From Chloroflexota bacterium (GTDB taxonomy: Bacteria; Chloroflexota; Anaerolineae; UBA4142): 64,000 bases of DNA. Numbering within the stretch: the first letter of the stretch is position 1; each line of letters starts with the position of its first letter. The stretch spans positions 21,673 through 85,672 of the forward strand of contig JACQYF010000122.1 of assembly GCA_016208315.1 (NCBI GenBank), read 5' to 3'. This document shows positions 1-64,000 of this stretch, piece by piece. The translations under genes and the position numbers were made by a program. The notes below the pieces were generated by a model. The model did no database searches and was not told where the DNA came from. It saw only the letters and a list, made by a program, of their open reading frames with translations.

Positions 1-671
1 GTTGACTGTTTACTGGTAATGGTAGGGATCGCGCCGAGGACCGTCACGCCGATGTAGCGCTCGGCATCTTCGACCGTGCGGACAATGTCCGATTCGAGCC
101 ACTCGAGCGCAAAGACGATGACGACGCCGATGAGCGCGCCCAAGATCGCGCCGGCCAACGTGTTCACGGATGTTTTCGGCGAAAAGATTTCGGGCGAGGT
201 GGCGTTGTAGAGCGTCTTGACGAGGATGCGGTCGCGCTGGTCTATGCCGAGGTTCTCTTGCTCGTGCTGAGAGACGAACGCCTCGGCCAAGTTCTGCGCC
301 ATTTTTGCGGCGACGGCCGGAATGGCGTGGCGCGCCTCGATGGCGATGGTCATGGTGTCTTCGGCCGCGTTGAACTGGAGCTGGCTGACGAATTTCGTCG
401 GCGTCACGTCGAGCTGCAATTTGTCAATCACCGGCTGCACGAGCGAAGGCGATTGCATCTGCTGCACATAGTTCCGCAGCAAGCTCTTGATCGCCTGGGT
501 CTGCCCCCAATCGGCGGGACGCGAGGGGACCGCGCTGAGGGTGACCGTCGAATGGTAGATGGGTGTTTGCAGTTTACTAAAAACGTAGGCGCTGCCGGTG
601 GCGATGATTGCCAGCAGGATGATGATCCAACCGCGCTTCAACAACACGCGCGCGTAATCTTGCAATTGCAT
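1..671 (-). CDS. Wzz/YveK-like chain-length determinant / polysaccharide co-polymerase, 3' end outside window
   Basis: Hand translation from ATG at 671 (MQLQDYARVLLKRGWIIILLAIIATGSAYVFSKLQTPIYHSTVTLSAVPSR...) with N-terminal TM; frame stays open to position 1. Confidence 0.7.
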   Translation of the reverse strand, partial: MQLQDYARVLLKRGWIIILLAIIATGSAYVFSKLQTPIYHSTVTLSAVPSRPADWGQTQAIKSLLRNYVQQMQSPSLVQPVIDKLQLDVTPTKFVSQLQFNAAEDTMTIAIEARHAIPAVAAKMAQNLAEAFVSQHEQENLGIDQRDRILVKTLYNATSPEIFSPKTSVNTLAGAILGALIGVVIVFALEWLESDIVRTVEDAERYIGVTVLGAIPTITSKQS

Positions 672-814
672 GCGTTTCTCCTCGTGTGTACTCCGACGGC
701 GAGCATTGTAACATAAGTAGTAGATTTCACGAAAACGAGGGGGGAGAGGGGGTGAGGGGGTGAGGGGGAGAAATTCTCCCGCTCTCCCCGTCTCCCCCTC
801 TCCCCCTCTCAACA

Positions 815-1498
815 TTATTTCCGCGGAATCTCGGCAATGACCCGCAGCCCCAATTGCTCCGCGTCGCGCGCGTCGCGTACCGAGGTGTCGAGATATTCGA
901 GAATGAACGCGAGTGCGATGGCCGCAAGCAAGGCCAGCGCGATGCGAATCGGGATGTCGAGTTGATCGCGCAGGGACGAGCCGACTTGGGCGACCACCGG
1001 TTGGTCAATAATCGTCACCGTTGCCGCGGTCGAGCCAAGCTGCGCGAAATATTTGCGATTGTTCTCCGCGAGATTCTTGACCGCGGCGTCCACGATTTGT
1101 TGGGCCTGCTCCGGGTTGTGCCACGTGACCGACAGCGACATCAAGCGCCGCTGCTTTTCGACGACCGCAGAGATATTGCCGCGCCTAACGGTAATGCCGG
1201 TCACGCCCATCCTGGCAAGCTGCGCGTTCACATCCCCGGCAAACGAATCGCTGTGAACCACCTCGACGAACTCGTCGCGGATGTATTCGGATGCTTGATA
1301 GGCCGTGAGGATGGGATCGTAGCCGGTGACCTGAGTCGCGGGCGGCGCGTTGACGCCAATCGTAAACCGCACGCCCGCGGAATACTGCGGCGCCGGCTGC
1401 GGGCGAAAAATCCAACTGCCGATTCCAACCACGACCGGCAAGACGACGATCATCCAGAGATACCGCCCAAGGACGCGCGCGTATTCGCGTAACTCCAT
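815..1498 (-). CDS. Wzz/YveK-like polysaccharide co-polymerase (paralog of preceding)
   Basis: MELREYARVLGRYLWMIVVLPVVVGIGSWIFRP..., C-terminal TM and DARDAEQLGLRVIAEIP motif. Confidence 0.75.
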   Translation of the reverse strand: MELREYARVLGRYLWMIVVLPVVVGIGSWIFRPQPAPQYSAGVRFTIGVNAPPATQVTGYDPILTAYQASEYIRDEFVEVVHSDSFAGDVNAQLARMGVTGITVRRGNISAVVEKQRRLMSLSVTWHNPEQAQQIVDAAVKNLAENNRKYFAQLGSTAATVTIIDQPVVAQVGSSLRDQLDIPIRIALALLAAIALAFILEYLDTSVRDARDAEQLGLRVIAEIPRK

Positions 1499-1510
1499 TT
1501 ATGCTCCCAA

Positions 1511-2596
1511 CTACCCAACCACCAAGTGCTGCAACTTGTCTTTGAATACTGCCGTGCTAAACTTTTCCGCGTGCTGGCGAATTACCTGCGGGTCATACTT
1601 GCGGTCGTCGAAGGAGGCCAAGATGGCGGCGAGCGATTGCGCCGTTGGCTCGCGAAAGAGTTCGCCCGTCACGCCTTCGATCATCGTCTCCAGCGCGCCG
1701 CCGCCCCGATACGCGATGACCGGCTTGCCGCACGCGTTCGCCTCGAGTGGGGTGATGCCGAAATCCTCTTCGCCGGGAAAGACGAACGCGCGGCAGCGCG
1801 CCATGAGATCGCATGCGTCGTGGTCCGAGGGCCGGCCGACGAACTTGACGTTGGGCTGGGCCATTTGCTCCAACCGCGCGCGGTCGCGTCCCTCGCCGGC
1901 GATGACGAGGGGGAGCCGCAGCGCATTGAACGCTTGCACCGCCAGGTCAATCCGCTTGTACGGGACGAGCCGAGAGAGAATCAAGAAAAAATCGTCGTGT
2001 GATTTGGCGACGCTGAAGCGGGCCGTGTCCACCGGCGGATAAATGACGACCGAGTCGCGCGCGTAACTGGCGGCGATGCGCTTTTGCACCAGTTCCGAAA
2101 TCGCGACGAACTGCGTCACCCGCTGCGCGGCGCGGCGGTCCCAATCGCGCAGCGACGCGATAAAGAGCGGCAGCACCGCGCGCGGCACGCGCCCGATCCG
2201 TTCGCGTTCGACATAGTCCAGATAATTCCAGAGAAAACGCGCGGGCGTGAATAGGTAGCAGAAATGGCGAGCGTCCACGGGCAAGCGGACGCCGTGCGCA
2301 AAGGCGCTCGTCATGCTCAGGACGCGGTCGTAGCCGCGCAGATCGAGCGATTCAAACGCCCAGGGATAAAGCGGCAGGAACAAACGCTGGTTCGCAATCG
2401 GGATTTTGTCGAGAAAAGAAACGCGAATATCCCAAGTCCGGTAAGCGGGCGGCATCGCCGCGGGCCAATAGGTCGAGGTAAAAACGGGCGCCGTGGGAAA
2501 CAACTCGTGCGCCACTTCTAAGCAGCGTTCGGCCCCGCCGTACTGGTTGAGCCAACTCGCGACGAGCGCCACCCTCGGCGCAGAGGTCCCAGTCAT
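1511..2596 (-). CDS. glycosyltransferase family 4
   Basis: MTGTSAPRVALVASWLNQYGGAERCLEV...; GEEDFGITPLEANACGKPVIAYRGGG donor-site motif; start moved inward from ORF-track start. Confidence 0.85.
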   Translation of the reverse strand: MTGTSAPRVALVASWLNQYGGAERCLEVAHELFPTAPVFTSTYWPAAMPPAYRTWDIRVSFLDKIPIANQRLFLPLYPWAFESLDLRGYDRVLSMTSAFAHGVRLPVDARHFCYLFTPARFLWNYLDYVERERIGRVPRAVLPLFIASLRDWDRRAAQRVTQFVAISELVQKRIAASYARDSVVIYPPVDTARFSVAKSHDDFFLILSRLVPYKRIDLAVQAFNALRLPLVIAGEGRDRARLEQMAQPNVKFVGRPSDHDACDLMARCRAFVFPGEEDFGITPLEANACGKPVIAYRGGGALETMIEGVTGELFREPTAQSLAAILASFDDRKYDPQVIRQHAEKFSTAVFKDKLQHLVVG

Positions 2597-2671
2597 TGCC
2601 GCTAGTATACCCGAAAGTGCGCGATTTTGCCAAACTCGCCCTTTGGGAGTATACTTGCGCCCGGAACTTTT

Positions 2672-5023
2672 ATGGCTCACCAAAATATCCTGATCCTTGA
2701 AGACCATCCCGAACTGTGCGCCCAGATTCGCCAGATTCTGGTAAAAGCTGGCTATCAAGTTCAGGTCGCGGCGACCGGCGCGGACGCCGTGGCCACCGCG
2801 CGCCGCCACGCCTTTGATCTCCTCGTCGCAGATATCTATCTCCCCGATTTCTCCGGCATCGAGGCCTTTCAACGCATTCGCACCTACCGCCCGGATTTGG
2901 CGGGGATCGTCATCACGGGTTACAGCACGTGGGAAATGGCGATGGACGCGCTGCGCGTCGGCTTTGTCGGGTTTCTCGTCAAGCCGTTCGTGCCCGAGCA
3001 ACTGGTCGCGGCGGTGGTCAGCGCGCTCGAGCAGGAGAAACTCCGGCGTGAGAACGCGCGCCTGAACGCACTCGTGCCGCTCTACGAACTCTCGCGCGCA
3101 TTCATCGGCACGGTCGAGCTAAACGAACTGCTGGACCGCATCGTCACAACCGCGCAGCAGGAAACCAAAGCCGAGGTCGTGTCGCTGATGCTGCTTGACG
3201 AGGACCGCCGGGAGCTGGGCATCGCCGCGGCGACCGGCTTGGCGCCCGACGTGATCGAACGGCAAAAGCGCGTGTTGGGCAGCGGCATCGCCGGGCACGT
3301 CGCGGAAACGGGCCAGCCGGTCATGATCGCCGAGGGCATGACGCTCGATCCCGCCATTCGCAAGATGCTGACGGGCCGCTCGGAAATCGTCTCCGCGATT
3401 TCGCTGCCAATCACCTCACGCGGCCAGGTCATCGGCGTGCTCAACCTGTCACGCATGCGCGGCGGCGAATCGTTCACACCCGGCGATCTCGAACTGGCGA
3501 CCGTGCTCGCGAGCCAGGCCGCGATTTCGATTGATAACGCGCGGCTGTTCAAGCAACTCCGGCTGTTGAGCGATATGAGCCAGTGGCTCGCGCGCTCGAT
3601 GGATTTGAACGAAGCCGTCGAGGCGATCGTGTCCGGGCCGCTGCAATTGGTGGGCGCGCGCGGCGCGGCGTTATGGCTGATCGAGGGCGAGATCGAGCTG
3701 AAGATGGTCAAGCAGCAGGGATTGGAAGATCTCGAATTGCCCAAACTCGCGCGCGAGCAAATTGCCGAGGGCTTTAGCGCGGACCGCAGCGGCGGCTGGC
3801 TAACTATTCCCCTCCGGCACGGCGACAAGGACCTTGGCGCGCTCACCATCCGCACGTTCACCCCGAAACCGCCGAGCGAGGAACGCCTGGGCTTGCTGCG
3901 GACCCTCGCGCACGCGGCCAGCGCGATCGTCGAGACGCACCGCTTGCGCGCGCGCGAGTCTACGGCCTTTCGCGAAGTGGACCGCGCCGTGCGTTCGAAC
4001 CTGAGCGTGCGCCAGCAGATCGAGCACTTGCTCGAACAAATGCTCAACGCGTGCGAGGCCGAGTGCGGCGCGATTTTCTTGTGGGAACCGGAACGCGACC
4101 GCCTCGACATGTGGGTGACGTGCGGCCGGCCCGTACGCGAAGATTGGGCGCGCGTCATCATCCACGAAGGCCGCGCCGGTTTTCTCACCGACGAGCAAGT
4201 GGGCGCCGAAGTGGCCATGGGCGCGCCGATGCGCGTCGGCGGCCGCATCGAAGGCGCGGTGGTTCTGACCCGCGGGGCGCCGCGCGGCCGCTTTGCGGCG
4301 CGCCAGTTGGATTTATTGTCCACGCTGACGAGTTCGGCGGCCTTGATCGTCCGCAACACCCAGTTGTACGCGCGCTCGGAAGAGGCCGCCATCGCCGAGG
4401 AACGCACGCGCATCGCGCGCGAGATTCACGACGGGCTGGCACAGGACTTGTCGTTCCTCGTCTTGAAGGCGAGCGCGGCGCAGAAACTCCTGGGCCGCGG
4501 CGAAGAGAAACAGCTAGTGCGCGAATTGCGCGAGATCTCCGACCAATTGCGCCAGGACGCGCGCGAAGTGCGGCGGGTAATTTTCGCGCTGCGCCCGCTC
4601 GACATTGAAGCGCTGGGCTTTTTGCCCGCGCTGGAAAAATTCGTCAAAGAATTCGCGCAGGCCAACGATATCGAAACGGAATTCGCCGTCGAGGGAGACG
4701 TGAGCCATCTCTCGCCGAAATTGGAAACGGCGCTGTTCCGGCTCACGCAAGAGGCCCTCAACAATATTCGCAAGCACGCGCGCGCCAAACACGCCTCGGT
4801 GCGGCTGGAGCGCAACGACGGCGGCAATGCGCGCCTGGGCGTGCAGGACGACGGCTGCGGCTTTGAGGTCGAGAAGGCGCTGCAAGCGGCGCGGACGCGG
4901 GGGAGTGTGGGCCTGGTGCAGATGCGCGAGCGCGCCGAGCGCGCGGGCGGGACATTCAAGATCACGTCGTCACCCAACGCGGGGACGTGCATCGAAGTGG
5001 AATTACCGGTTCGGGAACTGTGA
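2672..5023 (+). CDS. hybrid REC-GAF-GAF-HisKA_3/HATPase sensor histidine kinase
   Basis: N-terminal receiver (ILILEDHPELCAQIRQIL), GAF repeats, EERTRIAREIHDGLAQDL H-box, HATPase (NNIRKHARAKHASVRL). Confidence 0.85.
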   Translation: MAHQNILILEDHPELCAQIRQILVKAGYQVQVAATGADAVATARRHAFDLLVADIYLPDFSGIEAFQRIRTYRPDLAGIVITGYSTWEMAMDALRVGFVGFLVKPFVPEQLVAAVVSALEQEKLRRENARLNALVPLYELSRAFIGTVELNELLDRIVTTAQQETKAEVVSLMLLDEDRRELGIAAATGLAPDVIERQKRVLGSGIAGHVAETGQPVMIAEGMTLDPAIRKMLTGRSEIVSAISLPITSRGQVIGVLNLSRMRGGESFTPGDLELATVLASQAAISIDNARLFKQLRLLSDMSQWLARSMDLNEAVEAIVSGPLQLVGARGAALWLIEGEIELKMVKQQGLEDLELPKLAREQIAEGFSADRSGGWLTIPLRHGDKDLGALTIRTFTPKPPSEERLGLLRTLAHAASAIVETHRLRARESTAFREVDRAVRSNLSVRQQIEHLLEQMLNACEAECGAIFLWEPERDRLDMWVTCGRPVREDWARVIIHEGRAGFLTDEQVGAEVAMGAPMRVGGRIEGAVVLTRGAPRGRFAARQLDLLSTLTSSAALIVRNTQLYARSEEAAIAEERTRIAREIHDGLAQDLSFLVLKASAAQKLLGRGEEKQLVRELREISDQLRQDAREVRRVIFALRPLDIEALGFLPALEKFVKEFAQANDIETEFAVEGDVSHLSPKLETALFRLTQEALNNIRKHARAKHASVRLERNDGGNARLGVQDDGCGFEVEKALQAARTRGSVGLVQMRERAERAGGTFKITSSPNAGTCIEVELPVREL

Positions 5024-5317
5024 GCGGATCCGAGGCCCGGAGGCAAAACCTCCGGGTCTTGTCTTTACCAGTACTCCAGGGCCAGGACCACGTGGGGATT
5101 GTTTGCGGGCCAGAGATTATCCTATAATGCAGGCGTCAAGCAATTTGGTGCATGGCGGCCACGCGGACTGTAAGCATTCTGTAACGCAATTCCTGCAAAA
5201 ATCCCTTTATAATCTAGTCGTAGAACGGTCACATGACGACGTGTGATTTGGGCTGGGGGCAATGAACCGCGATTCGTTTAATTCGGCCACCTAGAATCGC
5301 GATGAGCCAGTGGTGAG

Positions 5318-5347
5318 ACCGACCAGTATTTTTTCTGGTCGGTTTTT
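5318..5347 (+). terminator. intrinsic terminator-like hairpin in 5' leader of the secreted-protein operon
   Basis: ACCGACCAG-N8-CTGGTCGGT followed by T run, upstream of ATG 5370. Confidence 0.7.
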
Positions 5348-5369
5348 CATTTTTCCAGCGGGAGCGCTG

Positions 5370-5753
5370 ATGTTTTTCAATCTCAGTTCGATGCGCTGGT
5401 TCTTCCTGATCGCCCTTGCGCTGGTCGTTTCCGCCGCGGCGTATGGCTTTGCGGCGAGCAACACGGTGCCCGCCAGCAGCGCGGGCGAAGGCAGCGGCGC
5501 CGTGAGCGGCTTTACCGTGACCGCGGTCCACTACAATCTCAACGCCACCACGCCCGCGAACATTGACAGCGTCACATTTACCATTGCTCCCCCGGTCCCG
5601 GCCGGCGGCTCGGTCAAAGCCAAACTCGTCAGCGCGGGCGGCACCTGGTACAGTTGCACGGTCACAGGCGGCACGAGCGTCGCGTGTACCACCACGAGTC
5701 CGCAGGCAACCGCGCAGACAACCGATACCCTGGACGTAGTAGCCGCGCAGTAG
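5370..5753 (+). CDS. small secreted protein, putative SipW substrate
   Basis: Signal peptide MFFNLSSMRWFFLIALALVVSAAAYGFAASNTV; paralogous to 5815..6195. Confidence 0.7.
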   Translation: MFFNLSSMRWFFLIALALVVSAAAYGFAASNTVPASSAGEGSGAVSGFTVTAVHYNLNATTPANIDSVTFTIAPPVPAGGSVKAKLVSAGGTWYSCTVTGGTSVACTTTSPQATAQTTDTLDVVAAQ

Positions 5754-5814
5754 CTACGGTCTTTTCGCACCGGTCGTGCGATGAGAATATTCTTCGTAGA
5801 AAAAGGAGATTCGT

Positions 5815-6195
5815 ATGTTTAGAATGAAATGGCTCGCCATGCTCGCGCTCGTAGTGTTTCTAGCCGCTTCCGCTTATGGTTTTGCCGCAAGTAACACCAT
5901 TGACACTAGTGGTGCTGGCGAAGGTGCTGCGACCATCAGTGGCTATACAATCAGTGGCATCAAATATACTGTCAACCGAGCGGCGGGTGACAGCACTATC
6001 ACGGCAGTTTCCTTTGATGTCACGCCTAAGCCGGGGGGCGTCGATGCAAACAACGTGGAAGCACGACTGAAAGACTCGGGCGTCTGGTACAGCTGCACGG
6101 GGCCCACTGTCAACAATTGGTCCTGCGATACGACAGGGACCACTATTAAGGTTAAGGATGCCGATAATTTGACCGTGGTTGCGTGGCAAGAATAG
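5815..6195 (+). CDS. small secreted protein, putative SipW substrate (paralog)
   Basis: MFRMKWLAMLALVVFLAASAYGFAASNTIDTSGAGEG... Confidence 0.7.
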   Translation: MFRMKWLAMLALVVFLAASAYGFAASNTIDTSGAGEGAATISGYTISGIKYTVNRAAGDSTITAVSFDVTPKPGGVDANNVEARLKDSGVWYSCTGPTVNNWSCDTTGTTIKVKDADNLTVVAWQE

Positions 6196-6279
6196 ATCAG
6201 TCATTGCGAAATGTACTGACTCCAAACTGGAGCAACGAATACACCGGGGGGCGGAGAGGCGCGTTCCCAAGTCACGCTC

Positions 6280-8409
6280 ATGATGACTCAACGTCGCTGG
6301 TATAGCATCCTGTCGGCCATACTGCTTTTCCTGTTCTTGGTGGTGGCCTGGCTCAGTCTTGCGCCACTCGAGGTGGGCGGTTCGGCGGCGTATGTCATCG
6401 TGAACGGAAACAGCATGGAGCCGCTCTACCACGCGAGCGATCTGGTCGTCGTGCGCTCAGCGGATGTTTATCAAGTAGGCGACATTGTCACCTATCGGCA
6501 TCCCGACGTCGGCCGGGTGATCCATCGCATTATCGCGCAGGAAGAAGATGGGTTTGTACTCCAGGGCGATAACAATTCGTGGATTGACTCGTACCGTCCT
6601 ACGGCCGACGACATCATCGGCAAGGCGTGGTTGCATATCCCGAAACTCGGAGATCTCTTGGCGCAACTCCGCACGCCGATGGCGATGGCCGTTCTCGCCG
6701 GAATGCTGCCGCTCGTAACATTGGGCGGCACCGCCGGCATGCGCCGGGCGCGCCGGCGCGGTCATACCAACCTAAAGGAGCAGCGCGGCTCGATGAACTT
6801 GTCCGATCAAAGCAAAGAACTGGCCCTCGGTACGTTCGGGATCCTGCTCTTGGCTTCCGTGTTGCTGGCGATTTTCGCTTTCACGCGCCCGCTCACGCGG
6901 ACCGTCGCCGACGACATCGCCTACGAACAGAGCGGGGTCTTTAGCTATTCTGCCGCCGCGCCCGCCGGGGTATCCAGTACCGGCAGCATCAAAACCGGCG
7001 ACCCCATCTTTCGGCAAGTGACCAACCTCGTCAACGTCGCGTTCGATTATCAGTTCACAACACCCGCGCCCGCCGTGCTTAGCGGGACCTATCTGCTGAA
7101 CGCGCAAATCAGCGATCCGAGCGGTTGGAATCAGACGCTTACGCTGAGACCGGAAACTCGCTTCGCCGGAAGCGCGTTCACGGCCAGCGGCGCGCTCGAT
7201 CTGTCCCAGGCACAAGCGATCATTGATCGCTTTGAGAAACAGACCGGAGTTCAGCGTTCCCAATACACTCTCGCTATTTCGCCCGAGGTCCGCATCGCCG
7301 GGACGTTACGCGATGAGGACGTGAGCGATACTTTCAGCCCCCACCTGACGTTTCGGATGGACAAGCTCCAACTGACCGTGGCGAATGACGGCCAGAACAA
7401 GACGGACCCGTTCAAGCCATCGGCGAAAAGCGTGCTCAAAAATACGCGCGCCGCGCCGAACACGCTATCCTTGTTGGGCTTGAACCTCGACGTGGCGCTG
7501 GCGCGTTGGCTCTCGATCTTTGGAATCGTCGTCGGCGCGGGCGGTCTCACCGTGGTGATCCTCCTCGTCGTGCGATTGACACAACGGGATGAGGCCACGG
7601 CGATTCGGCTGAAATATGGTTCTCAGATCGTTGCCGTCCGCCACGCCGAATTGGACGAACGCAGCCGAATCGTTGACCTGGCTTCGATGGACGACCTCGC
7701 CAAGATCGCCATGAAAGATGGGCGCATGATCCTGCACGCGAACCGAGACACGAACGAAGAGTATCTCGTGCCCGACGCGGACGTGACCTATCGCTATGTC
7801 CTCGCCTCAACCAGACTGCCGGCGCGTACGACGGAAGGTCCCAAGATCCAGATCATCCCGAGTGCCGATACGCCGATGCAAGAATGGCTGCGCAAACTTG
7901 AACAAAGCCAGAAGGAAAATGCCGCGCACTGCCACCGCGTCGCCAAGCTGACGATGCGCCTCGCGCGGCAAATGGGTTGGGACCAAAGAGAAATCGCGTT
8001 GTTGGGCTGGGGCGCGCTGTTGCACGATCTGGGCATGTTGAACATCCCCGACGAGATTCTGCGGAAAAACGGGCCGCTTACGGATACCGAGTGGGCCGTC
8101 ATGCGCCAGCATCCATCGAATGCGTACAAGCTATTGATGCCCGTCTCCTCGCAGCGGATCGTCGAGATTCCCTATTGCCATCACGAAAAATGGGACGGCT
8201 CGGGTTACCCGCGGGGACTGAGAGGTCAAGCTATCCCGCGGGCGGCGCGCCTTTTTTCGGTCGTGGACTCGTGGGACGCGTTGTGCTCGCATCGCCCGTA
8301 TCGTCCGGCGTGGCCGAAGGAACGCGTGGTCGCGTATCTCCGGTCGTTGGCCGGGTCGCATTACGATCCGAAAATCGTGAATGCCTTTTTGAGCTTGGGC
8401 CTAGAATGA
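6280..8409 (+). CDS. SipW-type (ER-type) signal peptidase I fused to DUF5305-like domain and C-terminal HD-GYP domain
   Basis: VNGNSMEPLY (Ser) and VIHRII (His) signal peptidase motifs; DUF5305-like YEQSGVFSYSA...; HD-GYP LLHDLGMLNIPDEIL...HHEKWDGSGYPRGLRGQAIPRAARLFSVVDSWDAL. Confidence 0.85.
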   Translation: MMTQRRWYSILSAILLFLFLVVAWLSLAPLEVGGSAAYVIVNGNSMEPLYHASDLVVVRSADVYQVGDIVTYRHPDVGRVIHRIIAQEEDGFVLQGDNNSWIDSYRPTADDIIGKAWLHIPKLGDLLAQLRTPMAMAVLAGMLPLVTLGGTAGMRRARRRGHTNLKEQRGSMNLSDQSKELALGTFGILLLASVLLAIFAFTRPLTRTVADDIAYEQSGVFSYSAAAPAGVSSTGSIKTGDPIFRQVTNLVNVAFDYQFTTPAPAVLSGTYLLNAQISDPSGWNQTLTLRPETRFAGSAFTASGALDLSQAQAIIDRFEKQTGVQRSQYTLAISPEVRIAGTLRDEDVSDTFSPHLTFRMDKLQLTVANDGQNKTDPFKPSAKSVLKNTRAAPNTLSLLGLNLDVALARWLSIFGIVVGAGGLTVVILLVVRLTQRDEATAIRLKYGSQIVAVRHAELDERSRIVDLASMDDLAKIAMKDGRMILHANRDTNEEYLVPDADVTYRYVLASTRLPARTTEGPKIQIIPSADTPMQEWLRKLEQSQKENAAHCHRVAKLTMRLARQMGWDQREIALLGWGALLHDLGMLNIPDEILRKNGPLTDTEWAVMRQHPSNAYKLLMPVSSQRIVEIPYCHHEKWDGSGYPRGLRGQAIPRAARLFSVVDSWDALCSHRPYRPAWPKERVVAYLRSLAGSHYDPKIVNAFLSLGLE

Positions 8410-8801
8410 TCGCATTTCACCCCGTCCGCCTTGCGATGATCGCGCTCGTGGGGTTGATTCTCATCAGCACGGGCGCCGGCTTTGCCGCGTCCGTCGCCGT
8501 GCCCGCCTCAAGATTGAGCGAAACAATTCGACCCGCTGGCCCCAACGACCTAAAGCCGACGGAATGCGCGGGGCTGACCCTGACGAACATTGTCATAGGT
8601 AGCGGGAACATTGACGGCACGGGCGGCAATGATCTCATCTTCGGCAGCGCCGGCGCCGATAGTATCAAGGGCCTTGGTGGGGGTGATTGCATCCTCGGCG
8701 GTGGCGGCGACGACGACATCAACGGCAACGGCGGTGGGGATATTTGCATCGGCGGACCGGGGACCGATACGATCAAGAACTGCGCGACGACGATCCCCTG
8801 A
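8406..8801 (+). CDS. secreted RTX-like glycine/aspartate repeat protein
   Basis: Signal peptide ...STGAGFAASVAVPAS; GGNDLIFGSAGADSIKGLGGGDCILGGGGDDDINGNGGGD; ATGA overlap with upstream gene. Confidence 0.75.
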   Translation: MIAFHPVRLAMIALVGLILISTGAGFAASVAVPASRLSETIRPAGPNDLKPTECAGLTLTNIVIGSGNIDGTGGNDLIFGSAGADSIKGLGGGDCILGGGGDDDINGNGGGDICIGGPGTDTIKNCATTIP

Positions 8802-8804
8802 GCC

Positions 8805-9584
8805 ATGGCAACGACGTGGCTCGAACTCGCGATTCAAGCCGCCCGGCAAGGCGAGGTCGCGCGCGCCCGCGAACTGCTGCGCGGCTACGTAAGGTATTAT
8901 CCACGCGAAGAAGTGGGCTGGCTTTGGCTGAGCCGCGCGACAGATTCACCCTCCGAAAAGCTCAAGCTGGTGCAGCGCGGCCTGGCTGCCTGTCCGCAAA
9001 ACGCGCTCCTCCGCGCCGAATACGCCAAACTCGCCGCTTCGCAATCCCACAGTACTTCGACACTCTCCAAACCGCGCTACACTCGTTCAGTCGTGGTCGC
9101 GCGCGCCAGTTGGCTGTGCCGCGCATTCGAGTGGAATCTGCTCGCGCTCTCGCTCGCGCTCGCCCTCACCGTGGTCGCGGCGACCACACCGGCCTTCTTA
9201 GGTAATCGGATTGTCACATGGGAAGGCGCGCTCGTGGTTGCCCACGTCACCGCCGCGGCAGACCTCCAAGTCGGCGACGAGATCATTCTCGACGTGCCTT
9301 CAGAATTGGAAACCCCTCACGTGCGGCAAATTGCTGGAATCGAGTACAGCCAGGGCCTCGAATACGTGCGCCTGACAAATGACGAACGCATCGTCGCGCC
9401 GCGGCAGGTCTGGCGAGTCAAGTTCAGTTTTCCTTTTCTCGGACATGCCACCCGCTACGCAGCCACCCCGGTCATGGCCGGGCTATTCCTGCTCATTGCG
9501 CTGACAGCTCTGGTGACGCTCAAGCTACTCGGGCGCAAGCACAAGCAAAACGAACCCGCCAAATTTCTGCCAACTCGTGCTTGA
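8805..9584 (+). CDS. TPR-like protein with a degenerate signal-peptidase-like membrane domain
   Basis: ARELLRGYVRYYPREEVGWLWLSRA TPR-like N-terminus; two TMs flanking LQVGDEIILDVP...HVRQIAGI...FPFLGHATRYAATPVMAGLFLL. Confidence 0.55.
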   Translation: MATTWLELAIQAARQGEVARARELLRGYVRYYPREEVGWLWLSRATDSPSEKLKLVQRGLAACPQNALLRAEYAKLAASQSHSTSTLSKPRYTRSVVVARASWLCRAFEWNLLALSLALALTVVAATTPAFLGNRIVTWEGALVVAHVTAAADLQVGDEIILDVPSELETPHVRQIAGIEYSQGLEYVRLTNDERIVAPRQVWRVKFSFPFLGHATRYAATPVMAGLFLLIALTALVTLKLLGRKHKQNEPAKFLPTRA

Positions 9585-9609
9585 CTTGGAACACCCGTTC
9601 GGTTATAAT
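9581..9609 (+). promoter_or_regulatory. recA promoter with LexA-type box in the spacer
   Basis: TTGACT-17 bp-TATAAT; GAACACCCGTTC (GAACNNNNGTTC) at 9589-9600. Confidence 0.7.
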
Positions 9610-9781
9610 AGGGGCGCATCGTTGGTTCCACACGATGCGCTCGCCGTTTTTTCACCGGCGGCACGTATCCAAAAATTTTGTTCGCGTCCCTTTACGCGTA
9701 CGCGTGCTTGTGTTTTCCAAGCACTTGTAGTAAACTGTACGCAAGATGCTGCAAGGGGCGCGTCACGAGAGGAGCATTGAC

Positions 9782-10858
<1,077 letters not shown>

Positions 10859-10871
10859 CGATACATCTCAA

Positions 10872-10898
10872 GATGCGCTCGCCTGAGGCGGGCGCATC
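10872..10898 (+). terminator. hairpin downstream of recA
   Basis: GATGCGC TCGCC TGA GGCGG GCGCATC. Confidence 0.6.
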
Positions 10899-10933
10899 CT
10901 CATAATAGCGCAGCACGCACAAAAGTTCTGTTT

Positions 10934-10977
10934 GGGTGATGGTCGGGCGGCGACGTATCGCCGCCCGACCATCACCC
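10934..10977. repeat. perfect 20-bp inverted repeat with CGTA loop
   Basis: GGGTGATGGTCGGGCGGCGA-CGTA-TCGCCGCCCGACCATCACCC. Confidence 0.9.
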
Positions 10978-11336
10978 GCAACCACGCAACCGTTTGAACA
11001 CTCACCGAAGCACTTCCGGGGTCGTCCCCGTTTCGGCGGGCGATCTCCGATTCCGAACACGCGACGATGGATTTGAATGCGGGTAGGTTCGTTACTAGTC
11101 AACATACGTCAGGCGCCAACCGCCTGACAGGCACAAATCGCCGACGAAAGTTTTCATTTTTTCGCAAGCGGGCCTTGTTGCTAACTCCGCTCGATTGGTC
11201 CATTCCATTTTGACTCGCGCGTTTGCGGAGCGTCAATAGTCACGCCGACGCTGGCATTATTTCATCGGAGAAACGTATACACTCGGAAGTGTGCGGAGGG
11301 GGCACACGTGCCTCTCGGCGCGCGTTCCCGGCGGTC

Positions 11337-11365
11337 GCTGTGGTTAACCACCACGGCGTTTTTTG
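11337..11365 (+). terminator. intrinsic terminator-like hairpin just upstream of recX
   Basis: CGCTGTGGT-TAACC-ACCACGGCG-TTTTTT, 15 nt before ATG 11380. Confidence 0.7.
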
Positions 11366-11379
11366 TTTGTAGGGGCAAC

Positions 11380-12003
11380 ATGTCCGGTCAGATTACGGCC
11401 ATCGAGCCGCAAGCGCGGCACGCCAACCGGTATAATCTGTATATTGACAACCGCTTTACGGTGGGCCTTTCGGCCATCGTCGCGGCGAAATTGCGCGTCG
11501 GGCAAACCCTCGGCGAAGCGGAATTAGCCGAGCTTGAAAAGCAAGAGGGGTTGGAGGACGCGCACGAAAAGGCGCTGCGCTTTTTAGAGCCGCGCCCACG
11601 CAGCACGGCCGAAGTCAAGCAGCACCTGCGCAAGAAAAAAGTCGCGCCCGAATTGATCGAACCGGTCTTGGCGCGCTTGACGGACGCGGGACTACTCGAC
11701 GATGCCGCGTTTGCGAAATTTTGGGTCGAGAATCGAGAACAATTCCGCCCGCGCGCCGGACGCGCTCTCCGCTTTGAGCTACGGCGCAAGGGGCTGAACG
11801 ACACGGCCATTGCCGAGGCGCTGGAAACGGTGGATGAGAGCGAGAGCGCGTATCGCGCGGGACTGGCGCGCGCCCAACGCTGGAGCGCCCTCGAGCGCCG
11901 CGAGTTTCGCGACAAGATCTGCGCGTTTCTCGTCCGGCGCGGCTTTTCCTACGAGGTCGCCAAACAGGCGGCAGAACGGCTGTGGGCGGAAGTGCGAAGT
12001 TAA
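11380..12003 (+). CDS. recX: regulatory protein RecX
   Basis: Helical repeats (ALRFLEPRPRSTAEVKQHLRKK...LLDDAAFAKFWVENREQFRPRAGRALRFELRRKGL) downstream of recA. Confidence 0.9.
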   Translation: MSGQITAIEPQARHANRYNLYIDNRFTVGLSAIVAAKLRVGQTLGEAELAELEKQEGLEDAHEKALRFLEPRPRSTAEVKQHLRKKKVAPELIEPVLARLTDAGLLDDAAFAKFWVENREQFRPRAGRALRFELRRKGLNDTAIAEALETVDESESAYRAGLARAQRWSALERREFRDKICAFLVRRGFSYEVAKQAAERLWAEVRS

Positions 12004-12090
12004 AAGTGCCTAAAGTTCGAAGCGGAGTCGGACGAACTGCGTCCGCTTACTTTAGACACTTCCGACTTTAAACTTGACACTTGGTTTTTT
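11991..12090. repeat. heptamer-period inverted array (gaagtgc/aagttta-type units)
   Basis: Left arm gaagtgc|gaagtta|aaagtgc...; right arm reverse complement aagtgtc|aagttta|aagtcgg|aagtgtc. Confidence 0.6.
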
Positions 12091-12107
12091 CTGGAGGCAC
12101 ACTAACA

Positions 12108-13646
12108 ATGGATCTAGTTCAGGTTATCCTATTTTTGATTGTGGCCCTCGTAGTCGGCGGGATCGGCTTTGCGGCCGGCTACGTGATGCAGCAAAATTTC
12201 GCCAGCGCGCAGCTCAAGGCGCGTCAGGTTCAAGTCGAGGCCAAGAATGCGGAAGCCGAGGCGCGGGCCAAAGACATCATCCTGAAAGCCAAGGACGAGG
12301 CGATCAAAGTCCGGGATGAAGCCGAAAACGAGAACAAGAAGAAACGGGTAGACTTGCAGCGTGAGGACGAGCGGCTGCGGCATCGCCGGGAGAGCATTGA
12401 CCGGCGGCAGGAGATGTTGGAACAGCGCGAGAAAAAGTTCGACAAAAAGGAAAAAGACCTCGACCGGATTCGGGAATCGCTCGAGTCGGCGTCGGCCAAA
12501 CAATTGGCCGAGTTGCAGCGCATCTCCGGTCTGAGCACGGAGGACGCCAAAGCTATCCTGCTCCAACAAGTCGAAAAGGAAACCCGGCAGGATTCGGCCC
12601 GCCTGATCCGCGAGATCGAGCAGCAGGCCCGTGAGGAAGGCGAACGCCGCGCGCGCGAAATCATTACTACGGCCATCGAGCGCGTTTCGTCCGATCAGGT
12701 GGCCGAGACGACCGTCGCGCTGGTCCCGCTGCCGAATGACGAGATGAAGGGGCGCATTATCGGGCGCCAGGGCCGCAATATCCGCGCTATCGAGATCGCC
12801 ACCGGCGTAGATTTGGTCGTGGACGATACGCCGGAAGCGGTGATCCTCTCCTCCCACAATCCGGTGCGACGCGAAGTCGCGCGCCTGGCGCTGAATAAGC
12901 TTATCACCGACGGCCGCATCCATCCCGGCCGCATCGAAAAGATCGTCGAAAAAGCCGAGGAGGAGGTGAACGCGGCGATTCTCGAGGCCGGCGAGCAGGC
13001 CGCCTTGGAAGTCGGCATAACCGGATTGCACCCGGAAATTATCAAGCTGCTGGGGCAACTCAAATATCGCACCTCCTACGGGCAGAACGTCCTCGCGCAC
13101 GTCGTCGAAACCGCCCATCTGGCCGGCATCATCGCCTCCGAACTCAAGGCCGATGTGTATGTCGCCAAAGCAGGGGCCTTGCTGCACGACATCGGCAAGG
13201 CGGTGACGCACGAAGTCGGCGGCGCGCACGCACTGATCGGCGCGGACTATGCTCGCAAATACGGCGTGCCGGAAGCGGTCGCCAACATCATCGCCTCGCA
13301 CCACGGGGAGGAAGAGGGCCATTCGCTCGAAGCCGTGTTGGTCGTCGCCGCAGACGCTATCAGCGGCGCGCGGCCCGGAGCGCGGCGGGAATCGTTAGAA
13401 CAGTATTTGAAACGCGTCGAAGCCCTGGAAACGATGGCCAACGCCTTTACGGGCGTCCAGCAGTCGTACGCCATCCAAGCCGGCCGCGAAATCCGTATTA
13501 TTGTCAAACCGGAGGAGATAGACGACCTCGGCGCGATCAACCTCTGCAAGCAGATCGCCCGTAAAGTGGAAGACAATCTCGAGTATCCGGGGCAGATCAA
13601 GGTCACGGTCATCCGCGAAACCCGCTCCATCGAGTACGCCAAGTAG
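12108..13646 (+). CDS. rny: ribonuclease Y
   Basis: N-terminal TM, coiled coil, KH ([15 protein letters not shown]), HD ([29 protein letters not shown]). Confidence 0.97.
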
Positions 13647-13652
13647 GCGCTT

Positions 13653-13682
13653 GGGGATGCCGCCCGTGAGCGGCATCCCCCG
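13653..13682 (+). terminator. rny downstream hairpin
   Basis: GGGGATGCCGC-CCGTGA-GCGGCATCCCC. Confidence 0.6.
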
Positions 13683-13866
13683 TTCGGTTTGGCAGCCAGG
13701 GCCGATTCTCCTTGAATCAAGCGTGACAAGATATTATCTCATTCGTTGTAATACTCAGGAAATCCCAACGTTGCGCATTCGCCACATCCTAGAATCGTGC
13801 GTGGATGCGCGGTGCGCTCCGGCTCTTTGATAAGCAGCATGGAGACGCACCCAAAGGAGCGGTCCT

Positions 13867-14220
13867 ATGGTGGACACCATCAAAGTCTCTGCCAAATCAC
13901 GGTCCACCGCGGTGGCTGGCGCCATCGCCGGTGTCATCCGGGAGCACAAGCGCGCGGACGTGCAGGCGATCGGCGCGGGCGCCGTCAACCAGGCGATCAA
14001 GGCGATTGCCATCGCGCACGGATACCTGCAGCAAGACGGTCTGGATATCGTGTGCATTCCAACCTTCGTCGAAGTAGACGTCAGCGGCGAAGAGCGGACG
14101 GCGGTCAAGTTGGTCGTCGAGGTGCGCAGTGAAACGGCCCCTCTCCCCGGATCGCGCTTGGAGAGTATGACCCACCCGCGTCAGGAGGGCGAATCCACGC
14201 CGCCCGCCGAAGAGCCATAA
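13867..14220 (+). CDS. spoVS: stage V sporulation protein S family
   Basis: IKVSAKSRSTAVAGAIAGVIREHKRADVQAIGAGAVNQAIKAIAIA. Confidence 0.93.
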   Translation: MVDTIKVSAKSRSTAVAGAIAGVIREHKRADVQAIGAGAVNQAIKAIAIAHGYLQQDGLDIVCIPTFVEVDVSGEERTAVKLVVEVRSETAPLPGSRLESMTHPRQEGESTPPAEEP

Positions 14221-14253
14221 TCCCACATACCCAAGATTGGAACAAAATAGAAT

Positions 14254-15123
14254 ATGTCTCGCTTCATCGAGTCGGTTGGCCCTATGCGTGGCCGGGTTGA
14301 CCTTCACACTCACACGAACGCGTCCGATGGCGAATTGGAACCCGCAGGCCTCGTTAGGTTGGCGTTGGAACGCGGCCTGTCGGTCATCGCGCTGACCGAT
14401 CACGACACGGTGGCTGGGTTAGACGCAACAATCGAGGCGGCGCGGGGTACCGGGCTGGAAGTAATTCCGGGCGTGGAACTCTCTTGCGACGTGCCGGACG
14501 CCGAAGTCCACGTGCTCGGCTATTTCATAGATTGGCACAACCGGCACTTTAACGAAATGCTCGTCAAGTTCCGCGACGGACGCTACGGTCGCGCGGAAAG
14601 AATGGTGCAAAAGTTGACGGCCCTGGGCGCGCCCATCACTTTTGAACGCGTCAAGGAGATCGCCGGGGATGCGTCGCTCGGTCGCCCGCATGTCGCGCAG
14701 GCGCTCCTCGAAGCCGGGCACGTCGCCAACGTCACCGAAGCGTTCGACAAGTACATCGGGCGCAATGGCCCGGCCTACGTCGAGCGGTTTCGAATCACGC
14801 CGGAGGATGCGGTCGAGTTGATCCTTTCGGCCGGCGGCGTCGCGTCGCTCGCGCATCCGCGCGAGGTGACCAGCTTCGTCGAGCCGATGGTGCGCGCGGG
14901 CATGCAGGGCATCGAAGTGCATTACGGCTTGTACGATGATCAGACCATCCAGGGCTTGGCGCGCCTTGCCCGGCAATACGGTCTGATCGCTACCGGCGGC
15001 AGCGACTTTCATGGCTTGAACAAGATGGGACACATGGGCGGGCTAGGCGAGACCCACGTCCCGCCCGAAGTGGTGGACGAGCTGCGGAGAAAAGCAGAAG
15101 AGATCAAGAGAGAAAGGGCGTAA
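14254..15123 (+). CDS. PHP-domain phosphoesterase (TrpH/YciV-like)
   Basis: VDLHTHTNASDGELEP...ALTDHDTVAGL; start may be 14284. Confidence 0.88.
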   Translation: MSRFIESVGPMRGRVDLHTHTNASDGELEPAGLVRLALERGLSVIALTDHDTVAGLDATIEAARGTGLEVIPGVELSCDVPDAEVHVLGYFIDWHNRHFNEMLVKFRDGRYGRAERMVQKLTALGAPITFERVKEIAGDASLGRPHVAQALLEAGHVANVTEAFDKYIGRNGPAYVERFRITPEDAVELILSAGGVASLAHPREVTSFVEPMVRAGMQGIEVHYGLYDDQTIQGLARLARQYGLIATGGSDFHGLNKMGHMGGLGETHVPPEVVDELRRKAEEIKRERA

Positions 15124-15154
15124 TTGCAAGGGCAGGTCTGAGACCTGCCCTTGC
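15124..15154. terminator. bidirectional hairpin between convergent genes
   Basis: TGCAAGGGCAGGTCTGAGACCTGCCCTTGCA. Confidence 0.7.
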
Positions 15155-15157
15155 AGT

Positions 15158-15997
15158 TTATTCCTCGTCGTTCCCATTGTCCGGCGGCGGTTTGCCGGTG
15201 CGCGCGACCTCGCTGGCTTGGATCGTCGCGCTCGTGCCATCCTCGAATTGCAACGTGACATTTTCCTTCAAAATGTTGCGCGCGACCACGCGCGCCACCC
15301 CCCGCGCGCATTGCACCGTCTCGCCGACTCGCGGCACGCGCGGCTTGGCGTCCTGGTAGGCCGCCTGTTCGAACGCGAGACAGCAGAGCGGGCGGCCGCA
15401 AACGCCGGTCGCCGCATTCGGGCCGAGCGGCATGTCTTGATCTTTCGCCATCTTGATGCTGGCTTTGGGAAAATCGTCCAGGAATTTGCCGCAGCACAAT
15501 TCGCGCCCGCACGGCGCCAACCCACCGATCAGTTTCGCGCGGTCGCGCGGCCCGATCTGCCACAATTCCACGCGCGCCGGGAACAGCGCGGCCAAATCCT
15601 TGACCAGCCCGCGAAAATCCACGCGCCCATCGGCCACGAAATAGAACGTGATGTGGCTGCCGTCGAAATTGTATTCGGCGGTCAGCAGCCGCATCGGCAG
15701 ATTGTGCTTGGCGACTTGGGCGCGGCATTGCGCCAGCGCCTCCGGCTCGTGCAGTCTTAACTGCTGCCATTGGGAGAGATCGAACGCATTGGCGCGGCGC
15801 AAAATGGGGGCGAGCGGAGTATTTCCGGGCGCGGTCTGTAATTGTTGGGGGGCGATCACGACCCGCGCGGCTTCACGGCATTTGTCGGTGTCAACGATCA
15901 CGTAATCGTTCACGTGCAGATCGTCAAATCCGGCGGCGTTGTAATAGCATATTTGAGGCAGGCGTTTCAAGCGTAAACCTGCAACCATGTGCGACAT
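15158..15997 (-). CDS. PSP1 domain protein, RicT/YaaT-like
   Basis: FVADGRVDFRGLVKDLAALFPARVELWQIGPRDRAKLIGGLAPCGRELCCGKFL...; located next to holB. Confidence 0.9.
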   Translation of the reverse strand: MSHMVAGLRLKRLPQICYYNAAGFDDLHVNDYVIVDTDKCREAARVVIAPQQLQTAPGNTPLAPILRRANAFDLSQWQQLRLHEPEALAQCRAQVAKHNLPMRLLTAEYNFDGSHITFYFVADGRVDFRGLVKDLAALFPARVELWQIGPRDRAKLIGGLAPCGRELCCGKFLDDFPKASIKMAKDQDMPLGPNAATGVCGRPLCCLAFEQAAYQDAKPRVPRVGETVQCARGVARVVARNILKENVTLQFEDGTSATIQASEVARTGKPPPDNGNDEE

Positions 15998-15999
15998 TG

Positions 16000-17070
16000 C
16001 TAAACTCCTATGTGGGTAGCCAACGGCAACTTGAGGAACAGGACTTGTAGCGCCAGACGCGCGTTGACGTTTTGCGTTAGATACTGCGCCGTTGCCTGGA
16101 TATTCTGAAGCGCGGCCTGAATCTGTTCGAGCGAGTAGCGAGCCGCTTGTTCGCGCAGCAAATCTTGACGGTCTACGTTCGCGATGCGCTGCGCGTCGCC
16201 GTTGTGGGTCAAAAGGACATCGCGCCACCAACCCAGCCATTCTTCCAAAAGCTCCGGCAACTTGTCTGAATCTTTGGCGAGGTCGCCCGCGCGCGACAGC
16301 CGTTCGGCGCGACCTTCTCGCAAGACCGCCGCGAGCGCATCGAGCCGCGCCCCCCGCGCGTCGAGGAGCGCGTGATTGGCGCTCGCCCGCACGGCCCAAC
16401 CCAGTCGCCCGCCCGACAAGCGCGCCAGCAAGAGCGCCGTTTGCGGCTCGACCCTCCAACGCTCGACCAACGCCTGCTCAACCTGGGCGATGGGCAAGGG
16501 GCGGAGCGCGAGCACTTGGCAGCGGGACGCAATCGTCGGCAAAAGCACGCTCGCGTCACGCGCGGTCAGGATCAATCGCGCATGGGCGGGCGGCTCTTCG
16601 AGAGTTTTCAGAAACGCGTTCGCCGCTTCCTCATTCGCCTCTTCGAAACGGCGGAGGATCATGATCTTCCAACGCGCCTGAAAGGGCGCGCGGGAAAGGT
16701 CGTGCTGGACGAGGCGGATTTGGTCTATTTTTAAAATGCGCCGCTCGCGGTCGTTGCTCCGCGGCGGGGGAGGTGGCGCTTTTTCGTCAAACTTGAAACC
16801 GACGGGAACCCCTTCGATGATCTGCACATCGGGATGTCTGTTGCGGGCGATTTTCCGGCATGCATCGCATTCACCGCACGGCGGACGCGCCCCCGCGCAT
16901 TCCAGCGCCTGTGCGAGCGCGCGGGCGAGGGTCGTCTTGCCAATCGCGTGCGGACCCGTCAACAGGTACGCGTGCGCCACGCGGTCCGCGGCCAGACTGT
17001 GCGCGAGGCCCCGTACCGCCCATTCGTGTCCAACCACCCGCCAATTTGCCAACTCGTCCACCCGCGCCAC
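16000..17070 (-). CDS. holB: DNA polymerase III subunit delta'
   Basis: AYLLTGPHAIGKTTLARALAQAL, zinc motif CGECDACRKI. Confidence 0.9.
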   Translation of the reverse strand: MARVDELANWRVVGHEWAVRGLAHSLAADRVAHAYLLTGPHAIGKTTLARALAQALECAGARPPCGECDACRKIARNRHPDVQIIEGVPVGFKFDEKAPPPPPRSNDRERRILKIDQIRLVQHDLSRAPFQARWKIMILRRFEEANEEAANAFLKTLEEPPAHARLILTARDASVLLPTIASRCQVLALRPLPIAQVEQALVERWRVEPQTALLLARLSGGRLGWAVRASANHALLDARGARLDALAAVLREGRAERLSRAGDLAKDSDKLPELLEEWLGWWRDVLLTHNGDAQRIANVDRQDLLREQAARYSLEQIQAALQNIQATAQYLTQNVNARLALQVLFLKLPLATHIGV

Positions 17071-17192
17071 CTTCTACGTCAATTATATCCCGATTGCGTC
17101 TTTCGACAAAAACTGAGGGGGAGAGGGGGAGAAGCGAGTATGGGAGTGTGGGTGTATAGGAGTGGTTGTCTCTCCCGCTCTCCCGCTCTCCC

Positions 17193-17765
17193 CTATCTCC
17201 CCGCCTCCCCCGCTCGCGTCACTTTCCATCGGGTCAGGGCCTCACGGTGCGTGTTGAATGCAAGCTCTGCGAACGGAATCTCGTCGAGCGCGAAGAATCT
17301 CGCCTCCAAGCTATCGCTGCCGGCGCGCGGCTCACCCTTGACGACGCGCGCGGTGTAGAGGACCAGCACGCCCGCAGTACGTTTTGCCTCGTGATAGTAC
17401 GACCACACGCCCCACAAATCGCCAAGTTCCACGACTAGCCCGGTCTCTTCCAGACACTCGCGCAGGGCCGCTTGTTGAACCGTCTCGTCAATCTCCATAA
17501 ACCCGGCCGGCAAACCCCACAACCCGCGCCCCGGATTCTCGCCGCGCAGGACCAAGACGATTTTCCCGTCGGCGCGTTCGGCGATCACGCCCACGGCAAT
17601 CGGCGGATTCAAATAAACAATATAGCCGCATTCAGGGCAGGTGGGCCGGATGCGACCGTCGGGGGCCTCGCGCGCTTGGACGGCGTGCCCGCACTGCGGG
17701 CAGAATTTCGGTTCCATATGTACCTCGTTTTCATCCATTCTAGCCGCAACCGTGCGCTTTGGCAA
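17193..17765 (-). CDS. NUDIX hydrolase with N-terminal zinc ribbon
   Basis: CPQCGHAV...CPECGYI; GLPAGFMEIDETVQQAALRECLEETG nudix box. Confidence 0.93.
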   Translation of the reverse strand: MPKRTVAARMDENEVHMEPKFCPQCGHAVQAREAPDGRIRPTCPECGYIVYLNPPIAVGVIAERADGKIVLVLRGENPGRGLWGLPAGFMEIDETVQQAALRECLEETGLVVELGDLWGVWSYYHEAKRTAGVLVLYTARVVKGEPRAGSDSLEARFFALDEIPFAELAFNTHREALTRWKVTRAGEAGR

Positions 17766-17798
17766 ATTGTTTTGCGAAACGTGGCAAGTTAAGGTATA

Positions 17799-18812
17799 AT
17801 GAGTTGGAGTTATTCTCGTGTTGAGGAGAGCCGTTTGCGCGCGCTAATCACCGGCATCAACGGTTTTGCGGGCAGCCACCTCGCCGATTTCCTGTTGACG
17901 CAGCCCGGCACGCAAGTTTTCGGAGGGGTGTACGGCTTGTGCGATAACATCGTCCATCTCGACGGCCGCGCCACGTTTATCGAAGGCGACTTGCGCGAAC
18001 TGGATTTTGCCGAGGAGTTAGTCAAAGAGACCCAGCCGGATTATATCTATCATTTGGCCGGGCAGGCCTTTCCTCCCGCATCCTGGCAAGACCCCTGGAC
18101 GACCCTCGAAATTAACCTCCGTTCAGAGGTAAACCTGCTGCACAGCGTCGCCAAGATCAAACTGAAACCCCGCATCCTCGTCGTCGGGTCACTGGAGGAA
18201 TATGGACACGTGGATGCGCGCGCAATGCCGGTTGTCGAAGAGACGCCGTTTCAACCCGATAGTCCTTACGGGGTGAGCAAAGTCGCTCAAGATTTGCTCG
18301 GACTGCAATATTTCCAGAGCCATCATCTCCCCATCGTCCGCGTCCGTCCCGCCAATCACATTGGGCCGCGCCAAAGCGAACAGTTCGTCACGTCGGATTT
18401 CGCCAAGCAGATCGCCGAAATCGAAGCGGGCCAGCGCGAGCCGGTTATGCGCGTGGGCAACCTCAGCGCCGCGCGCGATTTCACCGACGTGCGCGACATG
18501 ATGCGCGCCTACCATCTCGCCCTTGAGCGCGGCAAGCCGGGCGAGGTCTATAACATCGGCAGCGGGCGCGCCGTTTCGATCCAGCGCGTGCTCGATATTT
18601 TGCTGGAGCAGAGCCGCGTCGCGATTCGCGTGGAACAAGACCCCACGCGGCTGCGACCGTCCGATACGCCGGTCTTGTATTGCAGCGCCGAGAAATTTCG
18701 CGCGCAGACCGATTGGCAGCCGACCATCCCGCTGGAGCAATCGCTGCGCGACGTACTCGAATATTGGCGGGAGAAAGTAAGCAAGGAAGCAGGTAAACAG
18801 GTACACAAGTAG
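17799..18812 (+). CDS. NAD-dependent epimerase/dehydratase, probable GDP-6-deoxy-4-keto-mannose reductase
   Basis: ALITGINGFAGSHLADFLL...SPYGVSKVAQD; adjacent to gmd; start ambiguous (17799 ATG or 17835 TTG). Confidence 0.8.
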   Translation: MSWSYSRVEESRLRALITGINGFAGSHLADFLLTQPGTQVFGGVYGLCDNIVHLDGRATFIEGDLRELDFAEELVKETQPDYIYHLAGQAFPPASWQDPWTTLEINLRSEVNLLHSVAKIKLKPRILVVGSLEEYGHVDARAMPVVEETPFQPDSPYGVSKVAQDLLGLQYFQSHHLPIVRVRPANHIGPRQSEQFVTSDFAKQIAEIEAGQREPVMRVGNLSAARDFTDVRDMMRAYHLALERGKPGEVYNIGSGRAVSIQRVLDILLEQSRVAIRVEQDPTRLRPSDTPVLYCSAEKFRAQTDWQPTIPLEQSLRDVLEYWREKVSKEAGKQVHK

Positions 18813-18878
18813 ACATGTCCCTGTTTGCCTGTTTACTTGCGTACCTGTGTACCTGTCTACCTGTCTACCTACGTACAT
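18785..18878. repeat. octamer-period inverted array (aggtanac units)
   Basis: aggtaaac|aggtacac|aagtagac ... ctgtttac|ttgcgtac|ctgtgtac|ctgtctac|ctgtctac. Confidence 0.85.
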
Positions 18879-18898
18879 CTATCACTCAAGGAGCATGA

Positions 18899-19873
18899 AT
18901 GACCAAGCGCGTGTTGGTTTCTGGCATAACGGGCCAGGATGGCGGCTATCTCGCCGAGTATCTTTTGGAGCAAGGATATGAAGTGATCGGTATGGTGCGC
19001 CGCACCTCGACGATCAATTTCGAGCGCATTCAACACATCCAGGACAAAATCTGCATCGTGCAAGGCGACTTGCTCGACCAAGTGTCGTTGATTGATATTC
19101 TGCGCGAGCATCGTCCCGACGAGGTCTATAATCTGGCGGCGCAGTCGTTCGTGCCCACGTCGTTCAAACAACCGGTGCTGACCGGCGAATTCACCGCGCT
19201 GGGCGTGACGCGGATGCTCGAGGCGATTCGCATCGTCAATCCCCAAATCCGGTTCTATCAAGCTTCGAGTTCGGAAATGTTCGGCAAAGTGCAGCAAGTA
19301 CCGCAGACCGAAAAGACGCCGTTCTACCCGCGCAGTCCGTATGGCGTGGCAAAACTTTACGGGCATTGGATTACCGTCAATTACCGCGAGTCGTACAATA
19401 TGTTCACGGTTTCGGGCATACTGTTCAACCACGAGAGTCCCCGCCGTGGCTTGGAATTCGTAACTCACAAAGTCACCTATCATGCGGCCAAGATCGCGTT
19501 GGGGCTAGCCGACAAACTGCCGCTGGGTAATCTTGACTCGCAGCGCGATTGGGGCTGGGCGCCCGACTACGTACGCGCGATGCATCTCATGTTGCAGCAA
19601 GACCATCCGGAAGATTACGTCATCGCAACCGGGCGCACCCATTCCGTGCGCCGTTTGTGCGAGGTCGCCTTCGGCTGTGTGGATTTGGATTGGCAGCGCT
19701 ACGTCTACGTGAATCCGAACGATCTGCGCCCCGCCGACGTGGACCTCCTCATCGGCGACGCGAGCAAGGCGCGCAAGGTATTGGGCTGGGAGCCGAGCGT
19801 CACCTTCGAGGAGATGATCGAGCGCATGGTGCAGGCCGACCTCGCGGCGTTGAAAAAGGCGCACCATCTGTAG
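18899..19873 (+). CDS. gmd: GDP-mannose 4,6-dehydratase
   Basis: [57 protein letters not shown]. Confidence 0.95.
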
Positions 19874-19882
19874 GAGCAGTTC

Positions 19883-20668
19883 GTGAATGCGCGTGTCAGG
19901 AAAATCATTGCCGCGTTGAAACGGTATGACCCAGAGCGTGTCATCCTTTTTGGTTCTACCGCGCGTGGCGATGCGGACCGATATAGCGACATTGACATTG
20001 TCGTCATTAAAGATACGCCGAAACGTTTCCTGGATCGCCTCGGAGATGTTTACGATTTGATTCAGCCGGATTTCGCGCTGGATGCGCTTGTCTACACGCC
20101 GAAAGAGTTCACTGAAATGCGGGCGCGCCGGAACCCGTTTGTCGAACAGGTGCTCCGCGACGGACAAGTGGTCTACGAGCGCGCGCGCGGCAACGTACAC
20201 CAAAGAGTGCTTCCGCCGCAAGGAGGCCCCGGTATGAAAAAAGTAGAAGCAGAACAAGAAGGTCGGCGATGGTTGGAGCAGGCGCAATCGGATCTGGCTG
20301 TCGCGAAATGGAACGAAGAGGGCAAGTTCCATTCTGCGGCCTGCTTCTGGTCTCAGCAAACGGCGGAAAGAGCACTCAAAGCGTTTCTCTATTATTCGGG
20401 CAAACGACGCGTCGTAGGTCATTCGGTTCTGGAACTTGCAAAGGCGTGCGGACGCTTGGACAAAGATTTCAAGCCCCTCGTGAATCGGGTCGCGCCTTTG
20501 GATCGTTATTACATTCCCACCCGCTATCCGAATGGACTTCCCGGCGGAGTTCCGGCGCAGGTATACCAAGCCGACGACGCCCGCGATGCGCTCAATTTGG
20601 CAGAAGAAACAGTGATTATGGTAGCAAACAAGATTCCACCTGCGCCCCCGGCCGAACAAGACGAATGA
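19883..20668 (+). CDS. MNT nucleotidyltransferase - HEPN fusion protein
   Basis: GSTARGDADRYSDID (GSx10DxD) then MKKVEAEQEGRRWLEQAQSDLAVAKW...QQTAERALKAFLYYSGKRRVVGHSVLELA HEPN domain. Confidence 0.85.
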   Translation: MNARVRKIIAALKRYDPERVILFGSTARGDADRYSDIDIVVIKDTPKRFLDRLGDVYDLIQPDFALDALVYTPKEFTEMRARRNPFVEQVLRDGQVVYERARGNVHQRVLPPQGGPGMKKVEAEQEGRRWLEQAQSDLAVAKWNEEGKFHSAACFWSQQTAERALKAFLYYSGKRRVVGHSVLELAKACGRLDKDFKPLVNRVAPLDRYYIPTRYPNGLPGGVPAQVYQADDARDALNLAEETVIMVANKIPPAPPAEQDE

Positions 20669-22023
20669 CCGATCAGACCGCCAAGCTCTTCGGCACCGAC
20701 GGCATCCGCGGGGTTGCGAACGAGTGGCCGCTGACGCCCGAATTCATCACGCGCATCGGGAGCGCGATTGGGCAGGCGCTCAAAGGCAATGGCACGCGAC
20801 CGCTCGCGCTGATTGGGCGCGATACGCGGCTCAGCGGCGAGATGATCGAGAACGCGCTCGCCGCGGGCTTGATGTCGCAAGGGTTTGATACGCTGCACCT
20901 CGGCGTGCTGACGACGCCGGGCATCGCGTTTCTTACGCATACACGCCAAGCGCGCTGCGGCATTTCGATTTCCGCATCGCACAATCCATTCGAAGATAAT
21001 GGCATCAAAGTTTTCGGGCCTGACGGATTCAAGATTCCCGACGAGCGCGAGAACGAAATCGAAAAGCTGGCCCAGTCGGCGAACAATGACAAGTACGCTG
21101 CCGAGTCCCTCGGTCGCCGCCGCGATGAAACCCAACCGCTGGACGCCTATGCGGATTTCCTGCTCGGCGCGGTCAACCGCCAACCGATCTTGCAGGGGCA
21201 GTGCGTCGTCGTGGACTGCAACAACGGCGCAACCTTCGATCTCGCGCCCCGCGTCCTGCGCGAACTGCGCGCGCAAGTGATCGCGCTCAACGACAAGCCC
21301 GACGGCGTCAACATCAATCGCGGCTACGACTCGCTCGAACCCAAGCTGCTGCGCGAGACCGTCTTGCGCGAGCGCGCGAACTGGGGCGTCCAATTCGACG
21401 GCGATGGCGACCGCTCGGTTTTCGTGGACGAGCGCGGCAACTACATAGACGGCGATTTCGTACTGGCGATTTTGGCGCGCGATTGGGCCGCGCGCGGCAA
21501 ACTGCGAACGCGCGCGGTGATTTCGACCGTGATGGCGAATATTGGCTTGGAGCGATCGCTCAAGGAAATCGGCGCAACCTTGGAACGGACCGCGGTCGGC
21601 GACCGTTGGGTGACCGAGCGCATGCGGGAGAGCGGCACGCAAATCGGCGGGGAGCAATCGGGCCACATCGTGCTGTTCGACGGCGGGCACACGACCGGCG
21701 ATGGGCTGTATACCGCGATTCGAATGGCCGAGGTGATGGCGCGGCGCAATACGTCGCTTGCCGCGCTCGCGGCGTGCATGACCAGGTATCCGCAGGTTTT
21801 GATCAACGTACGCGTGCCGCGCAAGCCGCCGTTTGAAGAGTTTCCGCAAATCCAGGCGCAGCTCGAACACGCGCAGTCGGCCCTGAGCGACAGCGCGCGC
21901 ATTTTACTGCGCTATTCGGGCACGGAGAACCTCGCGCGGGTGATGATCGAAGGGCGGGACGCGGACGCCATCACGCGCGAGGCGCAGCAAATTGCAAAGG
22001 TGATTCAAGAGACAATAAAGTAA
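20665..22023 (+). CDS. glmM: phosphoglucosamine mutase
   Basis: LFGTDGIRGVANEWPLTPEF; ISASHNPFEDNGIKVFG; start at ATG 20665 (ORF-track start is upstream and spurious). Confidence 0.95.
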   Translation: MTDQTAKLFGTDGIRGVANEWPLTPEFITRIGSAIGQALKGNGTRPLALIGRDTRLSGEMIENALAAGLMSQGFDTLHLGVLTTPGIAFLTHTRQARCGISISASHNPFEDNGIKVFGPDGFKIPDERENEIEKLAQSANNDKYAAESLGRRRDETQPLDAYADFLLGAVNRQPILQGQCVVVDCNNGATFDLAPRVLRELRAQVIALNDKPDGVNINRGYDSLEPKLLRETVLRERANWGVQFDGDGDRSVFVDERGNYIDGDFVLAILARDWAARGKLRTRAVISTVMANIGLERSLKEIGATLERTAVGDRWVTERMRESGTQIGGEQSGHIVLFDGGHTTGDGLYTAIRMAEVMARRNTSLAALAACMTRYPQVLINVRVPRKPPFEEFPQIQAQLEHAQSALSDSARILLRYSGTENLARVMIEGRDADAITREAQQIAKVIQETIK

Positions 22024-22078
22024 AACGTAAAGAGTAAAACGTAAATTTACGCCTTACGTTTTACGTTTCACGTTTTAC
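22021..22078. repeat. heptamer-period inverted array (gtaaaac units)
   Basis: gtaaaac|gtaaaga|gtaaaac|gtaaatt|tacgcct|tacgttt|tacgttt|cacgttt|tacgcat. Confidence 0.85.
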
Positions 22079-22095
22079 GCATTAGTGGAGTTCCC

Positions 22096-23523
22096 ATGTC
22101 ATCACAACCCATCAAATTCGGAACCGATGGCTGGCGCGGCGTTATTGCCGACGATTACACGTTTGAAAACCTGCGGCGCTGCTCGGAAGGCATGGCGCGG
22201 TATCTGGTCGAGACCGGGCAAAACAAACGCGGCCTCGTCATCGGCTATGACACTCGTTTCGAATCCGACCTCTTTGCGCGCGCCTCCGCCGAGGTCGTTG
22301 CCGCCCACGGCATCAAGGTTTACCTCGTAGATAAACCCACGCCCACGCCGGTTATCACTTACGCGATCCTCGACAAAAAGACCGAGGGCGCGATCAACAT
22401 CACCGCGAGCCACAATCCGCCAACTTGGCAGGGTTTCAAAGTGCGCGCCGATTACGCGGGGGCCATCGCGCCGGAAGGGCTGAAGCGCATCGAGGCGCGC
22501 ATTCCCGACTCGGGCGACGAGGTCAAACGTCTCGCGTTCGACGATGCGGTCAACCAGGGCCTGATCGAATTGTTCGATCCCGATCCGGCATTCCTCAAGA
22601 AAATCGCCACGCTCGTAAATGTCGAGCCGATCAAACAGGCGGGCCTCACCGTCGCGGTGGATTCGATGTGGGGCGCGGGCGCGGGCTGGTTCGAGAATAT
22701 CCTCGCCGGCGGCAAAACGCGCGTCGTCGAGATTCACAACGTTCGCAACCCTGCGTTCCCGGAGATGGATCATCCCGAGCCGATTCCGCCGAACGTCAAC
22801 GGCTTGATGGAACTCGTCAAGCGCGAGCACGCCGACGTCGGCATCGCCACGGACGGGGACGCGGACCGCGTGGGCGGCTCGACCGAAAAAGGTGTGTTCA
22901 TCCACCAATTGCAGATGTATGCGCTCCTCGCGCTGTATCTGCTACAAGTGCGCGGCTATCGCGGACCGATCGTCAAGACGCTGAACACCACTTCGATGCT
23001 CGAGCTGCTCGGCAAGAAATTCGGCGTGCCCGTGCATGAAACCGGCGTGGGGTTCAAGTATGTCGCGCCCAAGATGTTGGAGACGGACGCGATGATCGGC
23101 GGCGAGGAATCGGGCGGGTACGCGTTCCGCAATCACATTCCCGAACGCGATGGGATCGTCGCCGGGCTTTTCTTGATGGATTTCGTCGTCCAGACTGGCA
23201 AGAAACCGTCCCAACTGCTCGACCATCTCTTCGAACTGGTCGGCCCGCATTACTACGAGCGCATTGACACCGACTTTCCCGAAGCGCGGCGCGCGGAAAT
23301 TCTCCAGCGCTTGCGCGACGCCAAGCCGAGCGAGATCGCCGGTTTCAAAGTGACCGGCATCAACACAATGGACGGCTATAAATATTTGTTGAGCGATGGC
23401 GGCTGGCTGGTAATCCGCTTCTCCGGCACCGAGCCGATCATGCGTTTTTACGTCGAGACGACGCAGGACAACAAGCGGCAGGACGTGCTGGCCGCGGGGC
23501 TGAAGCTGGCGGGGTTAAAATAA
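22096..23523 (+). CDS. phosphoglucomutase/phosphomannomutase
   Basis: FGTDGWRGVIADDYTFEN; ITASHNPPTWQGFKV; DGDADRVGG. Confidence 0.92.
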   Translation: MSSQPIKFGTDGWRGVIADDYTFENLRRCSEGMARYLVETGQNKRGLVIGYDTRFESDLFARASAEVVAAHGIKVYLVDKPTPTPVITYAILDKKTEGAINITASHNPPTWQGFKVRADYAGAIAPEGLKRIEARIPDSGDEVKRLAFDDAVNQGLIELFDPDPAFLKKIATLVNVEPIKQAGLTVAVDSMWGAGAGWFENILAGGKTRVVEIHNVRNPAFPEMDHPEPIPPNVNGLMELVKREHADVGIATDGDADRVGGSTEKGVFIHQLQMYALLALYLLQVRGYRGPIVKTLNTTSMLELLGKKFGVPVHETGVGFKYVAPKMLETDAMIGGEESGGYAFRNHIPERDGIVAGLFLMDFVVQTGKKPSQLLDHLFELVGPHYYERIDTDFPEARRAEILQRLRDAKPSEIAGFKVTGINTMDGYKYLLSDGGWLVIRFSGTEPIMRFYVETTQDNKRQDVLAAGLKLAGLK

Positions 23524-23533
23524 GGAGAATTCA

Positions 23534-23812
23534 ATGGCTACGAGACGCTCGAAACGCTCGCAACCTAAGAAGACACGTAAAGCCACGCCCTACCCAACAC
23601 GCGGCGGCGAGAGTCTAGAAAATCGGACTCTCAAGAAACACGAGGACGAATTTCGTGGCAAGAACGTAATCGTCATCGGCACAGAAATCCACCCGATCAA
23701 AAACGGTAAGCAGGCGGCGCGCTTGCTGGAGGAATTGCGCCGGAAATATCCCAAGCGAACGCCGCTACTGACCTATGTTTGGGGAGACGAAACGTACATC
23801 TTATGCCATTGA
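23534..23812 (+). CDS. small DUF5678-like protein
   Basis: HEDEFRGKNVIVIGTEIHPIKNGKQAARLLEELRRKYPKRTPLLTYV; family by eye only. Confidence 0.5.
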   Translation: MATRRSKRSQPKKTRKATPYPTRGGESLENRTLKKHEDEFRGKNVIVIGTEIHPIKNGKQAARLLEELRRKYPKRTPLLTYVWGDETYILCH

Positions 23813-24234
23813 CCCTTCGTTTCCAAGAGATCCCATCCAAGTTGTTTGGACGTATCTATCGTCCTGTTGCAGATGTGGATTTCAAACACAAGACGAGAGA
23901 TATCTGGATTCCTATCCGACTGATCATTGACACCGGCGCCGATTACTCAGTTCTGCCGCGATCCTACGCGCTTCCGTTGGGAATTGACCTAGAACGCGAC
24001 TGCCAAGAGCATTGGACAATCGGGATCGGAGGAAGCGAAAGAATTTTTCTTTATCAGGGTCAGCAAGTACGCCTGGGCAAATATGCGCGCATCGTTCCAG
24101 TGGGATTTCTCGATCGGGAAATCGGCCCTGCGTTGTTCGGACGGCATGAGTTCCTTGAAACGTTCAAAGCCATTTTTGCAGATCATACTGTTAGATTCGT
24201 AAACCCGCGTCCCAGGAAGGCCCGTGCTCGTTGA
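23803..24234 (+). CDS. retropepsin-like aspartyl protease
   Basis: IRLIIDTGADYSVLPRSYA motif; overlaps preceding ORF by 10 nt. Confidence 0.65.
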   Translation: MPLTLRFQEIPSKLFGRIYRPVADVDFKHKTRDIWIPIRLIIDTGADYSVLPRSYALPLGIDLERDCQEHWTIGIGGSERIFLYQGQQVRLGKYARIVPVGFLDREIGPALFGRHEFLETFKAIFADHTVRFVNPRPRKARAR

Positions 24235-24994
24235 CGCCCATTGCCATTTGGATGACGAACAGTTCGGCGACGACCTCGACGCGGTCGTGGCGCGCGCCGT
24301 GGACGCGGGCGTCGTCGCGATCGTCACTGCGGGCGGGGATGTCGCGTCGAGCCAGGTGGCTGTAGCGCTTGCCGAAAAGTACGAGCAGGTCTACGCCGCA
24401 GTTGGGATTCATCCGCATCACGCTGCTTCGTTCGGCGAGACCGCGCTGAAAGAGATTCGTGCGCTTGCCCAACATCGCAAGGTCGTCGCCATCGGCGAAA
24501 TCGGGCTGGACTTTCATTACGCCGACGGCGCGCCGCGCGAGGTTCAAGAGCGAAACTTGATCGCCCATCTCGATCTGGCCGAAGAGCTAGGCAAGCCGGT
24601 TGTCATTCACGACCGCGACGCGCATCGCGCGGTGATGGATATTCTTCGACAGAGAAACGGCAAGCCGCGCGGGATGCTCCACTGCTTTTCGGGGGATTTG
24701 GAGATGGCGCGGCAGGCGATTGATCTCGGGTACTTGATCTCTTTCGCCGGGAACGTGACGTTCTCGAACGCGCGGCAGTTGCAGGCGATCGCGCGCGCGA
24801 TTACGCTGGATCGCATCTTGATCGAAACGGACGCGCCCTATCTCTCGCCAAAGCGCGGGCGGCGCAACGAGCCGGCAAACGTCGCGGAGGTCGCGGCGAA
24901 AATCGCCGAGTTGATGGGTGTCGAAGAATCCGTGGTTGCAACGACCACGGCGCAGAATAGCAAGCGACTGTTTGGCTTTCGAACAATGGAGTGA
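24224..24994 (+). CDS. tatD: TatD family DNase (GTG start)
   Basis: VDAHCHLDD, GIHPHHA, GEIGLDFHY, ETDAPYLSP. Confidence 0.95.
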   Translation: MLVDAHCHLDDEQFGDDLDAVVARAVDAGVVAIVTAGGDVASSQVAVALAEKYEQVYAAVGIHPHHAASFGETALKEIRALAQHRKVVAIGEIGLDFHYADGAPREVQERNLIAHLDLAEELGKPVVIHDRDAHRAVMDILRQRNGKPRGMLHCFSGDLEMARQAIDLGYLISFAGNVTFSNARQLQAIARAITLDRILIETDAPYLSPKRGRRNEPANVAEVAAKIAELMGVEESVVATTTAQNSKRLFGFRTME

Positions 24995-25003
24995 GAGGCA
25001 TTC

Positions 25004-25972
25004 TTGGATATTAATTCGATTCTGGCCCCGATTCAAAGCGAGCTGCAGACGGTCGAAGTGCGGCTGCGGGAGGCGATTCACGTCGAGTTTGAGCCGCTGG
25101 CGAATGTGTTCGAGACGTTGATCGGCAGCGGCGGCAAACGCATCCGTCCCGCGCTGTCCGTGCTCTCGACCAAATTCCATCCCACCGATCCCGACAAAGC
25201 GCTGACTCTGGCCATCTCGACGGAACTTGTCCACGCGGCCACACTGATCCACGACGATCTGATTGACAAGTCGCCGCTGCGCCGCGGCAGCCCGACCGTC
25301 AACTCGCGCTGGAGCGGCACCGCCACCGTACTCGCGGGCGATTTCCTGTTGGCGCGCGCCGCGGACATTGCCGCGAGTCTGGATAACTTTCGCGTGATGC
25401 GGTTATTTGCGCGGACGCTTATGGCGATCTGTGACGGCGAGATTCGCCAGGATTTCGGCGGCGCGCATTGGCCCCCGAACCGCGAAGCATACTATCGCCA
25501 CATTGACAGCAAGACGGCCTCGCTCTTTGTCGCGTGTACGGAATCCGGGGCGATCTTGAGCAGCGCGTCCGAAGATGAAATCACGGCTTTGAGAGATTTC
25601 GGCCACAACTTGGGAAGGGCCTTTCAAATCGCCGACGATATTCTGGATTTTACGGCGGATCAAAGAGCGTTGGGTAAGCCGGTCGGGAGCGACCTGCGCC
25701 AAGGGACGCTGACGCTCCCGGTCTTTTATTTCGTCGAGCAAGACCCGCGCGGCGCACAGGTCGAGGAAACGCTGCAACTCGATGCGCACGACGGTCCCGA
25801 AATGGATCGTCTTATCGAGGCCATTCGCCAATCGCCCGCGATTGCGGCCTCGAAAGCCGAAGCGCGCCGCCACGTCCAAGCGGCTCAAGAGAGTTTGACC
25901 ATCTTGCCAAACAACTCGTATCGCCAGGCCCTGCATAACCTGGCAAACTATGTCGTAGACCGAACGACCTAA
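25004..25972 (+). CDS. polyprenyl diphosphate synthase
   Basis: GGKRIRPAL, LIHDDLIDKSPLRRGSPT, IADDILDF. Confidence 0.93.
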   Translation: MDINSILAPIQSELQTVEVRLREAIHVEFEPLANVFETLIGSGGKRIRPALSVLSTKFHPTDPDKALTLAISTELVHAATLIHDDLIDKSPLRRGSPTVNSRWSGTATVLAGDFLLARAADIAASLDNFRVMRLFARTLMAICDGEIRQDFGGAHWPPNREAYYRHIDSKTASLFVACTESGAILSSASEDEITALRDFGHNLGRAFQIADDILDFTADQRALGKPVGSDLRQGTLTLPVFYFVEQDPRGAQVEETLQLDAHDGPEMDRLIEAIRQSPAIAASKAEARRHVQAAQESLTILPNNSYRQALHNLANYVVDRTT

Positions 25973-25977
25973 GCGCG

Positions 25978-26922
25978 ATGGACCTATCCATCCTGATCGT
26001 CAGTTGGAACGTGTGCGAGCTGCTGCGGCAATGCCTGTGCTCAGTCGCCAGTAGTCAGTATTCAGTAGCCAGACAAGAACATAATCTGACCACTGAAGTG
26101 ATCGTGGTGGACAATTGCTCCGCGGACGGAACCGTCGAGATGCTGCGCGCCGAGTTCCCTGAGGTTCGACTGATCGCCAACCCGCAGAACGTCGGCTTTA
26201 CGCGTGCGAACAATCAAGCCCTTGCGGTCGCGCAGGGGCGTTATCTTTTCTTGCTCAACCCTGATACGGAGGTCCGTCCCCGCGCGCTCCATACGCTCAT
26301 CGCCTACATGGACGCGCACCCGCGCGTGGGCATGATCGGCCCGCAACTGCTCTATGGCGACGGCTCAGTTCAATCTTCGCGGCGGCGCTTTCCGACGCTG
26401 GCCACCGCCTTCCTCGAATCCACCAAGCTCCAGCAATGGTTCCCACAGAACCGCGTCCTCACGCGTTACTATATGCGCGATACGCGCGACGATGCGACGC
26501 AAGAGGTAGACTGGGTCAACGGCTCGGCCATGTTCACGCGACGCGAGGTTTATGACCAGATTGGGGGATTTGACGAACGGTTCTTCATGTACTCGGAAGA
26601 ACTCGATTGGTGCTATCGCATCCAGCGCGCGGGATGGCAGATCGTCTATCTGCCGACCGCGCAGATCACGCACTACGAGGGCAAGTCGTCGGAGCAAGCG
26701 GCGGCCCAGCGCGATATCTACTTCCATTCCAGCAAGATTCGGTATTTTCGAAAATACCATGGGGCGTTCGTCGCGGAAATCTTGCGCGCGTTTCTGCTGC
26801 TGATGTTCGCGTTCCAGATCGCGGAAGAGGGCGGCAAGTGGCTGTTGGGCCACAAACGCGAAATGCGCGCCGCGCGGGTCAGGGCATATTGGCAGGTGCT
26901 GGCAAGTGGGTTAAAAAAGTGA
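25978..26922 (+). CDS. glycosyltransferase family 2
   Basis: LSILIVSWNVCELLRQCL; VVDNCSADGT; GFDERFFMYSEELDWCYR. Confidence 0.93.
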   Translation: MDLSILIVSWNVCELLRQCLCSVASSQYSVARQEHNLTTEVIVVDNCSADGTVEMLRAEFPEVRLIANPQNVGFTRANNQALAVAQGRYLFLLNPDTEVRPRALHTLIAYMDAHPRVGMIGPQLLYGDGSVQSSRRRFPTLATAFLESTKLQQWFPQNRVLTRYYMRDTRDDATQEVDWVNGSAMFTRREVYDQIGGFDERFFMYSEELDWCYRIQRAGWQIVYLPTAQITHYEGKSSEQAAAQRDIYFHSSKIRYFRKYHGAFVAEILRAFLLLMFAFQIAEEGGKWLLGHKREMRAARVRAYWQVLASGLKK

Positions 26923-26924
26923 CC

Positions 26925-28169
26925 ATGCGTGTCCTCTTCATCACTGGCGAATATCCACCCATGCAAGGCGGCGTGGGCGATTACACGCGCGAGATCGCCC
27001 ACGGGCTGGCGGCGCACGGCGCCGAGGTTCGCGTCCTCACGTCACAATTGGCAACTACCAATTACCAATTACCAATTACCAATCGCCAATTTTCCATTCG
27101 CCCGATCATCGCCAAGTGGAACTGGTCGAGTCTCCGCGTGATCTCCAATTATGTTCGTGATTTCGCGCCCGACATCGTCAACATCCAGTACCAGACCGGC
27201 GCGTACGCGATGCACCCGGCCATCAATTTTCTCCCGCGCATGCTGCGATTTCCCTTCTTTCCCTCATTTCCCAAATTTGTCGTCACCTTCCACGACCTCC
27301 GCATCCCTTACCTCTTCCCCAAAGCCGGCCCCCTCCGCGAATGGGTCACGCGCGAGCTGGCTCGATCGTGCCACGCCGTAATCGCGACCAACGCCGAAGA
27401 CTATTCCAAGCTTTCGCCTTTTAACTTGAGACTTTTGACTTGTATCCCCATCGGCTCCAACATACCAACCATCGAGCCGCAGGACTATCGCCGTTCCGAG
27501 TGGCGCGCCCAACTTGGCGTATCGGATGGAGAATTGCTGCTGTGCCATTTCGGTTTTGTGAACGCGCGCAAAGGATGCGATACGCTCGTCCGCGCGCTCG
27601 CCATGTTGCCGAATGCGAAACTCTTGATGATGGGCGGGCAGACCGGCGCGAGCGATCCGACGAATGTGGCGCAACTTGCTCAACTCCAATCCTTGATCGC
27701 CGAACTCGGCTTGACGGAGCGCGTGCGCTGGACCGGCTACACGCCGCCGGAGGTGGTCACCGCAAATTTCCGCGCCGCGGATCTCTGCGTCCTGCCGTAT
27801 CGCGAAGGCGCGTCGTATCAACACGGCACGCTGATGGCCGCGCTCGCGCACGCGATGCCGATTGTAACCACCGCCTCACCCCCTACCCCCCTTCCCCCTC
27901 CCCCCTCTCCTGGAACGAAGTTCAGTTCCAGGAGAGGGGGGAGGGGGACCGAGGGGGAGGGGGGTGAGGTCACATTGAGTGATAGTCACAATTGCCTCTT
28001 GGTTTCCCCCGACGATCCGCACGCGCTTGCGCAAGCCATTCAGCGCGCGGCTGGCTCGCCGGAATTGCGCGCGCGGCTCAGCCGTGGCGCGTGTGACCTC
28101 GCGCAGCATTTCACCTGGTACAAAATCGTCCAACAATACCTCGAATTGTTCAACCACCTAACCATCTAA
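26925..28169 (+). CDS. glycosyltransferase family 4 containing several in-frame repeat arrays
   Basis: MRVLFITGEYPPMQGGVGDYTREIAHGLAAHG...; PYREGASYQHGTLMAALAHAMPIV; low-complexity insert SPPTPLPPPPSPGTKFSSRRGGRGTEGEGGE. Confidence 0.88.
   Translation: MRVLFITGEYPPMQGGVGDYTREIAHGLAAHGAEVRVLTSQLATTNYQLPITNRQFSIRPIIAKWNWSSLRVISNYVRDFAPDIVNIQYQTGAYAMHPAINFLPRMLRFPFFPSFPKFVVTFHDLRIPYLFPKAGPLREWVTRELARSCHAVIATNAEDYSKLSPFNLRLLTCIPIGSNIPTIEPQDYRRSEWRAQLGVSDGELLLCHFGFVNARKGCDTLVRALAMLPNAKLLMMGGQTGASDPTNVAQLAQLQSLIAELGLTERVRWTGYTPPEVVTANFRAADLCVLPYREGASYQHGTLMAALAHAMPIVTTASPPTPLPPPPSPGTKFSSRRGGRGTEGEGGEVTLSDSHNCLLVSPDDPHALAQAIQRAAGSPELRARLSRGACDLAQHFTWYKIVQQYLELFNHLTI
27874..27969. repeat. C/G-rich octamer inverted array inserted in frame (96 bp) in glycosyltransferase
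   Basis: cctcaccccctaccccccttccccctcccccctctcctggaac...gttccaggagagggggga...gggggtgagg. Confidence 0.9.
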
Positions 28170-28208
28170 CCACCTAACGACCCAACCACCCAACCACCTA
28201 ACCACCTC
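28155..28208. repeat. octamer-period tandem array (aaccacct units)
   Basis: aaccacct|aaccatct|aaccacct|aacgaccc|aaccaccc|aaccacct|aaccacct. Confidence 0.85.
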
Positions 28209-28255
28209 CCTTGCGCCGTTTTTCGATTTTTGTTGTATAATACAAATGTTCCAAA

Positions 28256-30616
28256 ATGGCTTATCGAAAACCGCGCGCGAAACCAAAAGAACAACCCAGA
28301 ACCAAGCCGCTCGTGCAGCTCGACCCGGAACGCTGGGAAGAGATTGCCGCGATCGTCGTCTTTATCCTCGCGGCGCTCACCGCGCTCGCCGCGTTCAATC
28401 TGAGCGGCGGTTTTTTGCTCACGCCTTGGGTGCAGACTTTGCAATTGTTCTTGGGCTGGGGAGTCTATTTCACGCCGCTGCTCCTGCTCGGGTTGGGCTT
28501 GTGGCTTTTCTTCGACGCGCTCGACAGAATCGTAAACATCGGTTGGGAACGCCCGATCGGCTTGGGCTTGTTCTATCTCTGGCTCGTCGCCGTGCTGCAT
28601 TGGGTCAACTCATTCGAGAACCTGACCAAGATGCCCGGCAAGTTTGAAGGCGGTGGATGGCTCGGTTGGGCGATCACGTTTGTCCTCGTGCAAGCGTTTG
28701 GCACCGTCGCCGGCGCGTTCGCCTTGCTCGCCATCGTCAGCATCGCGCTGATTCTGCTTTTCAACATTTCGCTGCCTGAGCTCCTGCGCCGAATCTTCTA
28801 CCTCGCGCGGCTGATTCCGAACCTGCCCCGCGAACTGAGTCCGGGCAAGAAACAACCCGCCTCACCCCCTACCCCCCTTCCCCCTCCCCCCTCTCCCTCT
28901 AGCCACGCCGTTAACGACGTGGCTAGAGGGAGAGGGGGAGGGGGGGTGGGGGGTGGGGGTGAGGTGAAAAGCCCCATCGCCGCGCGCATCATCGGCAGCC
29001 CGCCCACTTCGCCCGCTCCCGCGATTCCGTCCCCGCCCACCATTCAGCGCGAGTGGCGTCTGCCGAACATTAGCGATATTCTCGAAGAAAGCGCCGAGCA
29101 AGAAATCAGCCAACAGGAAATTCGCGGCAAGGTCCGCATCATCGAGGAAACGCTCTCGCATTTCGGCGTGCCCGCCAAGGTGCTCGAAGTCAATCAAGGT
29201 CCGACCATCACGCAATTCGGCGTCGAGCCGGGCTTTATCGAACAAAAAGGCGTGGATGGCAAAGTGCATCGCGTCAAGGTCAAAGTCAGCCGCATTAGCG
29301 CGCTGCAACACGACCTGGAACTCGCGCTCGCCGCCGCGCCGATTCGGATCGAAGCGCCGGTGCCGGGCCGCAGCGTCGTCGGTATCGAGGTGCCGAACTT
29401 GCAGGTCGGGATGGTCAGTCTGCGCGGCATTATCGAGTCCGAGACATTTGCAAAGATCAAGTCCAAACTGCGGATCGCACTGGGGCAGGATGTCGCCGGT
29501 CAACCGATCTGCGCGGACCTCGCGACGATGCCGCACTTGCTCATCGCCGGCGCGACCGGGTCCGGCAAATCGGTCTGCGTCAACTCGATCATCGCCGCGC
29601 TGCTTTGCACGACGACGCCGACCGAAGTGCAATTCGTGATGATTGACCCCAAGCGCGTCGAGCTGGTCAATTTTAACGGTATTCCGCACTTGCAGCGCCC
29701 GGTCGTCAACGAAGTAGACGGCGCGGTCGGCGCGCTCCAAAGCGCGGTCGAAGAGATGGACAAGCGGTTCAAGCTGTTCGCGCAAAAAGGCGCGCGCAAT
29801 ATCGAAATCTACAACCACATGGTCGAGGATCAGCCGACCGAAAAACTGCCGTTCTTTATCGTGATCGTAGACGAGTTGGCTGATTTGATGATGGTCGCGG
29901 CGAATGAGGTCGAGCACACGATCACGCGCCTCGCCCAGATGGCGCGCGCGACCGGCATCCACTTGATCCTCGCGACCCAGCGGCCTTCGGTGGATGTCGT
30001 GACCGGCTTGATCAAGGCGAACTTTCCCGCGCGCATCTCGTTCGCGGTGACGAGCCAAATTGATTCGCGCGTCGTGCTCGATTCGCCCGGCGCGGAAAAG
30101 CTCCTCGGCCGCGGCGATATGCTGTACATGGCCAGCGATTCGTCGAAATTACTGCGGCTGCAAGGGTGCTTTGTGTCCGATCGCGAATTGGAAAAATTGG
30201 TGACGTACTGGAAAGGGTTTACGCCACCCGCGCCCACTGTGCCGTCGCCGCCGGATACAGTCGTGCAGACCACGTTGTGGGGTGGGAGTGTACCCGTAAA
30301 GGCGGGCGCGTCCGAAGAAGACGACCTGCTGCCGCAAGCCATCGAGGTCGTGAAGCAGACTCGGAAAGCATCGGTCTCGCTCCTTCAACGCAAACTGCGG
30401 ATCGGTTATTCCCGCGCCGCGCGCTTGATCGAATTACTCGAAGAGAAGGGCGTCGTGGGACCGGACGAAGGTCCGACGAAAGGCCGCGCGGTGCTCGCGC
30501 CAGATCGCCCGACCCATTCGCCCACGCGACGTTCCACATTGCCGCGCGCATCAGACACCGGGCTTGACTTTTCGGATTTCACCGAAGCCGATTGGGACGA
30601 TACGGACAAAGAGTAG
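28256..30616 (+). CDS. ftsK: DNA translocase FtsK/SpoIIIE
   Basis: N-terminal TMs, LIAGATGSGKSVCVNSIIAALL, ILATQRPSVDVVTGLIKANFPARISFAV, C-terminal gamma domain. Confidence 0.95.
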   Translation: MAYRKPRAKPKEQPRTKPLVQLDPERWEEIAAIVVFILAALTALAAFNLSGGFLLTPWVQTLQLFLGWGVYFTPLLLLGLGLWLFFDALDRIVNIGWERPIGLGLFYLWLVAVLHWVNSFENLTKMPGKFEGGGWLGWAITFVLVQAFGTVAGAFALLAIVSIALILLFNISLPELLRRIFYLARLIPNLPRELSPGKKQPASPPTPLPPPPSPSSHAVNDVARGRGGGGVGGGGEVKSPIAARIIGSPPTSPAPAIPSPPTIQREWRLPNISDILEESAEQEISQQEIRGKVRIIEETLSHFGVPAKVLEVNQGPTITQFGVEPGFIEQKGVDGKVHRVKVKVSRISALQHDLELALAAAPIRIEAPVPGRSVVGIEVPNLQVGMVSLRGIIESETFAKIKSKLRIALGQDVAGQPICADLATMPHLLIAGATGSGKSVCVNSIIAALLCTTTPTEVQFVMIDPKRVELVNFNGIPHLQRPVVNEVDGAVGALQSAVEEMDKRFKLFAQKGARNIEIYNHMVEDQPTEKLPFFIVIVDELADLMMVAANEVEHTITRLAQMARATGIHLILATQRPSVDVVTGLIKANFPARISFAVTSQIDSRVVLDSPGAEKLLGRGDMLYMASDSSKLLRLQGCFVSDRELEKLVTYWKGFTPPAPTVPSPPDTVVQTTLWGGSVPVKAGASEEDDLLPQAIEVVKQTRKASVSLLQRKLRIGYSRAARLIELLEEKGVVGPDEGPTKGRAVLAPDRPTHSPTRRSTLPRASDTGLDFSDFTEADWDDTDKE
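28860..28964. repeat. C/G-rich octamer inverted array inserted in frame (105 bp) in ftsK
   Basis: cctcaccccctaccccccttccccctcccccctctccctctagccacg...cgtggctagagggagaggggg...gggggtgagg. Confidence 0.9.
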
Positions 30617-30733
30617 AAATTTCCCCATTTCGCCATTATGCTCTATAATGGTGTCTGCTTTCGGCATCGGCGCCGAATTGTTGTTCCCTGCTCTAACCCT
30701 CATCAAATTCCCATTGAAAGGAGAAATTGACCG

Positions 30734-32311
30734 ATGAGAAAGCATTTGGTCAGTGCTTGTATTTTGCTCGTCGCTGTTGCTCTACTCGCCACGGCTTGCG
30801 GCACGCCCGCGACGCCCACTCCCACCCCGCGACCTACTCTGCCGCCCACGCAGCCACCGCCGCCCACACTTCCGCCAACGCCGGTCCCGCCGACCGCAGC
30901 GCCCACGCCGACCGTCGTGCCCACCGCGGCGCCGCTGTCTAGCGACGCGCTGAAGAATGCCGAGTACCCGGTTCAGGGTCCGGCAAGCGGCAAAGCCAAA
31001 CTCGTCAATGGAACGTACAGCGAAAAGGTCCCCAACTCCACGGCTCAGGTTGTCGTGACGTTCGAGAACATTGTCGCCACGGGCGATTTGAACGGCGACC
31101 GTTCGGACGACGCGGCGGTGTTGATCAGCGTCAAGACGGGGGGCACGGGTACTTTTTATTATCTCTACGGGGTGATCAACGAGAGGGGCACACCCAAGCC
31201 CGCGGCGCCGGAACTTTTGGGCGACCGGATCAAAGTCAAGTCGCTCACGATTCAGGGCGGCGAGATGGTCGTCAACTTTCTGACGCAGGGTCCGAGAGAC
31301 CCGATGACGAATCCGACGCTGGATACGACGCGCAAATTCCGGCTGCAAGACAACAAGTTGGTTTCGACGACGCCGGTCACGCCCACCGCAGCCGCGCCGA
31401 CTAAAGCGGCGGTCGTCGCCACGCCAAGGCCCGCGGTCACCGCGACGCCCACCCCCCTGCGGCTGCCCGCGCCGAGGGGCAGCATCGCGTATCACAAGAG
31501 TGACCAGGGGATTGATCGCGTCCGCGCGCTTGACCTGGATCGCAACGTCACGACACCGCTGGTAGACACCGGCCCGGTAATGGATCTGACTTTGGGCGGC
31601 TCGGGCACCAACGCGCATCTCGGCGAGTTTTCGCCAGACAACCTCAAGTTCGCGTTCATCCAGGTCACCGCCGCGGGCGGCGCCAACAATCTCAAAGTGC
31701 TCGATTTTCGCAGCGGCGCCACGAACGGAATATTCTCGGACGCCGGCATGTCCAGTCCGGTTTGGTCGCCCGACGGCAATCGGATTGCATTCGTTCGGAC
31801 GAATAGCAATCAGGCCTTTTGGGCGGTCAGCGTCATCAATGCCGATGGAACCGGGGGCGTCCGCGATCTCTTCACGAATCGAGGCGGCGAGCAACTACGC
31901 GGCGGCCTAGCGTGGTCGAAGCAAAACATCTTTGCGGTCGGCTTGAACACGACCGGGCTGAACGATGTGTACACGCTGTTCTCGGACGGAGGCGGACTGA
32001 CGAATCGCACGAACAACCCCGCCGACGACAGTACGCCCGCCTTTAGCCCGGACGGCAAACAAATCGCGTTCACGTCTACGCGCGACGGGCGTCAGCAAAT
32101 CTATGCGATGAACGCGGATGGCAGCGGTGTGCGCCGCGTCAGCCAAAGCACCGTGAACGACTGGTCGCCTTCCTGGTCGCCGGATGGCAACTGGATCGCG
32201 TTCACGTCTACCCGCAACAATTCCACCGACATTTACATCATGGATACGCGCGGGGGCAACGTCAAGCAAATGACCACCGGCGGCGGCGACCGCCCGATGT
32301 GGTCGCGGTAG
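30734..32311 (+). CDS. lipoprotein with TolB/PD40 beta-propeller repeats
   Basis: Lipobox LLATACG; Pro/Thr linker; WSPDGNRIAFVR, FSPDGKQIAFTSTRDGRQQIYAMNADGS. Confidence 0.88.
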   Translation: MRKHLVSACILLVAVALLATACGTPATPTPTPRPTLPPTQPPPPTLPPTPVPPTAAPTPTVVPTAAPLSSDALKNAEYPVQGPASGKAKLVNGTYSEKVPNSTAQVVVTFENIVATGDLNGDRSDDAAVLISVKTGGTGTFYYLYGVINERGTPKPAAPELLGDRIKVKSLTIQGGEMVVNFLTQGPRDPMTNPTLDTTRKFRLQDNKLVSTTPVTPTAAAPTKAAVVATPRPAVTATPTPLRLPAPRGSIAYHKSDQGIDRVRALDLDRNVTTPLVDTGPVMDLTLGGSGTNAHLGEFSPDNLKFAFIQVTAAGGANNLKVLDFRSGATNGIFSDAGMSSPVWSPDGNRIAFVRTNSNQAFWAVSVINADGTGGVRDLFTNRGGEQLRGGLAWSKQNIFAVGLNTTGLNDVYTLFSDGGGLTNRTNNPADDSTPAFSPDGKQIAFTSTRDGRQQIYAMNADGSGVRRVSQSTVNDWSPSWSPDGNWIAFTSTRNNSTDIYIMDTRGGNVKQMTTGGGDRPMWSR

Positions 32312-32324
32312 CGCAGCAATGGAA

Positions 32325-32359
32325 AGACCTTCAGGCCTGAAAACCTGAAGGTCTTTTTC
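32325..32359. terminator. bidirectional terminator hairpin
   Basis: AAAGACCTTCAGG-CCTGAAAA-CCTGAAGGTCTTT. Confidence 0.75.
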
Positions 32360-33275
32360 ACACTTCCGTTCTCCACTCCCCATACCGCGCGTCAATCCCG
32401 CGCACCAAATCGTGATACAGATTCTCCAACTGCGTCGTGATGGGGCCGATGCCGCCGTCGCCCAGCGTAAAGCGATCAACCGATGCGAGCGGCATGATCT
32501 CCGCGCCGGTTCCGCACAAGAACGCTTCGCTCGCCACGTACAACTCGGTACGGTCCACCTCGCGTTCGATCACTTGTATTTCCAAGACCTCGCGGCACAG
32601 TTGAATAAGCGTCGCGCGCGTGATGCTCTCCAGAATTCCGCTCGTCACCGTCGGCGTGATAATTTTCCCATTCCGCACGATCATCACGCACGCGCCGGGC
32701 GCTTCGGCCACTTTGCCATTTTGGTTGAGGAGGATGGCCGCGTCGTAACCGTTCCGCCGCGCTTCCTCGGCGGCGAGGCGCGAGTTGAGATAGTTGGAAG
32801 CGGCCTTGACGCGCGGCGGCATCACGTTATCGCTCAGGCGCGCCCACGAGCTAACGCACGCGTGCGCGACCTTGCCGCCCTTGAGCTTGGAGGCCCACGG
32901 CGTGGTGTTGAGCACGATGCGCGGCGCATTCTGATCCGTAACGCCAAACAGCGTGCTCTCGACAAACGCGAGCGGGCGAATGTAGGTGTCGCCCGCGCAT
33001 TCGTTCGCGCGCAAAAGGGAAAGCAATCCCTCTTTGATCTCGGCGGTTGAAAACGGCTGCTGCATGCGCATCAAGCGGATGGATTGCGCCAAGCGCGCCA
33101 AATGCGCGTCGAGTTGAAAGACAAATAACCGCTGGGCCGATTCGTTCCAATACGCGAGGATGCCTTCAAACACCGACGACACGCCGGCCGTGCCGACGGT
33201 CGTGATGTGAATCGTCCCCTCGCTCCAACGCGTGAGTTTGCCGTCGAGCCAGATGAATTGGGGGTGGTCTGCCAA
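32358..33275 (-). CDS. ilvE: branched-chain amino acid aminotransferase
   Basis: FIWLDGKLTRWSEGTIHITT...; KAASNYLNSRLAAEEARRNGYDAAILLNQNGKVAEAPGACVMIVRNGKIITP. Confidence 0.93.
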   Translation of the reverse strand: MADHPQFIWLDGKLTRWSEGTIHITTVGTAGVSSVFEGILAYWNESAQRLFVFQLDAHLARLAQSIRLMRMQQPFSTAEIKEGLLSLLRANECAGDTYIRPLAFVESTLFGVTDQNAPRIVLNTTPWASKLKGGKVAHACVSSWARLSDNVMPPRVKAASNYLNSRLAAEEARRNGYDAAILLNQNGKVAEAPGACVMIVRNGKIITPTVTSGILESITRATLIQLCREVLEIQVIEREVDRTELYVASEAFLCGTGAEIMPLASVDRFTLGDGGIGPITTQLENLYHDLVRGIDARYGEWRTEV

Positions 33276-33285
33276 CTGATACCTC

Positions 33286-33660
33286 TAAAGCAAGGTACAC
33301 AGGTAGACAAGTAGACACAGTAGATCACAGTTTCACCGAGGAGTGAGCGCTCTCTAGCGCGACTCACGCATGACGTCGGCGTTAGAGAACGCCTGTCTCC
33401 TCGAATTTGTGATGTACTGAGACAAGTAAACAGGCAGACACAGTACATCACAGGTTTACCGAGGAGTGAGCGCTCTCTAGCGCGAATCCAGCAACAGGGC
33501 GGCGTTAGAGAACGCCTTTCTCCTCAAATCTGTGATCTACTGAGACAGGTACAAAGGTAAACTGGCAAACAAGTTCAATGTACGTGTGTACTTTTGTACC
33601 TGTTTACTTGTCTACTTGTCTACCTGTTTACTTGTGTACCTGCCTACCTGCCTGTTCCTT
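33286..33660. repeat. composite repeat region: octamer arms flanking two 123-bp-period copies of a palindromic element
   Basis: gacacagta[g/c]atcacag...ctactgagaca starting at 33314 and 33437; right arm gtacctgtttacttgtctacttgtctacctg. Confidence 0.85.
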
Positions 33661-34074
33661 CTTCCACGCCTCGTACTGCTCGTCAAAGTACATCTCATTC
33701 GCCTTGTAGTAATCCTCCGACCGTTTGAACGCGTCCTGCACGATCTGCTCGAACTGCTGCGGTGAGATGCGCTCCCGGACCGCGCTCGCGTCCAGATCGC
33801 CCACCTTGGCCGGCAGCGCGTGATAGACGCTCTCGGCGATTTTCTTTTTGTCCGCGGGTGACAGCGGTGGGTAGCCATCCCCCAGCGCGCATTCCGTTGT
33901 CCGATACGCCGCGTCAATGCCATAGAACGCGATGGGCAGAAGCAAACGTTCCATGTCCTCGGCGGCCCCTGCCTCGCGCTCGACCAGCCGGGGGTAGAAA
34001 AAGATCAATAGCGCAAAAATCGCCGAGCTAATCGCGATGCCGGCGAAGAGGAAGATGAGCGAGTTGACGTCCAT
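33628..34074 (-). CDS. hypothetical single-TM protein
   Basis: MDVNSLIFLFAGIAISSAIFALLIFFYPRLVEREAG...KKEQAGRQVHK. Confidence 0.6.
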   Translation of the reverse strand: MDVNSLIFLFAGIAISSAIFALLIFFYPRLVEREAGAAEDMERLLLPIAFYGIDAAYRTTECALGDGYPPLSPADKKKIAESVYHALPAKVGDLDASAVRERISPQQFEQIVQDAFKRSEDYYKANEMYFDEQYEAWKKEQAGRQVHK

Positions 34075-34087
34075 GGTCTGCGTCTCC

Positions 34088-34168
34088 GTGTAAAGAGTAA
34101 ACAAGTACACAGGGAAACAGGTAGACAAGTCACGTGTGTACCTGTGTACCTGTTTCCCTGTCTACCTA
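34088..34168. repeat. octamer-period inverted array (aggtanac family)
   Basis: aagtacac|agggaaac|aggtagac|aagt ... gtgtacctgtgtacctgtttccctgtctacct. Confidence 0.85.
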
Positions 34169-35353
34169 ACCCTTTAGCGTTGCCCGTCTCACTAGATCCA
34201 GCGCGCGCATAATGATCCACGTTTGCGCTTGCTCGCCAATGCCGCCAATGCTGTACGCGCGCGAGAGCGCGCCGCTCGCCGTCGCAACGGCAATCGCGCT
34301 TTTGCCCGTGGCGTCGCTGTATATATCTTCACCCGAATTCGTGCTTGCTAACACCGCCAGCGATATATCCGCGCCCGACACGTTGCGGAATTGTTCCGCA
34401 ATTTTCTCGGCGTTCTTTTCGCTCAGGTCGCTTACGCTGTCGAGAACCATTGCCGACTTGATAATGCGCGCACCCTCGGGCCGGCCCCGCAGACGCTCGG
34501 CGATCTGGCCCGCCGTATTCGTCTCGGCGATGGCGATCCGCCAGTTGCGCGCGGCCAGCGCACGCGCGAGCACCTCGTCAATAGTCTCTTCCCCCTCGCC
34601 ATAAATCCAATCGCCGAGCCGCTCGCGCACCTTGGCTTCCATCTCGCGAATCATCTGCTCGGCTTCGGCGCGCGTCTTGGCTTTGGCCGTCACGCGCACG
34701 TCGGTCTGCCCGGGGTGCGCCAACAGTCCAACCGTGGGATTGGTCGAGGCCTCCAAATCGGCGATCTTGGAATCCACCAAGCTTTCGCCGACCGCGCAAG
34801 TTTTCAGCGTCTTGCTGAGAATGATTTGCTCGTCGCCCGTTTTCTCGCGCAGCCACGGCAGAATGCGCGTCTCCATCAGGTACTTCATTTCGCGCGGCAC
34901 GCCCGGCAGCGAGATAATATAGTGCCCCTCTGTCTCGACGATAAAACACGGCGCGGTACCCACCGGGTTCTCGACCGGAGTCGCGCCGCACGGGATGTAT
35001 GCCTGCCGCACGTTGTTCTCGCTCATCGGCGTGCCCCATTTGGCAAACCGCGCGCGAATTTGCTCGAGCAACCTTTCGTCGAGCACCAAATCGCAGTTCG
35101 TCGCGCGTGCGACCGCTTCGCGCGTCATGTCGTCCACCGTCGGCCCAAGTCCGCCCGTGGTGATGATGACATCGGCGCGCGTGAGCGCGTGGGTGATCGC
35201 GTCCGCAATGCGCCCGACATTGTCGCCGACGGTCGTGCGGAAATAAATATCCACGCCGACTTCGGCCAACCGTCCCGCGATCCAGACCGCGTTCGTGTCC
35301 GTAATTTCGCCGAGCAATAACTCGGTGCCGATGGAGATGGTTTCGGCTCTCAT
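34166..35353 (-). CDS. cinA: CinA family protein with divergent C-terminal domain
   Basis: MRAETISIGTELLLGEITDTNAVWIAGRLAEVGVDIYFRTTVGDN; TGGLGPTVDDMTREA. Confidence 0.88.
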   Translation of the reverse strand: MRAETISIGTELLLGEITDTNAVWIAGRLAEVGVDIYFRTTVGDNVGRIADAITHALTRADVIITTGGLGPTVDDMTREAVARATNCDLVLDERLLEQIRARFAKWGTPMSENNVRQAYIPCGATPVENPVGTAPCFIVETEGHYIISLPGVPREMKYLMETRILPWLREKTGDEQIILSKTLKTCAVGESLVDSKIADLEASTNPTVGLLAHPGQTDVRVTAKAKTRAEAEQMIREMEAKVRERLGDWIYGEGEETIDEVLARALAARNWRIAIAETNTAGQIAERLRGRPEGARIIKSAMVLDSVSDLSEKNAEKIAEQFRNVSGADISLAVLASTNSGEDIYSDATGKSAIAVATASGALSRAYSIGGIGEQAQTWIIMRALDLVRRATLKG

Positions 35354-35360
35354 GTTGCCT

Positions 35361-36290
35361 CTACGACTTGAACAGATTGCTAATCAAAAAGACGACGTTC
35401 GCCGGTCGTTCCGCGAGGCGGCGCATAAAGTAGGGATACCAGTGCGAACCGTAGGGCACGTACACGCGCATCTTGTAGCCCTCGGCAGCGAGTTTGCGCT
35501 GCAAATCCGGGCGGATGCCGTACAGCATCTGGAACTCGAAATGGCGGCGGTCAATGTGATGCTCGGTCGTGTACTGCTTGGCCCAATTGATCATGTTTTC
35601 GTCGTGCGTCGCCAGCGCGAGATAGGCGCCGTGGCTGCCGTTGCGCTCGAGGAATATCTGCGCGAGCTGGATGTAATTCGCGTCCACATCGTGCTTTTCC
35701 GGGAAGGCGATCTCGGGCGGCTCTTTATAAGCGCCCTTGCACAAGCGGACGTTGGCGTGCAGCGCCTTGAGCGCGCGCAGGTCGCCTTCACTGCGATACA
35801 AATAACTCTGAATCACGATGCCGACGTTGTCGAATTCTTCGCGCAGCGTCTTGAAGATATTGAGCGTCGCTTGCGTGCGCGCGGAATCCTCCATGTCTAT
35901 CCGCACGAACGCGCCGGCCTCGCGCGCCTTGGCGATGATTTGCCGCATGTGAGCCAGGCACAAGTCGGAATTCAAGTCCAAACCCATCTGCGTCAGTTTC
36001 ACCGAGACGTGCGACTTGACTTGGTTAGCGGCAATCGCGTCGAGCGCGCGCAAATAGCCGTCCTTGGCTTGGCGCGCTTCCGACTCTTGAGTGACGTTCT
36101 CGCCCAGCTGATCGAACGTGACCTCCAGTCCTTGCCGGTTCAGTTTCTTGACCACTTGAATGGCCGCGTCCAAAGTTTCGCCGGCCACGAAACGGCGCGA
36201 AAGCCGGCGCGAAAGGGGGAAGCTAATGACGAACTGACGCATGGCCGCGTTGGTAGAGAGGGCGAGCAACAGATCGCGCAAAACGGGCAT
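35361..36290 (-). CDS. proline dehydrogenase
   Basis: VSVKLTQMGLDLNSDLCLAHM...VRIDMEDSART...LCKGAYKEPPEIAF...LATHDENMI...FEFQMLYGIR. Confidence 0.93.
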   Translation of the reverse strand: MPVLRDLLLALSTNAAMRQFVISFPLSRRLSRRFVAGETLDAAIQVVKKLNRQGLEVTFDQLGENVTQESEARQAKDGYLRALDAIAANQVKSHVSVKLTQMGLDLNSDLCLAHMRQIIAKAREAGAFVRIDMEDSARTQATLNIFKTLREEFDNVGIVIQSYLYRSEGDLRALKALHANVRLCKGAYKEPPEIAFPEKHDVDANYIQLAQIFLERNGSHGAYLALATHDENMINWAKQYTTEHHIDRRHFEFQMLYGIRPDLQRKLAAEGYKMRVYVPYGSHWYPYFMRRLAERPANVVFLISNLFKS

Positions 36291-36307
36291 CGTTTATCCT
36301 CCTGGGG

Positions 36308-37465
36308 TCAGACGACATTGACTTCTCGAATCATCCGCCCTTCGGCAAAGCGCTCCAAATCCAGCATCGAGACGTCAATTGTCTGCGATGCGCCGTCGAG
36401 AATGATTTCGCTCATCACCTTGCCCGTCGCGGGCGCGTGTTGGAAGCCGTGGCCGGAAAATCCCGCGGCAATGTAAAAGCCGCGCAGAGCGCGCGCTTGC
36501 GCGAGAATCGGGTGCGCGTCTGGCGTGACCTCGTACAGGCCGGCCATCTGGCGCGCCACGCGTGCGTGCTCGAGCAGGGGCAAGCGGTACAGCGCGCGTT
36601 CGAGTGTTTGGAGATGGAACTCTTCGTCAAGCGCGTACGTGTCGCCCGGCCTTTCGTCCGCGTTCGACATGCCGACCAAAACGCCCGGGCCTTCGGGATG
36701 AAAATAAAGCGACGTGGAAAACTCGATCGTCATCGGATGATCGCGCGGCATCTCCGCCACGGCGTCCGTGATGAAGAACTGACGGCGCACTGGGACGATG
36801 GGTATCTCGACGCCGGCCAGCGCGCCGATGGACGCGGCCCAGGGCCCGGCGCAGTTCACGACCACATGCGTCGCGACCTCGCCCTGATTTGTCACGACCG
36901 CGGCCACGCGCGCGCCATCGGTCTTGATGCCCATCACGTTCGTTTCCGTTTCGATTTGCGCGCCGCGCACCCGCGCGGCCTGGGCGAAACCCTGCGTCAC
37001 GCTGTTCGGGTCGGCGAGGCCGTCACGTGGGCAGAACGTTCCGCCGAGAACGCCATCCAGATTGACGAGTGGAACCAGCCGCGCGATTTCGGCGCGCTCT
37101 AGGTAGCGTACCCACGGCGCGCCGAGCGCGTGCTGCATCTCGACGTTCGCCTTGAAAGTCGTTACGTCGTCGAGCGAAGTGAGCAGAAAAAGATAGCCGA
37201 TCGGACGATACTCTGCAGAAATGTCGAACAATTCGTCAAAGTGGGAAATTACGTCGAGACTGAAAAGAGAGAGGCGGACATTGACCGGGGTCGAGAATTG
37301 ATAACGCACGCCGCCCGCATTCCGCCCGGTCGAACCCATGCCGAGGAATTTTTCTCGTTCGAGGAGTAAGACCCTGCCTGCGCCGCGCTGCGCCAGGTAA
37401 TACGCCGTGCTCGCGCCCATGCATCCTCCGCCGACGATGACCACGTCGGCGGTTTTCGGTAACAT
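36308..37465 (-). CDS. FAD-dependent oxidoreductase (sarcosine oxidase beta-like)
   Basis: ADVVIVGGGCMGASTAYYLAQRGAGRVLLLE; GRNAGGVRYQFSTPVNVRLS. Confidence 0.9.
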   Translation of the reverse strand: MLPKTADVVIVGGGCMGASTAYYLAQRGAGRVLLLEREKFLGMGSTGRNAGGVRYQFSTPVNVRLSLFSLDVISHFDELFDISAEYRPIGYLFLLTSLDDVTTFKANVEMQHALGAPWVRYLERAEIARLVPLVNLDGVLGGTFCPRDGLADPNSVTQGFAQAARVRGAQIETETNVMGIKTDGARVAAVVTNQGEVATHVVVNCAGPWAASIGALAGVEIPIVPVRRQFFITDAVAEMPRDHPMTIEFSTSLYFHPEGPGVLVGMSNADERPGDTYALDEEFHLQTLERALYRLPLLEHARVARQMAGLYEVTPDAHPILAQARALRGFYIAAGFSGHGFQHAPATGKVMSEIILDGASQTIDVSMLDLERFAEGRMIREVNVV

Positions 37466-37591
37466 TTCGATTCATTCTCCACGTTGAGGACTTTGTAGGA
37501 CAATTTGACAAATTGACCTACCTGTTTCAACTATACTCCAAACGTGGGAGAAGGTCAACAGCGAATGTGCGTCGCACATTCACTGTCCATG

Positions 37592-40369
37592 TTATTCTTT
37601 CTCCGGCGTAAAAGTGATCACGCCCAGAACTCCGGAAGGATCGGGACACGACGAGAGCACAAAGGCGCCGCCGAGATCCTTTTCGACGAGCGTGCGAATC
37701 AACTGCAAACCCAGGCCGCCGTTGGCCGGATCGCGCCCGGATTCCTCGGGCAAGCGCGCGCCGCGACTGAAGAATTCCAGCCGCGCCTGGCCGCGCATGA
37801 GTTTCACGCCGAGACGCAATTCGACCTCCGGACTCTCGCCGCTGTGTTTGATCGCGTTCGTCACCAACTCGTTGAGGATCAGCGCGACGCTCGCCGCCCG
37901 CTGGGCCGAGATCTCGAATGAATCGCCCTCGACGACGAAGGGGACCGTCTGCCCCGGCAAGGTCAATTGGCGCACGCTGTCGCCGAGGACATGCCGGCTC
38001 AACTCCAACACATCCACACGCGCGCGGGGCGAATTGGCGAGCAGCGAGTGCGCCACGGCCATGCTTTGGACGCGGGTCAGCGTCTCGTTGAGGATTGTCT
38101 CGCGCGGGATCGTTTCCTGGTCCAAGCCCAGGTAGAGCAGACCGACGATCGTGCCGAGGTTGTTCTTGACACGATGGCTCAGCTCGCGCAGCAAGGCGGC
38201 CTTGACGTCGGCTTCGTTCCTGGTTTGCGCGTAAAGGCGCGCGTTCTCGAGCGCAACGGCAATTTGGTTCGCGAGGGTTTCCATGGCGGCCACGTCACTG
38301 GCGTCAAAGGCGTTCCGTTCGCGCGCCTGAAGGTCAAGCACGCCCAGAATTTTATCGCCCATCTTGAGCGGGACGGACAATTCCGAGCCGGTCACGGTCG
38401 CGCGCGTGTCCGGGAAATAAAAGCGCGCATCCTGACGCACGTCGGGCAAGTTGATCGTCACGCCAGTGCGCGCCGCCGCGCCGATCAAACCGACGGACAC
38501 GGACTGGATATAATCCGCGCCAAACAGGTCGGCATCGCCGCCCGCGACCGCGCGCAAGCGCACGGCGGCCATCCGTTCGTCCAGCGAAAAAAGCGCGACA
38601 TTGTGATACTGAAAGCGCTCCTCGATCAAAACGACCACTTGACGCAAAAGTTGATCCGAGTCGTGGATCGCCGTGATCCGCTCGGCGATCGCGCTGACGA
38701 GCGCGAGCTGCGCGGCGCGTTTGCGTTCGGCGGCGAAGAGGTCCCGTTTCTCAACCGCGGCGGCGATCTGGTTGGCCAGGGCTTCCATCGCGGCCACATC
38801 CACGGCTTCAAAGACATTCGCGGCCGTGCTCTGGACGTCGAGCACGCCGAGCGTTTCCCGGTCGCGCTTGAGCGGCACGACCATTTCGGCTCGGCAGATA
38901 TCGCGCTCGGCGTCGTCCGTATGGTAGCGCGGGTCGCCACACACATCGTTGGCGACGATCGTTTTGCCGAGGCGCGCCCCTTCACCGATAAGGCCAACAT
39001 CCCACGATTGGCGATAACCGATCTCTTCACGGTTGATGGCGGAACCGGCGTGCGCGCGGAGCACGACCTCCCGCGTTCCCGGCTCGTTGACGAAAACCGA
39101 AGCATTCTCGTAACCGAAACGCCGGACGATGAGCAAGGTCACCTCGTGGAACAGTTCCTCGGCGTCGAGTAACCCCACGGCCTTTTCGGCGATCTCGCTG
39201 ACGACCACGAGCTGCGCGGCGCGCTTTTGCTCGCGCTCGAACAGCCGCGCCTTTTCGAGCGCGACGGCGATTTGCTGCGCGAGCCCCGTCATCACTGGCA
39301 GGTCTGCCGCGTCGAGATCCGGGCCCCACAAACCCAGCAGGCCCAGGGACCGGTCGCGGGCCAATAAGGGCACGTTGATGTGCTTGCCCAGCCCTGCCAG
39401 TTCAACGATTCGTTGCGCGAATTCTGGAGATAGCTGCGGCCAGTGTCGCCGAATGAATTCGTGGCTCGACTCAAAAAACACGGCGCGGCGTTCGGCCAGC
39501 GCCCGACGAAATTCGGGCATATCGGCGATATTCATCCGAAACTCGGTGGCCGACATGCCCACCAGCCGTTCCAGATGCCTCCGCGCCGCAGGCGCTAGCG
39601 ACACGTAACCCAGCCGCAGCTTTTGGCTTGGCTCGTCCCACAGCGCGATGAAACAATGGAGGCGGAGCTTTTGCAATTCCCCGCCGATCACCTGAAAGAT
39701 CCGCGTAGGATCGGACTCTTCCTGGATGAAGACGCCCACCGCATTGATAAGCTCCCAGCGCTGCGCCATGCGTTCGGCCTCCTCGCGTCGCTGGCGTTCC
39801 ACTTGGGCCAGCCGGTCGCCTGCTTCGGAAGATTCGACCGTCCGCCGCCGAACGGTTTCGACGAGCACGACGACGGTTAGACCGATGAGCGTGAATCCGC
39901 CGAGGATCAAAAGTTGGTTGAGCAGCGCTAGCAGAAGCGATGATTCGGGCCGAGCGGATGAAAGATACAACTGGGTGACGAAATCGGTCAGCGCGGCCGT
40001 CAAGACGAGGACCAACACGCCGCGCCGGTGGGCGACCATCGCGGCGATCACGATGAGCGGGACGAACGCCAGATCAAAGTCGGGGAGGTAGTCGGCCAGC
40101 AGCAGCCGCAGGACGCCGACGATCATGACGTCAATCACGAGGAGCGCATAGATGACGCGGGGCGCATACTGGGCGCGCGGAAAGAGGTAGTGAAAAATGA
40201 AAATCAAATACGCGCCGACGAAGAATAGGAAGCGCAGCATCGAAGTGCGCTCCGGCTCAGGCATGGGCAGCGCGAACACGATGAGATAAAGCCCGGCCAA
40301 GCCGAACCACTTGATGAATTCGACCCAATGACGATAGGGAAACGCTCGGTCGGTCACCATTCGGCCCAC
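37592..40369 (-). CDS. multi-GAF histidine kinase with HisKA_2-type H-box
   Basis: N-terminal TMs, three GAF-like modules, LLRELSHRVKNNLGTIVGLLYLGL. Confidence 0.88.
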   Translation of the reverse strand: MGRMVTDRAFPYRHWVEFIKWFGLAGLYLIVFALPMPEPERTSMLRFLFFVGAYLIFIFHYLFPRAQYAPRVIYALLVIDVMIVGVLRLLLADYLPDFDLAFVPLIVIAAMVAHRRGVLVLVLTAALTDFVTQLYLSSARPESSLLLALLNQLLILGGFTLIGLTVVVLVETVRRRTVESSEAGDRLAQVERQRREEAERMAQRWELINAVGVFIQEESDPTRIFQVIGGELQKLRLHCFIALWDEPSQKLRLGYVSLAPAARRHLERLVGMSATEFRMNIADMPEFRRALAERRAVFFESSHEFIRRHWPQLSPEFAQRIVELAGLGKHINVPLLARDRSLGLLGLWGPDLDAADLPVMTGLAQQIAVALEKARLFEREQKRAAQLVVVSEIAEKAVGLLDAEELFHEVTLLIVRRFGYENASVFVNEPGTREVVLRAHAGSAINREEIGYRQSWDVGLIGEGARLGKTIVANDVCGDPRYHTDDAERDICRAEMVVPLKRDRETLGVLDVQSTAANVFEAVDVAAMEALANQIAAAVEKRDLFAAERKRAAQLALVSAIAERITAIHDSDQLLRQVVVLIEERFQYHNVALFSLDERMAAVRLRAVAGGDADLFGADYIQSVSVGLIGAAARTGVTINLPDVRQDARFYFPDTRATVTGSELSVPLKMGDKILGVLDLQARERNAFDASDVAAMETLANQIAVALENARLYAQTRNEADVKAALLRELSHRVKNNLGTIVGLLYLGLDQETIPRETILNETLTRVQSMAVAHSLLANSPRARVDVLELSRHVLGDSVRQLTLPGQTVPFVVEGDSFEISAQRAASVALILNELVTNAIKHSGESPEVELRLGVKLMRGQARLEFFSRGARLPEESGRDPANGGLGLQLIRTLVEKDLGGAFVLSSCPDPSGVLGVITFTPEKE

Positions 40370-40388
40370 ATGAATTGCGCCTTAAGTA

Positions 40389-40425
40389 AGAAACCCGTTT
40401 TCGCGCATTTGGCCGAAAACGGGCT
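40389..40425 (-). terminator. gyrB terminator-like hairpin
   Basis: AAACCCGTTTTCG...CGAAAACGGGCTTTT. Confidence 0.6.
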
Positions 40426-40432
40426 TTTGGCT

Positions 40433-44820
<4,388 letters not shown>

Positions 44821-44899
44821 TTGATGCTATTATAGCAGAACGCGTGTAGAGGGTCAAATAAAATGTACGGGAGTGTGGGAGGTGGGCGCTCGGCGCGCA

Positions 44900-44953
44900 T
44901 TGACAGCGCGTCCGTCGCATGGTATAATGAATCTACCAAACGGTCGGTAGATT
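44900..44953 (+). promoter_or_regulatory. consensus sigma-70 promoter with TetR-type palindromic operator
   Basis: TTGACA (44900-44905)-17 bp-TATAAT (44923-44928); AATCTACC-AAACGGTC-GGTAGATT (44930-44953). Confidence 0.85.
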
Positions 44954-44998
44954 GTTGCGGCGACCGAGCCGGTCGCCCCACTCCGCCAGGAGCGAGGT

Positions 44999-45589
44999 AT
45001 GCGCAAAAGCATCGTCGCGGACGCGCCGAGCAAGGATGAAAAAATCTTCGCCGAAGCCGTCCGCATTTTCAAACAAAAAGGGTATCACGCGGCTTCCATG
45101 CAGGACCTTGCGGACGCGGTGGGCCTGCAGAAAGGCAGTCTCTACCACTATATCTCCAGCAAGGAAGAATTGCTCTACAAGATATTCGAGCGCAGCACCG
45201 GCGCGCAAACCCAACGTCTCCAGGAAATCATCGCCTCCGACGATCCCCCGATCGAAAAATTGCGCTGCGCGATACAAGCCCACATTATCGCCCTCTGCGA
45301 ACACCTCGACCTCTACACGGTATACCTGACCGAGCGGCGCATGCTGACCGGTCGCACGCAAGACAAGGTTCGCAAAGAAGCCGAACGCCATGCCCGCTTG
45401 CTCGAAGAAATCATCCAAGAAGGGATCACGCGCCGCGATTTTCGCGCCATAGACGGCAAGATAGCCGCGCACGCGATTCTCGGCATGTGCAACTGGCTCT
45501 ACCAGTGGTATTCGCCGGATGGCCGTCTCACGCCCCAAGCCATCGCCGAAATCTTTGCAGACCTCGCGATTAGCGGACTGTCCAAGTAG
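44999..45589 (+). CDS. TetR/AcrR family regulator
   Basis: ADAVGLQKGSLYHYISSKEELLYKIFE HTH. Confidence 0.93.
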   Translation: MRKSIVADAPSKDEKIFAEAVRIFKQKGYHAASMQDLADAVGLQKGSLYHYISSKEELLYKIFERSTGAQTQRLQEIIASDDPPIEKLRCAIQAHIIALCEHLDLYTVYLTERRMLTGRTQDKVRKEAERHARLLEEIIQEGITRRDFRAIDGKIAAHAILGMCNWLYQWYSPDGRLTPQAIAEIFADLAISGLSK

Positions 45590-45591
45590 CA

Positions 45592-45690
45592 ATTGCAGAT
45601 TTCAGACTGAAAGTCCCTTTGGGATTCTAGATTGCAAATTGGCCGCGATTCTAAATCTGAAATCTGAAATCGTAAATCCTAAATCCGACA
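45592..45690. repeat. heptamer-period inverted array (gaaatct units)
   Basis: gaaatct|gaaatcg|taaatcc|taaatcc with opposing gatttcagactgaaag...gattctagattgc. Confidence 0.75.
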
Positions 45691-45699
45691 GGAGGCAAC

Positions 45700-46131
45700 A
45701 TGGCACTGCTCGCCGCGGGCGCCCCCGCCCCAACGTTCAAGGGTCTTAATTTGACCGGACCTGAAGTCAACTACGAGAATTACAAGGGCAAAAAGCCCGT
45801 CGTCCTGATCTTTTCCAGCACCCGCGTGGACCCGGCTCAGATCAACGCGGTCAAAGCGATGTGGATGAAGCACCGCGAAAAGACCGAGATTATCACCGTT
45901 TCCTACAAGCTGCCCAGCGTCTCGATGGCGAAAGCGTTCATGCAGCAACTCGGCGCCAAATTCCCCGCCCTGTACGATCCGGCCCAGACCGTTTACAAGG
46001 CGTTCGGCGTGGAGAATCCCGTCGCGATCGTCGTCATTGATGCGAACGGCTCCATTGCCTACTCCGCCGAAGCGCTCGAGACCAAAGACACCAAGGCGTT
46101 GGAAGAAGCGATTGTCGCGAATGTCAAGTAG
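45700..46131 (+). CDS. redoxin/AhpC-TSA-like protein lacking an evident peroxidatic Cys
   Basis: APAPTFKGLNLTGPEVNYENYKGKKPVVLIFSSTRVDPAQINAVKAM; Cys absent at usual TxxC position. Confidence 0.65.
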   Translation: MALLAAGAPAPTFKGLNLTGPEVNYENYKGKKPVVLIFSSTRVDPAQINAVKAMWMKHREKTEIITVSYKLPSVSMAKAFMQQLGAKFPALYDPAQTVYKAFGVENPVAIVVIDANGSIAYSAEALETKDTKALEEAIVANVK

Positions 46132-46212
46132 TCGAATAGTCAATTGGTCAATTAGTCGCCTAGGCAATTAGTCGCAGGCCTGATTGACCAATTGACTTGT
46201 TGACTAATTGAC
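46129..46212. repeat. octamer-period inverted array (agtcaatt units)
   Basis: agtcaatt|ggtcaatt|agtcgcct... attgaccaattgacttgttgactaattgac. Confidence 0.8.
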
Positions 46213-46228
46213 GGCGACCGGAGGGAGC

Positions 46229-46798
46229 ATGGACCTAGGTCTCAAAGGCAAAGTGGCGCTGGTGACCGGCGGCGCGCGCGGGATTGGCAAGGCGACCGCC
46301 CTGGTCAACAGCGCGGCGATCCTCGTCAACGTCGCCAAGATCGAGGAAATGGACCACGAAATGTGGCAGCGCGATCTCGACGTGAATCTCACCGGCGTGT
46401 TCAACGCGACGCGCGCCGTGCTGCCCTTTATGCAAAAGCAGAATTGGGGCCGTATCGTCACGCTCTCGTCCGTCGCCGGCGTGATGGGCGGATTCGGGCA
46501 GGCGGGCTATTCGGCCACCAAGGGCGCGGTCGTCAGCCTGATGAAGACGGTCGCCATCGAGATGGCGCGTTACAGCATCACCGCGAATGCGGTCTACCCC
46601 GGCATCGTCGGCACGGAGATGGCGCAGTTCATCCGCCCGGACATGAAAGAGCGGATGCTCAAGCGCAGCGTGTGGAAGAAAGAGATGGAACCGACCGCCA
46701 TCGCCGACGCGATCGTCTTCCTCTGCTCCGAGCCAGCCCGATACATCACGGGCACGGCGTTGGATTTGAGCGGGGGCATCTCCTTATTCACGTTTTAG
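46229..46798 (+). CDS. SDR family oxidoreductase with apparent internal in-frame deletion
   Basis: VTGGARGIGKATAL|VNSAAI...SSVAGVMGGFGQAGYSATKGA. Confidence 0.75.
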   Translation: MDLGLKGKVALVTGGARGIGKATALVNSAAILVNVAKIEEMDHEMWQRDLDVNLTGVFNATRAVLPFMQKQNWGRIVTLSSVAGVMGGFGQAGYSATKGAVVSLMKTVAIEMARYSITANAVYPGIVGTEMAQFIRPDMKERMLKRSVWKKEMEPTAIADAIVFLCSEPARYITGTALDLSGGISLFTF

Positions 46799-46848
46799 AA
46801 TTACGTTTTACGTTTCCCGCATTACTCTTGCCGTAAAACGTAAGGAGT
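46797..46848. repeat. heptamer-period inverted array (tacgttt units)
   Basis: tacgttt|tacgttt ... cgtaaaacgtaag. Confidence 0.6.
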
Positions 46849-46854
46849 TGCACT

Positions 46855-48033
46855 GTGAAAGATGTGGTCGTAATCGACGGCGCGCGCACGCCCATTGGCT
46901 CGTTCGGCGGGAGTCTGCGCGAGGTAAATGCGCCGACGTTGCTGGAGCACGCCTTTCGCGCCGCGCTCGACAAGACGAAAATCGAACCGAAGGACATTGA
47001 CGAGACCATCGTCGGCCAGGTGTTTCAGGGGAGCGACGCGCCGGGGATCGCGCGGTTTTGCTCGCTGCGCGTGGGCATCCCAAATGACGTTCCGGGAATG
47101 ACGCTGAATCGCCAATGCGCGAGCGGATTGGAAGCCGCGGTCTATGGCGCGAAAGATATTTTGACCGGCGATGCCAACCTCGTGTTGACCGGCGGCGTCG
47201 AATCCATGAGCACCGTACCCTACCACATTCGCGGCATGCGCTGGGGCGTCAAGATGGGGCCGCAATTCCTCATTGACGGTATGGCCGAACTCTTCGACGA
47301 CGTGACCGCGGGCGGAATGTGGATCTGGGCCGAGAACATGGCGGAGAAATTCGAGGTCTCGCGCGAGGAACAGGATCAATGGTCGCTCATCTCGCACCAG
47401 CGCGCCGTCGCGGCGACCGCGTCCGGGCGCTTGCGCGCCGAAATCGCGCCGCTGGAAATCCCGGACCGCAAGGGCGTGCGCGTGATGGACAAGGACGAAG
47501 GCCCGCGCGCCGACACCTTTCTCGAAAAACTGGCGCGGCTCGAACCGAAGTTCAAATGGGACGGCACGATCACGCCCGGCAATGCCTCGACGCTGAACGA
47601 CGGCGCTTGCGCGGTCTTTATCACTTCACGGGAAAAAGCCGACCAACTGGGGATCGAGCCGCTAAGCCGAATCGTTTCGTGGGCCGTCGTCGGCGTGGAC
47701 CCGGGAATCACCGGCTACGCGCCCGTCGTCGCGATTCCGGCCGCGCTGAAAAAAGCGGGACTGACGCAACAGGACATTGCACTGTACGAAGTGAACGAGG
47801 CGTTCGCGGTGATGATCGTCACGACCCTTCGCGAACTGAACCTCGATCCCGAGACACTTAACGTGAATGGCGGCGGCGTCGCGCTCGGTCATCCGGTAGG
47901 GATGAGCGGCAATCGGCTGCTGCTAACCATGTCGTATGAACTGAAACAGCGCAAGGCCGAGTTCGGCGTCGTGGCGCTCTGCGCCGGCGGCGGACAAGGG
48001 ATTGCGATGGTCATTCAAAATCTGGAAAGGTAA
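46855..48033 (+). CDS. thiolase / acetyl-CoA acetyltransferase
   Basis: NRQCASGLEAAVYGA; NVNGGGVALGHPVGMSGNRLL; LCAGGGQGIA. Confidence 0.93.
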   Translation: MKDVVVIDGARTPIGSFGGSLREVNAPTLLEHAFRAALDKTKIEPKDIDETIVGQVFQGSDAPGIARFCSLRVGIPNDVPGMTLNRQCASGLEAAVYGAKDILTGDANLVLTGGVESMSTVPYHIRGMRWGVKMGPQFLIDGMAELFDDVTAGGMWIWAENMAEKFEVSREEQDQWSLISHQRAVAATASGRLRAEIAPLEIPDRKGVRVMDKDEGPRADTFLEKLARLEPKFKWDGTITPGNASTLNDGACAVFITSREKADQLGIEPLSRIVSWAVVGVDPGITGYAPVVAIPAALKKAGLTQQDIALYEVNEAFAVMIVTTLRELNLDPETLNVNGGGVALGHPVGMSGNRLLLTMSYELKQRKAEFGVVALCAGGGQGIAMVIQNLER

Positions 48034-48118
48034 ACAGGGAAACAGGTACACAGGTAAACAAGTACACAGGTAGGCAAGTGCTACCTGTGTACCTGTTTAC
48101 GTGTTTACCGGTCTACCT
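48031..48118. repeat. octamer-period inverted array (aggtanac family)
   Basis: aggtacac|aggtaaac|aagtacac|aggtaggc ... acctgtgt|acctgttt|acgtgttt|accggtct. Confidence 0.9.
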
Positions 48119-48124
48119 GCGCAT

Positions 48125-49303
48125 ATGAGACCACTAGAGGGTATTCGCGTCCTGGATCTCTCACGGCTGCTGCCTGGCCCGTATGGCACAATGCTGCTCG
48201 CGGATTTGGGCGCAGAGGTTATCAAGATCGAAACGCCGGGTCTCGGCGATTACATGCGGCTGATTCCGCCGTTCGTCGAGGACTCCAACACCGGAACGAT
48301 GGTCAGCACGGCGTATTTGATGGTCAATCGCAATAAAAAGAGCGTCGCGCTGAATTTCCGTAACAAGCGCGGCAAGGAAATCCTCATGCGCCTCGCCCGC
48401 GATGTGGACGTCGTCTTCGAGACCTTTCGTCCCGGCGCGGCGCAGCGCTGGGGCATTGGCTATGAAGCGCTGCGCGCGATCAACCCGCGCATCGTTTACT
48501 GCTCGCTCAGCGGCTATGGGCAAGACGGACCTTACAAAGATCGCGCGGGACATGATTTGAACTATCTCGCGCTCACGGGCTTGCTCGCCGCGAACGGCGC
48601 GTCCGGCGGCCCGCCGATCCCGCCCGCGGCGCAAATTGCCGATCTCGGCGGCGGAATGCTCGCGGCGATTTCGATCTTGGCCGCGCTCGTCGGGCGAAAT
48701 CGGACCGGCGAAGGTCAATATCTCGACGTGAGCTTGTACGATGCCGCGCTGTCTTGGGCGGGTACGATGGTGGGCGCGGCCTATGTCGCCGGCAAGGAGC
48801 GCGCGCCGGGGCGGATGCAGTTGAATGGCGGCATGGCGTGCTATAACGTCTACGAAACGAAGGACGGCCAGTTCATCACGTTGGGCGCGATCGAGCCGCA
48901 CTTTTGGGCAGCGTTCTGCAAAGCGGTAGCGCGGCCAGACTTGGACGCGCGGCAGTTGGAGTTCGAAGCGATTCCTGAAGTGGCGGCCGTTTTCAAATCG
49001 CGCACGCGCGACGAGTGGCTCGAGATGTTCAAGACGATTGACGCGTGTATCGAGCCGGTCTGCGATTTCTCGACCGTGTTTGACAATCCGCAGGTCAAGC
49101 ATCGCGGGTTGATCGCGCAGCTCGACGTGCCGGGGATCGGCAAGGTCGCGCAGGTCGGCTCCGTGTTCGTGTTCGCCGAGCGTGGCAACGCGCCGCCGCC
49201 GCAGCAGGGCGAGCACACGCGGGAGGTGCTGGGGAGATTAGGGCTTGGAGAATTGGAGATTAGGGATTTGGAAGAGGCCGGGGTGATTAAGAGCGGGAAA
49301 TGA
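48125..49303 (+). CDS. CaiB/BaiF family CoA-transferase
   Basis: MRPLEGIRVLDLSRLLPGPYGTMLLADLGAEVIKIETPGLGDYMR. Confidence 0.95.
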   Translation: MRPLEGIRVLDLSRLLPGPYGTMLLADLGAEVIKIETPGLGDYMRLIPPFVEDSNTGTMVSTAYLMVNRNKKSVALNFRNKRGKEILMRLARDVDVVFETFRPGAAQRWGIGYEALRAINPRIVYCSLSGYGQDGPYKDRAGHDLNYLALTGLLAANGASGGPPIPPAAQIADLGGGMLAAISILAALVGRNRTGEGQYLDVSLYDAALSWAGTMVGAAYVAGKERAPGRMQLNGGMACYNVYETKDGQFITLGAIEPHFWAAFCKAVARPDLDARQLEFEAIPEVAAVFKSRTRDEWLEMFKTIDACIEPVCDFSTVFDNPQVKHRGLIAQLDVPGIGKVAQVGSVFVFAERGNAPPPQQGEHTREVLGRLGLGELEIRDLEEAGVIKSGK

Positions 49304-49315
49304 GGGAACTATCGG

Positions 49316-49600
49316 TCACAATTTGCCTCGTTGTTCGATGATGATCTCGCTCAAAGGCTTACCGGGAATCTCCAACGGTTTCTGGCGGGGACGCTTACGT
49401 TTTGAAGCAGTTGGGTCTGGAAGCTGTACCAAACCTGTAGACGCGAGTGCCCGGAGAGTCCGCTCCCGCAATTCGTCCCTTGTTACTGTTGCGTTTTCCA
49501 ACTCCGTCAAGCCCAATTCTAAGATTTCCGGCAATTGTTCTTGATACGGGCGCAAGCGGTCAACCAATTTTTCCGGAATTTCAATTGTGATACTGCTCAT
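49316..49600 (-). CDS. small antitoxin-like/hypothetical protein
   Basis: MSSITIEIPEKLVDRLRPYQEQLPEILELGLTELEN. Confidence 0.5.
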   Translation of the reverse strand: MSSITIEIPEKLVDRLRPYQEQLPEILELGLTELENATVTRDELRERTLRALASTGLVQLPDPTASKRKRPRQKPLEIPGKPLSEIIIEQRGKL

Positions 49601-49691
49601 CTCTCGCCTCACTTTCGCCTGAATTCTAGCACGCTTGGGTATACCTGTCAATGTAAATGGCTCGATTTAACCCGCTCTCAAAGGAGGAACC

Positions 49692-50855
49692 ATGATCGGC
49701 TTTGATTTTAGTGAAGAGCAGCAGCGATTGCAGGAAATGGCGCACGAGTTCGCCGAGAAGGAAATGCGTCCGGTCGCGGCGCATTACGACGAGACGGAAG
49801 AATTCCCCTGGCCCGTGCTGAGAAAGGCCAACGACGTCGGCTTGCTCACTTATGCGTTCCCGGAAGAGTACGGCGGCGCAGGCGTGCTGAGCCAGGTCAC
49901 CACCTGCCTGGTCACAGAAGAGTTGTTTTGGGGCTGCGCCGGAATCTCCACGGCGATGGGCGCGATCATGTTGGGCGCGCTGCCGATTCTGATCTCTGGC
50001 ACCGAAGCGCAAAAGAAAAAGTATCTCGGGATGCTGACCGAGACGCGGCCGGACGGCAATCCGCGGCTCGCCGCCTTCGCGCTGACCGAGCCGGATGCGG
50101 GGAGCGATGCCGCCGCGCTCAAGACGAGCGCGAAAAAGGTCAAAGGCGGCTGGGTCCTCAACGGCACCAAGCACTTTATCACGAACGGCGGCATCGCAGA
50201 CGTGTACACTGTCTACGCCACGCACGATCCCAGCCAGGGCGCGGACGGGATTGACTGCTTTATCGTCGAGGGTGGGTGGGACGGCGTCAAGCCGGGCAAG
50301 AAAGAAAAAAAGATGGGCATTCGCGCCTCGCACACGGCCCAGGTTCACTTTGAAGACGTGTTTGTCCCCGAAGAAAATCTTCTGGGCGCGGAAGGCGAGG
50401 GCTTTTTCGTCGCCATGCAAGTGCTCGACAAGTCGCGCCCGATGGTCGCGGTCGGCGCTGTGGGCATCGCCCGCGCAGCGTTCGAGGCGGCTCTGGCGTA
50501 CAGTCTGGAGCGCAAGCAGTTTGGCCGCCCGATCGCCAAGCAGCAAGCCATCGGTTTTATGCTGGCGGACATGGCAACCAAGATTGACGCCGCGCGTTTG
50601 CTGTGCCATCGTTCGGCCTGGCTCCTCGATCAAGACCTGCCCAGCATGAAAGAATCCTCGATGGCGAAATCGTATGCGCCGGACGTGGCGATGGAAGTGA
50701 CTACGGACGCGGTCCAGATTTTTGGCGGCGTCGGCTATACGCGCGAGTATCCCGTGGAGAAATGGATGCGCGACGCCAAGATCATGCAGATCTTTGAGGG
50801 CACGACCCAAATTCAAAAGTTGGTCATCTCGCGCTCGCTGATCGGGTTTGGGTAG
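49692..50855 (+). CDS. acyl-CoA dehydrogenase
   Basis: FALTEPDAGSDAAALKTSA; QIFGGVGYTREYPVEKWMRDAKIMQIFEGTTQIQ. Confidence 0.96.
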   Translation: MIGFDFSEEQQRLQEMAHEFAEKEMRPVAAHYDETEEFPWPVLRKANDVGLLTYAFPEEYGGAGVLSQVTTCLVTEELFWGCAGISTAMGAIMLGALPILISGTEAQKKKYLGMLTETRPDGNPRLAAFALTEPDAGSDAAALKTSAKKVKGGWVLNGTKHFITNGGIADVYTVYATHDPSQGADGIDCFIVEGGWDGVKPGKKEKKMGIRASHTAQVHFEDVFVPEENLLGAEGEGFFVAMQVLDKSRPMVAVGAVGIARAAFEAALAYSLERKQFGRPIAKQQAIGFMLADMATKIDAARLLCHRSAWLLDQDLPSMKESSMAKSYAPDVAMEVTTDAVQIFGGVGYTREYPVEKWMRDAKIMQIFEGTTQIQKLVISRSLIGFG

Positions 50856-50978
50856 ACAAGTCAATTAGTCAATCGGTCAATCAGTCAATTAGTCGGGCAG
50901 TCGCAGTGACACTGCCCGACTATTTCATTATTCCACTAATTGACTATTCGACTAATTGACTACTCGACTACATGACTA
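50856..50978. repeat. octamer-period inverted array (agtcaatt units)
   Basis: agtcaatt|agtcaatc|ggtcaatc|agtcaatt|agtcgggc ... actaattgactattcgactaattgactactcgact. Confidence 0.9.
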
Positions 50979-51095
50979 CCCATTCGAATATTGCCTTGTA
51001 GCTGGAATCTGGGTATAATTTTTGTAGGAGGTGTGATGCGATGCTCCAAATAGCTCACCGGTCGCGCTGTTCCTAGCCGCTTTCAAGGAAACGCC

Positions 51096-53713
51096 ATGTC
51101 CGAATCCAGCAAAGACGCGGAGATGCAGCAGCTCGAACAGCGTTTAGGCGAATTACAGGCGCTGATCCAGGTGATCGGCCGGATCAACCGGTCGCTCCAA
51201 GTTGACGACGTCCTGCAAGCCAGCCAGGATGGAATTCTGCGCGTGCTCGAAGGTAGGTTCGGCTGCTTTCTGCTAATTGATCTGCCGGCGCGCCAACTTG
51301 AATTGGCGCACGCCGAGACGCTCCCCCCCATTCTCGGCGAAAGTCTCCGACTCCTCGTTCGCGATTTTCAATTTCCGCCGCCCGACGTCGAGCCGGAAAA
51401 TCCAGTGAGCTTGATCGCCGCGCTGGGCGAACGCGTGCGCGAGGTCCTCCAAGCATACACTTCCGAATCGGCCGCGTTGATCCCGCTGACGTCGCGCCAG
51501 CGCCCAGTCGGCATCCTCGTCGTCGGAGTCGGCACGCCGCGCGTGCTCATGCCCCTGAGCATTGATCTGTTGATGTTCATCGGGGAGCAAGTGGGTATGG
51601 CGATTGAGAACGCGCGCCTGCACGCCTCACAGGAGCGCTCGATTGCCACGCTGGACCGCCGCAATCTCGAACTGCGAACCCTCAATGCCATCGGCAACAT
51701 CCTCAGTCATCCCCTTGAAATCGTCCGGGCCCTTTATCAAGTCTGTGAACAGATTACTCCGATCACCGGCATGGAGAGCGCCGCGATTTTGCTGGCCGAC
51801 GAAAACCAGGAAAGGTTGGTCCTGACGGCGTATCACAGCGTTGAGGCGGAACTGCTCTCGGAGGCGTATCAAGTTGGATTGGACGATCCGATGGCGCGCG
51901 CTATCGCCGTTGAGGGGCAGGTCTTCGCCGCCGACGATGTGATGATGGACCAAGTCCCGAGCTTTGCCGGTCCACGCCGCGCCGGATACCATGCCGGCAT
52001 CGGCGTCCCCATCAAGCTGCGCGGCAAGCCCATCGGCGCGATGTTCGTGGGCAGCAAAACGCTCATGCGCTATGAAAAAGCCGATGTGGACCTGATGGTC
52101 AACATCGGCGAGCGCATCGGCATGGCCCTGGAGAACCACAATCTCTATGCCGATTTGCGGCGGCGCGTGAGCGAGCTGGACGGTCTGGCGCAATTGAGCG
52201 CGGCGGGCACCTCCAGTCTGGACCCGCAGGCCATTTCCCAAATCGCCGTCGAATGGACCAAGAAACTATTAGAGAGCGACCTGTGCAGCATCCGCCTGCT
52301 GGATGACGGGCGCTTGCGGCTCGGCGCCGTGTTGGGGCAGAGCGAAGGTCTTCCGCCGCTCGAACACTTGAATCGAGGCGATGTGAGCGAATCCATTTTG
52401 AGCGCTCGCGCGCCCGTAATCGTGACCGATGTGGCCCAGGACTCCAGGATCGAACCCAACCTGCGCGACTATATGGTTGCGAATCGGGTGCATACCGTCC
52501 TGGCCGCGCCGCTCCCCACGCCGGCCGGCCGCATCGGTTTCATCACCGTGTCCCATTCGCATCCGCACGCGTGGCAACAGCACGAGATTGACCTGCTGCA
52601 AACGATCGCTAACCAGACTGCCAACGCGATTCACAACGCGCAGCTTTTCCAGACCGTGCTCGGCGAACAGCGCAAAGTGCAAGCCATTTTCGACAGCGGG
52701 ATCAGCGGCCTGTTCGCGACGGATGCGGACGGGCGCATCGTCATGTTCAATCGCGCGGCCGAACGCATCACCGGCTGGACCGCGTTCGAAATTCACGGCA
52801 AAAAATGGGCCGACGTTTTTGTGGACGCGACGGACCCTCAGCCCGTCAAGCCGCTCATCAACGAGGCCCTCTTGCGAAAGCAAACGATTTACGTGGCGGA
52901 CGGCCGCAAGCTTCAAACGCGCGATGGCCGCGTCATCCCGGTCGCCAAAGCCGTTGCGCCGCTGATGGACGAAAATGGAATCGTGACCGGCGCCGTGGGC
53001 GCATTTTGGGACCTGACACGCGAAAAGGCCGCGGAGCAAACTCGCGAGAATTTCTTGGAGATGGTCGCGCACCAAATGCGTAACCCGCTGACCGTTCTGG
53101 GCAGCGCGCTCGAGCTATTGGATGGCGCCAGACTCACCAAAAAGCGCCGCCAGGAGATGTACGAGTTGGTCAAGAGCCAAGCCGAACGGCTCAAAAAGTT
53201 CTCGCAGCAGTTCTTGGATCTGGAAAAGGCCCTCCACTCGGGCCGGCCAGTGGAGTGCAAATCCGTCTCAGTGACCGACCTGGTTCATAAGCTCGTCGGG
53301 GAATTTGCGGCCCTTCACCGCCACCATGACTTTAGCGTCGAATGTCCCCAACCCGCTCCCTTGGTCTACGCCGATCCGGATCGCGTGGATAACGTCTTGC
53401 GGAATCTGCTGGACAATGCGGTGACCTACTCGGACGCGGGGACGCATATCCTCATCTCAATCAGCGCACAAGAGAGCGACAACACGGTGGATATCGCCGT
53501 GCAGGACGAAGGCATAGGCATTCCGTTCGCGGAGCAGGGTCGTATCTTCGACGCGTTCTATCGCGCCACCTCGCCGGAAGGACGCCACACGTATGGACAC
53601 GGCTTTGGGCTATACGTGGCGCGCCAGATGGCGCGGCAGATGGGCGGCGACATTCAATTTACGAGTCGCGAGCATGAAGGCAGCACGTTCCATTTCATCC
53701 TGCGGAGGCCTGA

Positions 53714-53717
<4 letters not shown>
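51096..53717 (+). CDS. multi-GAF/PAS histidine kinase
   Basis: GAF modules, PAS (VQAIFDSGISGLFATDADGRIVMFNRAAERITGW), ENFLEMVAHQMRNPLTVL H-box. Confidence 0.92.
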
Positions 53718-54415
<698 letters not shown>

Positions 54416-54592
54416 GGCAATGAGCCAATTGACCAATTGACCAATGAGCCAAACTGCTCGCTCTTGCGCTTGATTTGGTTATTGGCAATAGGACGCAAGT
54501 TGCTCTTTGTTGACGGCGGCATCCCCATGCCGCCGTCAATGGTTTGATTTGGCTCATTGGCCCATTGGGCAATTGGCTCATTGATCAACCCC
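54416..54592. repeat. octamer-period inverted array with internal GC hairpin
   Basis: gaggcaat|gagccaat|tgaccaat|tgaccaat|gagccaaa ... ggctcatt|ggcccatt|gggcaatt|ggctcatt; TTGACGGCGGCAT-cccc-ATGCCGCCGTCAA inside. Confidence 0.85.
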
Positions 54593-55837
54593 CGGCATCG
54601 GGTATTTGCTCGCAAAGGCGCCGACCGCTTCACGCACGCGCGCATGGAGCGCGGTATCGTCCAGGCGCGAGACCACGTCCGCGATCCAATCCCCGACCTG
54701 GCGCATGTCGTTCTCTTTCATGCCGCGCGTCGTGAGCGCGGGCGTCCCGAGGCGAATGCCGCTCGTCACCGTCGCCGGGAGCGGGTCGAACGGGATGAGG
54801 TTCTTGTTGCAGGTGATGCCCACAGTCTGCAAGGTGTTGGCCGCGTCTTTGCCCGTGACCTTTTTCGGCGTCAAGTCAACGAGGAGCAAATGGTTGTCGG
54901 TCCCGCCCGACACCAGGCGCACGCCGCGCGCTTCCAGTTGCCGACCCAGCGCTTTGGCGTTTGCGACGATTTGCTTTTGATAATCCACGAACGAGGGCTG
55001 TAGCGCTTCGTACAGCGCAACCGCTTTGCCGGCGATCACGTGCTCGAGGGGGCCCCCTTGCGTGCCGGGAAAGATCGCCTTGTCCACGGCTTTGGCGTAT
55101 TCCAAAGTCGAGAGAATCATCCCGCCGCGTGGACCGCGCAGCGTCTTGTGTGTGGTCGTGGTGACCACCTCAGCGACCGGAACCGGACTGGGGTGCTGAT
55201 TCGTCGCGACGAGTCCGGCGATATGGGCGATGTCTACCATGAGCTTGGCTCCCACGGTTTTGGCGATCGCGCTCAATTGGTCGAAATCAATGATGCGCGG
55301 ATACGCGGTCGCGCCGGCGACGATGAGTTTGGGATGGTGCTCCTCGGCGAGCTGGGCAATCTCTTCATAGTCGAGGGTTTCGGTTTCCTTGTTGACGCCG
55401 TAGCCGACAAAGTGATACAACTGGCCCGAGAGGTTCACGGGCGCGCCGTGCGTGAGATGTCCGCCTTGCGCGAGACTCATCGCCAGGATCGTATCGCCCG
55501 GCTGGACCAGCGCGACGTACGCGCCGAGGTTGGCCTGCGAGCCGGAATGGGGCTGGACGTTGGCGTGCTGCGCGCCAAAGAGTTGCTTGGCGCGCGCGAT
55601 CGCCAAAGATTCCGCTTGATCCACGAATTCGCAGCCGTTGTAATACCGTTTGGCCGGGTATCCTTCGGCGTATTTGTTCGTCAGGACCGAGCCGACTGCT
55701 TGCAGCACTGCGCTGCTGGCGTAATTTTCCGAGGCGATCAGTTCGAGGCCTTCCTTCTGCCGTCGTCGTTCGCGTTCGACAATCGCCGCGATTTCCGGGT
55801 CCACTTGGGCGAGTGGGGAGAGATTCGTCGTTTCCAT
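54578..55837 (-). CDS. glyA: serine hydroxymethyltransferase
   Basis: [56 protein letters not shown]. Confidence 0.97.
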
Positions 55838-55963
55838 TGGGATTGCTCCTTTGCGAATTGGGCGCGTGAAAAATGCCGAAACGAGTATAGCACACGGGCA
55901 AGGATAGTTCAAGTTACGTTTGACTAATTCGCGCCTCTTTGCTATACTATGTGGCGTCGGTGA

Positions 55964-56047
55964 GGAGGAGTGCCGGAGTGGACGAACGGCGCCGCCTTGA
56001 AAGCGGATGGGCGATGAGCCACGGAGGTTCGAATCCTTCCTCCTCCG
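55964..56047 (+). tRNA. tRNA-Ser (TGA)
   Basis: GGAGGAG/CTCCTCC acceptor, long variable arm, loop CTTGAAA, GTTCGAATC T-loop. Confidence 0.9.
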
Positions 56048-56049
56048 CT

Positions 56050-56137
56050 GGGGCTGGAAGTTAGAAATTGGAAGTTAGAAGTTAGAATGCCGAGTCCACG
56101 AGGTTTTCCAACCTCCAATTTCCAACGTCCAATTTCC
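56050..56137. repeat. heptamer-period inverted array (ggaagtt units) between tRNAs
   Basis: ggaagtt|agaaatt|ggaagtt|agaagtt ... ccaacct|ccaattt|ccaacgt|ccaattt. Confidence 0.85.
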
Positions 56138-56143
56138 GAGTTT

Positions 56144-56238
56144 GGAGGGGTCGCATAGCCCGGTCTAGTGCGGTCGCCTGCTAAGTGACTGTAGGGGCTT
56201 TAAAACCTCTACCGCGGGTTCAAATCCCGCCCCCTCCG
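56144..56238 (+). tRNA. tRNA-Ser (GCT)
   Basis: GGAGGGG/CCCCTCC acceptor, loop CTGCTAA, long variable arm. Confidence 0.88.
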
Positions 56239-56239
56239 C

Positions 56240-56337
56240 CTTTCCAATTTCAGATTGCAGATTGCAGATTTTCGATTTAGGACTGCGTGAAATCTGAAAT
56301 CCTAAATCTGAAATCCTAAATCTGAAGTCTGAAATTG
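56240..56337. repeat. heptamer-period inverted array (gaaatcc/taaatct units) between tRNAs
   Basis: tttcaga|ttgcaga|ttgcaga ... gaaatct|gaaatcc|taaatct|gaaatcc|taaatct|gaagtct. Confidence 0.9.
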
Positions 56338-56341
56338 AAAA

Positions 56342-56415
56342 CTCCCCGTAGCGCAATTGGATAGCGCGCAGCCCTGCGGAGGCTGAGGTTGCGAGTTCGA
56401 GCCTCGCCGGGGAGG
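56342..56415 (+). tRNA. tRNA-Arg (GCG)
   Basis: CTCCCCG/CGGGGAG acceptor, stem CAGCC/GGCTG, loop CTGCGGA, T-arm GCGAG TTCGAGC CTCGC. Confidence 0.8.
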
Positions 56416-56478
56416 CACCGAATAGCGCCGAGTCGCTTTGCGACTCGGCGTTTTCGCGAGTGAGGTTTGGAGTTGGCG

Positions 56479-56919
56479 ATGACGAGATTCTTTCAAGATG
56501 TGCGCCGTTTGCAAATTCTGAGCGCCGTGCTCGCCGCGATCGGAGTCGTTGATTCGGCGTATTTGTGGTACACCAAACTCACTCTCTCTTCCATCATGTG
56601 CGGCATCGGCGAATGCGACGTGGTCAACGCCAGCCCGTATTCGTCCATCGCCGGCATTCCGGTCGCGGCGCTGGGCTTACTGGGATACGCCGCACTTTTG
56701 GCGCTCGCGCTGTGGCCGCTTGCCGCGCCGGAGACCGCGCCGTATTGGCTGCTCGATCTGCGACTATTCATCGCGGGATTGGGATGGCTCTTTGCCGCGT
56801 ATCTCACCGCGCTGGAATTGTTCGTCATCCACGCGATCTGAATTTGGTGCGTGCTGCAGGCTGCGGCCATCACCGGGATTGTGCTGGGGTTGATTGTGGA
56901 ACGACGGGTAAACGGATAA
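56479..56919 (+). CDS. VKOR-family protein with in-frame TGA (56839-56841) at first Cys of CxxC; candidate selenoprotein
   Basis: ...ASPYSSIAGIPVAALGLLGY...ALELFVIHAI-[TGA]-IWCVLQAAAITGIVLGLIVERRVNG-TAA. Confidence 0.7.
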
Positions 56920-56945
56920 GGGCGGGGTGACCCCGCCCCTACATA

Positions 56946-58820
56946 TCATGCCCGCTCCAGCGCCCGCGCCGTGGCCTTGTCCCGCGCGGCTCTTTCCTTG
57001 TGGCGATCCTCCGTGCCGATAATCTTTTTGCGAATTCGAAAACTCTTGGGCGTCACTTCCAGCAACTCGTCTTCCGAAATGTATTCGAGGGCCTCGTCGA
57101 GACTCATCAGTCGCGGCGGCGTGAGCCGCACCATGATGTCTTCGTTCGAGCTGCGGACGTTCGTCAGGTGCTTTTTCTTGCACACGTTCACCGCAATGTC
57201 GCCCTCGCGCGCCTGCTCGCCGATCACCATCCCCTCGTACACTTCAACGCCCGGCCCGATAAACAACATACCGCGACCTTCCGCGTTGTGCAGCGCGTAA
57301 CTCGTCGTGAATCCCGTCTCCCAAGCGACCAGTGACCCATGCTCGCGTGTCGCGATTTCGCCCGCGAGCGGCAGGTAGCCGTGAAAAAGCGCGTGCATGA
57401 CGCCAGTGCCGCGGGTCGCGGTGAGGAACTTGCTGCGGAATCCGAGGAGCCCGCGCGTCGGAACGAGATAGCGCAGATGCACGCTGCCGTCGTCGGCAGT
57501 GTGCATCTCCTTCAGCGTGCCGCGCCGCATGCCGAGACCTTCCATCACCACGCCCAGGAAATCGCCCCCCACTTCGATATAAACCTCTTCGACCGGTTCG
57601 AGCGTCTGCCCATTCTTTTCCTTGAAAATCACTTCCGGCTTGGACACCTGGAACTCGTACCCCTCGCGCCGCATCGTCTCGACCAAGATGGCGAGGTGCA
57701 GTTCGCCGCGTCCGGAAACGATGAACGTATCCGGCGTTTCCGTTTCGTCCACGCGCAGACTGACGTTCGATTCCAATTCCTTGAACAGCCGCTCGCGCAA
57801 CTTGCGCGACGTGCTCCACGTCCCCTCGCGGCCCGTGAACGGCGACGTGTTCACGCCGAACGCCATCCGCACGGTTGGCGCTTCGACGCTAATCGGCGGC
57901 AGCGGCTTGGGATCGCTCGCGTCCGCCACCGTCTCGCCGATGTAGACTTCGGGCAAGCCGGTGAGCGCGACGATTTCGCCCGCGGCGACCTCGCTCACCG
58001 GAATGCGTTCCAAACCCTGATGCACGAATAATTCCGCGATCTTGCCCGGCGTCATCGTGCCATCGTGCGCGATCCGCATCACTTGCTGCGCGGGCCGCAG
58101 CGTCCCCGCGAACAGCCGCCCAATCGCGATGCGGCCTTTGTAATCGTCGTAGGCAAGCGTGGTAACTAGTAATTGCGATGGCCTGTCCGGCTCGACCTGT
58201 GGCGCGGGCAGATAATTCACAATCGTATCAAACAACGGCTGCAAATCACCCCCACCCCCATCCCCTCCCCCGCTTGCAGGGGAGGGGGGCGTAATCGTCG
58301 CGGTGCCGCGGATCGCGTCGGTATAGACAATCGGAAATTCCGCTTGCGCGTCCGTCGCGCCGAGGTCAATGAAGAGGTCGAAGGTCGCGTTCGCCACGTG
58401 GTTCAGACGCGCGTTGGGGCGGTCCACCTTGTTGATGACGACGATGGCCTTGTGCCCCAATTCGAGCGCCTTGCGGAGCACGAACCGCGTCTGCGGCATC
58501 GGCCCATCCACCGCGTCCACGAGCAGCAGCACGCCGTCTACCATATTGAGCACGCGCTCGACCTCGCCGCCAAAATCGGCATGGCCGGGCGTATCCACGA
58601 TGTTGATTTTGGTGCCGCGGTAGGTGATCGCGGTATTCTTGGCGAGGATGGTGATACCGCGCTCGCGCTCCAAATCGTTGGAATCCATCACGCGCTCGAC
58701 GACGGTCTGGTTCTCGCGAAAGATATGCGATTGCCTGAGCATCCCGTCAACCAGCGTCGTCTTGCCGTGGTCAACGTGAGCGATAATGGCGATGTTGCGA
58801 AGGTCGTTACGTACTGGCAT
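56946..58820 (-). CDS. typA: translational GTPase TypA/BipA
   Basis: [35 protein letters not shown]-like; C-terminal TypA domain; short [14 protein letters not shown] insert. Confidence 0.96.
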
Positions 58821-58838
58821 GGGAACTCCAAATGAAAA

Positions 58839-58914
58839 AGTAGACAGGGAAACAGGTATATAGGTAAACAGGGTATCCATGTCTACCTGTGTACTTGTTT
58901 CCCTGTCTACCTGC
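58839..58914. repeat. octamer-period inverted array (aggtanac family)
   Basis: gtagacagggaaacaggtatataggtaaacag ... gtctacctgtgtacttgtttccctgtctacctg. Confidence 0.85.
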
Positions 58915-59085
58915 GCCAACAAAAACCTCGGCGCCGGATGGAGCCGAGGAGATGCATTGCTCGGTCAGAATTGGTTGTATTATACGCGGATTGGGGCGGA
59001 TTGGCAAATTGGGTTTGGCTTTTGCCGCGGTGTTCGTTTCAGAGTATAATGGCAGCACTCGGTTTGAGCCTCAAAAAGGATACCT

Positions 59086-59349
59086 GTGGAGAATGCGGTA
59101 ACTTTCAAGAACGGCGTCCCTATCCGTCTAACCGATGAGCGATGGGCACACATCACGGAAGAACATGCCGAATTGGCAGGGTGGCGCTTTGAAGTGGTGG
59201 AAAATATCGCTGAACCAACGCGTATTCTCGCGGGAGGCGCAGGAGAACTGTTGGCAACCCGCGAAATCGAAGCAGGCAAATGGCTTGTAGTCGTGTATCG
59301 TGAATTGGAAAAGGACGGATTCGTGATTACCGCATTTCTCACTCGTTGA
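59086..59349 (+). CDS. small PBECR/DUF4258-like putative RNase toxin (GTG start)
   Basis: LTDERWAHITEEHAELAGWRFEVVENIAEPTRILAG...KWLVVVYRELEKDGFVITAFLT. Confidence 0.55.
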   Translation: MENAVTFKNGVPIRLTDERWAHITEEHAELAGWRFEVVENIAEPTRILAGGAGELLATREIEAGKWLVVVYRELEKDGFVITAFLTR

Positions 59350-59377
59350 ATTCGTTCTTGAAAAAGAGGAGACAGCT

Positions 59378-59605
59378 ATGGCCGTAACTGATATTCGTGA
59401 ATACCTGAAACTTGTGCCAGCCGTCAAGAAGTCGCCGCAACACTTGCTTTGGATGTCCTATGACTCCGAGGCGGATACGCTCTACGTCAATTTCAAAAAG
59501 CCAAGTTACGCGACCGATAGCGAACTGACCGACAATGATGTTATCATTCGCTACGAGGACAAACAAGTCGTTGGCTTGACAATCCTGCACGCTAGTAAGC
59601 GATAG
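59378..59605 (+). CDS. DUF2283-like putative antitoxin
   Basis: MSYDSEADTLYVNFKKPSYATDSELTDNDVIIRYEDKQVVGLTILHAS. Confidence 0.75.
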   Translation: MAVTDIREYLKLVPAVKKSPQHLLWMSYDSEADTLYVNFKKPSYATDSELTDNDVIIRYEDKQVVGLTILHASKR

Positions 59606-59642
59606 CGCCTTGACCAGTTACAAAGAACTCTGGTACGTTCCC

Positions 59643-59843
59643 ATGAAAAAGACGTTTAACGCCGTGGCGATGAAACGCCGCGCTTCTGAAGAAATCTATA
59701 AACAGATTGCAGGGATGACCGTGGAGCAGCACCTGGCTTTTTGGCAAGAGCACACGCGAGCGTTGCAGAAAAGTCAAGCCGCGCGAGCCAAACGCCGCGC
59801 GTCTCGTTCGTCAAGACCAGCTATGACATCGGTATCCCGCTAG
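59643..59843 (+). CDS. small hypothetical protein
   Basis: MKKTFNAVAMKRRASEEIYKQIAGMTVEQHLAFWQEHTRALQKSQAARAKRR. Confidence 0.45.
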   Translation: MKKTFNAVAMKRRASEEIYKQIAGMTVEQHLAFWQEHTRALQKSQAARAKRRASRSSRPAMTSVSR

Positions 59844-59882
59844 TTAAAGGTGTTGCCGCGCTCTTGATTCCGAAGGAGGGGC

Positions 59883-62234
59883 TTGATGACCGAAGCCGAC
59901 ACCTGTCGCACCTATGTCGTTCCCAAACTCCACGCGGCGGGATGGAGCGATGAACAAATCCGCGAGCAAGTGACGTTCACCGATGGACGGATCATCCCTA
60001 TTGGCGCAACACACGCGCGCCGGCCGGGCAAGCGCGCCGACTACATCTTGCGCTATCGCGCCGATTTCCCGATTGCCGTGGTCGAAGCGAAAGCCGAATA
60101 CAGAAATCCGGGCGATGGGTTGCAGCAAGCGATGGACTATGCCGAGATTCTCGGTTATCGCTTTGCTTATTCGACGAACGGCAGGGGCATCGTCGAGCAC
60201 GATTATTCGACGGGATTGGAACGCAAATTAGAGGAATTCCCTTCGCCCGATGAACTGTGGGGGCGATATCGTGGCGATGTCCAGCTTTACAAAGACAAAG
60301 ACGCCGACGACTTGTTGTATCCCTTTCATCGCGAAGTTGGCAAGCAGCCCCGCTATTATCAAGAAATCGCCATCAATCGCGCGGTCCAAGCCGTCGTCAA
60401 AGAGCAAAAACGGATCCTCATCACGATGGCGACGGGAACGGGCAAGACCTTTGTCGCGTTTCAAATCGTATGGAAACTCTGGAAGTCACGGCGCAAGAAG
60501 AAAATACTCTTCCTCGCCGACCGAAATATCCTCGTGGACTATGCCGAGGCACACGACTTTTCGCCGTTAGGCGACGCGGCGACCAAAATCCAAACCCGCG
60601 CGCACAAAAGCCGCGAGATTTTCTTTGCCATTTATCAGGCCATTGCCGACCGCGATAACGCGCCCGGGCTTTACCGCGAATATCCACGCGATTTCTTCGA
60701 CCTGATCATCGTGGACGAATGTCATCGCGGCAGCGCCAAAGACGAGAGCAACTGGCGGCAAATCCTCGAATACTTCGAGCCGGCCACCCAGATTGGGATG
60801 ACCGCGACCCCCAAGCGCGACGCCAACGTGGATACCTACAACTATTTTGGCGATCCGGTCTACACCTACAGCTTGAAAACGGGAATTGACGACGGCTTTC
60901 TCGCGCCGTACCGCGTGCAGCGCGTCGTGCCGAACGTGGACGCGCTGGGTTGGCGACCCGCGTCCGGGGAGCGCGACCGCTTTGGCCGCGAAATTCCCGA
61001 CGGCTTGTACGGCACGAAAGACTATGAGCGGGTGATTTCGATTCTGGCGCGCACGCAAGCCGTCGCCAAGCACCTTACGCAATATCTCCGCGCCACCGGC
61101 CGGATGGCAAAGACGATCGTTTTCTGCGTGGACCAAGAACATGCCGAAGACATGCGCCTCGCGCTGGCGCAAGAAAATGCCGATCTCGTCAAGAAATATC
61201 CCCACTATGTCGCGCGCGTCGTCTCGGACGAAAAGAGAATCGGGCGCGGCTACCTGGATGATTTTCAAGACCCCGAGAAAGCCACCCCCGTGATCGTGAC
61301 CACTTCACAGATGCTGACGACGGGCGTGGACGTGCCCACGTGCAAGAACGTGGTCTTGTTCAAACCCATCGGTTCGATTGTTGAGTTCAAGCAAATTATC
61401 GGCCGCGGCACTCGCGTGCGCGCGGATTTCGACAAGTTATGGTTCACGATCATTGATTACACGGGCGCAACCGCCTTGTTCACCGATCCGTTGTTCGACG
61501 GCGACCCCGAAACGCCGCCGCGGGTTGAGACGATTGACGCGCAGGGTAACGTGATCGCGAGTGAGGAAGTGGATGTTGAACCGAGCGCATCGATTGAAGT
61601 AAACGAATCCAACATCCCAGCGCCACCGGAATTGCCTATTGACGCAGGACGCGAACCGGCGCACAAGTACTATGTAGATGACGTGCCGGTGTGGATTACG
61701 GCCGAGCAAGCGTTCGAATTGGCCCCGGATGGACACGTTCTCAGAACGGTTGAGTTTACGCGCTATGCGCGTGAGCAAATTCGTCGCATCGCGCCAAATA
61801 CCGAACATCTGCACGTCGTCTGGGGCCAGGCGCAGCGGCGTGACGAAATCATTCACGAACTGCGAATGCGCGGCGTAGATTTGGACCACCTTGCCAAAAC
61901 GGCAAACCAGCCGGATGCCGACCCGCTCGATTTGCTTTTGTACGTGGCCTACAATGCGCCGTGTCTTTCACGCCGCGAGCGCGCCCAGCAGTTGAAATCC
62001 AAGCGGGCCACATTTTTCAACACGTACACGCCTGCCGCGCGCGAGGTGCTGGAAGTCATCTTGGACAAATACGCCGATTACGGTTTCAGAAATCTGCAGG
62101 ACTGGAGTGAATTGCTCAAGGTCGAGCCGCTCAACGCGAAAGGCACGCCGCTTGAAATCGCCGCGCTCTTTGGCGGCGCGGTGGAAATGAAGTGCGCGGT
62201 TGAACAGATGCAAGCGTTGTTGTATTCGGATTAG
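59883..62234 (+). CDS. hsdR: type I restriction endonuclease subunit R (EcoEI-like)
   Basis: ITMATGTGKTFVAFQIVWKL, IVDECHRGS, MTATPKRDANVDTYNYFG. Confidence 0.95.
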   Translation: MMTEADTCRTYVVPKLHAAGWSDEQIREQVTFTDGRIIPIGATHARRPGKRADYILRYRADFPIAVVEAKAEYRNPGDGLQQAMDYAEILGYRFAYSTNGRGIVEHDYSTGLERKLEEFPSPDELWGRYRGDVQLYKDKDADDLLYPFHREVGKQPRYYQEIAINRAVQAVVKEQKRILITMATGTGKTFVAFQIVWKLWKSRRKKKILFLADRNILVDYAEAHDFSPLGDAATKIQTRAHKSREIFFAIYQAIADRDNAPGLYREYPRDFFDLIIVDECHRGSAKDESNWRQILEYFEPATQIGMTATPKRDANVDTYNYFGDPVYTYSLKTGIDDGFLAPYRVQRVVPNVDALGWRPASGERDRFGREIPDGLYGTKDYERVISILARTQAVAKHLTQYLRATGRMAKTIVFCVDQEHAEDMRLALAQENADLVKKYPHYVARVVSDEKRIGRGYLDDFQDPEKATPVIVTTSQMLTTGVDVPTCKNVVLFKPIGSIVEFKQIIGRGTRVRADFDKLWFTIIDYTGATALFTDPLFDGDPETPPRVETIDAQGNVIASEEVDVEPSASIEVNESNIPAPPELPIDAGREPAHKYYVDDVPVWITAEQAFELAPDGHVLRTVEFTRYAREQIRRIAPNTEHLHVVWGQAQRRDEIIHELRMRGVDLDHLAKTANQPDADPLDLLLYVAYNAPCLSRRERAQQLKSKRATFFNTYTPAAREVLEVILDKYADYGFRNLQDWSELLKVEPLNAKGTPLEIAALFGGAVEMKCAVEQMQALLYSD

Positions 62235-62239
62235 AAACC

Positions 62240-63766
62240 ATGCGCCAGCCAAAATCGAAAAAGATAAGAACACAGCCCACACTGCCGCAGCTCGCGTCCG
62301 CGCCAAACAACGGGACGAGCAAAGCCCAACTCTCCTCCGTCATCAAATCCGCGCGCGACATTATGCGCAAGGACGCGGGCTTGAATGGCGACCTCGACCG
62401 CTTGCCCCAACTCTCGTGGGTGCTCTTCCTGAAATGCTTTGACGATCTCGAACTGCGCCGCGAACAAGAAGCGGTAATGCGCGGTCAACCGTACAAGCCC
62501 ATCATCCCGCAAGCGTATCGCTGGCGAGATTGGGCCGCCGACGAGAACAAGGGGCGCACCGGGGAAGACCTGCTCAAGTTCGTGAATGACGACCTCTTGC
62601 CGAACCTGCGCGGGCTGAACGGTTCAGACGAGCGGCAGACGATCGCCGACGTTTTCAAAGAAACGTTCAATCGCTTCCTCTCCGGCTTTCTCTTGCGCGA
62701 CGTCGTCAACCTCGTCAACCGCATCAATTTCAATTCGAGCGACGACATTCACACGCTGAGCCATCTCTACGAATCCATGCTCAAGGAGATGCGCGACGCG
62801 GCGGGCGATTCCGGCGAGTTTTACACGCCGCGCCCCGTCGTGCGCTTCATCGTCGAGCGCGTCGAGCCGAAATTGGGCGACAAGGTTCTCGATCCGGCGT
62901 GCGGCACGGGCGGCTTTTTGGTTGAGACCTACAACCTGCTCGAACAGCAACAGCACACGGTCGAGGATCGCGAAACCCTGCAAACCGCAACACTTTACGG
63001 CGTGGAAAAGAAGCCAATGCCGTTTCTCTTGGGCATGATGAATCTGCTCTTGCACGGCGTTGACCGTCCGAACTTGCGCCGCGATAACGCGCTCAAGAAT
63101 CCGCTGCGCGAGATCACCGCAAAAGATCGCGTGAACGTGATCGTGACGAATCCGCCGTTCGGCGGCGAAGAGGAACGCGGCATTCAATTGAACTTTCCCG
63201 AAGCCACGCGCACGAGCGAGACAGCGCTGCTCTTTGTGCAATTCATCATGCGCTCGCTTAAAGAAGGCGGACGCTGCGGCATGGTCGTTCCGAACGGCAC
63301 GCTCTTTGGCGACGGCGTCGCGGCGCGCGTCAAGGAGCAATTACTGACCGATTTCAACCTACACACGATTGTGCGCCTGCCGAATGGCGTCTTTGCGCCC
63401 TACACGAGCATTCCCACGAACCTGCTTTTCTTCGACAAGCCGGGGCCGACGACGAGCATCTGGTACTACGAATTGCCGTTGCCCGAAAGACGCAAGAATT
63501 ACACCAAGACCGCGCCGCTCCAAGACGCGGAATTCGATGGGTGTCGCGCGTTGTGGGGCAGACGCGAGGCGACGGCGCGAAGTTGGATCGTCGCAGCGAA
63601 AGATGTTGCCGCGAACAATTACAACTTGGACATCAAGAACCCGAACCGCGTAGACGATTACGAGCACATGCCGCCGGAGAAATTGGTCGCGGACATCACG
63701 GCGAAGGAGAAGCGGATTGCGGAGATCATGGCGGAGATCGCAGAGGCGCTAGAACCAAGGGGATGA
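62240..63766 (+). CDS. hsdM: type I restriction-modification DNA methyltransferase subunit M
   Basis: DSGEFYTPRPVVRFIVE, VLDPACGTGGFLVET, NVIVTNPPFGG. Confidence 0.96.
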   Translation: MRQPKSKKIRTQPTLPQLASAPNNGTSKAQLSSVIKSARDIMRKDAGLNGDLDRLPQLSWVLFLKCFDDLELRREQEAVMRGQPYKPIIPQAYRWRDWAADENKGRTGEDLLKFVNDDLLPNLRGLNGSDERQTIADVFKETFNRFLSGFLLRDVVNLVNRINFNSSDDIHTLSHLYESMLKEMRDAAGDSGEFYTPRPVVRFIVERVEPKLGDKVLDPACGTGGFLVETYNLLEQQQHTVEDRETLQTATLYGVEKKPMPFLLGMMNLLLHGVDRPNLRRDNALKNPLREITAKDRVNVIVTNPPFGGEEERGIQLNFPEATRTSETALLFVQFIMRSLKEGGRCGMVVPNGTLFGDGVAARVKEQLLTDFNLHTIVRLPNGVFAPYTSIPTNLLFFDKPGPTTSIWYYELPLPERRKNYTKTAPLQDAEFDGCRALWGRREATARSWIVAAKDVAANNYNLDIKNPNRVDDYEHMPPEKLVADITAKEKRIAEIMAEIAEALEPRG

Positions 63767-63797
63767 TTCTTGAAATCACAAATCCTGATTTCAAGAA
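63767..63797. terminator. bidirectional hairpin between convergent genes
   Basis: TTCTTGAAATCA-CAAATCC-TGATTTCAAGAA. Confidence 0.75.
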
Positions 63798-64000
63798 GGG
63801 GTGATTATTTCTGCTTCACCGACCTTTACTTCTGATAGGATAAGATAGTCTTCTTCCAGCGTTTGCAGCGCTTTGATTTCCATCCACCAATCCAAGAAAT
63901 CGAACGTTTCTTTGAGGTCTTGGCCGTCAAAACGGCGCGCGAACTCTTCCGAGGTCATTCCAAAGCGCTGTTCAAAGCCCGCCAGTTGCTCGCGGGTGAG
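63791..64000 (-). CDS. hypothetical/antitoxin-like protein, 5' end outside window
   Basis: Hand translation LTREQLAGFEQRFGMTSEEFARRFDGQDLKETFDFLDWWMEIKALQTLEEDYLILSEVKVGEAEIITPS*. Confidence 0.6.
   Translation of the reverse strand, partial: LTREQLAGFEQRFGMTSEEFARRFDGQDLKETFDFLDWWMEIKALQTLEEDYLILSEVKVGEAEIITPS

Follow-up and report, generated by a model that had tools for sequence, protein, structure and literature searches.

A single open reading frame in the 64,000-nt window (the whole stretch of DNA that was analysed) encodes both a minimal nucleotidyltransferase (MNT) domain and a HEPN domain, with a Shine-Dalgarno sequence and an in-frame ATG at the junction between them (Table 1). This raises the question of whether the two domains are genuinely and stably joined at this locus and, if so, whether the gene makes one self-contained protein or also a second product, free HEPN, from the internal start.

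Table 1. Positions of the fused MNT-HEPN gene, its parts and its neighbours in the window
Feature	Position	Strand	Remarks
Fused MNT-HEPN gene	19883..20668	+	GTG start, TGA stop 20666-20668; 261 aa
Shine-Dalgarno sequence of the whole gene, AGGAG	19872..19876	+	6 nt 5' of GTG 19883; overlaps gmd stop codon
Minimal nucleotidyltransferase domain, aa 5-101	19895..20185	+	Pfam; AlphaFold pLDDT ~95; fold resembles MntA 7bxo and MNT 8xeo
GSx10DxD, aa 24-38	19952-19996	+	third acid D67
Linker, ~aa 101-119	20183..20239	+	disordered in model; length near-constant, sequence unconserved
Internal Shine-Dalgarno sequence AAGGAGG	20220..20226	+	part paired in predicted hairpin GCUUCC/GGAGGC
Internal in-frame ATG (M118)	20234..20236	+	12 codons 5' of helix-1 Trp130
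HEPN domain PF05168, aa 128-244	20264..20614	+	Pfam, AlphaFold, fold comparison
RRVVGH, aa 175-180	20405..20422	+	H180 in helix 2-3 insert, putative alternative HEPN histidine (PMC3710099)
YYIPTRYP, aa 209-216	20507..20530	+	Y210, R214, Y215 invariant, 34/34 (PMC3710099, PMC7641770)
gmd, GDP-mannose 4,6-dehydratase, upstream neighbour	18899..19873	+	TIGR01472 above cut-off; synteny
glmM, phosphoglucosamine mutase, downstream neighbour	20665..22023	+	TIGR01455 above cut-off

The reading frame is unbroken from GTG to TGA and both domains exceed their Pfam cut-offs, as expected from the preliminary description of a nucleotidyltransferase and a HEPN in one ORF. NTP_transf_2 (PF01909) was matched at aa 5-78 (E 1.8e-11, score 44.7 against a cut-off of 21), with a Polbeta match spanning aa 7-101, and HEPN (PF05168) at aa 128-244 (E 9e-23, 81.1 against 22). 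The nucleotidyltransferase motif GSx10DxD is intact, as it had been described: G24, S25, D36 and D38 are present and invariant in 35/35 relatives in the alignment, and D67 provides the third acid. The AlphaFold model (mean pLDDT 91.5) consists of two confident domains and a disordered linker, with pLDDT below 50 at aa 104-114.

The HEPN domain had been credited with an Rx4H motif, RRVVGH. This string is present, but it is not the HEPN catalytic motif. It sits in the insert between helices 2 and 3, R175 is variable (Arg in 12 of 34 relatives, Glu in 14), and H180 is followed by serine in RRVVGHS without HXY, so that the domain lacks RX4HXY; RRVVGH was rejected as the active-site motif. Judging from the alignment, the conserved HEPN residues are instead H180, kept in 33 of the 34 relatives, and those of YIPTRYP (Y210, R214 and Y215). 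In the model H180 lies between helices 150-171 and 182-192, and R214 ends helix 204-214. The two conserved residues would thus supply the histidine in the helix 2-3 insert and the arginine closing helix 3 that characterize a HEPN RNase. An alternative active site with a histidine in this insert is described for AF0298-like HEPNs (PMC3710099). An alignment of 10 fused proteins shows no variation at H180 and R214 or at G24, S25, D36 and D38; Y210 and Y215 are candidate nucleotidylation tyrosines.

By domain content and motifs, the fused gene is a Class II HEPN/MNT module in one chain. Class II is defined by PF05168/PF01909 or COG2250/COG1708 (PMC7641770, PMC2701414), and its HEPNs too keep a conserved tyrosine (PMC7641770). 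PF05168 beside PF01909, GSx10DxD, a conserved HEPN tyrosine and the lack of RX4HXY were all found here, in a single ORF in place of two separate adjacent genes. An MNT and PF05168 in one polypeptide is also the composition given for MNT-HEPN-T in Table 1 of PMC3710099. The earlier assignment to the MntA/HepT type failed on two defining features: the MntA model NF047752 scored 39.8 bits against a cut-off of 60, and among the Pfam matches the only HEPN was PF05168, with no DUF86/PF08780 HEPN carrying RX4HXY. A reading as HalB or another defence system was likewise rejected, since the HalB equivalog model scored 21.8 bits against a cut-off of 190 and the neighbours are sugar-metabolism genes; PADLOC matches (PDC-S09 and others) cover the NT domain alone.

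The gene lies in a sugar-nucleotide operon, translationally coupled between gmd and glmM, with the glmM start overlapping the fusion stop (ATGA). All fusions of the family f1, to which the window gene belongs, occupy this position, with the sugar epimerase upstream and the phosphohexomutase downstream. In eight relatives of the family gmd directly adjoins glmM, and one of these (G011) belongs to the genus of two carriers, G012 and G013. At the same junction in L098 (G005:C35), ~960 bp with a different ORF, GNAT acetyltransferase-like by eye, replaces the MNT-HEPN gene, which suggests an insertion hot spot in the operon. Three NT/HEPN units are stacked between gmd and glmM in L107 (G031:C18, 193-3489), namely one MNT-HEPN pair, one separate NT-HEPN fusion (939-1733) and one MNT with a cut HEPN. 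In G066 (L063/L106, G066:C285) the split MNT-HEPN pair is followed 3' only by a glmM-like C-terminal piece (residues 391-449) and then the next mutase gene; its glmM appears to have been deleted or moved. Further along the window (23534-24234) an ORF with DUF5678 overlaps one for a retropepsin-like aspartyl protease (PF13650/PF13975); in G008 (L049) both have homologues 3' of the same operon.

The same in-frame fusion was found in three other genomes of f1 from two other genera (G008 from one, G012 and G013 from the other), so that three genera share it in all. The linker, counted from VxY to RRWLEQ, is 29 aa here and 29, 29 and 28 aa in G008, G012 and G013. The assembly that contains the window is a draft of 210 contigs and could in principle have joined two genes by a sequencing or assembly error, but recurrence of the fusion with matching linker length in three other assemblies from other genera makes a frameshift or read error next to impossible, and this reading was rejected. 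Among the f1 fusions per-domain identity is 55-67% and synonymous sites are saturated or near-saturated, so the proposal of a recent fusion was wrong at the species level. Linker pN is ~0.5, whereas the two domains have values of 0.15-0.33, most of them ~0.2; by this measure both domains are under purifying selection, with their conserved residues kept.

In a class-wide search nearly all related pairs outside f1 were two overlapping genes in different frames, and few were fusions. In the split pairs the HEPN starts at an ATG within an MNT Tyr codon or directly behind it (within Tyr-Glu codons), one frame over, with the HEPN Shine-Dalgarno sequence within the C-terminal MNT codons, 8-50 nt before the MNT stop. 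Such overlapping split genes stand next to gmd or glmM in G066 and G031, members of another family, and on the tree these pairs are sisters of the f1 fusions (support 96/93). This shared locus and sister placement imply that the f1 fusion came from an overlapping pair there. The f1 fusion would have arisen through extra junction sequence, ~19 codons relative to the split pairs, which also restored a common frame.

Two relatives carry a truncated HEPN at the gmd-glmM locus while the MNT stays. The third HEPN unit of G031 ends after ~29 codons and continues in frame into glmM (ORF 2032-3489). In G004 ~184 nt of the fused gene are missing between the MNT tail (linker) and HEPN helix 2, so that what is left of the HEPN is in another frame. 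A stop codon separating the domains in relatives had been proposed as evidence that would overturn the fusion; G004 is the only family member with one, and it was rejected as a natural stop because its deletion could derive from either state, so the fusion stands. G004 groups with G013 (support 96/87), which is compatible on the tree both with one fusion followed by deletion and with two fusions. Fusions of the same domains also occur elsewhere in the phylum (f2, G281/G211, G150, G031, G572, G731 and others), and fusion of MNT with HEPN has probably happened repeatedly. Those of f2 (G014, G018) sit on a long branch well removed from the f1 fusions in the tree and probably represent a separate event. 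Two fused relatives, L121 (G339:C56) and L110 (G653:C238), carry two and one stop codons in the search table, and may be pseudogenes or mis-scored split genes.

The internal start is exceptionally strong. AAGGAGG is followed after 7 nt by the ATG, as originally described, and its predicted anti-Shine-Dalgarno duplex of -11.2 kcal/mol exceeds that at the gene's own GTG (-6.5 kcal/mol). These values use the canonical anti-Shine-Dalgarno sequence, because no 16S 3' end was found in the gene's own assembly. Among the 286 in-frame internal ATGs that the long ORFs of the window contain, only one has pairing as strong, and AAGGAGG N4-9 ATG occurs 4 times in the window against 0.40 expected. The ATG is close to the point at which stand-alone HEPN genes of relatives start. 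Within f1, the corresponding site is GGAG-ATG, a weaker Shine-Dalgarno sequence, in G008, GTG with a weak one in G013, and AGA, no start codon, in G012.

A similar signal recurs in fused genes across Chloroflexota. In 34 such genes 40 ATG/GTG codons stand in frame shortly before the HEPN, and 20 of them follow a Shine-Dalgarno match, compared with 5/306 elsewhere in frame and 0/31 out of frame; since many of these genes are paralogues, not every count is independent. The strict count took in-frame ATG/GTG no more than 18 codons upstream of HEPN helix 1 with a Shine-Dalgarno match of at least 5 nt at 4-10 nt. In the first 20 genes (10 first seen and 10 from a new profile search) it gave 9/22 linker starts with a match against 1/166 elsewhere in frame and 0/22 out of frame in the same stretch. 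In 14 further genes, with criteria fixed beforehand, it gave 11/18 against 4/140 and 0/9. The absence of matches at out-of-frame starts speaks against a simple effect of purine-rich linkers. In 14 of the first 20 genes the best Shine-Dalgarno-preceded in-frame ATG/GTG of the whole gene lies just 5' of HEPN helix 1 (sliding p <0.01 each). Relatedness among the genes and coarse p values inflate the combined Fisher value of 6e-15 over the 20 genes; codon shuffling gave a Fisher p of 2e-7 for the same genes. E-values and p values based on such small sets of related genes are to be taken as a ranking and not as exact probabilities.

When all start codons near the linker were compared by a Mann-Whitney test, no significant difference emerged (p 0.62), because most linker start codons have no Shine-Dalgarno match, which leaves the per-gene best site and the strict counts as the informative measures. 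With the peptide held fixed, synonymous resampling did not find the Shine-Dalgarno sequence unusual (window gene p 0.25, cluster Fisher 0.44), and its all-gene value of 0.011 is driven by one paralogous cluster. Codon choice thus adds little to Shine-Dalgarno strength once the linker peptide is given; the test is weak, since the linker can also vary in its peptide. A paralogous group of NT-HEPN genes (L140, L142, L143 and L198-L203, in G731, G797, G809, G877 and G913) has the linker motif RGxGDPV, in most copies with AGA/CGA-GGA codons spelling AGAGGAGA or CGAGGAGA before GTG or ATG, and is the best candidate for selection on an internal Shine-Dalgarno sequence.

The internal signal is, from these counts, real and recurrent. 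The uneven presence in f1 and the weakly constrained linker would alone suggest a relic, but recurrence in other fusions counters this, and the signal may be either a relic of a former gene start or the mark of a maintained second product. The earlier suggestion that one gene could make both the fusion and free HEPN is borne out to this extent: the start is beyond chance and recurs in other fused MNT-HEPN genes.

The comparisons establish the fusion, its age, its fixed locus and purifying selection on both domains. We tentatively favour, with somewhat less than even confidence, a single-chain self-modifying Class II module whose internal start may also give free HEPN. An overlapping mnt-hepn pair between gmd and glmM would have been fused in the family ancestor by the in-frame junction insertion. 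The target of the NT domain would then be one of the conserved HEPN tyrosines, Y210 or Y215, nucleotidylated within a single chain or a dimer, by analogy with MntA, which nucleotidylates HepT on tyrosine (PMC7641770), and this modification would hold in check an RNase or RNA-binding activity of the HEPN involving H180 with R214. Class II modules are abundant and none had been studied biochemically as of 2020 (PMC7641770), so toxicity and tyrosine modification are attributed to them by analogy. The flexible linker would permit in-chain modification, although access of the NT site to either tyrosine within the chain is putative, since a pTM of 0.64 leaves the domain orientation uncertain. Fusion would fix the ratio of the two parts and do away with the free, labile antitoxin that an addiction module requires. 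The strong internal start in this species would probably yield some free HEPN as an added, lineage-variable and non-essential product, with a purpose if the complex resembles that of three HepT to one MntA in the HepT-MntA crystal (PMC7641770); in G012, without the internal start, the fusion alone suffices. Self-modification in one chain has against it the lack of RX4HXY, the view of NT-fused HEPNs in PMC3710099 as usually inactive substrate-binding domains, and truncation of the HEPN with retention of the MNT in G004 and G031. Were both products needed, as in a complex requiring more HEPN than MNT, one mRNA would give the fusion and free HEPN from M118. This we regard as possible but doubtful. 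The exceptional Shine-Dalgarno sequence and ATG near the start of free-standing HEPN genes, their replication in fused genes of other families and classes (9/22, then 11/18), the 3:1 ratio of HepT to MntA (PMC7641770) and the precedent of Cas11b (PMC11899642) all point towards it. Against it, the signal is not conserved in the closest relatives, the linker evolves without visible nucleotide constraint, the non-significant resampling by cluster allows a leftover of a former gene start, the Shine-Dalgarno sequence is partly paired in the predicted hairpin, and several of the 34 genes are paralogues. Extended to the MNT-HEPN fusions of Chloroflexota as dual-product genes, with surplus free HEPN assembling with the fusion to give an unequal ratio in a TA-like complex from one ORF, the proposal seems rather unlikely.

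A position that is fixed between gmd and glmM in several genera, with translational coupling, would also suit a domesticated nucleotidyltransferase, with the HEPN as its substrate-binding or regulatory half, that nucleotidylates an operon protein or small molecule, as do GlnE/GlnD or kanamycin nucleotidyltransferase. An NT domain with a HEPN-like bundle is found in kanamycin and spectinomycin nucleotidyltransferases and in HalB (weak whole-chain matches), and such a role was proposed for fused forms in PMC3710099. We consider it distinctly unlikely, given that whole-chain superpositions are poor, that the fused HEPNs share H180, R214 and the tyrosines with stand-alone ones, in contrast to the loss reported in PMC3710099, and that eight family members have no gene at the site, one of them in the genus of two carriers. 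Patchy presence, the truncated HEPNs of G004 and G031, the GNAT-like gene of G005 and the three stacked units of G031 have the look of a hot spot, and could reflect an ordinary Class II TA-like passenger, inserted at gmd/glmM by chance and being lost, its fusion and Shine-Dalgarno sequence functionless. Conservation of both domains across three genera at saturated or near-saturated synonymous divergence, with linker length kept, makes this very improbable.

With H180, R214 and the tyrosines in place, the operon-fixed fusion offers a one-plasmid test object for whether an NT domain modifies a HEPN in cis. Should the recurrent internal start prove to be in use, it would illustrate how a TA pair becomes one gene and yet keeps a separate toxin subunit.

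Compared with known systems, the fused protein has the two domains of Class II modules, likewise with the MNT in front, as well as their GSx10DxD, HEPN tyrosine and lack of RX4HXY. It differs in that Class II modules are two genes, overlapping in this bacterial class, whereas here one polypeptide has an unconserved linker of near-fixed length. Type VII MntA-HepT shares the MNT fold and GSx10DxD, with the MntA match below cut-off, but comprises two genes and a DUF86 HEPN with RX4HXY in place of one gene and PF05168 without it. Among HEPN structures, 1wol (ST0689), 1ufb (TT1696), 3o10 (sacsin) and 2hsb (AF0298) have the same fold (target TM 0.72-0.85) and are stand-alone or of other architectures; in the model comparison MntA-type NT folds match the NT domain more weakly than 1wol and 1ufb match the HEPN. 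HalB and the aminoglycoside nucleotidyltransferases are likewise single chains with an N-terminal NT and a C-terminal helical part, but the whole-chain match is poor (TM 0.30-0.46, rmsd 8-13). Cas11b, an unrelated protein, is likewise made from an internal in-frame start as a separate C-terminal subunit (PMC11899642); its product has been demonstrated, whereas here the internal start is predicted from its sequence signal. In kind the present gene belongs with the MNT-HEPN-T fusions, which have the same architecture; PMC3710099 already records PF05168 in "standalone versions and fusions to MNT". NT-fused HEPNs are described there as usually inactive substrate-binding domains that have lost their predicted catalytic residues, whereas H180 and R214 are kept here, and the passages cited here make no mention of an internal HEPN start. 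The MNT-HEPN architecture was thus already known, and what is new is an operon-fixed family with its HEPN residues kept and a recurrent internal HEPN start.
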